A DNA stretch of 64,000 bases from Clostridium sp. 'deep sea' (GTDB taxonomy: Bacteria; Bacillota; UBA994; PWPR01). This document shows, in pieces, positions 1 through 64,000 of the stretch. The notes under the pieces are model-generated. The model was given only the letters and a program-made list of their open reading frames with translations, ran no database searches and was not told where the DNA came from. The stretch's first letter is position 1. Every line of letters starts with the position of its first letter. Both the position numbers and the translations under genes were made by a program. Location: assembly GCF_014931565.1 (NCBI RefSeq), contig NZ_CP063353.1, positions 62,001-126,000 on the forward strand, written 5' to 3'.

Positions 1-52
1 ATAATATAATTATAAAGGCGTAAAAAATAGAATTATGTCTATAAAATATTAG

Positions 53-736
53 TTGAAGGGTGTGAGCAGTTTAAAAAAAGTTATCTACCTAATAAGTACT
101 TCCTTAATAGCTGTAATCGTGTTATATTTTATAGAACAATATCTACAAGTAAATTATTTAATTAAAACAATATTAAAGATAACATTATTTATAAGTATTC
201 CTATTATATACAGCAAACTAATTAGTAAAGAAACTATAATTAGATTAAAATTTCAAAACAATAATTTTAAACTAGGCGTAATTTTAGGAGTTTCATCTTT
301 TGCTGCAGTAATAATTTCTTACTTAATATTTAAGGGATTAATCGATTTCCAATCCATCGTAACTGAAATTCAAACAAAATCCAAAATAACACCAGCAAAT
401 TTCATTTTTGTGGGCTTATATGTAACCTTTTTAAACTCGTTTTTAGAAGAGTATTTTTTTAGAGGATATATATTTTTAAGCTTTTATAATTCAGGTCAAA
501 AAAAAATAGCCTATATATATTCTGCAGTTTTATTTGCTATTTATCATATAGGTATTTTTAAAACTTGGTTTAAACCTCACATAACGCTTTTAGCTATGTT
601 TGCTTTAGTTTTAATTGGTTTTGTTTTTAATTATGTAGATGTAAAATCTAAAAATCTCTTTAATTCTTGGATAATTCACATACTTGCAGATTCAGCAATT
701 GTATTAATTGGTTTAAGGCTTTTTAATTTAATGTAA
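53..736 (+). CDS. CPBP-family intramembrane metalloprotease
   Basis: Predicted polytopic membrane protein of about 227 residues with the CPBP (Rce1-like) glutamic protease signature. An EEYFFRG motif lies near residue 128, a second-motif histidine in AIYHIGIF, and a third histidine in IIHILADS near the C-terminus. Family members cleave membrane-embedded peptides or act in bacteriocin immunity and export; the substrate here is unknown. The start is uncertain: TTG at 53 or the in-frame GTG at 62, neither with well-spaced Shine-Dalgarno sequence. The stop is 13 nt before the next gene, so the two are probably co-transcribed. There is no link to motility. Confidence 0.8.
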   Translation: MKGVSSLKKVIYLISTSLIAVIVLYFIEQYLQVNYLIKTILKITLFISIPIIYSKLISKETIIRLKFQNNNFKLGVILGVSSFAAVIISYLIFKGLIDFQSIVTEIQTKSKITPANFIFVGLYVTFLNSFLEEYFFRGYIFLSFYNSGQKKIAYIYSAVLFAIYHIGIFKTWFKPHITLLAMFALVLIGFVFNYVDVKSKNLFNSWIIHILADSAIVLIGLRLFNLM

Positions 737-749
737 GGGGTGATTAACT

Positions 750-1655
750 ATGGTAAATTTAGCTGATATTAAGGGCTATTCGAATTGGAGCAATATCAAA
801 CCTATAACTCTTGGTTGGTCAAATGATTTAAAGTATAAAGTTTTAATAGGAGAAGATTATTATATATTAAGGCTAAGTGATATTAAGTATTATGAGCATA
901 AAAAAAGAGAGTATGAAATGCTTCAGCAAATTAATAGTCTTAATTTAAATATCACAAGACCCGTGGACTTTGGGGTATGCAATAATAATCAACATGTATA
1001 TCTACTATTAACATGGCTTAAAGGTAACGATGCAGAACAAGAGTTGCCTAAGTTGAGCAAGAAAAAGCAGTATGATTTAGGTGTAAAAGCTGGTGAGAAT
1101 ATTAGTAAAATACACTCATTAAAACCTACTTTTAGCTATATGCCATGGCATGAACGCTTTAATAAAAAAATAGATAAAAAAATTAAGAGTTATTTAAATT
1201 GCTCTGTTAAGTTTAATTATGAAAAAGAGTTTTTAAACTACATAGAGCAAAACAGACATTTATTACAAAATAGGCCAACAAGATTACTGCATGGTGATTT
1301 TCATGTTGGCAATATGATTATTAATGAAAAAGAGCAACTTGGCATTATTGATTTTAATAGACAAGATATTGGTGATCCTTGGGAAGACTTTAATAGAATG
1401 CCTTTCAGCGTTAGAACTAGTCAAGCGTTCTCTGTAGGCATGTTAAATGGCTATTTTAATAACAGTGTTCCTATTGAATTTTTCTCTTTATTCTGTTTGT
1501 ATTTAGTTAATAATGCTATATCATCAATACCTTGGTCAATTCCCTTTGGTAAAAAGGAAGTAGCTGTTGCATTTCGGAATATAGAGGCCATATATAGTAG
1601 CTATCAAGGATTCGCCACTAGAGTGCCGCAGTGGTATTCACAATATCAAGAATAA
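750..1655 (+). CDS. APH/choline-kinase-fold phosphotransferase family protein
   Basis: A 301-residue soluble protein of the aminoglycoside phosphotransferase / choline kinase fold. The Brenner-type catalytic loop HGDFHVGN is at about residues 189-196, followed by the metal-binding IDF segment (LGIIDFNRQDIGDPWEDF). This is the usual catalytic Asp...Asn and DFG-like pair. The substrate may be an aminoglycoside or another small hydroxylated molecule and cannot be read from the sequence. The start is supported by AAGGGGTGA eight bases upstream. It lies 13 nt after the CPBP gene and 10 nt before the next gene, giving a small three-gene unit. Confidence 0.8.
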   Translation: MVNLADIKGYSNWSNIKPITLGWSNDLKYKVLIGEDYYILRLSDIKYYEHKKREYEMLQQINSLNLNITRPVDFGVCNNNQHVYLLLTWLKGNDAEQELPKLSKKKQYDLGVKAGENISKIHSLKPTFSYMPWHERFNKKIDKKIKSYLNCSVKFNYEKEFLNYIEQNRHLLQNRPTRLLHGDFHVGNMIINEKEQLGIIDFNRQDIGDPWEDFNRMPFSVRTSQAFSVGMLNGYFNNSVPIEFFSLFCLYLVNNAISSIPWSIPFGKKEVAVAFRNIEAIYSSYQGFATRVPQWYSQYQE

Positions 1656-1665
1656 TGGAGATATA

Positions 1666-2640
1666 ATGAAAAATAATATCAGAGTAAGTCTTTTAATAGT
1701 AGTTTTACTAGTAGTATCAATATCAATTAATTTTACGTTGTTTTCTGAGGTTAAGATGTTAAAACAGACTGTTTATAATGTGAAAAACGAGCTAGTACAT
1801 TCTATGAATAGCTATAGTAGTAACTTTAATTCGGTACTTAATAACTTAAAGAAAACTTCAATGTGGATTAATAAAAGAAATTATGTAATTGAAAGCGTTA
1901 GTGATGATTTTAAACAATATACAATAAAGCAATCAATAGCTCTTAATCAACTCAAAAAAAATGAACAACTAAGCATTAATGTTATTGATTTAAATACTGG
2001 ATTACAAACAAATATCGAAGTTCCTAAAAATAAGAGCTTAACATATGATATAGACTTAAAGTTAGCAGATAGTGACTATCAGCTTAATTTAGTAGGTGTT
2101 AGCGAAGATATTACCCGAAATGAAGAAATTAATAGAATCTATTTAAGTAACTTCAAGAATAGAGTAGTTAGGATTGATGGTGATATAGTATCAATTACAT
2201 CACAAAAAGATGGCTCAATGAGTTTGGACTTTTATGTTGCTGTATTTGGCAAAAGTAAAGAGGACTTTAAAGAGATGCACCTTTTTGAAAATATTCTAAT
2301 TACCGAAATAACGGCAGAAGTAAGAATTGGTGACACAGTTATAGGTGAGATAGACTTTACCTCAGGCAGTGGCTATGAAAGCAAACCTATTGATAAAATT
2401 ACAAATAGTATACCAGAATATGTTTACGAGCATAAAGTACATTCAAGTAGCAAAGAGAGTATCTATTCCGGTACGTTTACTATTAGCAAAAAAGATGTTG
2501 ATAATTTAAGAAGTGACGAATTTTTTGAAGAGACATACTTAGTTGTTAAAGCTAAAGATATTAAAGGAAATGAATACATGGATATTGTGGGATCGGTTTT
2601 TTACACAATAGAAAATGGCAAGATTATTAAACTAAGATAA
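1666..2640 (+). CDS. Membrane-anchored protein of unknown function
   Basis: I do not recognise the family. The 324-residue product starts with a short basic stretch and one hydrophobic segment (about residues 7-28), so it is probably anchored with the bulk outside. A polar, helix-prone segment at about 30-90 may be coiled coil. The remainder looks beta-rich with many charged residues and no cysteine cluster or catalytic motif. TGGAGAT eight bases upstream supports the ATG. It is the last gene of the three-gene unit, and a strong hairpin follows the stop codon. Confidence 0.6.
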   Translation: MKNNIRVSLLIVVLLVVSISINFTLFSEVKMLKQTVYNVKNELVHSMNSYSSNFNSVLNNLKKTSMWINKRNYVIESVSDDFKQYTIKQSIALNQLKKNEQLSINVIDLNTGLQTNIEVPKNKSLTYDIDLKLADSDYQLNLVGVSEDITRNEEINRIYLSNFKNRVVRIDGDIVSITSQKDGSMSLDFYVAVFGKSKEDFKEMHLFENILITEITAEVRIGDTVIGEIDFTSGSGYESKPIDKITNSIPEYVYEHKVHSSSKESIYSGTFTISKKDVDNLRSDEFFEETYLVVKAKDIKGNEYMDIVGSVFYTIENGKIIKLR

Positions 2641-2647
2641 TATAAAT

Positions 2648-2688
2648 AGGTGTTTACTGGTATCTTATACTGGTAAACACCTTTTCAT
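2648..2688 (+). terminator. Rho-independent terminator after the first three genes
   Basis: Ten-base perfect arms, AGGTGTTTAC at 2648-2657 and GTAAACACCT at 2673-2682, with further inner pairing (GTAT with ATAC), then TTTTC. It separates the first unit from the motility island. Confidence 0.8.
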
Positions 2689-2689
2689 T

Positions 2690-3242
2690 ATGGGTTTTAG
2701 CCAGTTGAGCTCCAGAATCTAATGTCAGTATTCCAAGGAATGAAGCTTACCCTAAGTGAATAAGGGAGAGTCATTGAAAAACGAGAGTTGAAATAAGTAC
2801 ATTACCAGTAATAAGATAAAAAATTTGAATTTTAAATTATATAGCTGTTGTTATCAGCTAAGAGTTATGGATAAAGCAGAAAAACTGCCGATATCAATAA
2901 TAGCTATAAGATATATAAACAAAGTTTCACAAAAATAGTTGTTATTATTGTTGAATGTTACTTTTTAAATATTATAATAAATAATATTTGGTTATTAAAA
3001 AATATATTTTATAATAATTTTAACTTACAGTAATTAAATTAAATAAAAATACTAAAAATAAAGCCAATAAACTCTACATTTGATATAATAAGAATAAGTG
3101 AGACTAAACGTTTTTGTTACTTATGTTAGATATAAATAATAATAGATATATAAAGTGCTAAACTTACATATTATGTAACTAGTTTTTTAGATTTAAATTG
3201 TTTAAAAAACCTCTCAAACAAATTTATTTAAGGACTATACTT
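2690..3242 (+). other. Long AT-rich intergenic region before fliR
   Basis: About 550 bases with no credible ORF. It holds small hairpins (CCCT...AGGG near 2752-2768, AGCTG...CAGCT near 2843-2860) and one exact GCCGATAT box at 2887-2894. That box matches the sigma-D -10 element, but no TAAA lies 16 bases upstream. Transcription of fliR-flhB probably starts in here, perhaps with an untranslated leader. No riboswitch was recognised. Confidence 0.4.
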
Positions 3243-4013
3243 ATGACTTTTTTAGATACACTATTTAGTCAAATAGATTTATTTATTTTAATCCTTTTAA
3301 GAATTTCTGGCTATGTATTGGCTTCACCTATATGGGGTAGACAAGAGGTTCAGAAGATATTTAAGGTATGTTTTTGCATATACTTTGCTTACATAATGAT
3401 ACTAACTGGTAAGGCTCAACTAGTTACACCTACTATCGGTATAGGACAATTCTTTTTAGTTTGTATTTTAGAAACGTTTAAAGGTGTATTAGTTGGATAT
3501 ATAAGTAGTATATTCTTTTCAATCTTCTTAATAGCTGGTCAAATTATTGATATGCATATAGGTTTTCAAATGGGAGGTATCCTAGATCGAAATTATGGTG
3601 TAAAGGTATCGCAAACAGCAAAACTATTAAACATTACCTCTTTAATAGTGTTTTTACGTCTTAATGGTCATTTACAGTTAATTAAGATAATGTCAAACTC
3701 CTATACGGTTAACCAAATAGGTAGTGGAATAAACTTTGATTCACTTTACAATATAGTGGTTAGTTCGTTTTCATTTGCAGTTGTAATAGCCTTAAAGATA
3801 GCTTTACCGGTTATTTTAATAGTATTATTTGTTAATGTAATATTAGGGACTTTAGTAAAGTTTGTACCTCAGTTAAATATTTTTGCGGTAGGTATACCAT
3901 TAAAAATAGTAGTTGGATTATTTAGTATAATTTTTTTAATTGAACCGTTTATAAAGTATTTAGATTTTATTTTTAATCATCTTTTTGATGTATTAACACA
4001 ATTGTATACATAA
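3243..4013 (+). CDS. fliR: Flagellar export-gate protein FliR
   Basis: FliR, an integral membrane component of the flagellar type III export gate, forming the FliP-FliQ-FliR channel at the base of the rod. About 257 residues, strongly hydrophobic with about six membrane segments. The N-terminal pattern (RISGYVLASPIWG) and the LNxFAVGIPLKI segment near the C-terminus are typical. An in-frame TTG exists at 3198, but ATG 3243 has AAGGA eight bases upstream and gives the usual N-terminus. It is 13 nt before flhB. Its partners fliP and fliQ are 36 kb away in this window, which is unusual. Confidence 0.95.
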   Translation: MTFLDTLFSQIDLFILILLRISGYVLASPIWGRQEVQKIFKVCFCIYFAYIMILTGKAQLVTPTIGIGQFFLVCILETFKGVLVGYISSIFFSIFLIAGQIIDMHIGFQMGGILDRNYGVKVSQTAKLLNITSLIVFLRLNGHLQLIKIMSNSYTVNQIGSGINFDSLYNIVVSSFSFAVVIALKIALPVILIVLFVNVILGTLVKFVPQLNIFAVGIPLKIVVGLFSIIFLIEPFIKYLDFIFNHLFDVLTQLYT

Positions 4014-4026
4014 AGGACAGATGTAA

Positions 4027-5091
4027 ATGGCAGGTGAAAAAACCGAAAAGGCAACGCCCAAAAAAAGGCGGGACGCCCGCAAAGAAGGACAAGTTCTTAA
4101 AAGTAAAGAGATAAATAGTAGTGTAACAATGATTATAGCTTTATTGGCTATGGTTATATTATGGAGGTATATGTTTCAACATATGCTTAACTTTATGGTG
4201 CAAATAATTACTACTGGTTATCAAGACTTTGGAACTGATGGTTTTAGCTCACTTCAAAACTTAGTAGTACTCGCTATTAAAACAATTGCAGTAGTAGCAG
4301 GGCCCATTCTTTTTGTAGTGTTAATATCAGGTGTGGCAGCCAACTATTTTCAAGTAGGATTTTTGTTTACCCCTAAAGCTATACTGCCTAAGCTAAATAG
4401 AATTAGCATAATAGGAGGCTTTAAAAGGCTCTTTTCAATGACTACATTACAGAATTTAGTTAAATCATTATTAAAGATAGGTGCCTGTATGTATGTGGCT
4501 TATGGGGCCTTTAAACCTTTAGTTCAGAGTACGGTTAACACTATGGGTTATGATATTTATGAATCAATTAATTATGGTGTTAAAAACATGACTAATATAG
4601 CTATAAAGCTAACAATTGTTATGATTTTCATCTCTATTATAGATTTTTTATTCCAGTGGTTTGAGAATGAAAAGAAACTCAGAATGAGTAAACAAGAGAT
4701 TAAAGATGAGTACAAAAATACAGAAGGTAATCCAGAAATTAAATCTCGAATACGTAATATTCAAATGAAAATGGCTTCAGCAAGAATGATGCAACAGGTA
4801 CCCGAAGCAGATGTAGTTATAACAAACCCAACTCATTATGCTATAGCCTTAAAATACGATAAAAAAAAGCATGTTGCGCCAGTTGTTGTAGCTAAAGGTG
4901 CAGATTTAATAGCTAAAAGAATTAAAGAAATAGCTAAAGACAATAAAGTTGAGATAGTAGAAAGCAAAGAACTAGCACGTGCTTTATTTGCTTCTGCTGA
5001 ACTTGGTGATCAAATTCCGCCAGAGTTTTTTACCGCTGTTGCAGAAATTTTGGCTTATGTATACACATTAAAGAAAAAGAAACTATTTTAG
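4027..5091 (+). CDS. flhB: Flagellar export switch protein FlhB
   Basis: FlhB has four N-terminal membrane segments and a cytoplasmic C-terminal domain that switches export from rod/hook to filament substrates. The N-terminus GEKTEKATPKKRRDARKEGQ is characteristic. The self-cleavage motif NPTH is intact at residues 267-270, so autoproteolytic switching should work. AAGGAC precedes the ATG. It forms a two-gene unit with fliR. The hook-length partner FliK is encoded at 32793. Confidence 0.97.
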   Translation: MAGEKTEKATPKKRRDARKEGQVLKSKEINSSVTMIIALLAMVILWRYMFQHMLNFMVQIITTGYQDFGTDGFSSLQNLVVLAIKTIAVVAGPILFVVLISGVAANYFQVGFLFTPKAILPKLNRISIIGGFKRLFSMTTLQNLVKSLLKIGACMYVAYGAFKPLVQSTVNTMGYDIYESINYGVKNMTNIAIKLTIVMIFISIIDFLFQWFENEKKLRMSKQEIKDEYKNTEGNPEIKSRIRNIQMKMASARMMQQVPEADVVITNPTHYAIALKYDKKKHVAPVVVAKGADLIAKRIKEIAKDNKVEIVESKELARALFASAELGDQIPPEFFTAVAEILAYVYTLKKKKLF

Positions 5092-5207
5092 CTGTTTATA
5101 AAGAATTATTAGCTTAATTTGTTGTTTATATGTAAAATTATGAGTAAGATTGTCTTAATAAAATATTTAAATAATTTTTAACTAAATTAAAAAAATGTAA
5201 AAAATCA

Positions 5208-5234
5208 TTAATATATTTTTGTTTCTGACGAAAT
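5208..5234 (+). promoter_or_regulatory. Weak sigma-D-like promoter before fliH
   Basis: TTAA at 5208-5211, a 16-base spacer, then ACGAAAT at 5228-5234. This resembles the better sigma-D sites of the window (same spacer) but differs at the first base of the -10 and lacks the T of CCGAT. It is about 70 bases before fliH in an otherwise empty 212-base gap. Confidence 0.3.
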
Positions 5235-5303
5235 TAAAAGAGTAATAATGTTTTACATAAAAAGTGTAAGTGTGACTCAGTTCAAAGAGGAGATGGGTTT
5301 AGA

Positions 5304-6023
5304 ATGGGCATAATAAAAAAGAATTTGATAGATTTGGACTCACCACTAAAAGTTGTTATATCTAGTAGTGATAAACCAGACAAATCAACAGCAAAAACTA
5401 CTGATCCAGCAATAGAGTTAGAGTATAATCAAAAAATAACTGAAGCAGATAACTTAGTGAAAGAGGCTAAACTAGAAGCTCAACGTATTATTAGTAATGC
5501 TAAAAGAGAGGCTTTAGAATTAACGGATTTAGCTAAAAAAGAAGGCCATAAAGAGGGTTATGATAAGGGCTACCTAGAAGGAAAAATACAGTATGAGGCT
5601 TTAATCCAGGAGACAGAAAATCTTAAAAACAACACCCAATTAAAATATAAAGAATACTTAAACACTGCTGAACAAGATATTGTTGAAATAATAATGTCTA
5701 TTGCTAAAAAATTTACAATAGATAGTGTAAATAATAACAAAGAAGTGGTACTAAACTTAGTTAAACAAACCATTGAAAGCTGTAGTAAAAGAACTAACGT
5801 AAGCTTAAGGGTGGCTGAAGCAGATTATGAGTTTATCTACAATAATCAGGACAAAATCCTTAAAGATATTAGTGGTATCGATGAACTAAATATCATTTCA
5901 GATGAAGAGCTACAGGCAGGCAGTTGTATTGTAGATACGGATAGTGGCAGTATTAACTCCAGCATAGATATTCGACTGAATAAAATTGAGGATTCTCTAA
6001 AAAGAATTTTAGCAACGAAATAA
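5304..6023 (+). CDS. fliH: Flagellar assembly protein FliH
   Basis: FliH is the stator-like regulator of the export ATPase FliI. The 239-residue protein has an acidic, coiled-coil middle section (alanine, glutamate and lysine rich, about 45-110) with a short glycine-spaced run (EGHKEGYDKGYLEGK), the FliH/V-ATPase E-like hallmark. The C-terminal globular domain ends LRVAEADYEFI...SGSINSSIDIRLNKIEDSL. The start follows a GAGGAG stretch. It is first of the fliH-fliI-fliJ-fliM unit, 37 nt before fliI. Confidence 0.9.
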   Translation: MGIIKKNLIDLDSPLKVVISSSDKPDKSTAKTTDPAIELEYNQKITEADNLVKEAKLEAQRIISNAKREALELTDLAKKEGHKEGYDKGYLEGKIQYEALIQETENLKNNTQLKYKEYLNTAEQDIVEIIMSIAKKFTIDSVNNNKEVVLNLVKQTIESCSKRTNVSLRVAEADYEFIYNNQDKILKDISGIDELNIISDEELQAGSCIVDTDSGSINSSIDIRLNKIEDSLKRILATK

Positions 6024-6060
6024 GCTAATTTATAGATATATAGCTTAAGGAGGCATCTAT

Positions 6061-7365
6061 TTGACAGGCAAATTAGAGTTATACAAAAATGCTATAAATG
6101 AGTCGGACTTTATTGAATATTATGGAAGAGTTTCTAAAGTGGTTGGCTTAACAATAGGTTCAAAAGGTCCAGAGGTTAATATAGGTGATTTATGTTACAT
6201 TCATTCAGCTAAAAAAATTGTAAAAGCTGAGGTGGTAGGCTTTGATGAAAGTAACATGTTACTAATGCCGCTTGGAAAAATGCAGGGAATTGGGCTAGGA
6301 GACAGAGTTGTATCCACCAAAGAAACATTGAAGGTTCGGGTTTCAGATAAGCTAATAGGAAGAGTATTAGATGGATTAGGCAATCCTATTGATGAAAGCA
6401 CAAAAATAGAGGATAAGGATTTTTATCCTATAGACAGAATAGGGCCACATCCCTTACTGAGAACCAGAATACAAGAGCCCTTATCACTGGGTATTAAAGC
6501 CCTAGATGGATTGCTAACCATTGGTAAAGGTCAAAGAATTGGTATATTTGCTGGTAGTGGGGTCGGAAAAAGCACATTATTGGGTATGATAGCTCGAAAC
6601 ACAATAGCAGATGTTAATGTTGTGGCCTTAATTGGTGAGCGTGGTAGAGAGGTAAAGGAATTTTTAGAGCGTGATTTAGGGCCAGATGGCTTAGCTCGGT
6701 CAGTTGTAATAGTTGCTACCTCAGATCAACCTGCTTTAGTAAGATTAAAGGCTGCTTTTGTAGCAACCGCAATAGCTGAATATTTTAGAGATCAAGGTAA
6801 AGATGTACTCTTAATGATGGATTCTTTAACACGATTCTCTATGGCCCAAAGAGAGATAGGCTTAGCTATAGGTGAACCCCCTATTTCAAGAGGCTATACA
6901 CCCTCTGTATTTGAAGTAATGCCAAGGCTGTTAGAGAGAGCAGGTAGTACAGATAAGGGATCTATAACAGGTATTTATACAGTGCTAGTAGATGGTGATG
7001 ATTTTAATGAGCCAATAACAGATGCGGCAAGAGGTATTTTAGATGGACATATTGTTTTATCAAGAAAAATAGCTAGCAAAAATAGATATCCCGCAATAGA
7101 TATTTTAGATAGTGTTAGTAGAGTAATGAGTCAGATTGTAAGCGATCAACACAAAAATACTGCCTCTAAACTAAGAAAAGTATTGGCTATTTATCGAGAG
7201 TCGGAAGATTTAATAAACATTGGTGCTTATGTAAAGGGTAGTAACTCTAATATAGACTATGCTATTAGTAAAATTAATAAAATTTATGCCTTTATAGAGC
7301 AAGGAGTAGAGGAAAATATTACATACGATGAAACCTTAAAATTACTAGAGCAGGTATTTAAATAA
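6061..7365 (+). CDS. fliI: Flagellum-specific export ATPase FliI
   Basis: FliI energises substrate unloading at the flagellar export gate; it is related to the F1 beta subunit. Of 434 residues, Walker A GSGVGKST is at about 164-171 and the Walker B segment is VLLMMDSLTRFSMAQREIGLAIGEPP. The N-terminal beta-barrel domain is intact. It starts with TTG, supported by a full AAGGAGG seven to eight bases upstream and by no better alternative. Length is normal for the family. It is followed after 2 nt by fliJ. Confidence 0.97.
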   Translation: MTGKLELYKNAINESDFIEYYGRVSKVVGLTIGSKGPEVNIGDLCYIHSAKKIVKAEVVGFDESNMLLMPLGKMQGIGLGDRVVSTKETLKVRVSDKLIGRVLDGLGNPIDESTKIEDKDFYPIDRIGPHPLLRTRIQEPLSLGIKALDGLLTIGKGQRIGIFAGSGVGKSTLLGMIARNTIADVNVVALIGERGREVKEFLERDLGPDGLARSVVIVATSDQPALVRLKAAFVATAIAEYFRDQGKDVLLMMDSLTRFSMAQREIGLAIGEPPISRGYTPSVFEVMPRLLERAGSTDKGSITGIYTVLVDGDDFNEPITDAARGILDGHIVLSRKIASKNRYPAIDILDSVSRVMSQIVSDQHKNTASKLRKVLAIYRESEDLINIGAYVKGSNSNIDYAISKINKIYAFIEQGVEENITYDETLKLLEQVFK

Positions 7366-7367
7366 TC

Positions 7368-7829
7368 ATGAAAAGATTTGAGTTTAAGTTTGAAACAGTT
7401 CTTAGCCTAAAAAAACAAATTGAGCAAAATGTTAAAAATAAACTTTCTAATGAAATACAAATTTTAAACGATGCTAATAGTTATTTAACAAATACTATAA
7501 TAAAACGAGAAAGCTTAATTGCTGAGTTTGAGTCATCTAGGCAGGAGCAAACAACTATCTATCAAATATTAAGCTATTACGATTACCTGAATGTTTTAGA
7601 CCAGAGAATTGAATTTCAAAAAAAAGAAATAGCTGAAATAAAGAAAAGAATAGCTAAAATTCGTTTAGAACTATTAAACGCTGTTAAAGAAAAGCAAATA
7701 TTAGTAAAGTTAGAAGAGAATGAGTTCGATAAATATAAAAACGAGCTTAAAATAGAAGAACAAAAAACTAATGATGAAATTAACAGCTATAAATTCTATA
7801 AAAAACTTAAGAACAGATATGAGGTATAG
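7368..7829 (+). CDS. fliJ: Flagellar export chaperone-escort protein FliJ
   Basis: A 153-residue, almost entirely helical, charged protein with heptad-like patterning throughout, as expected for FliJ, the central stalk of the export ATPase. The opening KRFEFKFETVLSLKKQIEQ is the family-typical FliJ N-terminus. It lies 2 nt from both fliI and fliM. Sequence conservation in this family is low, so position adds much of the support. Confidence 0.88.
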   Translation: MKRFEFKFETVLSLKKQIEQNVKNKLSNEIQILNDANSYLTNTIIKRESLIAEFESSRQEQTTIYQILSYYDYLNVLDQRIEFQKKEIAEIKKRIAKIRLELLNAVKEKQILVKLEENEFDKYKNELKIEEQKTNDEINSYKFYKKLKNRYEV

Positions 7830-7831
7830 TT

Positions 7832-8824
7832 ATGAATGAAATTCTATCACAATCAGAAATTGATGCTTTATTAAAAAACATATCATCGGGCGATGCAGAT
7901 TTAGATAATTTATTGCATGAGGATGAAACAAAAATCACTAAATATGACTTTAGAAGACCAAGCAAGTTTGCTAAGGAACATATCCGAACACTTCAAATAA
8001 TACACGAAAATTACAGTAAGATGGTTGCAAATATTATAACCAGATATTTAAGAACATCTTTTCAAATTGAAGTAGTTAGTATAGAGGCTCTCACCTATCT
8101 TGATTTTGATAAATCAGTTCCTAACCCTTCAATACTTGCTTTAGTTGATATGAATCCACTAAAAGGCTCAATAGTTTTAAACATGCCACCAAGTATTGTT
8201 TATGCAATTATTGATAGATTATTAGGGGGTTCAAGTGGATCTACAGAGGTTGTTAAGAATTTTACAGCAATAGAACTTTCAACAATAAACGGAGTTATTC
8301 AACACTTTGTTAAACAGCTTGCTGAGCCATGGAAAAACGTAATATCTTTAAAGCCAACAATTCAAAGAATTGAATCTAATCCTGAACTAGCCCAAATTAC
8401 ATCGCCCAATGAAATGATTATTTTAGTAACTTTTAAAACTTCGGTTGATGGTGTTGATGATATTATAACAATTTGTTACCCTCATATTGTAATAGAGTCT
8501 GTTATGCCCAGATTAAATGCAAAGCTTTGGTTTACCTCTGCAAAAGCTAAACAGTTTGAAGAAGAGGCCAAAAAACTAGTTGAGCTGAAAGCTAGTAAAA
8601 CAAAAGTTGATGTAAAAGCATTATTAGGAAATGCTAGTGTTACTTTTGATGATGTAGTAAATTTACAAGTGGGAGATATAATATCTTTAAACACAAATAT
8701 CGATGATAAACTCGATATTTTCATAAATGATTACATTAAATTTAAGGGCAATCCAGGCTCAAATAATAAGAAGTTCTCATTAAAAATAACCGACATAAAA
8801 AAGCCAGAAGCAAACATTAAATAA
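7832..8824 (+). CDS. fliM: Flagellar motor switch protein FliM
   Basis: FliM is the C-ring protein that receives CheY-P. The N-terminal peptide LSQSEIDALLKN (about residues 4-15) is the CheY-binding motif. A middle CheC-like domain (YDFRRPSKF...) and a C-terminal SpoA domain (VTFDDVVNLQVGDIISLN) follow. The length of 330 residues is normal. It closes the fliHIJM unit and is followed by a good terminator. Its switch partners are far away in the window: fliG (31672), fliY (27391) and a separate fliN (38677). Confidence 0.97.
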   Translation: MNEILSQSEIDALLKNISSGDADLDNLLHEDETKITKYDFRRPSKFAKEHIRTLQIIHENYSKMVANIITRYLRTSFQIEVVSIEALTYLDFDKSVPNPSILALVDMNPLKGSIVLNMPPSIVYAIIDRLLGGSSGSTEVVKNFTAIELSTINGVIQHFVKQLAEPWKNVISLKPTIQRIESNPELAQITSPNEMIILVTFKTSVDGVDDIITICYPHIVIESVMPRLNAKLWFTSAKAKQFEEEAKKLVELKASKTKVDVKALLGNASVTFDDVVNLQVGDIISLNTNIDDKLDIFINDYIKFKGNPGSNNKKFSLKITDIKKPEANIK

Positions 8825-8836
8825 GAGCATTTTTCT

Positions 8837-8866
8837 ACTCACTCATTAAGTATGAGTGAGTTTTTA
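8837..8866 (+). terminator. Rho-independent terminator after fliM
   Basis: Ten-base perfect stem, ACTCACTCAT at 8837-8846 and ATGAGTGAGT at 8852-8861, five-base loop, then a T run. It ends the fliHIJM transcript. Confidence 0.9.
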
Positions 8867-9167
8867 ATTTTTACAAAATTTCAAAAAAATCAGCGTATGT
8901 AATAGTTTAAAATAAACCTAAAATATACTAATAATATATATAATTATCAGTTTAATGTAACTACATAAAATAGTTATTATGTACGAGAAAATAATGTAAA
9001 ATAAGCATTAAAACAGTGGGTATTTTATATTATTCATGCCAAAATCCATTTAAATTAATTTTTTAGTTAGTTTTTTTTTCTTTTTTACTTTAAACTTACC
9101 TTAAATCAATAATAATTAAGTAGAATTTTATTGTACTGATATGTAAAATAGTAATTTTAAAAGAAAC

Positions 9168-9195
9168 TATAATATTTTAATAAACTACCGAAAAA
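9168..9195 (+). promoter_or_regulatory. Possible sigma-D promoter for the first chemoreceptor
   Basis: TATA at 9168-9171, a 16-base spacer, then CCGAAAAA at 9188-9195. The -35 departs from TAAA by one base. It sits in the 446-base AT-rich gap between the fliM terminator and the receptor gene, where I see nothing else. Confidence 0.4.
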
Positions 9196-9312
9196 TTTAG
9201 AGCAGGAATAAACTAAGTGCAGATATATTGTAAAATTAAGTAGAAGCAGTATAAGTAAACAAAAAGATATAAAAGTTTGTCCTGCTAAATAGATCAAGGG
9301 AGATTTAGGAGC

Positions 9313-11916
9313 ATGTTTAAATCACTAAAGATTGGCATAAAAATTACGCTTACAACTGTTGTTTTAACTGCCCTCATTTTAGTTATAGCTTTTGGTTACT
9401 TAATTAATTCTAGTGTGCAAAAAGATATAACACAGGCTAAACAGTATGCAAACTCTTTAGCTAAAGACAATGCATCAATGATGGTACAAACGTTTGATGA
9501 TGTTTACATTACTCTCAATACCTTAGCGGATGTATTTGATGGCTACAAAGACATAGCAGCTAGTAGACGTAGAGATTACTTCAATATGCAAATGAAAAAT
9601 GTAGTTGAGCAGAACTCTAATTTGTTAGGAGTTTGGACTGTATGGGAACCTAATGCCTTAGATAACTACGATTATAAATATAAGAATGCAAAAGCCCATG
9701 ATAAAACAGGTAGATTTATACCTTATTGGATAAGAATAAATGGTGAAGTTGTAGCAGAGCAGTGTAAGGGTTATAACACAGCTGGCGCTGGAGACTATTA
9801 CTTGTTAGCAAAAAACTCTGGAGATGTTATTATAACTGAACCATACCTGTATGAGACCCATGGCAATACATTCAAGGCTGTAACATTATCTTTTCCTATT
9901 AAGGATGATGACGGTAATGTTTTAGCAGTAATAGGTGGCGAAATGTCTTTAGAGTCACTAGATCATTTTCAGTTTAGTGTTGGCAGCTATAAAGACCCAC
10001 AGTTCTTTATGATAACTAATGAGGGTGAATTTATAGTACACAATAACCAAAATGTTAAAGGAAAACATCTTGATATTTGTGGTTTGCCAGATGATATTTA
10101 TCAGAATACCTTAAATGCTATTAAAAAGGGCGTGCCTCTTAGTTATGAAGAACAGAGCATCGCAACAGGACTTCAGAGCCTAATTTGTTTTAACCCTGTT
10201 AATATAGGTGAAACAAAAACACCATGGGCAATTGGTTTGGTACTGCCAATGAAAGAAATAACAGCAAACTCAAGGTCTGAGGCTTATATGTTAGCCTTAA
10301 TTGGTTTTTTAATTCTGCTAATGATTGCTGGAGCTACAGCACTTTCTGTTAACAGAATTGTTTCACATCCTATTAAAAATATTGTTGCCCAAGCTGACCT
10401 ATTGGCTATTGGTAATGTTAATTTTGATATAAATACTGAAAATATAAATCAGGATGAAATAGGTAAACTAACTTTATCATTTAAGCAATTAGCAGAAAAT
10501 ATAAAAAATGTATCTTTAAATGCCCAAGAAATTGCTAATGGAAACCTAGATATAGCTATTAAAGCAAAATCCGATGATGATACATTATCAAAAAGTATGC
10601 AGCTAATAATTGATTCTGTAAAAGAACTAATAATAGAAGCCAATATGTTAACTAGAGAAGCGATTGCTGGTAATATGGCAGCCCGTGGCAAAACAGATAA
10701 ATTAAAAGGGGGATATAAAGAGGTGCTAGATGGTGTTAATAAAACTTTAGCAGCTATAAATACCCCAATTAGTGAATCTCTACAGGCCCTAGATGAACTA
10801 GCTAAAGGTAACTTATCTATTAGAGTTACAGGGCAGTATGAGGGTGATTTTGAGCATATTAAAAACTCTGTAAATACTGTAGCAACTGAAATAAATGGTT
10901 ATATTGCTGAGATGTCTCAGGTGCTTTCACAAATGGCTAACAGCGATTTAAATGTGAATATTGATCGTAATTACTTAGGAGATTTTAGTAAAATGAAGGA
11001 CGCTCTTAACTATATAATTAAATCATTTAATGATATAGTTGCAGAAATTAAGCAGTCTTCAGAGCAGGTTGGTTCGGGTGCCAGAGAGGTCTCAGACTCA
11101 AGTCAAAGCTTATCACAGGGTGCAACTGAACAGGCTAGTTCAGTTGAAGAAATGTCAGCAACAATAACTCAAGTTTCAGAGCAAACCAAGCAAAATGCTG
11201 TAAATGCTAATAACGCAAATGAGATTGCTAATAGTACGAAGGCAATGGCTGAAGAAGGCAATTATCAAATGCAAAGCATGTTAGAGTCTATGAATGCTAT
11301 AAATGAATCATCTAAAAATATCTCTAAAATAATTAAAGTTATTGATGATATTGCTTTTCAAACTAATATATTAGCCCTAAATGCCGCTGTAGAGGCAGCA
11401 AGAGCAGGTGAACACGGAAAAGGATTTGCTGTAGTTGCTGAAGAAGTAAGAAGCTTGGCTGCTCGCAGTGCTGAGGCAGCTAAAGAAACAACAGAACTAA
11501 TTGATGACTCAATTAAGCAGGTTAATGAAGGTACATTAACTGCTAATGAAACAGCTAGTTCTTTGGCAGAAATTGTAACCAGTATAAATGAAGTTAGTAG
11601 TATTGTTGAGGATATAGCAAATGCCTCAAATGAGCAAGCATCTGCTATAGCTCAAATTAATGATGGTATAATACAGGTATCAGAGGTAACACAGTCTAAT
11701 ACTGCTACATCAGAGCAAAGTGCCTCAGCCAGTGAAGAAATGGCGGCACAAGCAGAGTATCTTCAGAGCTTGGTAAGCCAGTTTACACTAAAAGGAACAG
11801 CTTTAAATCACCATACAATCAAAAAAGAAACAAAAACTGTCAAAGCTAATAAGGAAAACAATAAAGAATCTGTTATTGAAATATCTCTAGACGACTCTGA
11901 TTTTGGTAAGTATTAA
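9313..11916 (+). CDS. Methyl-accepting chemotaxis protein with dCache-type sensor
   Basis: Transmembrane chemoreceptor of 867 residues. A signal anchor (about 11-31) is followed by a large extracellular Cache-like sensor (about 40-315, with [20 protein letters not shown]), a second membrane segment (about 325-345), HAMP, and two further HAMP-like linker repeats (about 400-585). The long cytoplasmic coiled coil follows. The hairpin tip [40 protein letters not shown] is canonical and should bind CheA and CheW. The protein ends in LDDSDFGKY, a tail shared with two other receptors here. The ATG follows AGGGAGATTTAGGAGC. The cheW gene follows after 24 nt. The ligand is unknown. Confidence 0.95.
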
Positions 11917-11940
11917 TACTAAATAGATAGGAGAGATACT

Positions 11941-12384
11941 ATGTATAATGCAAGCGATAATAATACCCAAAAAGGCAAAAACTTAACCTTTATAGTTAAT
12001 AATGAGACCTATGGAATAGACATAAAGTATGTTAGGCAAATTATTGGAGTTCAAAAAATAACCATTATTCCCAATCAACCAAAGTACTTAAAAGGTGTAA
12101 TTAATCTTAGAGGAGAAATAGTACCGGTTATGGATGTAAGTTTGCGCTTTGGTAAAGACGAAATAGCTTTTGATGATAGAACTTGCTTTATTGTAGTTGA
12201 TATAGATAACACAACAGTTGGCTTAATTGTAGAAAGAGTATCAGAAGTTATTGTACTTAACGATGAAAATATCTCTGATCCACCAGACTTTAATAATGAT
12301 ATGAGTAATCGTTTTGTTAGAGGAATTGGCAAGATTGGTGATGAAGTGTATATTTTATTAAATAGTAGCGAGCTGTTAAAATAG
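11941..12384 (+). CDS. cheW: Chemotaxis coupling protein CheW (copy 1)
   Basis: CheW links receptors to the CheA kinase. A single CheW domain fills the 147 residues, with the typical YGIDIKYVRQIIG, PNQPKYLKGVINLRGEIVPVMDVSLRFG and RTCFIVVDI segments. AGGAG lies eight bases before the ATG. It forms a unit with the receptor just upstream, and a strong terminator follows. Two other cheW genes are in the window (18437 and 23960), so arrays of different composition are possible. Confidence 0.95.
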   Translation: MYNASDNNTQKGKNLTFIVNNETYGIDIKYVRQIIGVQKITIIPNQPKYLKGVINLRGEIVPVMDVSLRFGKDEIAFDDRTCFIVVDIDNTTVGLIVERVSEVIVLNDENISDPPDFNNDMSNRFVRGIGKIGDEVYILLNSSELLK

Positions 12385-12477
12385 GTTAAACATTATTTTT
12401 ACTATACTAAAATATAAAGTATAGCCCACTAAATAAGCGATATATTATTTAAATGAATACCTTAGTCAACTTTATTT

Positions 12478-12512
12478 AGCAAGTATTTTACAAATACTTG
12501 CTATTTTTTTTA
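12478..12512 (+). terminator. Rho-independent terminator after cheW copy 1
   Basis: Eleven-base perfect stem, AGCAAGTATTT at 12478-12488 and AAATACTTGCT at 12492-12502, with a three-base loop, then A and nine T. Confidence 0.92.
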
Positions 12513-12623
12513 TCCATATTATTTATATATAGCTAAATATACAAAAATAGTATTATTACAATAATAACTACTTTATTAATGTAAAAATTAAACAATAACA
12601 TTAAATTAATTGTTAAAAAATAG

Positions 12624-12651
12624 TTAAGTGTTGATAAATTTTACCGATTAA
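12624..12651 (+). promoter_or_regulatory. Sigma-D (FliA) promoter for the second chemoreceptor
   Basis: TTAA at 12624-12627, 16-base spacer, CCGATTAA at 12644-12651, about 120 bases before the receptor start. Confidence 0.65.
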
Positions 12652-12771
12652 TTAGTCAGTGGACTGATTAAGCATAACTGTGTTCTTTGGCTAAAGAGAT
12701 AAAAGGTACTTTTTACAGTATTGAGTCACAAGGTATTATGCTTAAAATATTAAATTGAGGGTGGCTATATA

Positions 12772-14961
12772 ATGTTATGGTTGAAGGATTTAAAAATTGC
12801 AACTAAATTAAGAATGCTTGTAGCAGTAGGCCTAATAGTGGTGTTAGTTATGTGTGGTGTAACTTATTACTCACTTAATGACTTAAAAACACTACAAGAG
12901 AAGAACTACGCTGGCTCATCGATAGCTATATATGCTACTGAGGGATCTTCAATTGGAGCTAGACTTTATCAAGTAATTGCAGACTCAATTATTAATAGAG
13001 ACATAGAAGAATCAGAGGTACTATGGCAGTCAGAAAAAGTAAAGGCTCTTGAGTTAATTAACAAAATTAAAAATAATAGTATATCTGAAGAAGACCTTAA
13101 GCTAATAAACGAAGCTAAGCTTGCTTTAGAAGATTTAATAGATATTTACGAAAATAAAATGTTACCTGCATTAAGTAAAACAAAATACACAACAACTGAA
13201 ATAAAAAACCTACATAGTGATTTAGATAATAAATTTAAACAAATACAAGTTCCCTTAGCAAGCATAACAGCTAAAATGAATGGTAATATGCAAGCACTAG
13301 GAGATGAATTTACTAATACAAGTAAAGCATTAATGAAGAAGTTAATATATTTGAGTGTTATAGCAATATTCTTAATGGTAGGGCTGTCATTACTAATAAT
13401 TAATTTAATTATAAAGCCTATTAGCGTACTAGTAGATGTCTCCAATAAACTAGCTAAAGGTGATGTTAATATTGGTGTTGAGCAAATAACTAAAGACGAG
13501 GTTGGCATTTTAACCGGTGCATTTGCTCAAATAGTCGAAAATATTCATTTGCAATCAGAGATTGCTGAGAGTATTTCAAATGGTGACCTAAGTATGGAAA
13601 TTGTTCCTAAATCAGAGGGTGATATACTCTCTAAGAGTATGAAAAAAATTGTAGAAACCCTTAATGATCTTGTAACTGAAACAGGTAAATTAACTACCTC
13701 AGCTATTCAAGGTGATTTAGATACTCGAGCTAATATTACATTATTTAACGGGGTTTATGAGGATATAGTTTATGGAGTAAATCAAACACTCGATGCCATA
13801 ATGATACCTATAGAGGAGTCATTAGAGGCCTTGAGCGAGTTGGCAGAGGGTAACTTAGATGCTCGAGTAGATGGTGATTATCGGGGCGACTTTGCTCGTA
13901 TTCAGGACTCAGTTAATACTACAGCTTCTGAGATTCAAAATTATATTAAAGAAATATCTACAGTACTAGATCAAATTGCCAACAATAACTTAGATGTTGA
14001 AATAAATAGTAACTTCTTAGGAGATTTTAAACAACTTCGCGACTCTATTAATACCATTATAAATTCATTAAATCAAATCATTGGTGAGATTCAAGAATCA
14101 TCAGGACATGTTGAATCTGGAGCCAGAGAGGTTTCAAATGCCAGTCAAAATCTTTCAAATGGTGCTGCTGAACAGGCCAGTTCAGTTGAAGAAATGTCTG
14201 CAACCATTACTGAGGTAGCAGAACAAACACGTGAGAACGCCAATAATGCTAACCAGGCCAATGAAATAGCTACTACAGCAAAAGCAATGGCTGAAGAAGG
14301 CAATGAACAAATGAAAGATATGTTAGAAGCAATGGAAGAAATGAATATTGCATCTAAAAACATTGGTAAAATTATTAAAGTTATTGATGATATAGCATTC
14401 CAAACCAATATCTTAGCGTTAAATGCTGCTGTAGAAGCTGCAAGAGCTGGTGAGCATGGTAAAGGCTTTGCTGTTGTAGCTGAAGAAGTAAGAAGTTTGG
14501 CTGCCAGAAGTGCTGAAGCAGCTAAAGAAACAACTGATTTAATTGATACCTCAATTAAAAAAGTAAAAGATGGTACCCAAATGGCTGCCGAAACAGCAAG
14601 TGCTTTAGCTGAAATAGTAAATGGAATAACAGATGTTAGTGTTATTGTAGATGATATAGCTAATGCTTCTAACGAACAGGCAAGCGCAATAGCTCAAATT
14701 AATGACGGGATAATGCAAATATCAACTGTTACACAATCTAACACTTCAACAGCTGAAGAAAGTGCTTCTGCTAGTGAGCAAATGGCTGCTCAAGCTGAGT
14801 ACCTGCAAAATTTATTACAAAAATTTGTTACTAAAGCAACAATCAATGCTCATAAAATAGAGTTAGTTACCGCAACTAAGGCAGTTGCAGCAACAAGTGA
14901 TGTTGTTAATAATAAGGACCTTGAAATAACCTTAGATGATGAAGAGTTTGGAAAGTATTAA
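12772..14961 (+). CDS. Methyl-accepting chemotaxis protein, helical-bundle sensor
   Basis: Chemoreceptor of 729 residues with a smaller extracellular domain than its upstream neighbour. The first membrane segment (about 15-35) is followed by a mostly helical region (about 40-190) resembling four-helix-bundle sensors, a second membrane segment (about 192-214), HAMP plus HAMP-like repeats, and a canonical signalling tip ([28 protein letters not shown]). It ends with [11 protein letters not shown]. The cytoplasmic half is very close to that of the receptors at 9313 and 19410, so these are recent paralogues that differ mainly in the sensor. It is monocistronic, with its own promoter candidate and terminator. 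Confidence 0.94.
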
Positions 14962-14998
14962 AGATAATTTTTAAACTGATAAGACTAAACATATAGTT

Positions 14999-15029
14999 AA
15001 GGAGTTGTTACCAAAGCAACTCCTTTATT
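14999..15029 (+). terminator. Terminator-like hairpin after the second chemoreceptor
   Basis: AAGGAGTTG at 14999-15007 pairs with CAACTCCTT at 15017-15025. The following TTATTA is only a weak T run. Confidence 0.65.
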
Positions 15030-15143
15030 ACTTAAGTAGAGCTATTGCTAATATTCAATAAATTTAAGTAATTGAAGATAAATTTAAGAATAGTAAAATA
15101 AATTAAATAATTTTACAAATGTAAATTTATTTGTATTTTAGTA

Positions 15144-15170
15144 TTAATATTCATAATAAAGTGACGATAA
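15144..15170 (+). promoter_or_regulatory. Possible sigma-D promoter for the third chemoreceptor
   Basis: TTAA at 15144-15147, 16-base spacer, ACGATAA at 15164-15170 (first C of CCGATAA replaced by A). It is about 145 bases before the receptor start in an otherwise empty gap. Confidence 0.45.
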
Positions 15171-15314
15171 GATAAGTGAAGTTAATAATCAAAGTGCCTT
15201 AAAAGTATAAGTTTAATAAATTTGCACCAGGTATTTTGGTATCAAAATACTATAAGTTGCCATTGTATAAAATAGATAAATATTTTCTTAAAAACTTTTA
15301 TAGGAGAAGCGATA

Positions 15315-18300
15315 ATGAACTTTTTAAAAGAAATGAAGCTGGGAGCAAGAATAAGTTTTTCAACAGTAGCTATTACGGGATTAATATTTTTAGTTCTTAT
15401 TTCTTACATACTTTATACTTTTAATAATAATGAGCTAAATAGTGCCTACGAATATAGTGAAGTTTTAGCTAAAGAAAATGCATCCATGGTCGAAGGAGAG
15501 CTTAAACAGGCTTTAGATAGCGCCAGAACATTGGCTCAATCCTTTACAGGTTACAAAGATATTAATGAAAATGATCGTAGAGAATACTATAATTCAATGC
15601 TAAAACATGTTTTAATTGCTAATAAGAATTATTGGAGTGTTTGGAGTTGTTGGGAGCCAAATAGCATTGACAAATTAGATAAAAAATATGTTAATAAAGA
15701 TGGACATGATGCAACCGGTAGATTTATTCCTGCATACACACGCTCTGTGTGTGATGTTGTTTTAGAGCCTTTAGTTGGTTATGAAAATGGTGTTAGGGAT
15801 TATTATAGTAATATAAAAAAGAATAAAACAGAAATTATTTTAAACCCTTATGAGTTTGTTTCTAATGGAAAAGAGAGAACCATGACCTCTATTGTTGTTC
15901 CTATAAATGACGATAATGGAAAGTTTTTAGGGGTAGTTGGTATTGATATTTCATTAACTGCTTTAAACGTTTTACCATATAACTTAGGCAAATATGATGA
16001 GAGCTATTATTTCTTAATGTCTAATAATGGTGAGTATGTAGTGCATGATGAAAAATTAATAGGGCATAATTTTGGTGAGACTTCCTATAAACATAAACTT
16101 GGGGGAGATGTTCTTAAAACAATTAGTAAAGGTGAAAGTTTTAGTTATAAAGCACAAAGTAGTTATAAGTATAAAAAATGCTGGTTCTCCTATGTGCCTG
16201 TAAAAATAGGCAATACCAATACTCCATGGGTATTTAGCTTAGTTATTCCAATGAATCAAATTACAAAACAAGCTAGTGGATCTTTGCTGGTATTATGTTT
16301 AATATTAATAGTTGTGTTAGCAGCAATTGGTTTTGCTATAGTAATAGTAATATCTAAACAAGTTACTAAACCTATTGCAAACTTAGTGGAACAAGCCAAT
16401 ATCTTAGCTACAGGTGATACTCATATAAAAATTGATACATCCTCTAAAGATGAAATTGGTGACTTAATGCGTGCTTTTGATGCTTTAGTAAAAAATATTA
16501 AACAACAAGCACGTAATGCTGAGCAGATTGCCCGAGGTAATTTAAAACTACAGATTAAACCTAAATCAAATAAAGATGTACTATCAAAAAGCATGCAATA
16601 TGTAGTAAGAACATTAAATAAACTAGTCTCTGAGGCAGATACTTTAACTAACGCTGCTGTAGAGGGTGATTTAACAATTAGAGGAAATGCAGACTCCTTT
16701 AAAGGTGGTTATAAAGAAATAGTAGCCGGTTTTAACAAAACTTTAGATAAAATGGTTACCCCAATAAATGAAGCAGCCATAGTACTAAACCAACTAGATC
16801 AAGGAAACTTAGGTGCCAGAATGACTGGTAATTATCGAGGCGATTTCGATAAGATCAAAACTGCCGTTAATGCAACAGGAAAAGAATTGCAGGCATACAT
16901 AGCTGAAATGTCTGAAGTATTAACTAAATTATCTAGTAAAAATCTAAATGTAGAGATACATAGAGAATACATGGGTGACTTCAACCAAATGAAGGTAGCA
17001 ATTAACCATATAATTGATTCATTTAATCTTATGGCATCCGAGATGCAAAATGCTGCTGAGCAAGTAGAGTTAGGTGCTACTGAGGTTGCGAGTACTAGCC
17101 AAGTATTATCACAGGGCGCGGCTGAACAGGCAAGTACAGTACAAGAAATTTCAGCTACAATCACACAAGTCGCAAGTCAAACAAGGCAAAATGCTGAAAA
17201 TGCTAACAACGCTAATGACATTTCAATAGAAGCAAGAGAACAAGCTGAGTTAGGTAATCAAAAAATGCAAGATATGTTATTAGCTATGAATGGAATTGAT
17301 GAATCATCTAACAATATATCTAAAATAATTAGAGTAATTGATGGTATTGCCTTTCAAACTCGAATTTTATCCTTAAATGCCGCTGTTGAGGCTGCAAAAG
17401 CTGGTGAATTTGGTAGGGGTTTTGCAGTAGTTGCTGACGAGGTACGTAACTTAGCAACAAGAAGTGCCAATGCTGCTCAAGAAACAACAGACCTAATAGA
17501 AGATACCTTAAATAAGGTAGAGCAGGGTAAGAGTATTGCTAATAATACAGCTAAAGCACTTTCTCAAATAGTGGGTAGAATAACAGAGGCTGGTGAAATA
17601 GTAGAAGAGATAGCAGAGGCATCTTTAGAGCAGTCTGCTGCTATAGATGAAATTGGAGCAGGTATATTAGAGGTTTCTAAAGTTACCCAATCTAACTCAA
17701 CTACGGCTGAACAGAGTGCAACAGCTAGCCAAAATATGTCTAAACAAGCTCAAATGCTTAATGACTTAATAAGTGAGTTTAGCCTTAAAGATAAAGAAAT
17801 AGATAAAGATATGCTGTTTGCAGAAATAGAAGCAGCTAAAGCGAGAGCTGAAGCAGCAGCTGATGACTTAAGAAATGACAATAATTATGATTTAACAACA
17901 AAAGACTCATCTTTAATAAATAATGAAGATCAGATAAAGCTTGACTCAGAAATAGAAAATTCTGAGTTAGCAGGTATAGATGATCATTTAGAACTCAGTG
18001 AAAATATAACAACAGAAAAAAATGATGATACAATTAACAATGAGTCAAATAATGATATACAAGCCAAGATAACTGAGGTTATTGATGATGTAGTTAAAGA
18101 TATTAGCGAAGAAGAGCAAACAGCTAATATAGAGTTAGCTCAAGAAGACAATGAGGAATTTGATTTTTCATTTTTAGATGATGATGAAGAACCTCAAATT
18201 CAAGAGCGAGAAGAAGAAATAAAGGTTATTGATGATTTTGCAGATGAGATAGATAAAGAACAAGTAAATGATATATTACAGAGTGTTTTAGGTAACAATG

Positions 18301-18416
18301 TTGAAAAGAAAAAAGAAAACTTAGCTAAAGATAATAAATTGAAAAATGGGTTTATGGACTTTGGCAACAAGCTAAAAAATAAATTTGAAAAATTGAGCAA
18401 AAAGAAAGATGATTAA
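15315..18416 (+). CDS. Divergent dCache chemoreceptor with long acidic C-terminal extension
   Basis: Receptor of 1033 residues. It has an N-terminal anchor, a Cache-like extracellular sensor ([19 protein letters not shown]), a second membrane segment (about 322-347), HAMP and HAMP-like repeats, and a signalling domain whose tip differs from its paralogues ([29 protein letters not shown]). After the signalling domain comes about 200 residues of low-complexity, Asp/Glu/Asn-rich sequence, ending in a basic helix ([16 protein letters not shown]). It lacks the LDDxxFGKY tail of the other receptors. AGGAG precedes the ATG. The cheW copy 2 gene follows directly and is probably its dedicated coupler. 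Confidence 0.92.
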
Positions 18417-18436
18417 TGTCAAAAGGAGAGGTAAAC

Positions 18437-18940
18437 ATGAGTGATTATGCAGTAAGTTCAATAGTTGCATCAGCAGATTCTCATGCAGATAAAAAACTAA
18501 CTTTTATGGTAGCAGGTGTTACCTACGGAATTGACATTGGTTTTGTTCGACAAATTAGGTTTGGTGTCTCCAAAATAACTAAAATACCTCAGCAACCTGT
18601 GTATGTAAAGGGTGTTGTAAATCTACGAGGTCAAATTGTACCTATTATAGATATGCATTTAAGATTTAATAAAGCACCTGTTGAGTATCATGATAGAACC
18701 TGTGCAATCATTTTAAACATTGATGATATTGTTGTTGGCATTATTGTTGATGCAGTAACTGAAGTAATTAACATTAGTGAAAAAGATATTGCAGTAGTTC
18801 CTGAATTTGATCAAGGTATTAAACAAGATTTTGTTAAGGGAATTGCCAAAGTAAATGAAAATGTTATTATTATCTTAGAAGCACATGAAATAGTAAAACA
18901 CGATAAAGAAACCTACAACAATGTAGTGAGTAAAAAATAA
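18437..18940 (+). CDS. cheW: Chemotaxis coupling protein CheW (copy 2)
   Basis: A 167-residue CheW domain protein with a short N-terminal extension and a C-terminal extension (VKHDKETYNNVVSKK) compared with the other two copies. Core segments YGIDIGFVRQIRFG, PQQPVYVKGVVNLRGQIVPIIDMHLRF and RTCAIILNI are conserved. An upstream in-frame ATG at 18416 overlaps the receptor stop, but the AGGAG at 18424-18428 is correctly spaced only for ATG 18437, so I chose that start. Its sequence departs from the other CheW copies, as its partner receptor does from the other receptors. Confidence 0.92.
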   Translation: MSDYAVSSIVASADSHADKKLTFMVAGVTYGIDIGFVRQIRFGVSKITKIPQQPVYVKGVVNLRGQIVPIIDMHLRFNKAPVEYHDRTCAIILNIDDIVVGIIVDAVTEVINISEKDIAVVPEFDQGIKQDFVKGIAKVNENVIIILEAHEIVKHDKETYNNVVSKK

Positions 18941-18980
18941 ACTTAGTATTAAAAAAATCTAATATAAATTAGTAAAATTA

Positions 18981-19017
18981 GGTGGCTCCTGTACTAAATG
19001 GGAGTCATTTTTTTTTA
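18981..19017 (+). terminator. Rho-independent terminator after cheW copy 2
   Basis: TGGCTCC at 18983-18989 pairs with GGAGTCA at 19001-19007 (one G-T pair), followed by nine T. Confidence 0.8.
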
Positions 19018-19102
19018 TAAACCAATACACTCACTTCTATTTAAAGTTAAAGGTAATTTAAAAAGCCATATATTACTAATGAATTATTATGGTGAAAAGT
19101 GT

Positions 19103-19130
19103 TAAAAAAAACAAGTTTACTACCGAAGAA
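19103..19130 (+). promoter_or_regulatory. Sigma-D promoter for the fourth chemoreceptor
   Basis: TAAA at 19103-19106, 16-base spacer, CCGAAGAA at 19123-19130. It is about 280 bases before the start codon, so a long untranslated leader is implied. I see no ORF in that leader. Confidence 0.55.
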
Positions 19131-19409
19131 TACTATATAGAACATATTGCTATGAAAAGGTAGGTGAACATATACATAAGCCATATGTTTATAATAAAAG
19201 TCACTAAAACAGCAAACTGTTTAAAAATTTAATATAACTATAAGAAGCTATAGTTAGAAAAAATACAGATACAGATATAGATATATAAATAAGGATTTTA
19301 ATTGTTAAAAGGGGAATAGAATTGCTTAAAACTTATCTACCTTAAACCTAGGTAATCGGTATTTTATTACTTATGTTTAAATCTAAACAATTAAAGGAGA
19401 AAGCATAAT

Positions 19410-21617
19410 ATGAAATGGTTTCTAAATCAAAAAATTGCCTTCAAGCTTCTTTCAAGTTTTATTATAGTTGCATTAGTGTCGGTTGGAGTAGGTGCCTTAG
19501 CTGTAAAAAACATGACAAACTTAGTGAAATCTAGCGATGAAATGTATGAAAAAATGACTGTACCAATAGAGCAATTAGGTTACATATCAAAACTATTTGA
19601 GGAAGTTCATTCTGTTTTAAGAGATATGATAGAAGCAGATAGTGAAAAAGATGTAAAAAAATATGAGTCAGCTTATCATACAATAAGAGAGCAGTTTGGG
19701 ATTCATGTTACAGAACTAGAAAAACATATAGACTCAGCAGAAATGAAAACTAAGTACCAAGAATTTTTAAACGCCAGAACCATTTACGCAAATTCACTTA
19801 ATAATGTTTTAGAACTAATAGCTGATAATCAGGATAAACAAGCTTTTTATGAGATAGGTGAAAACGGTAGCTTGGGAAAAGCTATTGTAGTAGAACGTAA
19901 TACAATAAAAGAGTTGGTTAATCAAAAAATTAAAGAGGCCAATGATCAAGCAATAGCAAATAGAGCCCAAGCCAATAAAGCATATAAAATAATGGCATTA
20001 TTTATTGCAATGGGAGCATTAATAGCGATAGTATTGGGTTTACTATTAAGTAATATTATAACAAAACCCCTTAAAAAAGTAGTTAATGCTATTTCTGAAA
20101 TTAGAAAAGGACACTTAAACAATAGGCTACAGCTTAACACCAAGGATGAATTGGGTGAAATGGGTGAAGTTATTGATGGCTTTGCTGATGATTTACAAAA
20201 TGTAATTGTTGGTTCTATGAAAAGAATATCTCAGGGAGATGTAGATTTTGAGATTGAAATTAAAGATAATAAAGATGAAATTGGACCAGCTTTAGTTCAA
20301 ACTATTAATTCAATTAAGGGTTTAGTTAATGAGGCTCAAATGCTAACTCAATCAGCTGTAGCAGGTGATTTAACTACCCGAGGAGACGTTAGTAAGTTTA
20401 AAGGCAGTTATAGTGAAGTAATTAAAGGTGTTAACGATATCTTAGATGCCATTTCAACACCAGTAGAAGAGTCTATGAACGCTTTAAGTAGTATGGCTGA
20501 GGGTAATCTTAGTGCTCGAGTTAACGGTATTTATCAAGGCGATTTTAGTAAAATTAAAGACTCTGTTAATAGCATGGCAGCACAAATTCAAGGTTATATA
20601 GCTGAGATTGCTGATGTATTATCACAAATGGCAAATAATAACTTTAATGTGGGTATTAACAGAGCTTATATGGGAGACTTCTCTCAACTTAAAGTTTCAA
20701 TTAACGATATTATTAATTCACTAAATGTAGTTGTAAGTGAAATTCAGCAGGTCTCTGATCAGGTTGGGGCAGGAGCGCAAGAGGTAGCAGACTCAAGCCA
20801 AGCATTGTCTGAGGGTTCTACTGAACAAGCCAGTGCTGTAGAAGAAATATCAGCAACAGTAACTCAAGTAGCAGAGCAAACCAGACAAAATGCTATTAAT
20901 GCTAATAATGCCAATGATATAGCCACAAATGCAATGAGTGTAGCAGATGAGGGCAATGTAGAAATGCAAGAAATGTTATTAGCTATGAATGAAATTAATA
21001 TTGCCTCTAGTAATATATCTAAAATAATAAAAGTAATTGATGATATAGCATTCCAAACAAATATATTAGCTCTTAATGCTGCGGTTGAGGCAGCTAGAGC
21101 TGGTGAACACGGCAAGGGATTTGCGGTTGTAGCTGAAGAGGTAAGGAGCTTAGCTGCTAGAAGTGCTGAGGCAGCTAAAGAAACTACTGATTTAATAGAT
21201 ACCTCAATTAAAAAAGTTAATGACGGAACCGCACTTGCTGACGATACAGCCAAAGCTCTAGGTCAAATTGTTAAGAGCATAACAGAGGTTAGCTCAATTG
21301 TTGAGGATATAGCAAATGCATCTAATGAGCAAGCTTCAGCTATAGCACAAATTAATGATGGAATATTACAGGTCTCTGATGTAACACAGGCTAATACAGC
21401 AACGTCAGAGCAAAGTGCCTCAGCTAGTGAAGAGATGGCAGCACAGGCTGAAAACTTAAATAAATTAATATCTCAATTCCAGCTTAAAAACAGTATAGCT
21501 GTTAAATCAATAAAACAAGTAGCTGCCACTACTAAACAAGAACCAACCCGCTCTTCTATTAACAAAAATAATGATATTAAAATAACATTAGATGATATGG
21601 AATTTGGAAAATATTAG
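19410..21617 (+). CDS. Methyl-accepting chemotaxis protein, four-helix-bundle sensor
   Basis: Receptor of 735 residues: first membrane segment about 11-31, helical extracellular domain about 35-188 (four-helix-bundle type, with [30 protein letters not shown]), second membrane segment about 192-213, HAMP and HAMP-like repeats, and a canonical signalling tip. It ends [11 protein letters not shown]. The ATG follows AAAGGAGAAAGC. The cytoplasmic domain is nearly interchangeable with that of the receptors at 9313 and 12772. Confidence 0.94.
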
Positions 21618-21636
21618 TAAATAAATATAGAAGTAG

Positions 21637-21658
21637 GGGTCGCTATAATATGCGACCC
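21637..21658 (+). terminator. Hairpin after the fourth chemoreceptor
   Basis: GGGTCGC at 21637-21643 and GCGACCC at 21652-21658 form a seven-base GC-rich stem with eight-base loop. There is no proper T run after it, so its efficiency as a terminator is doubtful. Confidence 0.5.
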
Positions 21659-21784
21659 TAGCTTAACCTTATTATTAATCCAAAAGTATAAGATTAAAAT
21701 CACTATAACCCAAAATATAGAGTATTATATAGATTTAATACAAAAATATCTTATCAACTATTAATAAAGTATATTTTGACAAGT

Positions 21785-21811
21785 TAAATTTTTTGAATTA
21801 TTATCCGATAA
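21785..21811 (+). promoter_or_regulatory. Sigma-D promoter for cheA
   Basis: TAAA at 21785-21788, 16-base spacer, CCGATAA at 21805-21811. This matches the TAAA-N15-GCCGATAA consensus except the leading G. It is about 45 bases before the cheA start region and would drive cheA-cheW-cheR-cheB. Confidence 0.75.
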
Positions 21812-21857
21812 ACATAGTAGGGTATTATGTTTAAATACAGATATGGCGGTGGAGAAT

Positions 21858-23936
21858 ATGGCAAGCTATAATAGTAATGATCCAATGGTTGAATTATATA
21901 TACATGAAACCAATGGCTTAATTGAACAGTTAGAAACTAGAATAATCGAGAGTGAGCGTGAAGGCACTATTGTTAGTGCCATAAACGAAATTTTTAGAGT
22001 TATGCATACCATAAAAGGTAATTCTATGATGATGCAGTTTCATGGCATTGCTAGTTGCGCTCATGCACTAGAAGACTTATTTGATTTTTTAAGGTCGGAA
22101 GAACCAGATGTAGATTACAAAAAAATCACAGATTTTGTGCTTGAAACAGTTGATTACATAAAATCCGAAACAGATAAAATTATGAATAATTTTGAGTTAG
22201 AGGATAACGAAGACCTACAAGAGAGAATTGAGACCCATTTAGAATCATTAAAGGCAGTAGATTTAAGCAAACGAGAGGCAGCTGCTGCTACAAGTACAGA
22301 GCCAAAAAAAGAGAAACAAGACATAAAGGTAGAAACTAAACTAAATAATGAAGAAGAAAAACATGTAGTTAGCGAAAAAAATAAGCAATACTATCTTTGT
22401 AACTTACGTTACGAAGAGGACTGCCAAATGGTTGGTGTAAGGGCCTTTTCAGCAATAAGTCAGCTAAGTGATGAAACGCTAGAAATAAATCATTTTCCAG
22501 CTGATTTAGATGATGAAGAAGCCTCAACGGTTATTGAAAATGGGGGGTTAAAAATAGCTTTTGTTAATGATAAAGGCTATGATGAAACATCATCATTTTT
22601 TACAAGAGTTGCCTTTATGAAAAGCTTAGACCTTCATAAAGTAGACAAAAAAACCTATTTAAAATATAATAAGAATTTGCAAAACGGTGACAATCTTGAT
22701 ATAGAAGACTTTCTTAAAAAAGAGCATGAAAAAAAAGAGAGAAAAAATAAAGAAAAAGCCGAAACTAAAAGCACAACTACAGGACAAAAGTTTATTAGTG
22801 TAAAAGTTTCTAAACTAGACCAACTAATGAATTTTGTATCAGAATTGGTAGTATCAGAGTCAATGGTTACTGGTAATCCTGATTTAAATGGCTTAAAGCT
22901 AGATAATTTTAGAAAAGCAGCTAAACACATGAAAAAAATTATGAATGATTTACAAGATGTTGTAATGGAAATTCGTATGGTACCTTTGGCTTTAACATTT
23001 CAAAAAATGCATCGTTTAGCTCGAGATATGAGTAATAAAACTAGCAAAAAAATGGAACTAGAATTACTTGGTCAAGAAACAGAAGTAGATAAAAATATAA
23101 TTGAACATATCTCAGACCCAATTATGCATCTTGTTCGAAATGCTATTGACCATGGCTTAGAGTCTAATGAAGAGCGTTTGGAAAAGGGAAAGGATCCCAT
23201 TGGTAAAGTAGTGTTAGAAGCCAAACACGCTGGCGGAGAGATTCTAATAATGGTACGCGATGATGGTAAGGGTTTAGATCGAGAAAAAATATTATCAAAG
23301 GCTGAAAGCAAAGGTTTATTAGTAAAAGCTAAAGAAGAATATAGCAATGAAGAGGCCTTTGAATTAATTTTTAATGCCGGATTCTCAACTAGAGAACAAA
23401 TTACTGGATTTTCTGGTAGAGGTGTAGGAATGGATGTTGTAGCTAAAGGTATAGAGCGTATTGGTGGACAAATTCAAATTAAAAGTGAATTGGGTAAAGG
23501 TACCGAGTTTACAATAAGAATACCTCTTACATTAGCAATCATTGACTGTATTTTAGTTAAGGTTGGTGAAGCTAAGTATGCCGTACCTATTACTGCCATA
23601 AAACAGCTATTTGAGGCTAAAGAAGAAGATATAATTAAAGATCCAATGGGCCATGAAATGATTATGATGATGAACAAGTGCATAAAGGTTGTTCGTATTC
23701 ATAAAATACATGGTGTTGAATCAGCTGTAACTAAAATTGATGATGGAATATTTGTATTAGTTGAAAACAATGACAATAGCGTAGGTATTTTTGTAGACAA
23801 GCTTTTAGGAGAATATCAACTAGTTGTTAAAAACTTCTCAAAATATATTAATTATGTTCAGGGTGTTTCTGGCTGTGCTTTACTTGGTGATGGAGACATC
23901 AGTTTAATACTAGACCCATTAGGATTAAGTAGTTAG
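21858..23936 (+). CDS. cheA: Chemotaxis histidine kinase CheA
   Basis: CheA with all domains. An N-terminal HPt domain has the phospho-accepting His in MHTIKGNS (about residue 50). A P2-like CheY/CheB docking region, a dimerisation helix pair (KLDQLMNFVSELVVSESM), an ATPase domain with N box HLVRNAIDHGLES, G boxes VRDDGKG and GRGVGMDVV, and a C-terminal CheW-like domain follow. ATG 21843 is in frame, but only ATG 21858 has a spaced purine stretch (GGTGGAGA), so I prefer it (692 residues). It is first gene of the chemotaxis core unit. Confidence 0.97.
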   Translation: MASYNSNDPMVELYIHETNGLIEQLETRIIESEREGTIVSAINEIFRVMHTIKGNSMMMQFHGIASCAHALEDLFDFLRSEEPDVDYKKITDFVLETVDYIKSETDKIMNNFELEDNEDLQERIETHLESLKAVDLSKREAAAATSTEPKKEKQDIKVETKLNNEEEKHVVSEKNKQYYLCNLRYEEDCQMVGVRAFSAISQLSDETLEINHFPADLDDEEASTVIENGGLKIAFVNDKGYDETSSFFTRVAFMKSLDLHKVDKKTYLKYNKNLQNGDNLDIEDFLKKEHEKKERKNKEKAETKSTTTGQKFISVKVSKLDQLMNFVSELVVSESMVTGNPDLNGLKLDNFRKAAKHMKKIMNDLQDVVMEIRMVPLALTFQKMHRLARDMSNKTSKKMELELLGQETEVDKNIIEHISDPIMHLVRNAIDHGLESNEERLEKGKDPIGKVVLEAKHAGGEILIMVRDDGKGLDREKILSKAESKGLLVKAKEEYSNEEAFELIFNAGFSTREQITGFSGRGVGMDVVAKGIERIGGQIQIKSELGKGTEFTIRIPLTLAIIDCILVKVGEAKYAVPITAIKQLFEAKEEDIIKDPMGHEMIMMMNKCIKVVRIHKIHGVESAVTKIDDGIFVLVENNDNSVGIFVDKLLGEYQLVVKNFSKYINYVQGVSGCALLGDGDISLILDPLGLSS

Positions 23937-23959
23937 TTTACTAAGTAAGGAGGTTAAAG

Positions 23960-24406
23960 ATGATTACTAGTGCCTTAGATGGCAAACACCTAACCTTTGA
24001 GTTAGGTACAGAAACCTATGGTATTGATATAGCCTATGTGCGACAAATAATAAGTATTATAGATATCACAAAAATTCCTGAACAGCCTAACTATGTGAAG
24101 GGTGTAATTAACTTACGTGGAGAAATAATACCTATTGTAGATTTGCGATTAAAATTTGGTAAGCCAGAAAAAACATATGATGAAAAAACTTGCATTATAA
24201 TTTTAGACGTAAAAAAACAAAGTGTAGGTGTAATAGTTGATAATGTTGCAGAAGTAATTACACTCAAAAATGAAGAAATTTCAGATATACCAGAGTTTAA
24301 CCATGGTACAAGTAATAACTTTATACATGGTATAGGTAGGCAAAAGAAAGAAGTTTTTATATTACTTAAGTGTGCAGAATTAGTGAAATTAGGTATTACT
24401 GAATAA
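23960..24406 (+). CDS. cheW: Chemotaxis coupling protein CheW (copy 3, with cheA)
   Basis: A 148-residue CheW with conserved YGIDIAYVRQIIS, PEQPNYVKGVINLRGEIIPIVDLRLKFG and KTCIIILDV segments. AAGGAGG is eight bases before the ATG. It lies 23 nt after cheA, so it is the best candidate for the core coupling protein, with the two receptor-linked copies as accessories. Confidence 0.95.
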   Translation: MITSALDGKHLTFELGTETYGIDIAYVRQIISIIDITKIPEQPNYVKGVINLRGEIIPIVDLRLKFGKPEKTYDEKTCIIILDVKKQSVGVIVDNVAEVITLKNEEISDIPEFNHGTSNNFIHGIGRQKKEVFILLKCAELVKLGITE

Positions 24407-24437
24407 CAAAATAAATATATAAATGTTTTAGAGAGAT

Positions 24438-24460
24438 GCTTTCAGTTTTTAACTGGAGGC
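24438..24460 (+). other. Intercistronic hairpin before cheR
   Basis: GCTTTCAGTT at 24438-24447 pairs with AACTGGAGGC at 24451-24460 (two G-T pairs, three-T loop). No T run follows. It may affect cheR mRNA stability or expression. Confidence 0.4.
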
Positions 24461-24484
24461 ACCTTACATTAGGAGAGTGTAGAT

Positions 24485-25300
24485 TTGCTAATAACAAATA
24501 ATGAATTTCTGAAACTATCTCAGTATATACGAGACAATATAGGTATAGACTTAAGTGAGAAAAAGAAAAATTTATTGAGCAGTAGACTAGGTATGGTTAT
24601 TGAAAATGGTAGCTTTGGTAGTTTTTCTGCATATTATGACTATGTAGTAAATGATAAAACAGGCCAAGCTGTAAATCAATTAATTGATAAAATAACCACA
24701 AACCATACCTACTTTTATAGAGAAAAACAACACTATGAATATTTATCAGCAGAGGTGCTTCCTTATTTAGTAGAAGCAAATAAAGAGCATCGTGACTTAA
24801 GAATATGGAGTGCTGGCTGTTCTTCTGGGGAGGAACCTTATACCATAGCTATGGTTTTAGCCGATTTCCTGGGAAATAAAAAAACTCTGTGGGATAGCAA
24901 GATTTTAGCTACCGATATATCCAATAATGTGCTTGCAAAAGCTAAAGAGGGTATTTACACAGAAGAGAATTTAAAAAACAATCCACCGTTGTGGAATTAT
25001 AAGTATTTTAAAGCTTTAGAAGATGAAAAGTTTATGATTAATGATGTTATAAAAAAAGAGGTAATCTTTAGACGACTTAATTTGTTAAGTACCTTTAATT
25101 TTAAGAAAAAATTTCATATAATCTTTTGTAGAAATGTTATGATATATTTTGATGCTCCAACCAGAAATAAATTAATAAAAAAATTCTTTGACATACTTGA
25201 GCCAGGTGGATACTTTTTTATTAGCCACTCAGAGAGTATTGATCGAGGGGTTTCTGGTTTTAAGTATATTAAGCCTTCAATATATAGAAAAGAATTGTAA
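24485..25300 (+). CDS. cheR: Chemotaxis receptor methyltransferase CheR
   Basis: CheR uses S-adenosylmethionine to methylate receptor glutamates. An N-terminal helical domain (LSQYIRDNIGIDLSEKKKNLLSSRLG) precedes the Rossmann-type methyltransferase domain with SAM motif RIWSAGCSSGEEPYTIAM and the HIIFCRNVMIYFD segment. TTG is the only plausible start, with AGGAGAG eight bases upstream. 271 residues, normal length. cheB begins 2 nt after the stop. Confidence 0.95.
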   Translation: MLITNNEFLKLSQYIRDNIGIDLSEKKKNLLSSRLGMVIENGSFGSFSAYYDYVVNDKTGQAVNQLIDKITTNHTYFYREKQHYEYLSAEVLPYLVEANKEHRDLRIWSAGCSSGEEPYTIAMVLADFLGNKKTLWDSKILATDISNNVLAKAKEGIYTEENLKNNPPLWNYKYFKALEDEKFMINDVIKKEVIFRRLNLLSTFNFKKKFHIIFCRNVMIYFDAPTRNKLIKKFFDILEPGGYFFISHSESIDRGVSGFKYIKPSIYRKEL

Positions 25301-25301
25301 T

Positions 25302-26339
25302 ATGAAAAAAAGAAAAAAACTTAGAGTATTAATAGCTGATGACTCAGCACTTTTTAGAGCTGTTTTAGAAAAAAAACTCTCAGCTGACCAAGATATAGAA
25401 ATAGTAGCTAAAGCAGCAAATCCGTATGAAGCAAGAGATATGATTATTAAACATCGCCCAGATGTAATGACCTTAGATGTAGAGATGCCTAAAATGAATG
25501 GTATTGAGTTTGTTAAAAAATTAATGCCCCAATATCCAATGCCAATAGTAATGGTTAGTTCTTTAAATGATACCGTATTTGACGCATTAAACGCTGGCGC
25601 TGTTGATTTTGTAAATAAGCCAAGCAGTAGTGATGGTGTGGATATGTTCATAAAAGAATTAATTGTAAAAATTAAAATTGCTTCAACAGTAAATGTTGGG
25701 GATTTTAAACACTTAAATAAAAAAGTGACATCATTAAATGAGGTAAACTACAATTCTGATATTAGGTTGATTGCTATTGGAGCTTCAACTGGTGGCACTA
25801 TTGCCGTTTCCAAGGTTCTGAAAGGTTTAACTCGGGGTGTTCCTGGTATTGTAATTGTGCAGCATATGCCTCCAGTGTTTACAAAAATGTTTGCAGAACG
25901 TATGAACAATGAATGTTTGTTAGCAGTAAAAGAGGCGGAAGACGGTGATGAAATTACTCCAGGCAGAGCCTTTATAGCACCAGGTGATAGCCATATAAGG
26001 GTAACAAGAAAAGGCAGTAAATACATTATTAAAACCGAAAAATATAATGAAAAAAATAAAGTGAATGGGCACTGCCCTTCGGTAGACGTTTTATTTAACT
26101 CTGTATCACAGAATGTAAGAGATAAAGCTATTGGTGTTATTCTTACGGGTATGGGTAAAGACGGTGCTTTAGGATTAAAACGTATGAAAGCTAGTGGTGC
26201 AATAACAATTGGTCAAGATCAATCTACTAGTGTTGTTTATGGAATGCCGAAGGTTGCTTATGATTTAGGTGCTGTTAAGTACCAGTTACCTATTGAGCAA
26301 ATATCTGAAAAAATTCAGATGATTCTGAAAAAAAATTAA
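25302..26339 (+). CDS. cheB: Chemotaxis methylesterase/deamidase CheB
   Basis: CheB has an N-terminal receiver (phospho-acceptor Asp in TLDVEMP) and a C-terminal esterase domain with the catalytic Ser in IGASTGGT, His in VQHMPPVF and Asp in GMGKDGA. It removes methyl groups from receptors and can deamidate glutamines. The frame is open further upstream inside cheR, but ATG 25302 gives the standard N-terminus KKLRVLIADDSALFR. 345 residues. Only a weak ribosome site precedes it, so translation may be coupled to cheR. Confidence 0.95.
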   Translation: MKKRKKLRVLIADDSALFRAVLEKKLSADQDIEIVAKAANPYEARDMIIKHRPDVMTLDVEMPKMNGIEFVKKLMPQYPMPIVMVSSLNDTVFDALNAGAVDFVNKPSSSDGVDMFIKELIVKIKIASTVNVGDFKHLNKKVTSLNEVNYNSDIRLIAIGASTGGTIAVSKVLKGLTRGVPGIVIVQHMPPVFTKMFAERMNNECLLAVKEAEDGDEITPGRAFIAPGDSHIRVTRKGSKYIIKTEKYNEKNKVNGHCPSVDVLFNSVSQNVRDKAIGVILTGMGKDGALGLKRMKASGAITIGQDQSTSVVYGMPKVAYDLGAVKYQLPIEQISEKIQMILKKN

Positions 26340-26357
26340 TAAAATATAAAAGAATAT

Positions 26358-26386
26358 TAGTAATAATGCATGGTTTTTTATATAAT
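26358..26386 (+). promoter_or_regulatory. Weak sigma-A-like promoter before cheD
   Basis: A perfect TATAAT at 26381-26386 with poor -35 choices (TAGTAA or TTAGTA at 17-18 bases). It lies in the 83-base gap between cheB and cheD. Confidence 0.3.
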
Positions 26387-26422
26387 AGTACTTAAGATTA
26401 AGATAATATTGGAGTTGTAAGG

Positions 26423-26920
26423 TTGAAAAAAGAGTTTGTTGTAGGCATATCTGACTATAAAATAACTAAAAATCCAAATAAACTAATTACATATGCACTA
26501 GGTTCTTGTGTAGGAACTGTTATTTTAGATCCTATTAATAAAATTGGTGGATTATCTCATATTCTATTATACGATAGTACATTGTTTAATAAGAATATTG
26601 AAGTAAAAAAATATGCCGATACTGCTATTCCTGATATGGTTAACAATCTTATTATTTATGGTGCGAAACGCAGTAATTTAATGGCATATATAGCAGGCGG
26701 TGCGAAAACGTTTTTAAAAGAAAAAGTCACATCTTATTTTGATATTGGTAATTCAAATATAAAGGCAGTAAAACAAGTTTTAAAGGAATTGAAAATACCA
26801 ATAGTACAAGAAGATGTAGGTGGAAGTGTAGGCAGAACTATGTCTATAGACCTTGAAAATCTAAAAGTTTTCATTAAATATGCAAAACACTTAAATGATA
26901 TACAAGTAAAACAGCTTTAA
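26423..26920 (+). CDS. cheD: Chemoreceptor glutamine deamidase CheD
   Basis: CheD deamidates receptor glutamines and in Firmicutes cooperates with CheC-type phosphatases. The catalytic cysteine lies in ALGSCVGTV (about residue 29) and the histidine in GGLSHILL. 165 residues, normal. TTG start after GGAG and AAGG purines. No cheC gene is in the window. The CheC-like domains of FliY may supply that partner. Confidence 0.95.
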   Translation: MKKEFVVGISDYKITKNPNKLITYALGSCVGTVILDPINKIGGLSHILLYDSTLFNKNIEVKKYADTAIPDMVNNLIIYGAKRSNLMAYIAGGAKTFLKEKVTSYFDIGNSNIKAVKQVLKELKIPIVQEDVGGSVGRTMSIDLENLKVFIKYAKHLNDIQVKQL

Positions 26921-26973
26921 GAGTTTTGGGGAGATAATAATTAATAATCTTATAAATAAGGGAGATTTTTATT

Positions 26974-27339
26974 ATGGCTAAGAGTATCTTAATTGTTGAT
27001 GACGCAGCTTTTATGCGTATGATGTTAAAAAACCTTTTAGAAAAAGAAGGTTTTGAAGTAATTGGTGAAGCCCAAAATGGCAAAAAGGCTGTTGAAGCTT
27101 ATCAAGAATTAAATCCAGACTTAGTTCTAATGGACATAACAATGCCTGAGATGGATGGAATTGAAGCCTTACGTTGGATTAAAAAAATAAATCCAAAGGC
27201 AAAAGTTATTATGTGTAGCGCTATGGGTCAGCAGGGTATGGTTATGGATGCAATTAAGTCTGGTGCTAGCGATTTTATTGTAAAGCCTTTTGATAATGTG
27301 AGGGTGCTTGAGTCATTGAATAAAGCTTTAGGTTTATAA
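26974..27339 (+). CDS. cheY: Chemotaxis response regulator CheY
   Basis: Single receiver domain of 121 residues. Acidic pocket DD at 9-10, phospho-acceptor Asp54 (LMDITMP), the conserved switch Ser (MCSAMG) and Lys in VKPF are all present. Phosphorylated by CheA, it binds FliM/FliY. AAGGGAG precedes the ATG. Confidence 0.97.
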   Translation: MAKSILIVDDAAFMRMMLKNLLEKEGFEVIGEAQNGKKAVEAYQELNPDLVLMDITMPEMDGIEALRWIKKINPKAKVIMCSAMGQQGMVMDAIKSGASDFIVKPFDNVRVLESLNKALGL

Positions 27340-27390
27340 TGAAATACAGGATTTTTAACTATAATACTGCACTACAAGGATGTGACATGA

Positions 27391-28440
27391 ATGAGTGAAG
27401 GCACATTAACTCAAGAGCAAATTGATGCTTTACTAAATGGTGGAATGAAATCATCAGAGCCAGAACCTGAGGAAGTAAGCCATGTTGTTTTGTCTGATGA
27501 TGAAAAAGATGTAATAGGTGAGGCTGGTAATATTTTTATTTCAACATCTGCTACATCGTTATCAAAAATACTTAACAAAAGAGTACAAATTACCACGCCA
27601 GTTGTATCAGTTTCTAATCTTAAAAAGATACACGCTGGTATGCAAATACCATATGTAGTTTTAAAGGTAAGGTTCGAAAGAGGCATAGTAGGAACTAATC
27701 TTTTACTTATTAAAACAGAAGATGCTTCTGTAATTGCTGATATTATGATGGGTGGTCAAGGTACAAACAAAAAACAGGAGCTTAGTGAAATAGAACTAAG
27801 TGCTGTATCAGAAGCTATGAACCAAATGATTGGATCAGCAGCAACCTCTATTGCTCAAATGATGAGTAGAGTTGTAGACATTAGCGCCCCAGAGGTTGAG
27901 GTATGGTCTACATTGTCTGATATAGAATCTGGTGATTTTTCTGGAAATCAAGAGTTTGTTAAAATTGGTTTTGTTATGTCAATAGAAGGGCTGTTAGAGA
28001 CAAGCATAATGCAGTTATACTCTATTGAAACAGTAAAAGAGATTGTAGAAGTATTAACTAATGGCCTTAATAATACCAGCCCCCAAGTTTCAGCCAAGAG
28101 TGAACAGACAGAAAGCCCTGAGCCTCAAAAAGAGAGCTTAGTTGGTGAAACTGAAAGGGTATATATAGATAGAGAATTACCTGAAAATATGGATTTATTA
28201 CTTGATGTTCAACTCGACTTAAGTGTAGTATTTGGAAAAACTCGTAAGACAATTAGTGATATACTAAAGTTCGGAACAGGTACTGTAGTAGAGCTAGATG
28301 GTTATGTTGATGAGCCTCTGGAGATATACGTAAACAACAAGCTAATAGCCTACGGTGAAGTTGTTGTAGTTGAAGAAAAATACGGTATTAGAGTAACAGA
28401 TATTGTAACACCTCAGAGTAGATTAGCTACATTAATGTAA
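27391..28440 (+). CDS. fliY: Flagellar motor switch phosphatase FliY
   Basis: FliY of 349 residues, an architecture typical of Firmicutes. An N-terminal CheY-binding peptide (LTQEQIDALLNGG) is followed by a CheC-like phosphatase domain with two signature helices (DVIGEAGNIFISTSATSLS and LSAVSEAMNQMIGSAATSIAQ), a linker, and a C-terminal SpoA/FliN domain (LLDVQLDLSVVFGKTRKTISDIL). It removes phosphate from CheY-P at the C-ring. It is co-located with cheY and ends this unit with a strong terminator. Confidence 0.96.
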   Translation: MSEGTLTQEQIDALLNGGMKSSEPEPEEVSHVVLSDDEKDVIGEAGNIFISTSATSLSKILNKRVQITTPVVSVSNLKKIHAGMQIPYVVLKVRFERGIVGTNLLLIKTEDASVIADIMMGGQGTNKKQELSEIELSAVSEAMNQMIGSAATSIAQMMSRVVDISAPEVEVWSTLSDIESGDFSGNQEFVKIGFVMSIEGLLETSIMQLYSIETVKEIVEVLTNGLNNTSPQVSAKSEQTESPEPQKESLVGETERVYIDRELPENMDLLLDVQLDLSVVFGKTRKTISDILKFGTGTVVELDGYVDEPLEIYVNNKLIAYGEVVVVEEKYGIRVTDIVTPQSRLATLM

Positions 28441-28519
28441 ACAAATAGTAGCAATGTCTATTAACTAAATAATCAATCTGTTAAAGTAGATTGTTACCTT
28501 AAAATTAACAATAATAAAG

Positions 28520-28570
28520 ATAATTCTCAGAATATCACTACATTATAGTGACTGGGAGTTATTTTTTTTA
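28520..28570 (+). terminator. Rho-independent terminator after fliY
   Basis: Outer stem ATAATTCTC (28520-28528) with GGGAGTTAT (28554-28562, two G-T pairs), inner stem TCACTA/TAGTGA (28535-28540, 28546-28551), then a long T run. Confidence 0.85.
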
Positions 28571-28806
28571 TTTTTTTTTAATTTTTTTGATAAATTTTTT
28601 TGCAATAGTTTAGCTATTAATTAAAAATAAGTAAAATAATGTAAATTATCTTGATAGATTAAATTAGGTTATGTATAAAGAAATATCGCTTTTAAAGAAT
28701 GCATCTTTAAATAAATTTTAAATTACATGTATTAATAGTGCTTATCTAGTATCTTAAATATCTAAAACTTAAACTTAAATTTATATTAAAATGTAATGTA
28801 TCACTG

Positions 28807-28835
28807 TTGTAAGATGTCGAATTATGGATTATAAT
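28807..28835 (+). promoter_or_regulatory. Sigma-A-type promoter for the flgB rod operon
   Basis: TTGTAA at 28807-28812, 17-base spacer, perfect TATAAT at 28830-28835, 68 bases before flgB. No sigma-D-type box with the N16 spacing lies in this 330-base gap, as expected for an early class that makes FliA itself. The rest of the gap is featureless AT-rich DNA. Confidence 0.55.
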
Positions 28836-28902
28836 TATTAAAAATAGTATATTTTGTACCTAAATATGGGTATGCTGTTAATTCAAAAAAAGGAGAATGC
28901 CA

Positions 28903-29292
28903 GTGTTTAGCAATATGTATAGTCGGTTAGATTTCTTTCAAAAAGGCTTAGATGGATTACAAAAAAGACATGAAACTATTGCCAATAATATAGCTAATCA
29001 TGATACCCCAGGCTTTAAGGCTAAAGATGTTAATTTTCAACAGGTTTTAACAAGGCATCTAAAAAACAATAAAGTCAGTGATCCCGAAGTAAAAACTATC
29101 AAAAAGCAATTTAATATGTTCTCTATTTATAATAAAAAGGGACTCTTAGAAAACATTGATGGAAATAATGTTAACGTAGATAAAGAGATGGTGGCACTCT
29201 CCGACAACAAAATGCAATATGACCTTATGGTTGAAGCATTAAGATCACAAATGAAACTATTTGATATAGTTATTGATTCTACAAAGAGGTGA
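28903..29292 (+). CDS. flgB: Flagellar proximal rod protein FlgB
   Basis: FlgB with the family motif RHETIANNIANHDTPGFKAKDVNF near the N-terminus and a C-terminal helix that packs in the rod core. ATG 28897 is in frame but lies one base after the AGGAG. GTG 28903 is seven bases away and gives the standard N-terminus MFSNMYSRLDFFQKGL, so I prefer it. 129 residues. First gene of the flgBC-fliEFG operon. Confidence 0.95.
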   Translation: MFSNMYSRLDFFQKGLDGLQKRHETIANNIANHDTPGFKAKDVNFQQVLTRHLKNNKVSDPEVKTIKKQFNMFSIYNKKGLLENIDGNNVNVDKEMVALSDNKMQYDLMVEALRSQMKLFDIVIDSTKR

Positions 29293-29297
29293 TGTAA

Positions 29298-29738
29298 ATG
29301 AGTTTTTTAAGATCGTTAGACATTAGTGCAACTGGATTAATTGCTCAAAAGAAGAGAATTGAAGTTGTAGCGCAAAATATCTCTAATGCTGAAACTATAA
29401 TTACAGATTCTGGAGACCCATATAGAGCCAAATCAGTTGTGTTTAGAGAAAGCAAAGAAAACAAAACTTTTAGTAGAACTTTAGATAGTTTTAGTAGACC
29501 GCGAGAAGGAAGTGGTGTAGAAATTGACAACATAGTAGAAGACCAAACACCATTCAAGCTCTCATATGATCCTACGCATCCACTGGCTAATAAAGATGGT
29601 TATGTGAAGCTATCTAATGTAAATACAACCGAGGAAATGTTAAAGCTAATGGCAGCATCTAGGGCATACGAAGCTAACTCAATGGTATTAACAGCTACAA
29701 AAACTATGTTTTCAAAATCGCTTGAGATACTCAAATAA
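29298..29738 (+). CDS. flgC: Flagellar rod protein FlgC
   Basis: A 146-residue FlgC with the N-terminal LDISATGLIAQKKRIEVVAQNISNAET and C-terminal NTTEEMLKLMAASRAYEANSMVLTATKTMF, which form the rod coiled coil. It starts 5 nt after flgB, with GAGGTGA before the ATG. Confidence 0.96.
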   Translation: MSFLRSLDISATGLIAQKKRIEVVAQNISNAETIITDSGDPYRAKSVVFRESKENKTFSRTLDSFSRPREGSGVEIDNIVEDQTPFKLSYDPTHPLANKDGYVKLSNVNTTEEMLKLMAASRAYEANSMVLTATKTMFSKSLEILK

Positions 29739-29757
29739 TACATAAAGGATACATACT

Positions 29758-30054
29758 ATGAGAACACAATCCATAACCCCTGTTATAAAGGGTAATTTAG
29801 GTTCTATAAAACAAGTTGCAACTGTTTCTAGCAATGTAAGTTTTGGCGATGTGTTACAAGAGGCATTAAATAAAATAGACAATGATATTAATACATCTGG
29901 TTCATCATTTAATACTTTGGCCACTGGTAATAGTGATGGTTATCATAAATTTTTACTTGAAACAGAAAAAACAGCAATGAACTTACAACTAACGCTTCAA
30001 GTCAGAAATAAAGCAATTGATGCCTATAATGAAATAATGAGAATGCAGCTATAG
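29758..30054 (+). CDS. fliE: Flagellar hook-basal body protein FliE
   Basis: FliE joins the MS ring to the rod and is the first exported substrate. 98 residues. The C-terminal helix KTAMNLQLTLQVRNKAIDAYNEIMRMQL is diagnostic. AAAGGA precedes the ATG. Confidence 0.95.
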   Translation: MRTQSITPVIKGNLGSIKQVATVSSNVSFGDVLQEALNKIDNDINTSGSSFNTLATGNSDGYHKFLLETEKTAMNLQLTLQVRNKAIDAYNEIMRMQL

Positions 30055-30085
30055 TTTTTGATATTTTTGAATGGAGTATTAAATT

Positions 30086-31672
30086 ATGCCCAGTAAACTA
30101 AGTGATTCGATGACAAAGATTAAAGATTCTTGGTCAGGTTTAGAGTTTAAAGTAAAAAGGCGAATATTGTTTTGGGGAATGTTAAGCTTAATTGCTTTAG
30201 CATCGACGGTATTGCTGCTAAATCGTACAGATTATGTTGTATTGTATAGCAAGCTAGATGTTAAAGAGGTTGCTGAGATAGATAAACTTCTTACAGATTT
30301 AGGAGTGAAATCGAAAAATAGTAGTGGAACTATACTTGTTGAAAAGGGTAGAGAAGAAGATGTAAGAATGAAGCTGGCAGTTCAAGGCTATCCCAAAACA
30401 GGACTAAACTATGATTTGTATTTAAATAATATAAACTTTTCAACATCTACACGTGACAAAAATATAATGTTACGTTATCAACTACAAGATAGACTAAGCA
30501 ATACCATAAAGCTGCTTCAAGGTATTACAAATGCTGTTGTTACTATTAGCATGGATATGCAAGAAGATTTTCAACTTGGTAGCCAAAAGAATCCTGTTAC
30601 GGCAAACGTATTATTAGAACTTGAGCCGATGTATGTACCAGAGAAACAACATATAAGGGCCATTCAAAAGCTCATGATAACAAGTATTTCAGGTTTAAAA
30701 GAAGAAAACGTTGCAATTATAGATTCGGAGGCTAATGATTTACTTCCTAATACTAATAATGATCCATTAAGTGCAATTACAAGCTCACAGTTTGAGTTGA
30801 AGAAGAGTGTTGAAAAAGAACTGCAGAATAAAATAATATATATGTTTGAGCCTGTATTTGGCAGTAAAAACATAAAAGTTTCAGTAAACGCTACGTTTGA
30901 CTTCGATAAACGTAAAACGCAGCTAACAGAATATACCCCTATAATAAATAACGAAGGAATACCATTTACCATAGACGAGCTTACAGAAAAGTTTTCTGAC
31001 TCATCTACAAATGCGGCCTCTGGCAGTGATAGCTTAAACGAGAGAGTTCAAAAGGTTGTAAACTATCGAGTTAATGAATTAACACGAACAATAGAAGAGG
31101 CTCAAGGAGTTATTAAAGATATTTCTATTTCAATATTAATTAATGACACAACATTAGATCAAGATGGTTTATTTAATATATCTCAAATAGTTGGTGCTTC
31201 TGTAGATGTAGATACCGCAAACATAAACGTTAGCAATATGGACTTTACAGCAGATAAGGTTGAGGCTCAAAGGCTAAAAGATGCCTTAGATGCGGCTAAA
31301 CAGGAGGTAGAAGAACCATTTCCTATATCGGAGCAAACTATGATTATTATAGCTGGAATGTTTTTTGCCTTTATCTTTGCCCTTATTTTATTAAGAACTA
31401 TTAGAAAGGCTATGGCAAAACCTAAAGTAGATATAGAAGTACCACAGGTAAGTAGCCAAGAGCTTGAAGAACTATTAACCTCTGAAGAATTAGCTAAGGT
31501 CAAAGAAGAAGAGCGAGTTAATAAAGAAAAATTAGCTGAAGAGCAAAAAATTATTGAGGATATTACTCAAATAGCTAAGGTTAATCCTAAAAATGCAGCG
31601 GATTTAATAGCTTATTGGATGGAAAAAAAGGATGAAGAAGATGAAGAAGTTGTAGGGGAGGAGTTGAGCTGA
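30086..31672 (+). CDS. fliF: Flagellar MS-ring protein FliF
   Basis: FliF of 528 residues. An N-terminal membrane segment (about 29-47) is followed by the YscJ-like ring-building domains (DYVVLYSKLDVKEVAEI), a second membrane segment (about 415-437), and a short acidic cytoplasmic tail that binds FliG. The cytoplasmic C-terminus ends VVGEELS. The stop codon overlaps the fliG start by one base (TGATG), so translation is coupled. Confidence 0.97.
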   Translation: MPSKLSDSMTKIKDSWSGLEFKVKRRILFWGMLSLIALASTVLLLNRTDYVVLYSKLDVKEVAEIDKLLTDLGVKSKNSSGTILVEKGREEDVRMKLAVQGYPKTGLNYDLYLNNINFSTSTRDKNIMLRYQLQDRLSNTIKLLQGITNAVVTISMDMQEDFQLGSQKNPVTANVLLELEPMYVPEKQHIRAIQKLMITSISGLKEENVAIIDSEANDLLPNTNNDPLSAITSSQFELKKSVEKELQNKIIYMFEPVFGSKNIKVSVNATFDFDKRKTQLTEYTPIINNEGIPFTIDELTEKFSDSSTNAASGSDSLNERVQKVVNYRVNELTRTIEEAQGVIKDISISILINDTTLDQDGLFNISQIVGASVDVDTANINVSNMDFTADKVEAQRLKDALDAAKQEVEEPFPISEQTMIIIAGMFFAFIFALILLRTIRKAMAKPKVDIEVPQVSSQELEELLTSEELAKVKEEERVNKEKLAEEQKIIEDITQIAKVNPKNAADLIAYWMEKKDEEDEEVVGEELS

Positions 31673-32676
31673 TGGCAGGACTAACTCCAGATCAAAAGGC
31701 TGCAATTTTACTTTTGTCACTAGATAAATCGACTTCTGCTGAGGTGCTGAAATACCTAAATGAAGAACATATTCAGCGAGTAGCCTTTAGAATGGCGGAA
31801 AGTAAGGCGGTATCTCAAAATCTTCGTAGCACTGTTTTAGATGAGTTCTACCAGTTGTGTTTAGAACAGGGCTTTTCCATTGGTGGTGGCTTAGAGTATG
31901 CTAAAGAGCTTTTAACAGAGGCCCTTGGACAAGATAGATGCTCTGAGATCATTAGTAAGATGTCAACCTTTATAAAAAGTAAGCCTTTTGATTTTCTAAA
32001 AAAAGTTGATCCAAATGAAATAATCGATTTTTTAAAGGCCGAACGTAATCAAACTGTTGCTTTAATACTTTCATTCATAGATTCAGCACAGGGCTCAGTT
32101 ATTTTATCATCGTTTGATGAGGAGAGACAGGCCGACATAATTATAAGAGTAGCAAAAATGAGTAAAATATCACCCGAAATAGTTAAGGATGTTGAGCGAG
32201 AAGTTAAAAATAAAATTAGTAATTTCCTCGGTGAAACTACCTCAACTGACATTGTAGGAATTAATATAGCGGCAGATATTTTATCATCAATAGATAGAGG
32301 AACAAAAGTTAATATCTTTGATAGAGTTGAAGAAACAAATCAAGAGCTAGCAGAAGAGCTTAAAAAGCGCATGTTCTTATTTGAGGATATTGTTAGCTTG
32401 GATCCAAGGCATGCTCAAATTGTATTATCGAGAGTACCAAACTCAGACCTAGCAATGGCACTTAAATCAACAAGCGATCGTATGAAAAACTTTGTATTTA
32501 AAAACATCTCAGCTAGAGCCAAAGAAATCATTAATCAAGAGATGGATATGATGGGTCGTATCAGACTCAGCGAGGTGCTTGAAGCCCAGCAGAAAATTGT
32601 TGGCATTGTACATGAGTTAGAGCAGAATCAAGAGATTGTGATTAGCAAAGATTCAAGTGATAAGTTAGTAGGATAA
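31672..32676 (+). CDS. fliG: Flagellar motor switch protein FliG
   Basis: FliG, the torque-generating C-ring protein. 334 residues with N-terminal FliF-binding domain (LTPDQKAAILLLSLDKSTSAEVLKYL), armadillo middle domain and C-terminal domain. The charged torque helix (SDLAMALKSTSDRMKNFVFKNISARAKEIINQEMD) keeps the lysine, aspartate and arginine pattern known to interact with MotA. Confidence 0.97.
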   Translation: MAGLTPDQKAAILLLSLDKSTSAEVLKYLNEEHIQRVAFRMAESKAVSQNLRSTVLDEFYQLCLEQGFSIGGGLEYAKELLTEALGQDRCSEIISKMSTFIKSKPFDFLKKVDPNEIIDFLKAERNQTVALILSFIDSAQGSVILSSFDEERQADIIIRVAKMSKISPEIVKDVEREVKNKISNFLGETTSTDIVGINIAADILSSIDRGTKVNIFDRVEETNQELAEELKKRMFLFEDIVSLDPRHAQIVLSRVPNSDLAMALKSTSDRMKNFVFKNISARAKEIINQEMDMMGRIRLSEVLEAQQKIVGIVHELEQNQEIVISKDSSDKLVG

Positions 32677-32792
32677 ACTAGCAAAATATTAATGTAAACA
32701 TCAGTAAACATAACTAAATGTTGGTAATGGTTTCAGTAGTGCTATGCATTACTGAAACTTACACTATAACTTTACTAAAAGGAGGTGAAAAA

Positions 32793-34124
32793 GTGATTAA
32801 TAGCATGGAGCTATTACTAAGTACAGCAACAAAAGTCGATAGTAAACTAGCGAATAAGTATGGTAGTGATAGGGCTGAAAATGGCTTTGAAAACGAGCTA
32901 AAGAAAGAACTTGATTTATTACCAGAACAAAACAAGGTTAGTGCAGAGGCGGCCGATAAGGAGCCTGAAGAGGTAGATCAAAGTGATGAGAAAAATCAAA
33001 TAACTGAAGATAGTGAACCCCAAGAAATTATTGATTTATTATCGCTGCAAAATCAAATTGTTGTTCTTAATGTCAATCAAGATTCCCAGCAAAAAACAAC
33101 TACTGAACTAACAACAAGTGATCCTGAGCACAGTGAGTCAGTAGCTAGTGAGGCAACAAAAGTAGACCAAAGTGAGATACTAGTTGCTAAAGAATTTAAC
33201 ACAGAACCAGAGACCGATAAAGATTCCCAAATAAGGGCTTTGACCGATTCGGTCAGTGTTAATAAAGATGATAATAATAATGTTTTTGAGGAAGTTGAAC
33301 TGCAAGATAAAATATTCAATACTAAGCTACAAAGGCTGATTAAAGCTAACAAAAACAAGCAGTTATTTAACGCTGAAAAAAATACTGCCGAGGTTAAACC
33401 TAAAACAGATAGTGACCTTTTGCAACGAACAGAGCAGCAAAAAACATCTGCTATGAATAACCTACATAGCGAAACGAATGAAAAGGAATCTAGTAGAGAA
33501 TTTATAGCACAATTGCTAAAAAGTGAACAGCCACTTAACAAAGAGGTAAGTGATTCTAGGGTTTTGAACACTCCGCTGGCTAGTAACGTTAAAGTAGCGC
33601 CTAGTTTTCAGAGTGCATCAGTAGAAACACAGCAACAGTTTTCAGAGGAGTTATTTAGTGCAGAACCCAAAACTGGAGAAAGCATAATGAACCAAATGAC
33701 TGAAAGTATTAGTTATGGTAAGTTAGCAGATGGTGAGTATATGCACGTTAAGCTTAAGCCAGATTACCTTGGAGCTATGAGTATTAATATTCAAAAGACT
33801 CAGTCGGGTAGTGTGTTAAATATTCAGGTCGAGAGCGAAGCTGTTAAACGTATGCTGAACGAAAAAGTTGAGGACATGATATCGGTATTGTCTAATAAGT
33901 CTGTAACTATAGATAAGGTGCAAATAACTACGGATTATCAAAATACAAATAGTGACTTAAGTCAGCAATTAAATCAGCATAGTTTTACAGGAAGTCAGCA
34001 ACAGGATCAGCAACAGCAAGAGGCTAAAAGAGATTATATGATTTTAGATGCTGTACCCAGTAATAATCAATCAGAGCAACCAGAAGTGATTCAAACTGCC
34101 AACAAAGTAAGTATATATATATAG
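32793..34124 (+). CDS. fliK: Flagellar hook-length control protein FliK
   Basis: FliK measures hook length and triggers the FlhB switch. The long N-terminal part (about 1-300) is low-complexity and Glu/Asp/Ser/Gln-rich, typical of the ruler. The C-terminal Flg_hook domain contains LKPDYLGAMSINI (about residues 320-332) and EKVEDMISVLSNKSVTIDKVQI. A longer frame from 32718 exists, but GTG 32793 lies six bases after a full AGGAGGTG, so I place the start there (443 residues). Confidence 0.9.
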   Translation: MINSMELLLSTATKVDSKLANKYGSDRAENGFENELKKELDLLPEQNKVSAEAADKEPEEVDQSDEKNQITEDSEPQEIIDLLSLQNQIVVLNVNQDSQQKTTTELTTSDPEHSESVASEATKVDQSEILVAKEFNTEPETDKDSQIRALTDSVSVNKDDNNNVFEEVELQDKIFNTKLQRLIKANKNKQLFNAEKNTAEVKPKTDSDLLQRTEQQKTSAMNNLHSETNEKESSREFIAQLLKSEQPLNKEVSDSRVLNTPLASNVKVAPSFQSASVETQQQFSEELFSAEPKTGESIMNQMTESISYGKLADGEYMHVKLKPDYLGAMSINIQKTQSGSVLNIQVESEAVKRMLNEKVEDMISVLSNKSVTIDKVQITTDYQNTNSDLSQQLNQHSFTGSQQQDQQQQEAKRDYMILDAVPSNNQSEQPEVIQTANKVSIYI

Positions 34125-34135
34125 GGAGTGATAAC

Positions 34136-34618
34136 ATGGATGTTAATAGAGTTACCAGCCAGCAAACCTCTTTAGATAGTCTTAATGAAAACAATAAAAA
34201 AGATAAAAACACCATAGATAAAGACTTCTTTTTAAAGATGTTAGTGGCCCAACTTAAACACCAAGACCCATTATCACCTGTTGATAATAATGAGTATATG
34301 AACCAGAGTGTACAGTTTTCAACACTAGAAGCCATACAGGCCTTAAATGATAATCTAACATTAAATTTAAACCAAACTAAAGCCTACTCGTTTCTTGGAA
34401 ATACAGTAGGAACTAATGCTTTAAACACTGATACCAATGAAGTTGAGTATATAGAGGGCAAGGTTGATAGCATATCTTACTCTAATGGACAAGTATATAT
34501 TCATATTGGTAAACATATAGCAAAGCCAGAAAACGTACTTGCTGTAACAACAACCACCTCTAGCGAAGAATCCGATGAAAATGAGCCAAGTACACCGCCA
34601 GCTACTAGTGAGGAATAA
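34136..34618 (+). CDS. flgD: Flagellar hook-cap scaffold FlgD
   Basis: FlgD guides hook polymerisation. 160 residues, only the conserved N-terminal part of longer relatives: KDFFLKMLVAQLKHQDPLSPVDNNEYMNQSVQFSTLEAIQALN is diagnostic. It ends in a Ser/Thr/Glu/Pro tail. It lacks the FlgD-Ig and tudor domains of proteobacterial forms, as is usual in Firmicutes. Confidence 0.94.
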   Translation: MDVNRVTSQQTSLDSLNENNKKDKNTIDKDFFLKMLVAQLKHQDPLSPVDNNEYMNQSVQFSTLEAIQALNDNLTLNLNQTKAYSFLGNTVGTNALNTDTNEVEYIEGKVDSISYSNGQVYIHIGKHIAKPENVLAVTTTTSSEESDENEPSTPPATSEE

Positions 34619-34622
34619 GTAA

Positions 34623-35003
34623 ATGTCAAGAAAAATTACTAATTTTTCAATTAATGAAATAAGACTTCAACAATCACTTAAATCTAAAAAGGCACCACAA
34701 AGTAATAACAATTTTAATGATATCTTACAGAGTAATATCAACAATTTAAGAAAAAGTGAAGTTAAGTTTTCTAAACACGCTAATGAACGCCTGGCAGAAA
34801 GAAACATTACACTTACCGGAAATGACCTAAAAAAGGTTTCACAAGCAATAGACATAGCCAAGCGTAAAGGTATTAATAATTCGTTAATTGTTACTGACGA
34901 GGCGATATACATTGCTAATACTAGCTCTCGTACCGTAATTACAGCTATGCAGAGCATGAAAGGCAAAGTATTTACCAATGTAGATGGAGTAGTAAACATA
35001 TAG
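34623..35003 (+). CDS. TIGR02530-family flagellar operon protein
   Basis: A 126-residue protein between flgD and flgE. The core VKFSKHANERLAERNITLTGNDLKKVSQAIDIAKRKGINNSLIV...TVITAMQSMKGKVFTNVDGVVNI matches the flagellar operon protein family TIGR02530 as I know it. Its biochemical role is not established; the constant position next to the hook genes suggests a role in hook assembly. It starts 4 nt after flgD. Confidence 0.85.
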   Translation: MSRKITNFSINEIRLQQSLKSKKAPQSNNNFNDILQSNINNLRKSEVKFSKHANERLAERNITLTGNDLKKVSQAIDIAKRKGINNSLIVTDEAIYIANTSSRTVITAMQSMKGKVFTNVDGVVNI

Positions 35004-35024
35004 CTGGACTTTTTTGAGGCTATA

Positions 35025-35050
35025 AAAGCCCTGACCGACAGACGGGCTTT
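35025..35050 (+). other. Intercistronic hairpin before flgE
   Basis: AAAGCCC at 35025-35031 and GGGCTTT at 35044-35050, 12-base loop, no T run. It lies 27 bases before the flgE start and may tune hook protein expression. Confidence 0.45.
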
Positions 35051-35077
35051 ACCAAAAAAAATCAATTGGAGGACATT

Positions 35078-36307
35078 ATGTTAAGATCAATGTATTCCGG
35101 AGTATCTGGACTCAGAGCTCACCAAACAAAATTAGATGTTATTGGAAATAATATTGCCAATGTAAATACAGTGGCTTATAAAACTTCAAATATAACCTTT
35201 CAGGAGGTCTTAAGCCAAACTTTATCAAAGGCTCAGCCCCCCTCAAGTGGTGGTTTAGGTGGTAAAAACCCTGCCCAAGTAGGCTTGGGGGTATCAGTAG
35301 GTAGCATAACTACCAAACACACACCAAGCAATCTACAACCAACTGGCAACCCTAATGATTTAGCAATAGATGGTCACGGTTACTTTGTAGTAAGTGATGG
35401 TTTACAGACCTACTATACTAGGGCTGGTAACTTTTCTCAAGATGTTCAGGGTAACTTAGTTACTGCTGGCGGATGTAAAATAATGGGTTGGATGGCAGAT
35501 TCAGCAGGAAATGTTAATACAACAGGGCCCTTGCAGTCACTTGATTTATCTAGCTTAACAATGCCAGCTAAAGCAACCACCGCAATGATTTTAGAAGGCA
35601 ATATCGATAAGGACGATGCTAGCTTTACATATGATATGACAGTATATGATTCTTTAGGTGTTTCTCATAAAGTTACGTATACCTTTACTAAGACAGCAGC
35701 AGATCGTACTTATTCATATGAAATTTCATCAGCAGAGGCAGGAGTAACAATAACACCAGCAGCAGTACCACATGGAACTGTTTCTTTTAATACCTCAGGC
35801 GTTCTTAATACCCACACACCTCATACAATTACAATTGGTGGTTTAGGAGGGGCAGCCGATATATCAACAACAGTGAACTTTAATGCCACTAAGTTTACCT
35901 ATAGTTCAAATAAAAATACTGTAGGTGGTGAACAAGATGGCTATCAATCTGGCTCCTTGCTTAGCTTGGGCGTAAATGCCATAGGGGAGGTTGTGGGTAC
36001 ATTCTCTAATAGTAGAGATAAAACAGTAGCTGCTTTAGCAATTGCGTCTTTTATAAATCCCCAGGGTTTAGAGAGAGCAGGCAATAATAACTATATAAAG
36101 TCTTGGAACTCGGGGGAGCCTCAGTATAGCCTTGCAGGCACAGGGGGCAGAGGTCCTATTAGAGATGGTGCTTTAGAGATGTCTAATGTCGACCTAGCTA
36201 AAGAATTTACCGAAATGATTGTTGCTCAACGTGGATTCCAAGCCAACTCAAAAATTATTACAACCTCAGATGAAATACTACAAGAGTTAGTAAATCTTAA
36301 GAGATAA
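35078..36307 (+). CDS. flgE: Flagellar hook protein FlgE
   Basis: FlgE of 409 residues. N-terminal LRSMYSGVSGLRAHQTKLDVIGNNIANVNTVAYK and C-terminal LEMSNVDLAKEFTEMIVAQRGFQANSKIITTSDEILQELVNLKR are the D0 helices. The central D1/D2 part is variable. The frame is open from TTG 35066, but the GGAGG at 35068-35072 serves ATG 35078. Confidence 0.96.
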   Translation: MLRSMYSGVSGLRAHQTKLDVIGNNIANVNTVAYKTSNITFQEVLSQTLSKAQPPSSGGLGGKNPAQVGLGVSVGSITTKHTPSNLQPTGNPNDLAIDGHGYFVVSDGLQTYYTRAGNFSQDVQGNLVTAGGCKIMGWMADSAGNVNTTGPLQSLDLSSLTMPAKATTAMILEGNIDKDDASFTYDMTVYDSLGVSHKVTYTFTKTAADRTYSYEISSAEAGVTITPAAVPHGTVSFNTSGVLNTHTPHTITIGGLGGAADISTTVNFNATKFTYSSNKNTVGGEQDGYQSGSLLSLGVNAIGEVVGTFSNSRDKTVAALAIASFINPQGLERAGNNNYIKSWNSGEPQYSLAGTGGRGPIRDGALEMSNVDLAKEFTEMIVAQRGFQANSKIITTSDEILQELVNLKR

Positions 36308-36325
36308 ATAAATATTTAAGCCAAG

Positions 36326-36355
36326 GTATAACGGCTACTAAGGTAGCCGTTATAC
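36326..36355 (+). other. Perfect 13-bp hairpin between flgE and flbD
   Basis: GTATAACGGCTAC at 36326-36338 and GTAGCCGTTATAC at 36343-36355 with a four-base TAAG loop. No T run follows, so it is not a standard terminator. It may act as an mRNA-stabilising 3' end or processing site that gives the hook gene higher expression than downstream genes. Confidence 0.7.
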
Positions 36356-36411
36356 TCATAACTTAACTTAATTCGAATTATACAATTTAATAATTAAGGG
36401 GTGATGAACAA

Positions 36412-36621
36412 TTGATAAAGTTAACAAGGCTTAATAATGAAGTATTTTTCTTAAACTGCGACATAATAGAGCAAATAGAAGAAGTACCTCACACAGTTAT
36501 AAGAACAGTTAACGAGCATACTTATGTAGTTACTGAAAAAGCTGAAGAGATAATAGAGTCAATAATTAACTTTAGACAAAAATATATGCAGTTGCCTGTA
36601 ATAATAAAAGAAGGAAATTAA
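36412..36621 (+). CDS. flbD: FlbD-family flagellar protein
   Basis: A small 69-residue protein, IKLTRLNNEVFFLNCDIIEQIEEVPHTVIRTVNEHTYVVTEKAEEIIESI, matching the FlbD/SwrD family that lies before motA in many Firmicutes. In Bacillus SwrD is reported to boost motor power. TTG start with AAGGGGTGATG upstream. 3 nt before motA. Confidence 0.88.
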   Translation: MIKLTRLNNEVFFLNCDIIEQIEEVPHTVIRTVNEHTYVVTEKAEEIIESIINFRQKYMQLPVIIKEGN

Positions 36622-36624
36622 CTT

Positions 36625-37404
36625 ATGGATATTACATCAGTAGCCGGTTTAATTCTAGCGTTTATCTTATTTATTTTAGCAATTGTAACTCAAGGCAGTA
36701 TTAGTGCATTTTGGAGTACATCATCTTTAATAATTGTGATAGGAGGTACTCTTTGCTCAACAGCTATAAGTTATCCAGTAGAAAAACTCAAAGGTTTTTT
36801 AGGTATATTTAAAAAGGCATTTACTAAAGAAAACTTCGAAATAAATCAAACTATTGAAATTCTTAGTGAACTATCTTTAGTGGCAAAAAAGAATGGCTTA
36901 TTGGCTTTAGAAAAATATACAAATGAAGTTGATAACGAGTTTATGAAAAAGTCAATTCTGTTAGTTGTTGACGGTACTGACCCTAAAATGATTGAGAAAA
37001 TGCTCAGTTTAGATCTCGAGAATATGATAACTCGTCATCAAGAGGGTCAAGGTGTCTTAAAAACAATGGGCAAATATGCCCCTGCAATGGGTATGCTTGG
37101 CACCCTAATAGGACTTATTTTAATGCTTAAAAAGCTCAATGACCCATCCACACTTGGTCCTGCAATGGCACTTGCATTAATAACAACCTTTTATGGATCT
37201 TTTTTTGCAAATATCGTATTTTTGCCTTTAGCTGGCAAGCTACAGTATAAAAGCGATCAAGAGGTTATTTACAAAATGATGATTATTGAGGGGATTTTGG
37301 CTGTACAAGCTGGTGAATCACCTTTAATGATTAAAGAAAAATTAAAAACCTTTGTAGCCAATAGCGAACGCCAAACCGCCAAGGATGGTAACAATGAGAA
37401 TTAA
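36625..37404 (+). CDS. motA: Flagellar motor stator protein MotA
   Basis: MotA of 259 residues with four membrane segments (about 5-23, 30-48, 145-167, 178-200) and the cytoplasmic loop that contacts FliG. MGKYAPAMGMLGTLIGLILML and GPAMALALITTFYG are the conserved third and fourth segments. The 3' end overlaps motB. Confidence 0.96.
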   Translation: MDITSVAGLILAFILFILAIVTQGSISAFWSTSSLIIVIGGTLCSTAISYPVEKLKGFLGIFKKAFTKENFEINQTIEILSELSLVAKKNGLLALEKYTNEVDNEFMKKSILLVVDGTDPKMIEKMLSLDLENMITRHQEGQGVLKTMGKYAPAMGMLGTLIGLILMLKKLNDPSTLGPAMALALITTFYGSFFANIVFLPLAGKLQYKSDQEVIYKMMIIEGILAVQAGESPLMIKEKLKTFVANSERQTAKDGNNEN

Positions 37405-38143
37405 CAAACCTAAGCCACAAGAAGATGCTCCAGATGAGTGGATTGTAACATATAGTGATATGGTAACACTGTTATTGGCGTTTTTTGTATTGCTCTTTGC
37501 CTTCTCAACTGTAGATGCAACTAAATGGAAAAAGGTTGTAGAGTCTTTTACTGGTGAAATCTACATTATTGAATCAGATAATTCAAGTTCAATTTTAGAA
37601 GGAGATTTAGGTATTGTTGATAAAAGTGAACCCCCTGTAATTGAGGCCGTATCAGAAGTAGATAATGCCACAAATCAAAAAATACAAGAAAACTTTAACG
37701 AACTTTATGATGCTTTGGTTCAATACAATATGCAAAATGGCATGCAAATGCAGGTTATGATGGATGGACCAGAAATAAGAATAAGATTATCTAATCATTT
37801 ATTATTTGCTTCAGCGAGGGCTAATCTCAATAACAAAGCCCGGGAAACTCTAACCGAAATAACGGTGATAGTAAAAAAATATGATGGCATCTTAAAAAAA
37901 TTAATATTAGAGGGTAATACAGATAATTTACCTATACATAATGAACAGTTTAGAGATAATTTTGAGTTATCTTTAGAACGAGCGCTAACCGTATTGTATT
38001 TCTTTAAATATGAGGGAGACTTTTCTCCTCAAAAACTTGTTCCTCTAGGTTATGGTGAGTTTAATCCAATTGCAGATAACGATACAGTAGCTGGTAGGGC
38101 TAAAAATAGGCGCACCGATATTGTACTAGTAAAAGTAACATAG
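37394..38143 (+). CDS. motB: Flagellar motor stator protein MotB
   Basis: MotB has one membrane helix with the ion-carrying Asp in WIVTYSDMVTLLLAFFVLLFAFS and a C-terminal OmpA/peptidoglycan-binding domain (LILEGNTDNLPIHNEQFRDNFELSLERA...RRTDIVLVK). ATG 37385 is in frame but directly abuts the AAGG. ATG 37394 is correctly spaced. The YSD rather than YAD context recalls sodium-type MotS/PomB proteins, but I cannot assign the coupling ion. Confidence 0.95.
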   Translation: MRINKPKPQEDAPDEWIVTYSDMVTLLLAFFVLLFAFSTVDATKWKKVVESFTGEIYIIESDNSSSILEGDLGIVDKSEPPVIEAVSEVDNATNQKIQENFNELYDALVQYNMQNGMQMQVMMDGPEIRIRLSNHLLFASARANLNNKARETLTEITVIVKKYDGILKKLILEGNTDNLPIHNEQFRDNFELSLERALTVLYFFKYEGDFSPQKLVPLGYGEFNPIADNDTVAGRAKNRRTDIVLVKVT

Positions 38144-38193
38144 GCTTTTGGGTAAAGATATAATTTTGACACTAAGCAAAAGGAAGGCTATAG

Positions 38194-38628
38194 ATGAAAC
38201 GCAAAAGATTACTAATTATCTTACTAGTTGTGCTATTGTTAATTGTAGTAGTTGGGGCTTTAATGTTTTTTGGTGTAATTGATGTTTCACAAATACTAGG
38301 CAACACAGGCGAACCTGTTGTTTCCACTAAAGAGTATCAGGTAGCTATTCCTGGTAACATCATTACTAATATAAAAAATAGTAGAAGATTTGTAAGGTGT
38401 GAGATAGTCTTAATCTTAAACAATGAAAAAGAATCTACTAAGCTTGTAAGTGAAACATTTAAGGTTAAGGATGTAATGCTAGAAATCTTAAGAGGTACTG
38501 AAGAACTGGAATTTAGAGCTGATGATATTCAAGACAGAATCAGTGAAAAATTAATAACAAAAATGAATGAATTACATGAGTATGAATCAATAACAAAGGT
38601 ATATTATAAACAGTTAATAACTCAGTAG
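38194..38628 (+). CDS. fliL: Flagellar basal body-associated protein FliL
   Basis: A 144-residue single-pass protein: basic start, hydrophobic helix (about 5-27), then a periplasmic FliL domain (YQVAIPGNIITNIKNSRRFVRCEIVLIL... DRISEKLITKMNEL). FliL rings surround the stator. GGAAGG precedes the ATG. Confidence 0.92.
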   Translation: MKRKRLLIILLVVLLLIVVVGALMFFGVIDVSQILGNTGEPVVSTKEYQVAIPGNIITNIKNSRRFVRCEIVLILNNEKESTKLVSETFKVKDVMLEILRGTEELEFRADDIQDRISEKLITKMNELHEYESITKVYYKQLITQ

Positions 38629-38676
38629 AAACTCTTAAATTTAAATAACAAAAATATAATATTTAGGAGAATTTCA

Positions 38677-39048
38677 ATGCAAATATCTTTTACAAAGGAC
38701 AATACAACAGACACTGATGGAAAAATTAAAAGAAGCAATCTTGTAAAAAAAACCAAGGTTTATAAAGCTACATTCGAAGAGTTTGATGACATAAAACAAA
38801 GTCAAAACGAAGAAATGCCAATGAGCTTTTTAGCAGACTTAGCAACACATGTAGTAGTTGAGCTGGGTAGAACTACCAAAACTGCTAAAGAAATATTAAA
38901 GCTTGAAAAAGGAAGCATAATTGCCTTAAATAAAGCTGCTGGCGAAAATGTAGATATATTATTAAACAAAGAGTTTTTTGCAAAAGGCGAGGTTGTGGTT
39001 TTAGATGAAACATATGGCGTAAGAATCACCTCCATCATCAAAGAGTAG
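38677..39048 (+). CDS. fliN: Flagellar motor switch protein FliN
   Basis: A 123-residue protein with a single SpoA domain (LADLATHVVVELGRTTKTAKEILKLEKGSIIALNKAAGENVDILLNKEFFAKGEVVVLDETYGVRITSI), so a stand-alone FliN in addition to FliY. The basic N-terminal 45 residues are unlike FliY. GGAG is eight bases upstream of the ATG. Confidence 0.9.
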   Translation: MQISFTKDNTTDTDGKIKRSNLVKKTKVYKATFEEFDDIKQSQNEEMPMSFLADLATHVVVELGRTTKTAKEILKLEKGSIIALNKAAGENVDILLNKEFFAKGEVVVLDETYGVRITSIIKE

Positions 39049-39079
39049 AGGTTAGTTATGGTAACATGGGAGGTCTAAA

Positions 39080-39406
39080 ATGGACGCTATTACCGAATTA
39101 ATTATAAAAATAGTAATATTCCTAATCATTTTGTTTGCAGTAGGTTATTTCTTTAAACGCTTTGCAGCTAACGGAAAACTTTCCCTCAATAAGAGCAAAT
39201 ATATTGAGTCAATTGATAGATACATAATAACAAATGACAAATGGCTAGAGATAATAAAGATAGGTGATAAAAATTTGCTGATAGCAATAACACCACAAGG
39301 GGTACATGAGTTAAGAGAACTTGATGAGGAGGATTTACATGAGATATATAGAGAAGAAAATGTTAATCTCTTTGCATCAGTGCTTGAAAAATATACTAAA
39401 AAGTAA
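39080..39406 (+). CDS. fliO: Flagellar biosynthetic protein FliO
   Basis: A 108-residue protein with one N-terminal membrane helix (about 5-27) and a small cytoplasmic domain (YIESIDRYIITNDKWLEIIKIGDKNLLIAITPQGVHEL), the FliO/FliZ pattern. FliO assists FliP ring assembly. The end overlaps the fliP start by 68 bases. Confidence 0.88.
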   Translation: MDAITELIIKIVIFLIILFAVGYFFKRFAANGKLSLNKSKYIESIDRYIITNDKWLEIIKIGDKNLLIAITPQGVHELRELDEEDLHEIYREENVNLFASVLEKYTKK

Positions 39407-40160
39407 ACAACTAAAAACCCTATTATTTGTTAATATGCTTGCTATTATTGTATTAATTAATTTAGTGCCAGTAATGGCTGAACCAGGCGACTCGGTTATT
39501 TACGATTACTTAAATGAGAACGGAAAAACTACAGATATAGTTAAGCTAATTGTTGTTCTAACAACCCTTACAATATTACCAGCTATAGTTTTAACAATGA
39601 CAGTATTTCCTAGAATACTAATTGTACTGTCGTTTACACGTAGTGCCATGGGTACTCAACAAACGCCACCAAATCAAGTGTTAATTGGAATTGCCTTAAT
39701 ATTATGTTTTTTTGTAATGTCTCCTATCATAACTGAGATTAAAGCAGAGGCTTATGATCCTTATATGGCAGGTGATCTTAAAACAGAAGAGGCTTTTGAT
39801 AAAGCAATGAAACCCATGAGACAGTTTATGTTTGATAAGGCTAAAACAGAGCCACAAACTATTAACTTTTTCTTGGGGCTAGCTGGCAAACAAGAGGTGC
39901 CAGAAACCATAGATGATATACCTTCGTTGGTATTAATGATGTCGTTTATAACTAGTGAACTTAAAAAAGCATTTATAATGGGATTCATTATCTATATACC
40001 ATTTATTGTAATAGATATGATTGTAGCAAGTGTATTAATGGCAATGGGTATGATGATGATTCCACCAACTACAATATCACTACCTTTCAAAATATTATTG
40101 TTTATTATTGTAGATGGTTGGACCCTATTGTTTAAAACGCTAGTAACAAGTTTTGGATAA
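39339..40160 (+). CDS. fliP: Flagellar export-gate protein FliP
   Basis: FliP with a cleavable signal sequence (TLLFVNMLAIIVLINLVPVMAEP) and four membrane segments. TVFPRILIVLSFTRSAMGTQQTPPNQVLIGIALILCFFVMSP is diagnostic. The frame opens at TTG 39321, but AGGAGG at 39327-39332 is spaced for ATG 39339. It therefore starts inside fliO. 273 residues. Confidence 0.95.
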   Translation: MRYIEKKMLISLHQCLKNILKSKQLKTLLFVNMLAIIVLINLVPVMAEPGDSVIYDYLNENGKTTDIVKLIVVLTTLTILPAIVLTMTVFPRILIVLSFTRSAMGTQQTPPNQVLIGIALILCFFVMSPIITEIKAEAYDPYMAGDLKTEEAFDKAMKPMRQFMFDKAKTEPQTINFFLGLAGKQEVPETIDDIPSLVLMMSFITSELKKAFIMGFIIYIPFIVIDMIVASVLMAMGMMMIPPTTISLPFKILLFIIVDGWTLLFKTLVTSFG

Positions 40161-40174
40161 GGCAGGTGAATTGA

Positions 40175-40444
40175 TTGGATGTACAAGATGTTGTTTTTAT
40201 ATTGAAAAACGCCATAATTACTGTATTAAAACTGGCCTCTCCTATGTTAATTGGAGCCTTAGTTACCGGTTTTATAGTCGCCTTGTTTCAGGCAACAACC
40301 CAAATCAATGAACCAACTTTAGTATTTGTACCCAAAATAATAGTTGTTTTATTAGCAATAGTAATTTTTGGTCCGTGGATAGCAGAGTCTTTAAAATCTT
40401 TTACCATAGAGTTATATAGAAGTGTATTAAAATTCATTTTATGA
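40175..40444 (+). CDS. fliQ: Flagellar export-gate protein FliQ
   Basis: FliQ, 89 residues with two membrane hairpin helices (SPMLIGALVTGFIVALFQATTQINEPTLVFVPKIIVVLLAIVIFGPWI). TTG start following AGGTGA. 14 nt after fliP. Confidence 0.95.
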   Translation: MDVQDVVFILKNAIITVLKLASPMLIGALVTGFIVALFQATTQINEPTLVFVPKIIVVLLAIVIFGPWIAESLKSFTIELYRSVLKFIL

Positions 40445-40498
40445 TTATTGTAAGTTTATATTTACTAACTAATAATGTAGATTACAAGAATTAAGAAA

Positions 40499-42535
40499 TT
40501 GGAGGAAAAAACAATAAAATTAAAAGATAGTTTCATTGCAATTTTTGTAATTGGTATAGTACTGCTTATTATTTTACCAGTTAGTACAAAATTACTTGAT
40601 ATATTATTAATAATTAACATTGCAGCCTCATTAATAATTATTCTAATAGCAATGTATGTAAAATCACCTTTAGAACTAACTTCATTTCCAACAATTATAT
40701 TAATAGCTACATTGTTTAGGTTAGCATTAAATATATCGTCAACAACCTTAATTTTAGGTAGTAATGGTAATGCTGGTGACGTAATTAAAACCTTTGGTGA
40801 TTTTGTGATACAGGGTAATCCTGTTGTAGGATTAATAATCTTTATGATCATAATGATTATTCAATTGGTTGTAATAACTAAAGGTTCAGAGCGGATATCA
40901 GAGGTATCAGCAAGATTTACCTTAGATTCAATGCCCGGAAAACAAATGGCCATTGATGCAGACCTTAATGCTGGTTTAATAGATGAAAAGCAGGCCAAAC
41001 AAAGGCGTGAAGATATACAGCGTGAAGCAGACTTTTATGGCTCTATGGACGGTGCCAGTAAGTTTGTTAAAGGTGATGCTATTGCTGGTATAGTTATAAC
41101 ATTTATTAACCTGTTAGGTGGAATAATTATTGGTGTTGTAATTGGTAAACAAAGTTTTGGACAGGCTGTAAATGTTTACACCTTAGCAAGTGTAGGTGAT
41201 GGTTTAGTATCTCAAATACCAGCACTTTTAATCTCTACAGCATCGGGTATCATTTTATCTCGTAAAGCTTCATCCGATACCCTAAATAGAGAGATTGTAA
41301 GTCAGTTAACCTCACAAGCTATTGTATTATTTATAGGTGGTGCTGCTTTAATCCTTATGATGTTTATTCCAGGGCTACCCAAAATACCATTAATGGTTGT
41401 TGGTTCATTTTTACTTATTTTAGGGTACAGAATATATTCCGATCAAAACAAGCCTGTTCCTGTAACGGCGCCTGCGGCAGCTCTACCTAAGGTAGAAGAA
41501 TATGATATAACAGAGTATATCTTTACAGACCCAATTGTAGTTGAGTTTGGTTATAGCCTAGTGCAACTTATAGATAAAAAACAGGGTGGTAAATTACTTG
41601 ATCGATTAGTAATGATAAGAAGACAAACCGTAGTTGAATGGGGAGTTATCCTTCCTAAAATACGGGTTAAAGATAACCACACTTTAATGCCTAATCAATA
41701 CAGCATTAAAGTAAAAGGTTTTAATGTTGCCTCAGGTGAAATACTACCAGACTATTATTTAGCAATGACATCGGATGAACATGCAGGAGAAATAGATGGT
41801 ATAGAAACAACTGAGCCAACCTATGGAATACCGGCATATTGGATTAGACCAGATGCCTTAGATAAAGCTGAAATGCAAGGATACACAGTTGTAGATGCTG
41901 TATCTGTAATAGCTACTCATATATCAAAAATTATTACAGACTATAGCTATGAGTTAGTTGGCTTAGAAGAAGTAAAAGAACTTGTAGAGGCTTTGCAAAA
42001 ACGGTATCCAGCATTAGTTGAAAACGTTGTGCCAGAAATAATTACCCTCAGAACATTACAAAAAGTACTTTGTAATCTACTAGAAGAGGGTGTGAAAATA
42101 AAAAATCTACCTAAAATTCTAGAGATATTAGGAGACTATGGTAGAACAGTTGCTGATGCAGATGAGCTTACAGAGTTTGTAAGACAGGGTATTAAAAAAG
42201 AAATTTGCTCTAACTTTATTCATGATGATCAAATAGACTTGTTGGTAATAAACCCAGAGCTTGAACAACGCTTAACAGATACATTAGTAACTAGGGACAA
42301 GCCAGATGGCAAATTTTTAAGGCATGATGAAATAAAGCAATTTATTCAAAATGCTAATGAGCAATTTAACTCAGCCTCGGATTTAGGTTATAGCCCTGTT
42401 TTAGTTACAACTCCTGTGCTGAGAAGCTACTTAAAAGGCTTACTAAAACAAAATAGATGTGATATAGATGTATTATCTGTACTAGAGATTGATGAAATGT
42501 GTGATATCAAAATAGTTGGTAATATAAATATTTAA
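40499..42535 (+). CDS. flhA: Flagellar export-gate protein FlhA
   Basis: FlhA of about 678 residues: eight N-terminal membrane segments (to about 320), the FHIPEP-type cytoplasmic loop (ARFTLDSMPGKQMAIDADLNAGLI) and the cytoplasmic domain forming the export nonamer. The start is odd. TTG 40499 has only weak upstream purines and contains the GGAGG (40501-40505) itself. The well-spaced codon after that GGAGG is ATA at 40514. flhF and flhG, which normally follow flhA, are missing; fliA is next. Confidence 0.94.
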   Translation: MEEKTIKLKDSFIAIFVIGIVLLIILPVSTKLLDILLIINIAASLIIILIAMYVKSPLELTSFPTIILIATLFRLALNISSTTLILGSNGNAGDVIKTFGDFVIQGNPVVGLIIFMIIMIIQLVVITKGSERISEVSARFTLDSMPGKQMAIDADLNAGLIDEKQAKQRREDIQREADFYGSMDGASKFVKGDAIAGIVITFINLLGGIIIGVVIGKQSFGQAVNVYTLASVGDGLVSQIPALLISTASGIILSRKASSDTLNREIVSQLTSQAIVLFIGGAALILMMFIPGLPKIPLMVVGSFLLILGYRIYSDQNKPVPVTAPAAALPKVEEYDITEYIFTDPIVVEFGYSLVQLIDKKQGGKLLDRLVMIRRQTVVEWGVILPKIRVKDNHTLMPNQYSIKVKGFNVASGEILPDYYLAMTSDEHAGEIDGIETTEPTYGIPAYWIRPDALDKAEMQGYTVVDAVSVIATHISKIITDYSYELVGLEEVKELVEALQKRYPALVENVVPEIITLRTLQKVLCNLLEEGVKIKNLPKILEILGDYGRTVADADELTEFVRQGIKKEICSNFIHDDQIDLLVINPELEQRLTDTLVTRDKPDGKFLRHDEIKQFIQNANEQFNSASDLGYSPVLVTTPVLRSYLKGLLKQNRCDIDVLSVLEIDEMCDIKIVGNINI

Positions 42536-42552
42536 CAAATGGGGTATGTATT

Positions 42553-43281
42553 GTGGACAACATTCATCTTTGGAATGAATATAATCAAACAAAAAACATA
42601 GAGTGTCGCAATGAGCTGGTACTGCAGTACCTACCTATTGTTCAAAAAATAGTTAACTCTCAGCTTTATGGATCAGAAAATATTCATGTTAGGGAAGAGT
42701 ACTACAGCAATGGTATTTTTGGATTAATAGACGCAGTACATAAATACGACAGCAGAAAAAACGTAAAATTTGAAACCTATGCTTCTATACGCATACGGGG
42801 CTCAATTAAAGACTACATGAGAATGCAGGATTGGTTGCCTCGAGGAGTGCGAGAGAAGCAAAAGAAAATAGAAAATGCACGAGAAAAATTATCATCAAAA
42901 CTGCTTAGGAATCCAAGCAATCAAGAGTTAGCAGCTGAAACAGGTATGACAATAAGTCAAGTCAACAAAATAATTGGTAAACTTACTTATTCCGAAATAG
43001 CCTCTTTTGAGGAACTATTAAATAAAGGACTTAATCCAGTAAGCAGAGATCCCGAAGACAATCTGGAACAGGTAATTGAAAAAAAAGAACTAAGTCAAAT
43101 TTTAGCTAATGAAATAGAAAAACTTACTGAAAAAGAGCAACTAGTTATATCTTTATACTACAAAGAAGAACTTAAGTTAAAAGATATTGGTAAAGTGTTA
43201 AAAATATCAGAGTCTCGTGTTTCGCAAATAATGAAAAAAGCTATTCAAAAATTAAGAAAAAATATTTCTGAATACCTGTAG
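42553..43281 (+). CDS. fliA: Flagellar sigma factor FliA (sigma-28/sigma-D)
   Basis: Sigma factor of 242 residues: region 2 (YYSNGIFGLIDAVHKYDSRKNVKFETYASIRIRGSIKDYMRMQDWLPRGVRE), region 3, and region 4 helix-turn-helix (LKDIGKVLKISESRVSQIMKKAIQKLRKNI). It should read the TAAA-N16-CCGATA sites found across the window. Its antagonist FlgM is encoded at 44892. GTG start. A sigma-D site follows the stop codon directly. Confidence 0.96.
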   Translation: MDNIHLWNEYNQTKNIECRNELVLQYLPIVQKIVNSQLYGSENIHVREEYYSNGIFGLIDAVHKYDSRKNVKFETYASIRIRGSIKDYMRMQDWLPRGVREKQKKIENAREKLSSKLLRNPSNQELAAETGMTISQVNKIIGKLTYSEIASFEELLNKGLNPVSRDPEDNLEQVIEKKELSQILANEIEKLTEKEQLVISLYYKEELKLKDIGKVLKISESRVSQIMKKAIQKLRKNISEYL

Positions 43282-43282
43282 T

Positions 43283-43310
43283 TTAAGTTTGAAATTAATT
43301 AACCGATATA
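43283..43310 (+). promoter_or_regulatory. Sigma-D promoter for flgF-flgG-flgM...csrA
   Basis: TTAA at 43283-43286, 16-base spacer, CCGATATA at 43303-43310. It begins 2 bases after the fliA stop and 19 bases before flgF, so late genes gain their own FliA-driven start right behind the sigma gene. Confidence 0.7.
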
Positions 43311-43328
43311 CAAGTAAGGGGAAAAGTA

Positions 43329-44099
43329 ATGGATAAAAGTATTTATAATGTTGGAAGTACCATGAAGTTCTTTCAAGAAAAAGTAAATGTAATATCTAAT
43401 AACTTATCTAATAGTGCAACAATGGGCTTCAAAAAAGATACCATTGTTTCAGAAAGCTTTGATAAAATATTGCTGAGAAACTTTAAAAGCCAAGTATCAG
43501 TTTTTGGCAATGATGACATAACCAAAACAAGCTTTATGGAAGAGTATACCCCCGGTGTTTATGCCAGTGAGGTAATAACTTCGTATGAAAAAGGTAACCT
43601 TGAGGATACAGGTCGTAAATCAGATATAGCCTTAGCAACCGATAGTTACATGGTTGTTAAAACTAAAAAAGAAGATGTGTATATAGGATCTGCTACTACT
43701 AAAAGAGATAACGAAGGTTATTTAATTGTACCAACCCTAGGTAGAGTTCAAGGTGAGAGCGGAGATATTCAAATTGAATCGAATGACTTTACAATTGATG
43801 AAGTAGGACGAATTTATGTTGATGGTGAAGAGGTTGATAAAATAAAAGCTGTACAGTTTAGAGACATGAAACAAATCAAAAAAGTTGGAGACGTATCATT
43901 TACAACACCCAAAAGTAATGTGCAGGATGACGATGAAGCTATGTTTCAACAAGGGTTCTTAGAAGGCTCTAATGTAAATATGACTAATGAAATGGTTGAC
44001 TTAATAGAGGTATCAAGAAGATATCAAACAGTGCAACAAACAATTCAGATGTTAGATGAGATTTTTGGCATAGCTGTTAATAAAATAGGAAGGGTGTAA
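43329..44099 (+). CDS. flgF: Flagellar distal rod protein FlgF-type
   Basis: A 256-residue rod/hook-family protein. N-terminal MKFFQEKVNVISNNLSNSATMGFKKD and C-terminal LEGSNVNMTNEMVDLIEVSRRYQTVQQTIQMLDEIFGIAVNKIGRV are the family termini. It is paired with flgG, like flhO-flhP in Bacillus. The FlgF rather than FlgG assignment rests on order and on the more divergent N-terminus. GGGG purines precede the ATG. Confidence 0.85.
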   Translation: MDKSIYNVGSTMKFFQEKVNVISNNLSNSATMGFKKDTIVSESFDKILLRNFKSQVSVFGNDDITKTSFMEEYTPGVYASEVITSYEKGNLEDTGRKSDIALATDSYMVVKTKKEDVYIGSATTKRDNEGYLIVPTLGRVQGESGDIQIESNDFTIDEVGRIYVDGEEVDKIKAVQFRDMKQIKKVGDVSFTTPKSNVQDDDEAMFQQGFLEGSNVNMTNEMVDLIEVSRRYQTVQQTIQMLDEIFGIAVNKIGRV

Positions 44100-44103
44100 T
44101 AAA

Positions 44104-44874
44104 ATGATACAGGGTTTTTACTCAGCCAGATCGGCTTTATTAAGAAGACAAAAAGGCTTAAACGTTGTGGCAAATAACATGGCTAATACTAACACCCAGG
44201 GTTTTAAAAAGAACTATGCTAGCTTTGCTGATGCCCTTTACTACGAGACTAATAAAAACTACCCCAACAATATTAATACAACTTATCAAACAGGTAGTGG
44301 TACCTACTTTACAACTATAACAAGAGACTTTACCCCCGGAGCAATAATAGAAACTGGTAGAAAACTAGACCTAGCGTTAGATAAAGAAGGATTTTTTGCT
44401 GTGCAAAGTGAAGGCAGTGATGAGCTATATAGTAGAGGTGGTAGCTTTACTTTTGTAGCCGGTGATGGCTCTAGTACTAAAAATATTGTAAACGGACTTG
44501 GTTATTACTTACTTGATGAAAATGGTAGTAGAGTTGAAATACCAGCAGATGTAAGTGATATTACTGTTGATTTAGCTGGTAATATTAAATATGAGGGTAT
44601 GTCGGATGAGCAAAAACTTAAGGTTGTAAATTTTGCTGATCCAACAAACCTAGAGATGCATAGTTTTGGCATTTATAAAGAAACTGCATCTTCTGGAGAG
44701 CCTTATGAAAATCAAAAAGCTAAAGTTCGCCAAGGATTTACCGAACTATCTAATGTAGACACTGCATATGAAATGGTTGAGCTTATGAAAACTCAGCGCA
44801 TTTTTAGCATTAACTCTAGGGTAGTTCAAACTGTTGATGAAATGGCATCGATGGCAAATAGATTAAGGAAATAA
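44104..44874 (+). CDS. flgG: Flagellar distal rod protein FlgG-type
   Basis: A 256-residue rod protein, a paralogue of its neighbour: N-terminal MIQGFYSARSALLRRQKGLNVVANNMANTNTQGFKKNYASF and C-terminal FTELSNVDTAYEMVELMKTQRIFSINSRVVQTVDEMASMANRLRK. It lies 4 nt after flgF. Confidence 0.88.
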   Translation: MIQGFYSARSALLRRQKGLNVVANNMANTNTQGFKKNYASFADALYYETNKNYPNNINTTYQTGSGTYFTTITRDFTPGAIIETGRKLDLALDKEGFFAVQSEGSDELYSRGGSFTFVAGDGSSTKNIVNGLGYYLLDENGSRVEIPADVSDITVDLAGNIKYEGMSDEQKLKVVNFADPTNLEMHSFGIYKETASSGEPYENQKAKVRQGFTELSNVDTAYEMVELMKTQRIFSINSRVVQTVDEMASMANRLRK

Positions 44875-44891
44875 TGTAGGAGGCGGTTGTA

Positions 44892-45203
44892 TTGAAAATT
44901 ACGCCCTATAATAAAGCAATACAAAAGTACAACGAAGTTAAAATGAAATCACAAACAGGTTTTGAAAAAAATAACCCAGTAAACGATACTAAGGTTTTGA
45001 CCTGCGATGACAAAAGCTTTAATAAAGAGGCAGATATTAAAATCTCTAAAGACTATCAAATTTATGAAAAATCAATGAAGAAACTGCTCAACATGGATGA
45101 TAAAGAATCAAAGCTTCAAGAAATATCCGATTTGATTGAAAAGGGAGAATATAAAATAGCCTCTAAAGAAATTGCCAATTGTATTTTAGATAAATGTAAG
45201 TAG
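44892..45203 (+). CDS. flgM: Anti-sigma-28 factor FlgM
   Basis: A 103-residue polar protein with the C-terminal FlgM helix pair (LQEISDLIEKGEYKIASKEIANCILDKC), which binds FliA until it is exported through the finished hook. The N-terminus is disordered-looking, as expected. TTG start after a strong AGGAGGCGG. Its position just downstream of a FliA-driven promoter gives negative feedback. Confidence 0.88.
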   Translation: MKITPYNKAIQKYNEVKMKSQTGFEKNNPVNDTKVLTCDDKSFNKEADIKISKDYQIYEKSMKKLLNMDDKESKLQEISDLIEKGEYKIASKEIANCILDKCK

Positions 45204-45218
45204 AAAGGCTAATAGCAT

Positions 45219-45698
45219 ATGGTTGATAATGTAATTAATATTTTACAACAACAACAAACTATTTACCAAAAACTAATTAAATATTCACGTCAAATGCAAA
45301 AAGCCATAGTTAAAGATGATACAACTGAAATGAATATCTTAATTCAGGCGGAATCTGCTTTAGCTATGAAGTTCTCTGTTTTAGAGAAAAAAAGAACAAC
45401 TTTGGTTAATAATATTGCTAAAACTGTTGGTTATGGTGGCAACAATTTTAACATAGATGAATTAAAAAAACACTCTACTGCTATGCAAATCCAAAAGTTA
45501 AATACTTTAGAGAGTGATATTGCTGATATCATTGTTGAACTAAATGAATTAAATACCACCAATGGTAGTCTAATTAAAAACAGATTAGATGTTGTAAATT
45601 TCTCATTAAATTATTTAGGCTTGGCCACTAATGCAGTTTATAACAAAACAAATCTTAATAATTCATCTCAAAGCAAACTTATAGATGAATCTATATAA
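45219..45698 (+). CDS. flgN: FlgN-family export chaperone
   Basis: A 159-residue helical protein (INILQQQQTIYQKLIKYSRQMQKAIVKDDTTEMNILIQAESALAMKFSVLEKKRTTLV), the FlgN pattern. It holds FlgK and FlgL for export, and both genes follow. 15 nt after flgM, 11 nt before flgK. Confidence 0.87.
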   Translation: MVDNVINILQQQQTIYQKLIKYSRQMQKAIVKDDTTEMNILIQAESALAMKFSVLEKKRTTLVNNIAKTVGYGGNNFNIDELKKHSTAMQIQKLNTLESDIADIIVELNELNTTNGSLIKNRLDVVNFSLNYLGLATNAVYNKTNLNNSSQSKLIDESI

Positions 45699-45709
45699 GG
45701 AGAATTAAA

Positions 45710-47128
45710 ATGAGTTTTTATTCACTAAATATAGCAAGAACTGGTCTTTTCGCGAGCCAGAAAAACATGGATGTAACTGCTCATAATATTGCAAATGCAG
45801 ATACAGAAGGCTTTACACGTCAAAGAGTAGAGCAATCAGCTATTACAGGAGTAAGTGATGGAGTGGCTTCGGTAGGTGGCGGTGTTAATATAGACAAGCT
45901 AACACAAATTCGTAATAAATATCTGGATGCACAGTACCGATTTGAGAATTCAGAGAGTAATACCCTACAAACCAAACATCAATCCTTAGAGTATATTGAG
46001 GGTGTAATGTCCGAGCCTTCTAAGCACGGACTTAATCAGTCCTTTATGGATCTTTTTAAGTCCATTGAAAACTTAAGTAATGGCGCATATGATCAAAGTA
46101 ATAGAGAAATTGTGGTGCTAAATGCAGTTAAACTTTGTGATACATTTAGAACAATTAGTAATAATGTATTAACTTATCAGGGTGAAGTAGATCATAACAT
46201 AGAGTTAATGGTTGATGAAGTTAATATGTATGCGGAAGAGATTGCAGGCTTAAATAAAACAATTTTTGCCTATGAAAACCATGGTCAAAAGGCCAATGAC
46301 TTAAGAGATAAACGAAATCTACTAGTAGATAAATTATCTGCCTTAGTTCCTGTACAAACTAAAGAAACAGAAAATGGAGAGTTTATAGTTAAAATAAATG
46401 GAGTTTCTTTAGTTGAAAATGAAACTACAGAGAAAATAGAGTTGCGACCTGGTTCAACTACTAATCCATTTACGGGAGATGCAGTACGCGAAGTATACTG
46501 GCAAGGTTCGTCATCTAATGTGAATATTACTGGCGGTAAAATTAAAGGTCTATTGGATATTCGTGATGGTAATAGTAAAGATAATCAAGGTATTCCTTTT
46601 TATTTGAACGAAATAGATACCTTAGCAAAAAAAGCAATTGATAACTTCAATACTGTAAATAGAGCTGGTTATACTATACCCATAGGTGGCAATCCATCTA
46701 GAACTGGGGTAGACTTTTTTAACTCAGATGCAGCAAACTATAGCGCTTTTACTATTAGAGTATCTGATGATTTATTGGCAAGTGGATTTAATATTGCTGC
46801 CTCTAAAACTCTAATTGTGGGAGACACTAATTGGGGTAGTAGTGAAAATATAGTAGAATTTGACAAGATGCGTAATAGCTCAAATATTGAGGAGCAATTA
46901 CAAGGCGTTATTTCCGACATCGCTATGAATACTAACTATTATAAAAATAGAAGTAAAAGTCAACTAACCTTAGCTAATCATATCGAAAATCAAAAGTTAG
47001 CAGTAAGTGAAGTATCAATAGATGAAGAATCAGTAAACTTAGTACAGTTTCAACACTCTTATGGTGCTTCTGCTAAAATGATATCTGTTATAGATGAAAT
47101 GATTACGACATTAATTAACTTAAAATAG
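45710..47128 (+). CDS. flgK: Hook-filament junction protein FlgK
   Basis: FlgK (HAP1) of 472 residues: N-terminal FYSLNIARTGLFASQKNMDVTAHNIANADTEGFTRQRV and C-terminal VSIDEESVNLVQFQHSYGASAKMISVIDEMITTLINLK. AAGGAG precedes the ATG. Confidence 0.96.
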   Translation: MSFYSLNIARTGLFASQKNMDVTAHNIANADTEGFTRQRVEQSAITGVSDGVASVGGGVNIDKLTQIRNKYLDAQYRFENSESNTLQTKHQSLEYIEGVMSEPSKHGLNQSFMDLFKSIENLSNGAYDQSNREIVVLNAVKLCDTFRTISNNVLTYQGEVDHNIELMVDEVNMYAEEIAGLNKTIFAYENHGQKANDLRDKRNLLVDKLSALVPVQTKETENGEFIVKINGVSLVENETTEKIELRPGSTTNPFTGDAVREVYWQGSSSNVNITGGKIKGLLDIRDGNSKDNQGIPFYLNEIDTLAKKAIDNFNTVNRAGYTIPIGGNPSRTGVDFFNSDAANYSAFTIRVSDDLLASGFNIAASKTLIVGDTNWGSSENIVEFDKMRNSSNIEEQLQGVISDIAMNTNYYKNRSKSQLTLANHIENQKLAVSEVSIDEESVNLVQFQHSYGASAKMISVIDEMITTLINLK

Positions 47129-47139
47129 GAGGTTGAAAA

Positions 47140-48078
47140 ATGCGTATAACAACTAAAACACTCTCTCGCAGAGTGTTGAATAACCTTAATAATGTTTATA
47201 GTAATTTGGATAAGTACCATACCCAAGCCTCTACTGGTGATAGATTTCAGCGGGCTTCAGATGATCCTGTAAATGCTATAAGAACTATGGATGTGCAAAT
47301 TAAATTAGATAGAGCAGAGCAATATGCTAGCAATATTGCTGACGCAAAAGCAGTATTTGAAGAAGCTGAATCATCTTATAACTCTATGACAAAGTCTTTT
47401 AAAACAATAAAAACATGTTTAAATAAAGCCTTAAATGGTAGCTACAACGATGAAGACAAACAGGGCCTTGCCAATGCAATAGAAACAGAGATAGATACCA
47501 TTGTTGCCCAGTTAAATAAAGAGTATGCTGGAAAACATATTTTTGGTGGGTTTAATACCTTTGAAAGACCCTTTAAAGTAACTGCAGCAGGAGATATTAC
47601 TTATAATAATGTTAGTATTGAAACTATGACAGCTGCTGAGTATGATGCTTTTTCGGGCGAAAAGCTAATTGTACGAACTGGTAAAGCAACAGAAATAGAT
47701 ACGTCATTGCCAGGTATTGAACTAACAGGATCTGGACCAGATAGTCTGTTTAGTGTACTAAAGAGAGTATGTACTAATTTAAGAGATCCAGCTGCAACAA
47801 GAACAGAATTAGAAGATTTAAACACTAAGGTAATAGATTTTTCTGTTAAAGTGGAGAATTTTAAATCTATAGTTGGTACTAAGACATGTAATGTTGAGAG
47901 TATGTTTGAGCAAAATGAGGGAGTTAAAGGCAGCTTAGATGAACTATTATCTAGAGTATCGGGCGTAGAGTATGAAGAAGCTATTATTAACTTTAAAATA
48001 TCCGAAATGGTATATAACTCTGCATTAATGGCTAGTTCAAAGATTATTCAGCCAACTTTGGTTGATTTTTTAAGATAG
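47140..48078 (+). CDS. flgL: Hook-filament junction protein FlgL
   Basis: FlgL (HAP3) of 312 residues: MRITTKTLSRRVLNNLNNVYSNLDKYHTQASTGDRFQRASDDPVNAIRTMDVQ, with a flagellin-like C-terminus (EEAIINFKISEMVYNSALMASSKIIQPTLVDFLR). AGGAGG precedes the ATG. 11 nt after flgK. Confidence 0.95.
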   Translation: MRITTKTLSRRVLNNLNNVYSNLDKYHTQASTGDRFQRASDDPVNAIRTMDVQIKLDRAEQYASNIADAKAVFEEAESSYNSMTKSFKTIKTCLNKALNGSYNDEDKQGLANAIETEIDTIVAQLNKEYAGKHIFGGFNTFERPFKVTAAGDITYNNVSIETMTAAEYDAFSGEKLIVRTGKATEIDTSLPGIELTGSGPDSLFSVLKRVCTNLRDPAATRTELEDLNTKVIDFSVKVENFKSIVGTKTCNVESMFEQNEGVKGSLDELLSRVSGVEYEEAIINFKISEMVYNSALMASSKIIQPTLVDFLR

Positions 48079-48088
48079 GTAGTTTTAT

Positions 48089-48523
48089 ATGACAATAAAT
48101 ACTCAGGATTATCCAGCAAAATTGTTTTCTCAAGATACAGTTTTTACATTTAAAAATGGTATATACGGCTTTGAAAATCATCATCAGTTTGGATTTGTAA
48201 ACCAAACTGATGATATTGATAACCCATTTAGGCTTATGGTATCAATTAACAACCCTGATATTAGCTTTGTTGTGGTACCCCCAACTTTTGTTCATGAAAA
48301 CTATGAAATAAAAATAGATGACCTCGAGTTACAGGAGTTAGATGTCTGTGATTCTAATGATATTGTGGTTGTTTGTATTGTTTCATTGGCACAAGATGGT
48401 AAGAGTATTTATGTAAACTTAAAAAGCCCAATAGTGTTAGCATTGTCTAAAAAAAGAGGCAAACAAATTATTCTAGACAATAGTCCTTATGATATTAGGC
48501 ATGTAGTAGAGCTAGGCAACTAA
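48089..48523 (+). CDS. fliW: Flagellar assembly factor FliW
   Basis: FliW of 144 residues (FKNGIYGFENHHQFGFVNQTDDIDNPFRLMVSINNPDISFVVVPP). It sequesters CsrA, and flagellin competes for it, so unexported flagellin represses its own translation. It is directly followed by csrA, the conserved Firmicute order. Confidence 0.96.
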   Translation: MTINTQDYPAKLFSQDTVFTFKNGIYGFENHHQFGFVNQTDDIDNPFRLMVSINNPDISFVVVPPTFVHENYEIKIDDLELQELDVCDSNDIVVVCIVSLAQDGKSIYVNLKSPIVLALSKKRGKQIILDNSPYDIRHVVELGN

Positions 48524-48545
48524 CTATGAGGACGGATGGATTAAT

Positions 48546-48776
48546 ATGCTAGTACTTACAAGAAAGCTTAATCAGTCATTACACATAGGCGAGAATATTC
48601 AGTTAACAATTTTAGAGGTTCAAAATGGTAGCGTAAAAATTGGCATAGAAGCTCCTCGTAACATTAGAATAATGAGGCAAGAAATCATTGATCAAGTAAC
48701 CGAGCTTAACATTAATTCTAGTTTAAACGCAAAAAACATTAATCTAACAGAGTTAGCAAAAAAACTTTCTAAATAA
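48546..48776 (+). CDS. csrA: Carbon storage regulator CsrA
   Basis: CsrA, an RNA-binding translational repressor. 76 residues: MLVLTRKLNQSLHIGENIQLTILEVQNGSVKIGIEAPRNIRIMRQEI is the full beta-sandwich core. The likely target is the flagellin leader hairpin at 57527-57550. AGGACGGA upstream of the ATG itself contains GGA motifs, so autoregulation is possible. Confidence 0.96.
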   Translation: MLVLTRKLNQSLHIGENIQLTILEVQNGSVKIGIEAPRNIRIMRQEIIDQVTELNINSSLNAKNINLTELAKKLSK

Positions 48777-48782
48777 TAGCTA

Positions 48783-48810
48783 TAAAGAAAATACTTGCTT
48801 ATCCGATAAA
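48783..48810 (+). promoter_or_regulatory. Sigma-D promoter for flaG-fliD-fliS
   Basis: TAAA at 48783-48786, 16-base spacer, CCGATAAA at 48803-48810, directly after the csrA stop and about 160 bases before flaG. Confidence 0.72.
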
Positions 48811-48857
48811 ATTAATAGAAAACAAAATTAGTTGCATGATTGTATAATGCAGCTCGT

Positions 48858-48917
48858 TTTATTATTGTAGGTCAGCAAACAATAATAAATGAGAGATTGT
48901 TATGAGTTGAACAATCT
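48858..48917 (+). promoter_or_regulatory. Two perfect hairpins in the flaG leader
   Basis: Stem 1: TTTATTATTGT (48858-48868) with ACAATAATAAA (48879-48889), 10-base loop. Stem 2: AGATTGTT (48894-48901) with AACAATCT (48910-48917), eight-base loop. Both fall between the sigma-D site and flaG, inside the predicted 5' untranslated region. Neither loop holds GGA, and no T run follows, so I do not call them terminators or CsrA sites. Confidence 0.6.
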
Positions 48918-48968
48918 ATGTTACATTTCATCACAATGCAACTCTAATATTTAAAGGAGTTAACACTT

Positions 48969-49322
48969 ATGATTAATTCAATCAATCCTGTAGACTCAAT
49001 AGTTATTCAACTAAACAACAGTAAACTATCTAATAATACTGATCCCGATAAGTTTATAAAACAGCAAAACAATTCTGTACAAATTAATCTAGATATAAAA
49101 GAAGATCAAATTATTAGAGCTGTTGAAAATGTTAACAAGAGCTTTATGCTGGAAAACAAACGTATGGAATACGACTTTCAAGATGAAACAAACACAATTG
49201 TCATTAGAATAATAGATGCTCAAACAGATGAAGTAATAAAACAAATACCTAGCCAAAAATTACTCGATTATGCAGCTGGTTTAATGGAGTATATTGGTCT
49301 TAATTTAGATACTAAAATTTAG
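48969..49322 (+). CDS. flaG: FlaG-family protein
   Basis: A 117-residue FlaG/YvyC homologue, conserved C-terminal part EYDFQDETNTIVIRIIDAQTDEVIKQIPSQKLLDYAAGLMEYIGLNLDTKI. It lies before fliD, as in many flagellated Firmicutes, and is thought to influence filament length. AAAGGAG before the ATG. Confidence 0.92.
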   Translation: MINSINPVDSIVIQLNNSKLSNNTDPDKFIKQQNNSVQINLDIKEDQIIRAVENVNKSFMLENKRMEYDFQDETNTIVIRIIDAQTDEVIKQIPSQKLLDYAAGLMEYIGLNLDTKI

Positions 49323-49332
49323 GAGAGATATT

Positions 49333-51237
49333 ATGGGTAATAATATTAGTGCTTACTCCAAATATAATGGAATAAGTGGTTTAGCCAGTGGACTAGATAC
49401 AGAAAATATCATTAAAAAGCTTTTATCAAAAGACCAAGCAGGCATTGACAAGCTTAATGCTAACAAACAAAAAGAAACTTGGACTCAAGAAATTTATCAC
49501 TCAGTAATGTCTAAGTTCAAAACCTTTTCTAAAAAGTACTTCGATGTATTAAGCTCAGATACCTACCTTTTTAGTAAAGGAAGCAACAAAAAAGTAGTAA
49601 CATCTAACATAGCGAATAATTCCAGTAGTTTTGTTGAAATAACAGCAAAATCACAAGCAGCAGAGGGTAGCCATACAATTAATGCCATTACCCAATTAGC
49701 AACTTCTACAACAGTTGTAAGTACTGGAAAAGTAGCAAATGGACTAAATGGAACAAAAGCAATTAGTTTTCCTTTAACGATACCTGCCAATACCTCTTTC
49801 GGCATTGCTTTAGATGGTGCTTACTGTGAAGTTCCACTTGCTGCAGGAACCTTTAATTCTGCAGATGATTTAGTAACAGGCTTAAACAATTACTTTAATC
49901 AAGTATTTGGCACCGATCGTATACAAGCTAGTGCTACGGACGGTAAAATAAGCTTTAACTCTCAAAACAGTGTTGTGCAAGTGTTTGATGGTACTACAGC
50001 TAACAATTTTTTAGAGACACTTGGCATGAAAAATGGTCAAAAAAACATAGTTAACTTAGATAGTTCTGTTAGTGATTCACTAGGTGAAACATCAAGTAAT
50101 ATAAAATTTAAAATAAATGGTCAACAGTTTGAGTTTAGTAACACAACATCTATGCGTAAAATAATGGACACCATAAATAACTCTAAGGCCAATGTAACCA
50201 TGACTTATAGTAGCCTTAACGATAACTTTACTATAAAAACCAAAGATACAGGAGCGGTATCTGCCGTTATGATAGAAAATCAAGAGGGAAATTTATTTGG
50301 TACTAATAGTAAAATAAACATTACTCAAAATATCTATGCTAATGGAAAAGATGCTATGTTTTATCTTGATGACCCATCTAAAGCTAGCCCTATCACTAGG
50401 AGTGATAACAACTTTACTATAGATGGTGTGCGTTATTCGTTAAAAGAGGTTACTAACGAAGCCATAAGTTACGAAATAAGCCAAGATACCGAGGGTATGA
50501 TAGATACCATTAAAACATTTGTGAGTGATTTTAACGAATTAATAAGTAGCCTTGAAGCAAAAGTTAGTGAAAAAATTTATAAAGATTACCAGCCATTAAC
50601 TGCAGAACAAAAAAAGGAAATGACTGAAAATCAAATAAAACTATGGGAAGAAAAAGCTAAAAGTGGTTTAGTAAAGTATGATTCAACCTTAAATAAAATA
50701 GTTGATGATTTAAAAGATGCTTTTTGGAGTAAGATAGAGGGAGCTAGTACTACTCTATATGAGGCAGGAATAACTACCACTAAAAACTATAATAAATTTG
50801 AAATAGCAGTTGATGAAACAAAGCTAAAAGAAGCAATTCAAAAAGATGCTCAATCAGTATGGGATCTCTTTAATAAAGAGGGAGATATAGACTATAGTAG
50901 GAGACTTGATTCTGAGCAATATGCCCAGAGACAAAAAGAAAATGGTTTTGCTCAAAGAATATCAGATATAATAGAAAGTAATATCTCTACCTTTCGTGAT
51001 GATTACGATCTAAAAGGTATATTAGTAGAAAAAGCTGGCGTTGATGGTGACGCTTCTCAAAAAGAGAACACCTTTTCTAAAAACATAGAAAAACTTGAAA
51101 AGCGAGTTAAAGAAGCCATAAAGCGAATGAATACTAAAGAGCAAAGTTATTGGAGAAGGTTCACTGCTATGGAAAGAGCCCTTTCTCAACTAAATACCCA
51201 AAGCAGTTGGTTAGCTTCACAGTTCTCAGGTCAATAA
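49333..51237 (+). CDS. fliD: Flagellar filament cap protein FliD
   Basis: FliD (HAP2) of 634 residues: N-terminal ISGLASGLDTENIIKKLLSKDQAGIDKLNANKQKETWTQEIYHSV and C-terminal helix EQSYWRRFTAMERALSQLNTQSSWLASQFSGQ. The central adhesin-like part is variable. AGGAGAG before the ATG. Confidence 0.95.
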   Translation: MGNNISAYSKYNGISGLASGLDTENIIKKLLSKDQAGIDKLNANKQKETWTQEIYHSVMSKFKTFSKKYFDVLSSDTYLFSKGSNKKVVTSNIANNSSSFVEITAKSQAAEGSHTINAITQLATSTTVVSTGKVANGLNGTKAISFPLTIPANTSFGIALDGAYCEVPLAAGTFNSADDLVTGLNNYFNQVFGTDRIQASATDGKISFNSQNSVVQVFDGTTANNFLETLGMKNGQKNIVNLDSSVSDSLGETSSNIKFKINGQQFEFSNTTSMRKIMDTINNSKANVTMTYSSLNDNFTIKTKDTGAVSAVMIENQEGNLFGTNSKINITQNIYANGKDAMFYLDDPSKASPITRSDNNFTIDGVRYSLKEVTNEAISYEISQDTEGMIDTIKTFVSDFNELISSLEAKVSEKIYKDYQPLTAEQKKEMTENQIKLWEEKAKSGLVKYDSTLNKIVDDLKDAFWSKIEGASTTLYEAGITTTKNYNKFEIAVDETKLKEAIQKDAQSVWDLFNKEGDIDYSRRLDSEQYAQRQKENGFAQRISDIIESNISTFRDDYDLKGILVEKAGVDGDASQKENTFSKNIEKLEKRVKEAIKRMNTKEQSYWRRFTAMERALSQLNTQSSWLASQFSGQ

Positions 51238-51255
51238 AAGAAAGGGAGTATGGTT

Positions 51256-51657
51256 ATGCACAAGAATAGAAAGTCAGTAACCAACATTTATAGACAGCAA
51301 AGTGTTATGACAGCTTCCCCAGGAGAACTAACACTTATGCTTTATAATGAGTGTGTTAAAGACATTAATATTGCTATAGAAAGCATTAATGAAAGTGATA
51401 TGGAGAAAGCCCATAATTATATTACTAACTCAATAAACATTATTAGAGAGTTAGTAAAAACCCTAGATATGAGTATGCCCATAGCTAAAGAAATGCTTAA
51501 AATATATGATTTTATTATGTATAAATTAATGCAAGGTAACGTTAAAAAAGACCCCGAGCAACTCAAAGAAGCCTTAACACTGGTTGAAGAGTTTAGAACA
51601 ACTTGGTATCAGGTTATTAAAACTGTAGAACGAGAAGGCGCTAAAAATGCCATTTAA
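51256..51657 (+). CDS. fliS: Flagellin export chaperone FliS
   Basis: FliS, a helical flagellin chaperone: NIYRQQSVMTASPGELTLMLYNECVKDINIAIESI is diagnostic. ATG 51250 is one base after the AAGGGAG. ATG 51256 is well spaced and preferred (133 residues). The 3' end overlaps the next gene by 11 bases. Confidence 0.93.
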   Translation: MHKNRKSVTNIYRQQSVMTASPGELTLMLYNECVKDINIAIESINESDMEKAHNYITNSINIIRELVKTLDMSMPIAKEMLKIYDFIMYKLMQGNVKKDPEQLKEALTLVEEFRTTWYQVIKTVEREGAKNAI

Positions 51658-51967
51658 TTTTTTACAATGTTTAGAGCAGTTTCATAAACTAACGTTACAA
51701 CAACAAGACGCTATAGAAACAGATAACATAGAGTCGTTAGAGGAACTAAATAAAGCCAAGAACAAAGTAATTGAGCAAATGAAACAATATATTACCCCGG
51801 AAATAAAAAACGACAAAACTATTCAAAAACAGGTAAAAGTAGTTTTGCAAAAACATGAAGAAACAGTAAAATTATTAAATGAAATTAAAACAGAATTAGG
51901 AAAAAATATCTCTTTATCAAAAAAACATCAAACAGCTTTAGAGGGGTATTCAAAACTAATGCAGTAA
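51647..51967 (+). CDS. FliT-like small helical protein
   Basis: A 106-residue, all-helical, charged protein overlapping the fliS end, in the place where Firmicutes carry fliT (chaperone of FliD). Family-level similarity is too weak by eye to be sure. The heptad-like sequence (NIESLEELNKAKNKVIEQMKQYI) fits a FliT-type helical bundle. GAAGG in the fliS end serves as ribosome site, so translation is likely coupled. Followed by a terminator hairpin. Confidence 0.65.
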   Translation: MPFNFLQCLEQFHKLTLQQQDAIETDNIESLEELNKAKNKVIEQMKQYITPEIKNDKTIQKQVKVVLQKHEETVKLLNEIKTELGKNISLSKKHQTALEGYSKLMQ

Positions 51968-51980
51968 AATGAAATTATTT

Positions 51981-52003
51981 AGAGGAACGCTAAGCGTTCC
52001 TCT
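51981..52003 (+). terminator. Terminator hairpin closing the flaG-fliD-fliS unit
   Basis: AGAGGAACGC at 51981-51990 and GCGTTCCTCT at 51994-52003, three-base loop, ten perfect pairs. The following TGTCTTATG is only mildly T-rich. Confidence 0.65.
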
Positions 52004-52032
52004 TGTCTTATGTTAAAAAAAGGAGAACCGTA

Positions 52033-52398
52033 ATGGAGAAGCTATATAAATTAATTTTAGATAGTGCCTTTGAGGTACATAGTTTGTTAGGCCCAGGGCT
52101 TTTTGAGAATACCTATAAACAATGCTTGTCGCACGAGTTAAAGCTTAGAGATGTAAAAGTTGATGTAGAAAAAAGATTACCGGTATTCTATAAAGGCATA
52201 AAACTGGACTGTGGTTATCGTATTGATATGCTGGTGGAAAAGCAAATTGTAATTGAATTAAAATCAGTAGATAAATTGACAGCTTTACATATGTCTCAAC
52301 TACTTTCTTACATGAGATTATCAAACAAAAAGTTGGGTTTGTTAATTAATTTTAATACAAGGTTTTTAAAAGACGGAATTAAAAGAGTAGTTTTATAA
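52033..52398 (+). CDS. GxxExxY-family protein (PD-(D/E)XK-like fold)
   Basis: A 121-residue protein of the GxxExxY family (Pfam PDDEXK_3). The name-giving motif is present as GPGLFENTY (about residues 19-27). DMLVEKQIVIELK carries the Asp...Glu-x-Lys pattern of the PD-(D/E)XK nuclease fold, so a metal-dependent nuclease-like activity is conceivable, though none is established for the family. ATG 52033 has AAAGGAG seven bases upstream; the frame opens earlier at TTG 52003. It stands 30 bases after the flagellar terminator hairpin and about 100 bases before the repeat array, with which it may belong. Confidence 0.88.
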   Translation: MEKLYKLILDSAFEVHSLLGPGLFENTYKQCLSHELKLRDVKVDVEKRLPVFYKGIKLDCGYRIDMLVEKQIVIELKSVDKLTALHMSQLLSYMRLSNKKLGLLINFNTRFLKDGIKRVVL

Positions 52399-52499
52399 AT
52401 AATATATATCAATTGTTTACAAAACATTAATTGATAATTACATATACATGCCAAGTAAACAGTAAAATAAAGACTTAAGTGGAATGACTACAAATTTTG

Positions 52500-53747
52500 A
52501 TGCTGAGAGGCAACTAGATTTTCATTAAGCAATACCATCTTCTTTTCACTTTGTGCCCTTTGTGGTTAAAAATTTATTTAGACTAATTGGAGAGTATGAT
52601 TTTTAAAGCTGTTAGTAAATTAGAAATATTGAGGTTTAAAAATTGAGCTTAAAGTAGATAGTTAATGATTTAGTACCACAAAGAGCACGAAGGGAAAATA
52701 AGGTGTGGTAGGTAAATGGTAATCCTTACGCCTCAGCATCTTACTCTATAGTCAATCCATTTTTAGAAATTATATTGTAAAGTCTCATTTTTAAATCACT
52801 AATTAAGTTAAATCTGAAACCTCTTCATACCCTTTGCGCCCTTAGCGGTTAAAAACCATTTTAATCTAATTGGGGAGTATGATTTTTAAAGATTAATGTA
52901 ACAATATTTGAGGTTTAAAAATCAAGCTTGCAGGAAATAGTTAAGGGTTTTTAGTACCACAAAGTGCCCGAAGGGAAAAGAAGGTGTGGCAGGTAAATGG
53001 TAATCCTTACGCCTCAGCAGCATAATCTATAGACAATCCATTTTTTTAAGTCTTAATTATTAATCCTTCATTTTTAAACTACCAATTAAGTTAAATCCAG
53101 AAACCCTTTGTGCACTTAGTGGTTAAAAATTTATTTAGACTAATTTGAGAGTATGATTTTTAAAGCTGTTATTAAATTACAATATTTTAGGTTTAAAAAT
53201 TGAGCTTAAAGTTAATAGGTAATGTTTTTAATACCACAAAGTGCACGAAGGGAAAATAAGGTGGTATTGCTTAATGGTAATCCTTACGCCTCAGCATCTT
53301 AATTAATAGTCAATCCATTTTCAGGAATTTTATTGCAAAGTTTTATTTTTAAATCACCAATTAAGTTAAATCCAGAAACTTCTTAGTGCCCTTTGTGCCC
53401 TTAGTGGTTAAAAAATTATTTAGACTAACCGGAGAGTATGATTTTTAAAGCTTTAATTATATTACAAGTATTAGAGATTTAAAAATCAAGTTTGCAGTTA
53501 ATATTTAATGGTTTTTAGTACCACAAAGTGCACGAAGGGAAAATAAGGTGGTATTGCTTAATGGTAATCTTTACGCCTCAGCATCTTAATTAATAGTCAA
53601 TCCATTTATAGAAAATTTTATGAAAAGCTTCATTTTTAAACTACCAATTAAGTTAAATCCAAAAACCTCTTCGTGCCCTTTGTGCCCTTTGTGGTTTAAA
53701 ATTTATTTTAACTAATTGGAGAGTGTGATTTTAAAAGCTTAATGTAA
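52500..53747. repeat. Left part of a ~284-bp direct repeat array
   Basis: Five consecutive imperfect units. The landmark GAGTAT/GAGTGT falls at 52592, 52875, 53149, 53434 and 53721, giving periods of 283, 274, 285 and 287. Each unit has motif A (three 9-mers CTTNGTGNC ending CTTNGTGGT then TTAAA: 52547-52570 partial, 52823-52853, 53104-53127 short, 53382-53412, 53669-53700), a TGATTTTTAAAG box, motif B (ACCACAAAG then NGCACGAAGGG: 52674, 52954, 53232, 53519), and a conserved core (AATCCTTACGCCTCAGCAT). A and B are inverted relative to each other. No ORF is conserved across units. The array is split by an IS110 element. Confidence 0.9.
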
Positions 53748-53880
53748 TAGTTAAAAAGATACTGTTACACGTAGTCCAGCTAGCATTAGTCAATAAGAAA
53801 TAAAAAAAATAAGAGTAGGTATAAGAGTACACTTAATAAGGCTTCCGAAAAAGCCGAACAATAAAAAATGAAGTATAGTA

Positions 53881-54474
53881 TTAGGCAGCTAAGATATTTT
53901 TCTTAGAATTGTTTTCAACAAACATCCTTTTATGAATTTTAGGGTCTCTAACAACATAAGGATTTCTATTCTTAAGAACAGAAAAAACATATCTAAGTAA
54001 CTTATTCATAACAGCAACAACGCGAACTTTCTTTTTCTTATGCTTTAATTGCTCATGGTAATAATGATGAAGAGTAGAGTTTACAGGTTTTTGGTTAGGG
54101 CTTTTTCTAATACAGTGTAGAGAAAAAGAATATAATACCTTTCTACCAATAGAAGTACCTCTTTTAGACATCTTATTTTTGTCACCTTTAAACTTACCAG
54201 ATTCATTAACACTAGGATCAACACCAAAAAAGGCAACTAATTGCTGTGGTTTAGAAAAATTATCAATAGAGCCTATAGCCGAAAGTAAGGTAATAGCAGT
54301 CATTGAACCTAGACCTTTAAAAGAAGATAATAGGTCTAAATCCTCATGGAATTTAGCTCCAAAATCAGCATCATTAATATAAACATTAATTTCAGCATAA
54401 AGATCATCAATCAGTTCAGTATGGAACTTATAACTAGCAAGAAAACGTGTAACCTTACGAGCAAAAAAATTGAG
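53881..54474 (-). pseudogene. IS110 transposase, C-terminal fragment
   Basis: Open minus-strand frame of about 198 codons after a TAA at 54475-54477; the first ATG is only at 54303. It begins LNFFARKVTRFLASYKFHTELIDDLYAEI (helical linker), then contains the Transposase_20 domain (LLSAIGSIDNFSKPQQLVAFFGVDPSVNESGKFKGDKNKMSKRGTS) with the conserved Ser-Gly pair. It lies in a different frame from the N-terminal fragment. The coding sequence of the linker continues across the stop only if two single-base shifts are allowed (see findings). Confidence 0.85.
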
Positions 54475-54481
54475 TTAATGC

Positions 54482-55186
54482 CTAAAAAAGAGCCTCATTA
54501 GCTATTTGAAGTAGTTCTAGATACTTTTTGTTAGACCATTCTAAGCCACATTTTGCAGTTGTTCTTAGTAAATGAATTACATCATCTTGCACTGCATCAA
54601 TAAAACTTTGAGGAGTAGGATAGTTTTCAAAAAAAGCGAGAGCTGTCTTAGAACATATATTAGAGAAAGCTTTCTTTAACCCAGGGTAATAAACATTCAA
54701 GGAATTAGAAAACTCTTTTTTAACATTAGCCCTATCATCTATCCGGTTATAATATTCTCTAACTAAAAATTTAAGGTGCAAAAAATCTTCTGGAATATCC
54801 ATTGAAGTTTTAACATTGTCGAATTTACCAAGCTTTGCAAGAGAAAGAGAGTCTCTTTTATCATTTTTCACTTTTCTAATATTAAAATTCCTGTTAGAAT
54901 TAGATATCAGAGGATTTATCACAGATATATCCTTCTGGTTTTTTCTAAGGAAATGAAGAAGAGTTAAGTGATATATTCCCGTGCTTTCACAAAATAACTT
55001 GGGACTATCACCAAACTCTTCTTCTATTTTATTAATAAGATTTACAAGCTTGGTTAGTCCATCAAGATTATGATGAAACTTCAAATTTTTTTTATAAATA
55101 TCTCCATTAGGAGATAGAATTGTAACAACTGAGAAGTTTGCAGCAACATCAATTCCAGCAACAGGTACGTTATAATAATTAGCCAT
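54482..55186 (-). pseudogene. IS110 transposase, N-terminal DEDD fragment
   Basis: A 235-residue N-terminal RuvC-like DEDD domain: first Asp in VAGIDVAANFS, Glu in LFCESTGIYH, and the Asp pair in VKNDKRDSLSLAKLG. The frame stops at TAG (54482-54484) in the middle of the coiled-coil linker (NEALF), well short of the usual 350-420 residues. The frame extends to ATG 55231, but ATG 55186 has AAAGGAA six bases upstream. Broken, or expressed only through frameshifting. Confidence 0.85.
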
Positions 55187-55545
55187 AGTAAGTTCCTTTC
55201 TATCCAAAATGAGAGTAATATTGTGAGTCATTAACCTTGTTCGTTACCCGAATAGTTCTCTTGCTTATGATCAAGAGAAATTCAACCAGCTAAACCAATG
55301 AAACTCACATAATTACAGACTACGTCACGAATATAAACTCTTAAGAGTCATTCAAGGGGCGTACGTATATCTCTCATAGCATTATGTTACTATGAATTTA
55401 GAGTAAGGTTAAGTGGTTGAACTTCTATTCAATCACAAACAATACTTCTGAATACCTAACTATTATTCGTTTTAATCCTTATTCATTTTTTATATCTTAA
55501 TTATACAAGGGGCGAATCTTGTGTTCGCCTGAGTAAGATCTCACT
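55187..55545 (-). ncRNA. Candidate bridge-RNA region of the IS110 element
   Basis: Noncoding 5' end of the element, upstream of the transposase. This is where IS110-group elements are known to encode the bridge RNA that pairs with donor and target DNA. Several perfect or near-perfect stems are visible: 55257-55263 with 55272-55278, 55413-55421 with 55428-55436, and 55511-55516 with 55524-55529. I infer function from family knowledge and position; guide loops were not matched to the target. Confidence 0.5.
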
Positions 55546-56660
55546 TGAGGTTTAAAAATCGAGTTCTTAGAAAATAGTTAAGGGATTGATACCACAAAGT
55601 GCACTAAGGGAAAATAAGGTGTTATTGCTGAATGGTAATCCTTACGCCTCAGCATCTTAATTAATAGTCAATCCATTTCTTTAAGTTTTTATTATATAGA
55701 CTCATTTTTAAACTACAAATTATGTTAAATCCAGAAACCTCTTCGTGCCCTTTGTGCCCTTAGTAGTTAAATAATTATTTTAATCTAATTGGAGAGTGTG
55801 ATTTTTAAAGCTGTTAGTAATTAGAAATATGGAGGTTTAAAAAATTGAGCTTAAAGTTAATAGGTAATGTTTTTAATACCATAAAGAGCACGAAGGGAAA
55901 AGAAGGTGTGGCAGGTAAATGATAATCCTTACGCCTCAGCATCTTAATTTATAGTCAATCTATTTTTTTTAAGTTTTATTATATAGTTTCATTTTTAAAC
56001 CACCAATTAAGTTAAATCTAAAAACCTCTTAGTGCCCTTTGTGCCCTTAGTGGTTAAATAATTATTTTAATATAATTGGGGAGTGTGATTTTTAAAGCTG
56101 TTAGTAAATTAGAAATATTGAGGTTTAAAAATTGAGCTTAAAGTAGATAGTTAATGATTTAGTACCACAAAGTGCACGAAGTGAAAATAAGGTGGTATTG
56201 CTTAATGGTAATCCTTACGCCTCAGCATCTTCATTAATAGTCAATCCATTTTTTTAAATCTTTTTATATAGACTCATTTTTAAACCACCAATTAAGTTAA
56301 ATTCCAAAACCTCTTCGTGCCCTTTGTGCCCTTAGTGGTTAAAAATTTATTTTAATTAATTGGGGAGTGTGATTTTTAAAGCTGTTAGTAAATTAGAAAT
56401 ATTGAGGTTTAAAAATTGAGCTTAAAGTAGATAGTTAATGATTTAGTACCACAAAGTGCACGAAGGGAAAAGAAGATGGTATTGCTTAATAGTAATCTTT
56501 ACGCCTCAGCATCTTACTTTATAGTCAATCCATTTTCAGAAAATTTAATGCAAAGCTTCATTTTTAAACCACCAATTAAGTTAAATCCAAAAACCTCTTC
56601 GTGCCCTTTGCGCCCTTAGCGGTTAAAAATTATTTTAGCTAATTGTGAAGTATGATTTTT
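55546..56660. repeat. Right part of the ~284-bp direct repeat array
   Basis: Remainder of the interrupted unit plus three to four more. Landmarks fall at 55794, 56081, 56365 and about 56648 (periods 287, 284, about 283). Motif A copies: 55741-55771, 56028-56058, 56313-56343, 56597-56627. Motif B copies: 55590-55614, 55877-55901, 56163-56187, 56457-56481. Core AATCCTTACGCCTCAGCAT (or a near match) occurs in every unit. No coding potential is shared by the units. Confidence 0.9.
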
Positions 56661-56771
56661 AAAGCTTATATTTAAATATTTACATTAGTTTAAAATCTTA
56701 AAAACTTTTACAAACTTAGTGGTTACAAAAAAACATATCGACATTTTTCTTAATTACAAACATTACTAAAT

Positions 56772-56799
56772 TAAAGAAAATAACTAACTCACCGAACAT
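56772..56799 (+). promoter_or_regulatory. Sigma-D promoter for the unknown tail-anchored protein
   Basis: TAAA at 56772-56775, 16-base spacer, CCGAACAT at 56792-56799, 23 bases before the start codon. Confidence 0.6.
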
Positions 56800-56822
56800 A
56801 AAGGTAACAGGGGGTGGTAAAG

Positions 56823-57461
56823 ATGAAAATTCGTAACTTTACCTTTAATAAGTCTACAGTTACAGCAAATGTGGCTAATAAACAAACAGCTGTTAATAAT
56901 AAATTGTTACAAAACTTTAGTTTAAACCAAAACCAAACTAATCAGCTTTTAGCTCTTTTTAGTACTTTGCAGATTACCAGCTATGAGCAATTAATTGGTT
57001 ATTTAAACAACCCCCAAGTAAAACAGTATTTTAATAAAACTCAAAACCCCAAACTTGCCCAAAACATGCCCAACCCCAATGCCGTAAAAGAGGTGCCCGA
57101 AATAAGCAAAGACCTCTATAAACTAATGCAGCAGTTTGCCCAGTCTGCCACTAGAGATCATCTTATTTATGACATGGTCCGCAAAAACATGTTAAAAACA
57201 AAAGTAAAAAAAGATTTAACTAAAAACACCACTTTTGTTTTTACTGAAAACTTAACCCATCACAAAGTAAACGAAAAACCCAAAGCTGAGCTAGCTATCA
57301 ACGAATATGCTTCCGTTTTAATAAATAAACAGCTACAGCCCATAGCCAAAGAAAAACCAACAACCCTAAAAGAAAAAGATAACAGATTACTTAAAGCCGT
57401 AGCCTGGACTTGTGCCTTTATGATTCCCCTCATTTTTATGCTTGTTTGGCTTTTAAAATGA
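56823..57461 (+). CDS. Unknown tail-anchored protein, probably in the flagellar regulon
   Basis: I do not recognise this family. About 212 residues, very rich in Asn, Lys and Gln. The first 30 residues (RNFTFNKSTVTANVANKQTAV) look disordered. A helical middle follows, and a single C-terminal hydrophobic segment (about 192-211, AVAWTCAFMIPLIFMLVWLL) could anchor it in the membrane with the bulk in the cytoplasm. GTG 56814 is in frame, but GGGGTGG is spaced for ATG 56823. It has a sigma-D-like promoter just upstream and ends 9 bases before the flagellin promoter, so it is likely co-regulated with the filament. Confidence 0.65.
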   Translation: MKIRNFTFNKSTVTANVANKQTAVNNKLLQNFSLNQNQTNQLLALFSTLQITSYEQLIGYLNNPQVKQYFNKTQNPKLAQNMPNPNAVKEVPEISKDLYKLMQQFAQSATRDHLIYDMVRKNMLKTKVKKDLTKNTTFVFTENLTHHKVNEKPKAELAINEYASVLINKQLQPIAKEKPTTLKEKDNRLLKAVAWTCAFMIPLIFMLVWLLK

Positions 57462-57469
57462 AAAAATAT

Positions 57470-57497
57470 TAAAGTAAAATAAATCAATACCGATATA
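57470..57497 (+). promoter_or_regulatory. Sigma-D promoter for flagellin
   Basis: TAAA at 57470-57473, 16-base spacer, CCGATATA at 57490-57497. Apart from A in place of the leading G, this equals the Bacillus TAAA-N15-GCCGATAT consensus. Confidence 0.85.
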
Positions 57498-57526
57498 AAT
57501 TATGAAGGCTTAAAAACCTGAAAAAC

Positions 57527-57563
57527 AGTATAAACACGGATGTTTATACTTAAAACATGGAGG
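57527..57563 (+). promoter_or_regulatory. CsrA-type leader hairpin and Shine-Dalgarno site of flagellin
   Basis: Ten-base perfect stem AGTATAAACA (57527-57536) and TGTTTATACT (57541-57550) presenting a CGGA tetraloop. The context ACACGGATGT fits the CsrA consensus RUACARGGAUGU at most positions. A second GGA lies in the ribosome site GGAGG (57559-57563), ten bases before the start. This is the two-site arrangement described for the Bacillus hag leader. Confidence 0.75.
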
Positions 57564-57572
57564 TAATTTATA

Positions 57573-59042
57573 ATGAGAATTAATCACAATCTTATGGCAA
57601 TGAATGCCAATCGTTACTTAAGTGCAACTGGTTCAAAACAGTCTAAATCTTTAGAAAAAATCAGTTCTGGTTTAAGAATTAACACAGCTGCTGATGACGC
57701 TGCTGGTTTAGCTATTTCTGAAAAAATGCGTGCCCAAATTTCTGGTTTAGAGCAGGCTTCTGATAACGCTTTAGACGGAATTTCTTTAATTCAAACAGCT
57801 GAGGGTGCCTTACAAGAAACTCACAGTATTCTTCAAAGAATGCGTGAATTAGCAGTTCAATCTTCAAATGATACAAACACTCAATCTGAGCGTGATGAAA
57901 TTCAAAAAGAGGTTGACGAATTAGCTAAAGAGATTACTCGTATTGCTAACAATACCGAGTTCAATAGCAAAAAAATCTCTAATGGTGGATTAACAGACGG
58001 TAAAATCGGCGAAGTTAAATTCCACATTGGTGCTAACACAGGTCAAGATATTTCTTTATCATTAAGTGCTATGGATGCTAAAACATTAGGCGTTTCTAGA
58101 GATGTATTGGGTGCTACAGTGGCAGCTGGTGCTGTAAAAGTTTCTTCTGTTGAATTAGGAACAACAACTGGTACAGCTGTTGTAGATGGTGCTTCTCTTG
58201 CGTTAACTGCAGATAATAGCCCAGATAAAGCTGAGTGGGATATTGCATCTTTAGGAAATGGAACATTAGCTCTAGCATCAACTAACGATACTTCACTATA
58301 TAATGATTATAAAATAAATATTGTTGGCGGTGCTGCTGTTGCTGCTTCTATTGATCATGATGCAAAAACAATTACTTTAACGCTAGAAAATAACCAAGCA
58401 TTTGCTGCTTTAAATACTGCTATGACTAATGCAGGTATAGATTTAACAGCTGCGGGTACTGGTGCAGCTGGAGTTACAGATAAAAATGATGTTGCTGCTA
58501 CAACTTTAGGTGTAGGTGCAGGTGAAGTTAAACTTACATTTAATAGTGAAGAAATGGTTGTTAAAAATGATGTAGAGTCTGTAACCTTTACAAGTGCAGC
58601 AAACAATGGTGTTACATTGAATTTTGATGGTACTACATTAGATAGTACTGTAGATGCTACAGTAGATATAAAATTAGACTCAGCAAGCGCAGCAACATTT
58701 GCAGCTGGTGAATTAGATCAAGGTGCTCACACAGCAGCTGGTGTAAACATATCTAGTCAACCTGCAGCAAGTGCAGCTATCACAACAATTGAAGATGCTA
58801 TTATTAAGGTTTCTGCTGAGCGTTCTAAATTAGGTGCTTACCAAAACCGTTTAGAGCATACAATTAATAACCTCAACACAACAACTGAGAACTTACAGGC
58901 TTCTGAGTCTCGCATTAGAGACGTAGACATTGCTAGTGAAATGATGAACTATACTAAGTTAAACATTTTACAGCAAGCTGCTCAATCTATGTTGGCTCAA
59001 GCTAACCAAGCTCCTCAAGGCGTTTTACAGTTATTAAGATAG
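57573..59042 (+). CDS. fliC: Flagellin
   Basis: Filament subunit of 489 residues. The N-terminal D0/D1 region ([16 protein letters not shown]...[31 protein letters not shown]) and C-terminal D1/D0 region ([51 protein letters not shown]) are conserved. The middle (about 175-400) is an Ala/Thr-rich variable domain. It is the only flagellin in the window. Expression is controlled by FliA (promoter at 57470) and probably CsrA/FliW (leader hairpin). A 15-bp terminator follows. Confidence 0.97.
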
Positions 59043-59069
59043 TTAATTAATAACCTTAATTAAACAACT

Positions 59070-59106
59070 AATTAAAGCAAGGGATTGCTCCCTTGCTTTA
59101 ATTGCA
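59070..59106 (+). terminator. Strong terminator after flagellin
   Basis: Fifteen perfect pairs: AATTAAAGCAAGGGA (59070-59084) with TCCCTTGCTTTAATT (59089-59103), four-base loop TTGC. The stem itself supplies the T-rich tail. It is the strongest hairpin in the window, fitting a highly expressed gene. Confidence 0.85.
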
Positions 59107-59133
59107 GTTATAGTAAAAAATTTATAATTTTTC

Positions 59134-59163
59134 TTGAACTAGTAATAAAAAAACGTGTATAAT
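59134..59163 (+). promoter_or_regulatory. Sigma-A promoter for the EAL-HDOD gene
   Basis: TTGAAC at 59134-59139, 18-base spacer, TATAAT at 59158-59163, about 185 bases upstream of the start. No sigma-D site was seen in this 305-base gap. Confidence 0.5.
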
Positions 59164-59347
59164 TATATTAGTAATTTTATTACAGAGCTTGTTACTTAAT
59201 GTTTTATTAGTATTTGTATTTTATTGATATTATAATTTTATTTTTTATTAAAAACTGTTTGATAAATGTAACAGGCTACTTATAAATATTATTAAATTTA
59301 GGAACTAATTAGTATTAGCTCTATACCACAAAAGGGGGTGCAGCTTA

Positions 59348-60550
59348 ATGCACGTATATGTTGCCAGACAACCTATTTTTGACCGTAAAATGAGGGTGTA
59401 TGGTTATGAGCTTTTCTATAGAGGCGGTACTAAAAACTACTTTGAGGGAATAGAAGATAATCAAGCAACCTCGGAGTTAATTAACAATGTATTTTTAACA
59501 ATGCAACTCGAAGACCTTACTTTTGGTTCACGGGCGTTTATCAATTTTTCTGAAGATTTAATTGTTAAAGGTATACCCCTTGCTTTGCCCAAAGATGAAG
59601 TAGTAATTGAAATTTTAGAGAGAGTTAACCCTACCCCCGAAGTAATTGAGGCATGTAAAAATTTAAAAGAACAGGGCTATATTTTAGCTTTAGATGACTT
59701 TAATTTTAACCAAAAATATTTAAGTTTAATTGAACTAGCAGATATCATAAAAGTTGAATATGGTAAAATTGATATTGAAGTTCAAAAAAGAATTATAAAA
59801 GCCTTTAAAGGAAGAACCAAATTTTTATCCGAAAAAGTTGAAACCCGTGAGCAATATAAAATAGCTCGAGATATGGGGTACGACTATTTTCAGGGTTACT
59901 TTTTTAGCAAACCTATAATTGTAAAAAGCAATGAACGCAAAGTTCTTAATACCTCTTTATTACGCATTGCCACAGAGCTTAATAAACAGTTTGTGGACTT
60001 TAATAAAATTACTGAAATTTGTGAACATGATGTTGACCTTACCTACAAAATTTTAAAAATTTCTAACTATGTGCAATACGGAACACGTTATGAGGTAAAA
60101 TCAATTAAACATGCTTTAGCCGTATTAGGCGTAGATGAGCTCAAAAAATGGGTTTATTTAATGATGTTTAAAGACACACGTGATAAACAAAATAATGAGG
60201 TAATTAAAAACAGCTTAATAAGAGGCAAATTAATGGAGTTACTGGCCAAAGAAGCCGGTTTAGGACGTAGGTCGGAGGAGTACTTTGTAACAGGACTATT
60301 TTCTTTAATAGATGTATTATTATGCAAAGAAATGAAAGAAATTGTTAGTGAGATACCGTTTTCGTCAAGCATTAAAGATGCCTTATTAAAAGACGGAAGC
60401 GATATAGCAAAAACTTTAGATAAAATAAATAGCTTCGAAAAAGCAAAGTGGGATGAGTTGCAAAATAAAGGCACATTTAACGTAGAAAACGACCGCTTTA
60501 TGGAGCTATACGTTGAGGCATTAAAATGGGCTGGCGAAATAGAGCTGTAA
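59348..60550 (+). CDS. EAL-HDOD (YuxH-type) signalling protein
   Basis: A 400-residue protein with an N-terminal EAL-like domain (about 1-200) and a C-terminal HDOD domain (about 200-400). The opening MHVYVARQPIFDRKMRVYGYELFYRGG is the YuxH-type start. The EAL signature reads ELF and the DDFG loop reads DDFN. Other ligand positions look kept (FINFSEDL, VIEILERV, IIKVEYG, SEKVETREQ, FQGYFFSKP), so c-di-GMP hydrolysis cannot be ruled in or out. Start: ATG after AGGGGGTG. The ComFB-type gene follows after 30 nt. Confidence 0.88.
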   Translation: MHVYVARQPIFDRKMRVYGYELFYRGGTKNYFEGIEDNQATSELINNVFLTMQLEDLTFGSRAFINFSEDLIVKGIPLALPKDEVVIEILERVNPTPEVIEACKNLKEQGYILALDDFNFNQKYLSLIELADIIKVEYGKIDIEVQKRIIKAFKGRTKFLSEKVETREQYKIARDMGYDYFQGYFFSKPIIVKSNERKVLNTSLLRIATELNKQFVDFNKITEICEHDVDLTYKILKISNYVQYGTRYEVKSIKHALAVLGVDELKKWVYLMMFKDTRDKQNNEVIKNSLIRGKLMELLAKEAGLGRRSEEYFVTGLFSLIDVLLCKEMKEIVSEIPFSSSIKDALLKDGSDIAKTLDKINSFEKAKWDELQNKGTFNVENDRFMELYVEALKWAGEIEL

Positions 60551-60580
60551 CTTAATTATTATTAAAGGGAGCTGAATATA

Positions 60581-60859
60581 GTGGTAATAAATTATATGGA
60601 GTTAGTAGTAGATAAGCTATTACCTAAAGTACTCGATGATTACGATGATATTTGTAAATGTGAAACATGTATTGATGATATGAAAGCCTATGCCCTAAAC
60701 CACCTCAAACCCATGTACTACGCCAGCGAAAAAGGCGAAGTATTTATGCGTTTAAATCAATTCTTAATGCAATTTAATGCAGACGTAACAAGAGCCATAA
60801 CAAAAGCCATAGATACAGTATCAAGCAACCCTCGTCATAACGAAGAAGAAGAGATCTAA
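60581..60859 (+). CDS. ComFB-family late competence protein
   Basis: A 92-residue ComFB homologue: YMELVVDKLLPKVLDDYDDICKCETCIDDMKAYALNHLKPMYY, with the CxxC pair typical of the family. Named after Bacillus ComFB. Relatives have recently been reported to bind cyclic dinucleotides, so pairing with an EAL-HDOD protein is suggestive. GTG start with GGGAG upstream. A palindromic terminator overlaps the stop codon. Confidence 0.88.
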   Translation: MVINYMELVVDKLLPKVLDDYDDICKCETCIDDMKAYALNHLKPMYYASEKGEVFMRLNQFLMQFNADVTRAITKAIDTVSSNPRHNEEEEI

Positions 60860-60884
60860 AAAAACGTCTATATAGACGTTTTTT
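60859..60884 (+). terminator. Palindromic terminator after comFB
   Basis: AAAAAACGTCTA at 60859-60870 continues into its complement ending ACGTTTTTT at 60884. The minimal loop and T run are usable from either direction. Confidence 0.75.
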
Positions 60885-60929
60885 GTTAATGTAAAGAATT
60901 ACCTACAAACATCATTTATAAAGCAATAA

Positions 60930-61500
60930 TTAAAGCCAACCACAAACCCTCTTTGTGTCCTTCGAGTCCTTTGTGGTAATAACAAAACCAGTAAGGTATA
61001 AGATTTAGGTAACATTTTTAAAACTGTAAATCATAATTTAGGCTTAAAAAATCAAACTAACAAGTATAACAAAGTTTTATTAATAAACCACAAGAACACC
61101 AAGAACACGAAGAAAAGAAAAAGAGGTGTTACATTAACTGCAAACATCATTTATAAAGCAATAATAAAAGCCAACCACAAACCCTCTTTGTGTCCTTCGA
61201 GTCCTTTGTGGTAATAAAAAACTACTAAGATATAAATAAAGTGACATTTTTAAAACTACAATTCAAAACCTAAGGTTTAAAAATCAAACTAACAGGTATA
61301 ACCTAACTTTTATTAATAAACCACAAGAACACCAAGAACACGAAGAAAAGAAAAAGAGGTGTTACATTAACTGCAAACATCATTTATAAAGCAATAATTA
61401 AAGCCAAACCAGTAACCCCTTTGTGTCCTTCGAGTCCTTTGTGGTAATAACAAAACCAGTAAGGTGTAAGAATAAAGTGACATTTTTAAAACTACAACTC
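60930..61500. repeat. Second repeat array, ~234-bp period
   Basis: Two full units and one partial. Motif A' consists of three 9-mers (CTTTGTGTC, CTTCGAGTC, CTTTGTGGT) at 60951-60977, 61186-61212 and 61419-61445. Motif B' consists of three 9-mers (AACCACAAG, AACACCAAG, AACACGAAG) at 61086-61112 and 61319-61345. Periods are 235 and 233. A' and B' are inverted, as in the first array. The sequence between motifs differs from the first array. No ORF. It fills most of the 760-base gap between comFB and the DUF402 genes; the rest holds a small hairpin at 61524-61543. Confidence 0.88.
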
Positions 61501-61619
61501 AAAATAACGTAACCTGAGGGTAGGGGAAGCATTTTATGCTCCCGCAGTATTAAGGGAAATTATGTTTTTATAAGATATATCCCTCAAACCTTTATGGTAA
61601 TACTAAAAAAACTAAGCTC

Positions 61620-62165
61620 TTACTTCTCAACTTCCTCAAGCATGATTTCTAAATACTTGGCTGTGGTATTAACAATACTGAACTTTTTATTTATAATATC
61701 TTGCATGATTTTATGAGCTTCGTTATTAGCTAAATTATATAATTCCTCATTAATATCTCCACTCTCTAACGCCTCTGCTAGTTCATCTTCATCTAATAAT
61801 AAAATTTCGCCAGAGTTTAAAATAGCTATATCTAGATATAAATCATTGTAATTAGGCACATTATCTGGGCCAATTTCATAGCCACTATGAATATCTATGT
61901 ACCATTGAATAATTTGTTTTTTATCATTATACATGCTCATTAAACAGTAGTTTTCATTTTTAGGGTATTGTAAAAGCCAGTAATAACCGTTATTAACTAA
62001 ACACATTTGTTTATTAATAATATTAACGTTTATTGGCTCGGTTATGTTATCTACACAAATTAAAGAAATATGCCCTTTAAAATCGGTATTATTAAAGTGT
62101 TTTAGGTAAACACGTTTTTTTGTAATTTTACTAAGATTTCGGGCATCTCCGTATTTTCTTTTCAT
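61620..62165 (-). CDS. DUF402 domain protein (copy 2)
   Basis: A 181-residue protein with a DUF402 core (CLMSMYNDKKQIIQWYIDIHSGYEIGPDNVPNYNDLYLDIAILNSGEILLLDEDELAEALESGDI). Some DUF402 proteins are nucleoside di/triphosphatases; others are uncharacterised, and I cannot tell which this is. It is about 45% similar by eye over its length to the gene just upstream, including the start MKRKYGDAR / MKRRYADYR, so they arose by tandem duplication. Minus strand, transcribed after the other copy. Confidence 0.8.
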   Translation of the reverse strand: MKRKYGDARNLSKITKKRVYLKHFNNTDFKGHISLICVDNITEPINVNIINKQMCLVNNGYYWLLQYPKNENYCLMSMYNDKKQIIQWYIDIHSGYEIGPDNVPNYNDLYLDIAILNSGEILLLDEDELAEALESGDINEELYNLANNEAHKIMQDIINKKFSIVNTTAKYLEIMLEEVEK

Positions 62166-62210
62166 ATTTCAACTCCCATTATTTTTTTATTAAAATAAGT
62201 GTTTTTAAAA

Positions 62211-62759
62211 TTACAAGCTGTTATTAACTTCTTGTAACAACTCCACTAAATGTTCTTGGCTTTTTGCTAGTAGCTGATATTCATTGTTAACTATTTTAGT
62301 TAACAAACTCTGACCATCTTTTATAGCTTTGTTATATTGGTTTTGGGTTATATCACCTGTGTTTAGGGCATCTTCTAACTCATCTTCATCTAAATAAAAG
62401 ATTTCTCCGCTTGGTAAAACCTCTATGTCTAGGTATATATCATCGTAAAATGGCAGACCATCTTCTGTAAATTGGGTACCTGTTGTTATGTCAATATACC
62501 ACTCTACAGCTTGGTGTTTTTCATTAAAAATAGCCATTATACAGTAGTTTTCGTTATCCGGAAAGTAGCGAATATATACATAGCCATTATCTGCAATACA
62601 CATTTTTATGCCAATATTATCATCAATCATGGGGCTAGCTATTTCATCTATACATAATAGATAAGCCCAGCCGGTAAACTCTGGCTTTTGCATATAAGTA
62701 AGCATAGTTCGTTTTTTAGCAATTGCAGTTTCTCTATAATCTGCATATCTACGTTTCAT
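62211..62759 (-). CDS. DUF402 domain protein (copy 1)
   Basis: A 182-residue paralogue of the downstream gene. DUF402 core: CIMAIFNEKHQAVEWYIDITTGTQFTEDGLPFYDDIYLDIEVLPSGEIFYLDEDELEDALNTGDI. The WYIDI and DIYLDI acidic clusters are the usual metal-binding region. AGGAGAAAT lies before the minus-strand ATG. 45 nt separate the two copies. Role unknown. Confidence 0.82.
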   Translation of the reverse strand: MKRRYADYRETAIAKKRTMLTYMQKPEFTGWAYLLCIDEIASPMIDDNIGIKMCIADNGYVYIRYFPDNENYCIMAIFNEKHQAVEWYIDITTGTQFTEDGLPFYDDIYLDIEVLPSGEIFYLDEDELEDALNTGDITQNQYNKAIKDGQSLLTKIVNNEYQLLAKSQEHLVELLQEVNNSL

Positions 62760-62790
62760 AATATTTCTCCTACTATAATAAGTAAAATTA

Positions 62791-62799
62791 ATTATATCA
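62791..62799 (-). promoter_or_regulatory. Extended -10 promoter for the DUF402 pair
   Basis: On the minus strand TGATATAAT, an extended -10 form, about 30 bases before the start. No convincing -35. Confidence 0.35.
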
Positions 62800-62871
62800 C
62801 AATTAATTAAATGCCTGTGGGATTTACCAGTTGCTTATAAAGAAATATTGTAAAGTATAAAAGTTAAAGTA

Positions 62872-62900
62872 TTGACTAACTTTTAGGGGGTTGATATAAT
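62872..62900 (+). promoter_or_regulatory. Sigma-A promoter of the LacI-family gene
   Basis: TTGACT at 62872-62877, 17-base spacer, TATAAT at 62895-62900. A near-consensus promoter, directly followed by the operator. Confidence 0.85.
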
Positions 62901-62902
62901 GC

Positions 62903-62935
62903 TTAGGTAAACGTTTTACTAAAACGTTTACCTAA
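62903..62935 (+). promoter_or_regulatory. 33-bp palindromic operator for a LacI-family repressor
   Basis: Perfect arms TTAGGTAAACGTTTT (62903-62917) and AAAACGTTTACCTAA (62921-62935) around ACT. Each arm contains AAACGTTT, the LacI/CcpA-type core, so two dimer sites may sit side by side. It starts three bases after the -10 box and would cover the transcription start, pointing to autorepression. Confidence 0.85.
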
Positions 62936-62955
62936 AAATAACAATGGAGTGTATT

Positions 62956-63948
62956 ATGGCAATTACTATTAAAGATATTGCACGTATGGCTGGAGTTTCC
63001 ACAACTACTGTCTCTAAAATTATCAATAAAAAAGATAACAATATTAGCCAAAAAACTCGTGATAAAGTTATGAGTTTTATTAATGAATACAATTATATAC
63101 CTAGTAATATTGCCCGCAGCATGGTTACCAAACGCTCAAATACCATTGGTTTAATTATTCCCGATGTCTGCAACCCCTTTTTACCAGAGTTGGCTCGGGG
63201 TGTTGAGGATGAGGCTGGCAGAGAGGCTTATAGTGTGTTTTTTTGTAATACCGATGAAAGCTTAGCCAAAGAAATAGCTAGTGTACAAGCCTTAAACGAA
63301 AAAATGGTGGAGGGAATTGTTATTGTACCTGCTATTATTCGAGATAATGAACAAGAGCTTAAGCTTACTACCAAAATTCCTATGGTAACAATAGATCGTG
63401 AGGCCAATTACTCTAACATAGTGGGCAGGGTTATTACCGATAACTACACTGGCTCGTATGAAGCAGTACAATACTTAATAGCTAAAAATCATAAAAAGAT
63501 TGCCTTTATCTCAGGCCCAATAAACATTATGCCTTCTGTTGAACGAAAAAGAGGCTACTTAACAGCCTGTAGAGATGCTGGCTTAGAAGCCTCAGATAGC
63601 GATATTTATATTGGTCAATTCGACCCTGCTTGGGGAGAACAGGCTATTGATATGTTAAATAGAGATTATACGGCATTTTTTTGTGGTAACGATTTAATAG
63701 CAGCTGGGGTTATAAAAGGCTTAGCCAAAAAAGGTATAAAGGTTCCAAATCAAGTCTCGGTTATTGGTTTTGATGACATTACCTTAGCTAGCTACTTACA
63801 CCCAGAGTTAACAACCGTACGGCAAGAGTCCTATGAAATTGGTAGGCAATCTGCCAAAATACTTTTTGATTCAATAAAAAACAAAGATACAAATATCAAA
63901 GACTTAACCCTTAAAGCTAAACTAATTATACGAAATTCAACAAATTAA
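62956..63948 (+). CDS. LacI-family transcriptional regulator
   Basis: A 330-residue repressor: N-terminal helix-turn-helix (ITIKDIARMAGVSTTTVSKIINKKDNNISQKTRDKV), hinge helix (PSNIARSMVTKRSNTIG) and a periplasmic-binding-protein-like effector domain (about 60-330, with FFCGNDLIAAGVIKGLAKKGIKVPNQVSVIGFDD). The best resemblance is to RbsR-type sugar regulators, but the effector is not readable. ATG 62944 is in frame. ATG 62956 is spaced from TGGAGTG and gives the usual MAITIKDIA start. Confidence 0.92.
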   Translation: MAITIKDIARMAGVSTTTVSKIINKKDNNISQKTRDKVMSFINEYNYIPSNIARSMVTKRSNTIGLIIPDVCNPFLPELARGVEDEAGREAYSVFFCNTDESLAKEIASVQALNEKMVEGIVIVPAIIRDNEQELKLTTKIPMVTIDREANYSNIVGRVITDNYTGSYEAVQYLIAKNHKKIAFISGPINIMPSVERKRGYLTACRDAGLEASDSDIYIGQFDPAWGEQAIDMLNRDYTAFFCGNDLIAAGVIKGLAKKGIKVPNQVSVIGFDDITLASYLHPELTTVRQESYEIGRQSAKILFDSIKNKDTNIKDLTLKAKLIIRNSTN

Positions 63949-64000
63949 AAGTTATAAATACAAGGAGTGGTCTAGTTATATTCTGTAAGAGCCAAAGTTT
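63949..64000 (+). other. Window end after the LacI-family gene
   Basis: AAGGAG at 63963-63968 looks like the ribosome site of a following gene, but no ATG, GTG or TTG with an open frame follows within the window. Nothing more can be called. Confidence 0.3.

Follow-up and report, generated by a model that had tools for sequence, protein, structure and literature searches.

An intergenic array in a Clostridium genome is probably the amplified gene-less form of a REPIN/RAYT-like repeat built on a PD-(D/E)XK nuclease

Introduction

The window analysed here is a stretch of 64,000 nucleotides from the genome of Clostridium sp. 'deep sea' (contig NZ_CP063353.1, positions 62,001 to 126,000). Near its end lies an array in which groups of 9-mers alternate with inverted groups of the same class, and repeats of this class also occur earlier in the window. 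The locus raises the question of what such an array is, and whether selection or propagation acts on the motif itself. We conclude that it probably arose when the gene-less unit of a small mobile element was amplified locally in tandem.

Results

Organization of the arrays in the window

The array in question, here called array 3, has the following features.

60898..61504, plus strand: array 3, found by TRF as a single array in which a 233-bp unit without a gene is present in 2.6 tandem copies
60951..60977, plus strand: A' arm copy 1, three 9-mers CTTTGTGTC CTTCGAGTC CTTTGTGGT
61086..61112, minus strand: B' arm copy 1, inverted; the plus strand reads AACCACAAG AACACCAAG AACACGAAG
61186..61212, plus strand: A' arm copy 2
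61319..61345, minus strand: B' arm copy 2, inverted
61419..61445, plus strand: A' arm copy 3

The three A' and two B' copies lie exactly where the original prediction had placed them, and the periods are 235 and 233 bp. By Pfam, the array is flanked by comFB (60581-60859) and by a convergent pair of DUF402 genes. The latter lie side by side on the minus strand (61620-62165 and 62211-62759) and are apparently duplicated.

The earlier repeats occupy the following region.

52003..52398, plus strand: GxxExxY protein gene of PD-(D/E)XK nuclease fold (TIGR04256 2e-41; PDDEXK_3 1.1e-40), the proposed autonomous partner
52549..53740, plus strand: array 1, TRF 4.2 copies of a 287-bp unit, beginning 151 bp past the GxxExxY stop codon
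53881..55231, minus strand: IS110-family transposase ORFs between arrays 1 and 2 (53881-54303 and 54482-55231)
55545..56666, plus strand: array 2, TRF 3.9 copies of a 284-bp unit of the same family as array 1

What had been taken for one first array does consist of repeats, but TRF resolves two arrays, and the nuclease gene directly upstream had been overlooked. The IS110-family transposase is present in two ORFs (DEDD_Tnp_IS110 and Transposase_20) and is apparently interrupted. Because the same unit lies on both sides, this element probably inserted into a single array of about 8 units and divided it. Within the arrays the A-B spacers are ~80% identical to one another. The GxxExxY gene lies in a late flagellar cluster with flgK, a flagellin-like gene, fliW, flaG, fliD and fliS; there is also a weak FlgN match, and flagellin is found further down. 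Another array of the same family lies 12 kb before the window (L212, G000:C1:49728-51064), with five A copies ~285-345 bp apart.

The arrays in the window obey the same inverted 9-mer grammar, as had been proposed. The pattern CTTNGNGNNCTTNGNG has 29 occurrences in the window, whereas dinucleotide shuffles give 0.04 (sd 0.20).

Comparison of motif and spacer

The spacer DNA of array 3 had been described as unrelated to that of the first array, and this proves to be wrong. The A-to-B spacer is equally long (106-109 bp in array 3, 105-110 bp in arrays 1 and 2), and the two align collinearly with ATTTTTAAA...GGTTTAAAAATCAA in common. The similarity is weak but significant, with local alignment scores of up to 31.5 compared with a maximum of 26.5 for 754 real windows of matched AT content taken from the same 64 kb. 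The B-to-A spacer is 73 bp in array 3 and about 138 bp in arrays 1 and 2, with marginal similarity. Array 3 and arrays 1 and 2 thus descend, on the evidence of these alignments, from a common ancestral unit; an independent second invention of array 3 is ruled out by the homology of the A-B spacers.

Motif and spacer have nevertheless diverged unequally. Comparing the A motif and the A-B spacer by alignment between arrays, identity is 71% for the former and 52% for the latter, so that conservation is higher in the motif. The B arms are out of register between arrays in this alignment and were left out of the comparison. The argument that selection or propagation acts on the motif had been made from the window, and in that form it is weaker than claimed, since the two arrays compared have homologous A-B spacers. 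The conclusion itself is well supported by the data from outside the window described below.

The motif in the genome and its phylum

Over the whole genome (3.83 Mb) a two-module form of the motif has 124 matches at some 35 places, and the reversed pattern has none. Exact-match motif sites in 31 regions around the matches fall within no ORF of at least 90 aa. Isolated copies form a longer palindromic unit, comprising an outer inverted repeat, A, ~106 bp, B and the outer repeat again. This A-106 bp-B order with extra inverted flanks differs from the B-A order in other genomes, and the element ends in this genome are therefore uncertain.

In a survey of 299 genomes of the same phylum, clear motif expansion was seen only in this genome (G000; 124 motifs against 0 for the reversed control) and in one other (G265; 110 against 2), and both are gene-positive. 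The second belongs to the same class and has an assembly of just 1.4 Mb, in which 110 copies amount to a very high density. Searching Rfam models against 51900-62300 gave no match up to E 0.1, and a known RNA or riboswitch was rejected as a reading on this basis.

The GxxExxY gene and its protein

The gene adjacent to array 1 scores well above curated cut-offs, at 141 bits against 35 for TIGR04256 and 139 against 22 for PF13366 (PDDEXK_3). Residues G32, E35, Y38, D75, E85 and K87, comprising the GxxExxY motif and the PD-(D/E)XK catalytic residues, are invariant across 77 sequences. An AF2 model gives a confident PD-(D/E)XK fold (pLDDT 94). The nearest solved fold is that of SSO0001 (Z 9.4), a Cas4 protein; lambda exonuclease, restriction enzymes and archaeal Hjc come next. 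A PDB search by sequence gave nothing significant.

There is no B arm upstream of this gene. The genome has just one further GxxExxY gene (L236, G000:C1:3184672), which is bracketed by inverted CTTTGCG-type arms, B upstream and A downstream, and contains an in-frame TGA. The copy next to array 1 looks intact, and this second one is broken.

On the protein tree the phyla are interleaved, requiring 33 changes for 14 phyla compared with 35.1 when shuffled, although the Bacteroidota do cluster. This is compatible with horizontal spread, and possibly with paralogy. Phage records contained no GxxExxY match. In the open papers searched, GxxExxY proteins are mentioned in passing in two and no function is described for them; for the motif strings, the matches listed were primers and unrelated work.

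The motif brackets GxxExxY genes in many phyla

A set of 80 loci encoding GxxExxY relatives, with flanks of up to 10 kb, was drawn from 84,980 species genomes and represents 14 named phyla. The narrow alignment A2 served as search query, and the set consequently over-represents one subfamily (LINFN type). Within 250 bp of the genes the motif density is 1.85/kb upstream and 2.66/kb downstream. At 1-4 kb it is 0.06-0.08/kb, and beyond 4 kb there are no copies in 604 kb. The reversed motif is absent around the 80 loci at every distance. In the upstream flanks most copies are inverted, and in the downstream flanks most are direct. B-gene-A is the commonest layout, and the A arm mostly begins 6-50 bp past the GxxExxY stop codon.

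Unsupervised analysis of 8-mers enriched near the genes recovers the motif (CTTTGCGT, TCTTTGCG, TCTCTGTG, CTCTGTGT and CTTTGTGG), together with its CTCTGTG form. With CTC allowed for CTT, the relaxed motif CTYnGYGnnCTYnGYG is found no more than 300 bp from the gene at 53 of the 80 loci and is absent from that interval at the other 27. Among 60 Bacteroidota genes picked independently by TIGR04256 score, about a third have class-1 arms around them. On a Bacteroides finegoldii plasmid the gap between radA and the next gene is filled by a GxxExxY gene and its two arms.

As a control, four-helix-bundle loci were searched in 20 genomes that bear the motif; the 30 loci gave one motif in 98 kb. With none at the two loci in our own genome either, the 'four helix bundle' (PF05635) genes were rejected as carriers of the same flanks. 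In more than 10 bacterial phyla, GxxExxY genes thus lie between inverted copies of this motif, which seems to be a mobile tag belonging to the nuclease.

Dependence of the motif on the gene

Among 198 Bacteroidota genomes the GxxExxY gene is present in 101 and the strict motif in 38, and 37 of these 38 are gene-positive. The motif thus occurs in 37/101 gene-positive and 1/97 gene-negative genomes (odds ratio 55; Fisher 7.7e-12, with kinship ignored and taken without adjustment for the larger size of gene-positive genomes). Kinship and genome size can hardly be the source of the 37:1 ratio. The relation is one-way, since 64 of the 101 gene-positive genomes lack the strict motif; a variant, ATCTGCGnn, accounts for some of these.

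Gene-less elements keep their arms and vary in content

Eight dispersed elements in Pinibacter have arms that are 74-80% identical, while their spacers score 0.34 compared with 0.35 when shuffled. The elements of an Acidobacteriaceae genome are near-perfect hairpins of 64-91 bp, and one gene-less Acidobacteriaceae element folded as single-stranded DNA gave a z of -8.2. Five Acidobacteriaceae motif hairpins (L272, L273, L275, L278 and L279) lie mid-way in a longer conserved repeat (GGTAGTGGGTCAGTTTGCCTCGG...). In the Bacteroidota genome G509 most units start with TTTAACCGCAAAG and many finish with CTTTGCGGTTAA, and the contents vary. Several gene-less units of G509 adjoin stop codons, but no T run follows the hairpin, and a role as terminators was ruled out on that account. 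At two loci of one Bacteroidota genome (L326 and L328) other repeats, such as GTCATTTCGAGGAACGAGAAATCGC and GCCACGAATTCACGAATT, are nested within arm-bounded units.

Three states of the thiG-thiH junction

One gene-less unit of G509 lies between thiG and thiH. We have compared this gap in 28 species of its genus, and find three states. The first is empty, with 29 bp or less (most of L355-L361), and these sites have no hairpin of any kind. The second is a gene-less motif hairpin of 92-157 bp. In the third, of about 550-620 bp, a GxxExxY gene is bounded by a variant inverted 9-mer, CGCAGATTT...AAATCTGCG. Six such genes (L336, L338, L340, L342, L344 and L354) are bounded by inverted 9-mers of the ATCTGCGnn type, and the motif variant seems to follow the protein subfamily. 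In one species (L340) the GxxExxY gene itself supplies the first ATG found downstream of thiG. Three further loci (L345, L349 and L350) contain other or partial sequence.

Placed on the thiG tree, in which many forks are weak, presence and absence of the gene require at least seven changes. The states alternate, and the site has thus been gained or exchanged repeatedly, with contents of two kinds. Since the motif variants differ, neither the gene-less nor the gene-bearing form can have come from the other by simple deletion. The gene at this junction is under purifying selection, with dN/dS of 0.05-0.10. The gaps of empty and filled junctions are too short and divergent for a target-site duplication to be read.

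Discussion

Array 3 as the gene-less form of a mobile repeat

We consider it likely that these sequences belong to a mobile repeat system resembling REPIN/RAYT, built on a PD-(D/E)XK nuclease, of which array 3 is the gene-less form amplified in tandem. The element is defined by inverted arms B and A, each of two to four tandem 9-mers [CA]T[TC]nG[TC]Gnn and usually ending AACC...GGTT. In one form the GxxExxY (PDDEXK_3) nuclease gene fills the space between the arms; the other has just a short, often unrelated spacer and can fold as a hairpin. We infer that the nuclease recognises the arms, either as 9-mer DNA or as a hairpin, both in its own copy and, in trans, in gene-less copies, and that the cuts it makes promote the spread of the element into intergenic DNA by some route of copying. 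Tandem arrays such as array 3 could then grow through slippage or recombination between arms.

A broader proposal, which we offer tentatively, is that GxxExxY proteins are the enzymes of an unrecognised class of mobile DNA that spans phyla. They might copy 9-mer-armed hairpins by a process other than HUH or DDE transposition, with arms kept and contents exchanged, and with the arm variants CTTnGnG, CTCnGnG and ATCTGCG tracking protein subfamilies.

Alternative explanations

The main rival is a homing type of spread, to which we give real weight while thinking it unlikely. Here GxxExxY would cut arm pairs free of the gene, and repair by inter-arm recombination would copy in the gene or another spacer; the hairpins would be targets and endpoints of conversion, and would not themselves jump. 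Such a process would conserve arms around differing spacers, as in Pinibacter, would place the gene precisely in the arm-to-arm interval as observed, and would interchange gene-bearing and gene-less states at one site, as between thiG and thiH. Homing endonucleases of the PD-(D/E)XK fold exist, for example I-Ssp6803I. Homing alone, however, leaves the arrival of hairpins at new intergenic sites unexplained, and it predicts that both forms share the same arms, whereas at thiG-thiH they differ in arm variant.

It is less probable still that the GxxExxY protein and the arms do a cellular job, such as structure-specific repair, marking against invaders or regulation of neighbours, with spread as a by-product. 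The strong purifying selection at thiG-thiH would be consistent with this, as would the presence of Cas4-like proteins, lambda exonuclease and Hjc among the nearest folds, but an active selfish gene would also be under purifying selection. Moreover, the distribution is patchy with phyla mixed on the protein tree, and the second GxxExxY copy in our genome is degenerate.

The hairpins could alternatively be a feature of the host, acting as a terminator, nucleoid or replication site, into which GxxExxY genes merely insert as a safe harbour. Copies are indeed intergenic and often abut stop codons, and other mobile elements enter REP sequences, as ISPpu9 is reported to do (PMC8450116). We regard this as very improbable. 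The motif is essentially absent from gene-negative Bacteroidota; the same 9-mer accompanies the gene in many phyla, empty thiG-thiH sites have no hairpin, and the hairpins lack a terminator-type T run.

Finally, a simple tandem duplication in place, in which the motif has no function and array 3 would be a decayed duplicate of array 1, would accord with the homologous A-B spacers but has almost nothing left to recommend it, and is refuted as a full account by the dispersed genomic copies absent from the control, the better conservation of motif than spacer, and the link to one gene family across phyla.

Comparison with known systems

Returning to the mobile repeat that we favour, GxxExxY proteins occur in about half of the sampled Bacteroidota genomes and in at least 14 phyla, and a tie to widespread intergenic repeats gives them a likely job that is directly testable. 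If this is true, a further class of nuclease would count among the few enzymes that disperse short palindromic repeats in bacterial genomes.

Like CRISPR arrays, the arrays show regular repeat spacing in an AT-rich intergenic stretch, and a Cas4-like protein is among the nearest folds of the partner. Unlike them, they have inverted motif pairs in place of one direct repeat, and spacers that are near-copies of each other, and a CRISPR array was rejected as a reading on these grounds; no adjacent cas genes are seen. The similarity to PD-(D/E)XK homing endonucleases lies in the small free-standing nuclease gene and the occupied and empty alleles at one site. Those enzymes differ in that GxxExxY genes lie outside any intron or intein, possess their own inverted 9-mer arms and have gene-less counterparts with similar arms. 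The gene-less elements resemble the MITEs of cut-and-paste insertion sequences in having terminal inverted repeats, a length of 64-290 bp and a relationship to a gene-bearing form. They have no DDE/DEDD transposase as partner, however, and the internal sequences of the Pinibacter copies are unrelated.

The closest comparison is with REPIN/RAYT (PMC3116915, PMC8266576). Both systems comprise short paired inverted repeats that are non-autonomous, dispersed and clustered in intergenic DNA, with one or a few nuclease genes that lie between inverted copies of the repeat and a repeat population tied to the gene. The differences are threefold. The partner is a PD-(D/E)XK protein according to Pfam, NCBIfam and AF2 with Foldseek, and not a Y1/HUH transposase; the arms are tandem 9-mers [CA]T[TC]nG[TC]Gnn ending AACC/GGTT, without the GTAG/CGTC tag of REP sequences; and the GxxExxY-linked repeats span at least 14 phyla. 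Given that partner and the lack of REP tags, the GxxExxY repeats are not a member of the REPIN/RAYT family, but they probably work like one.
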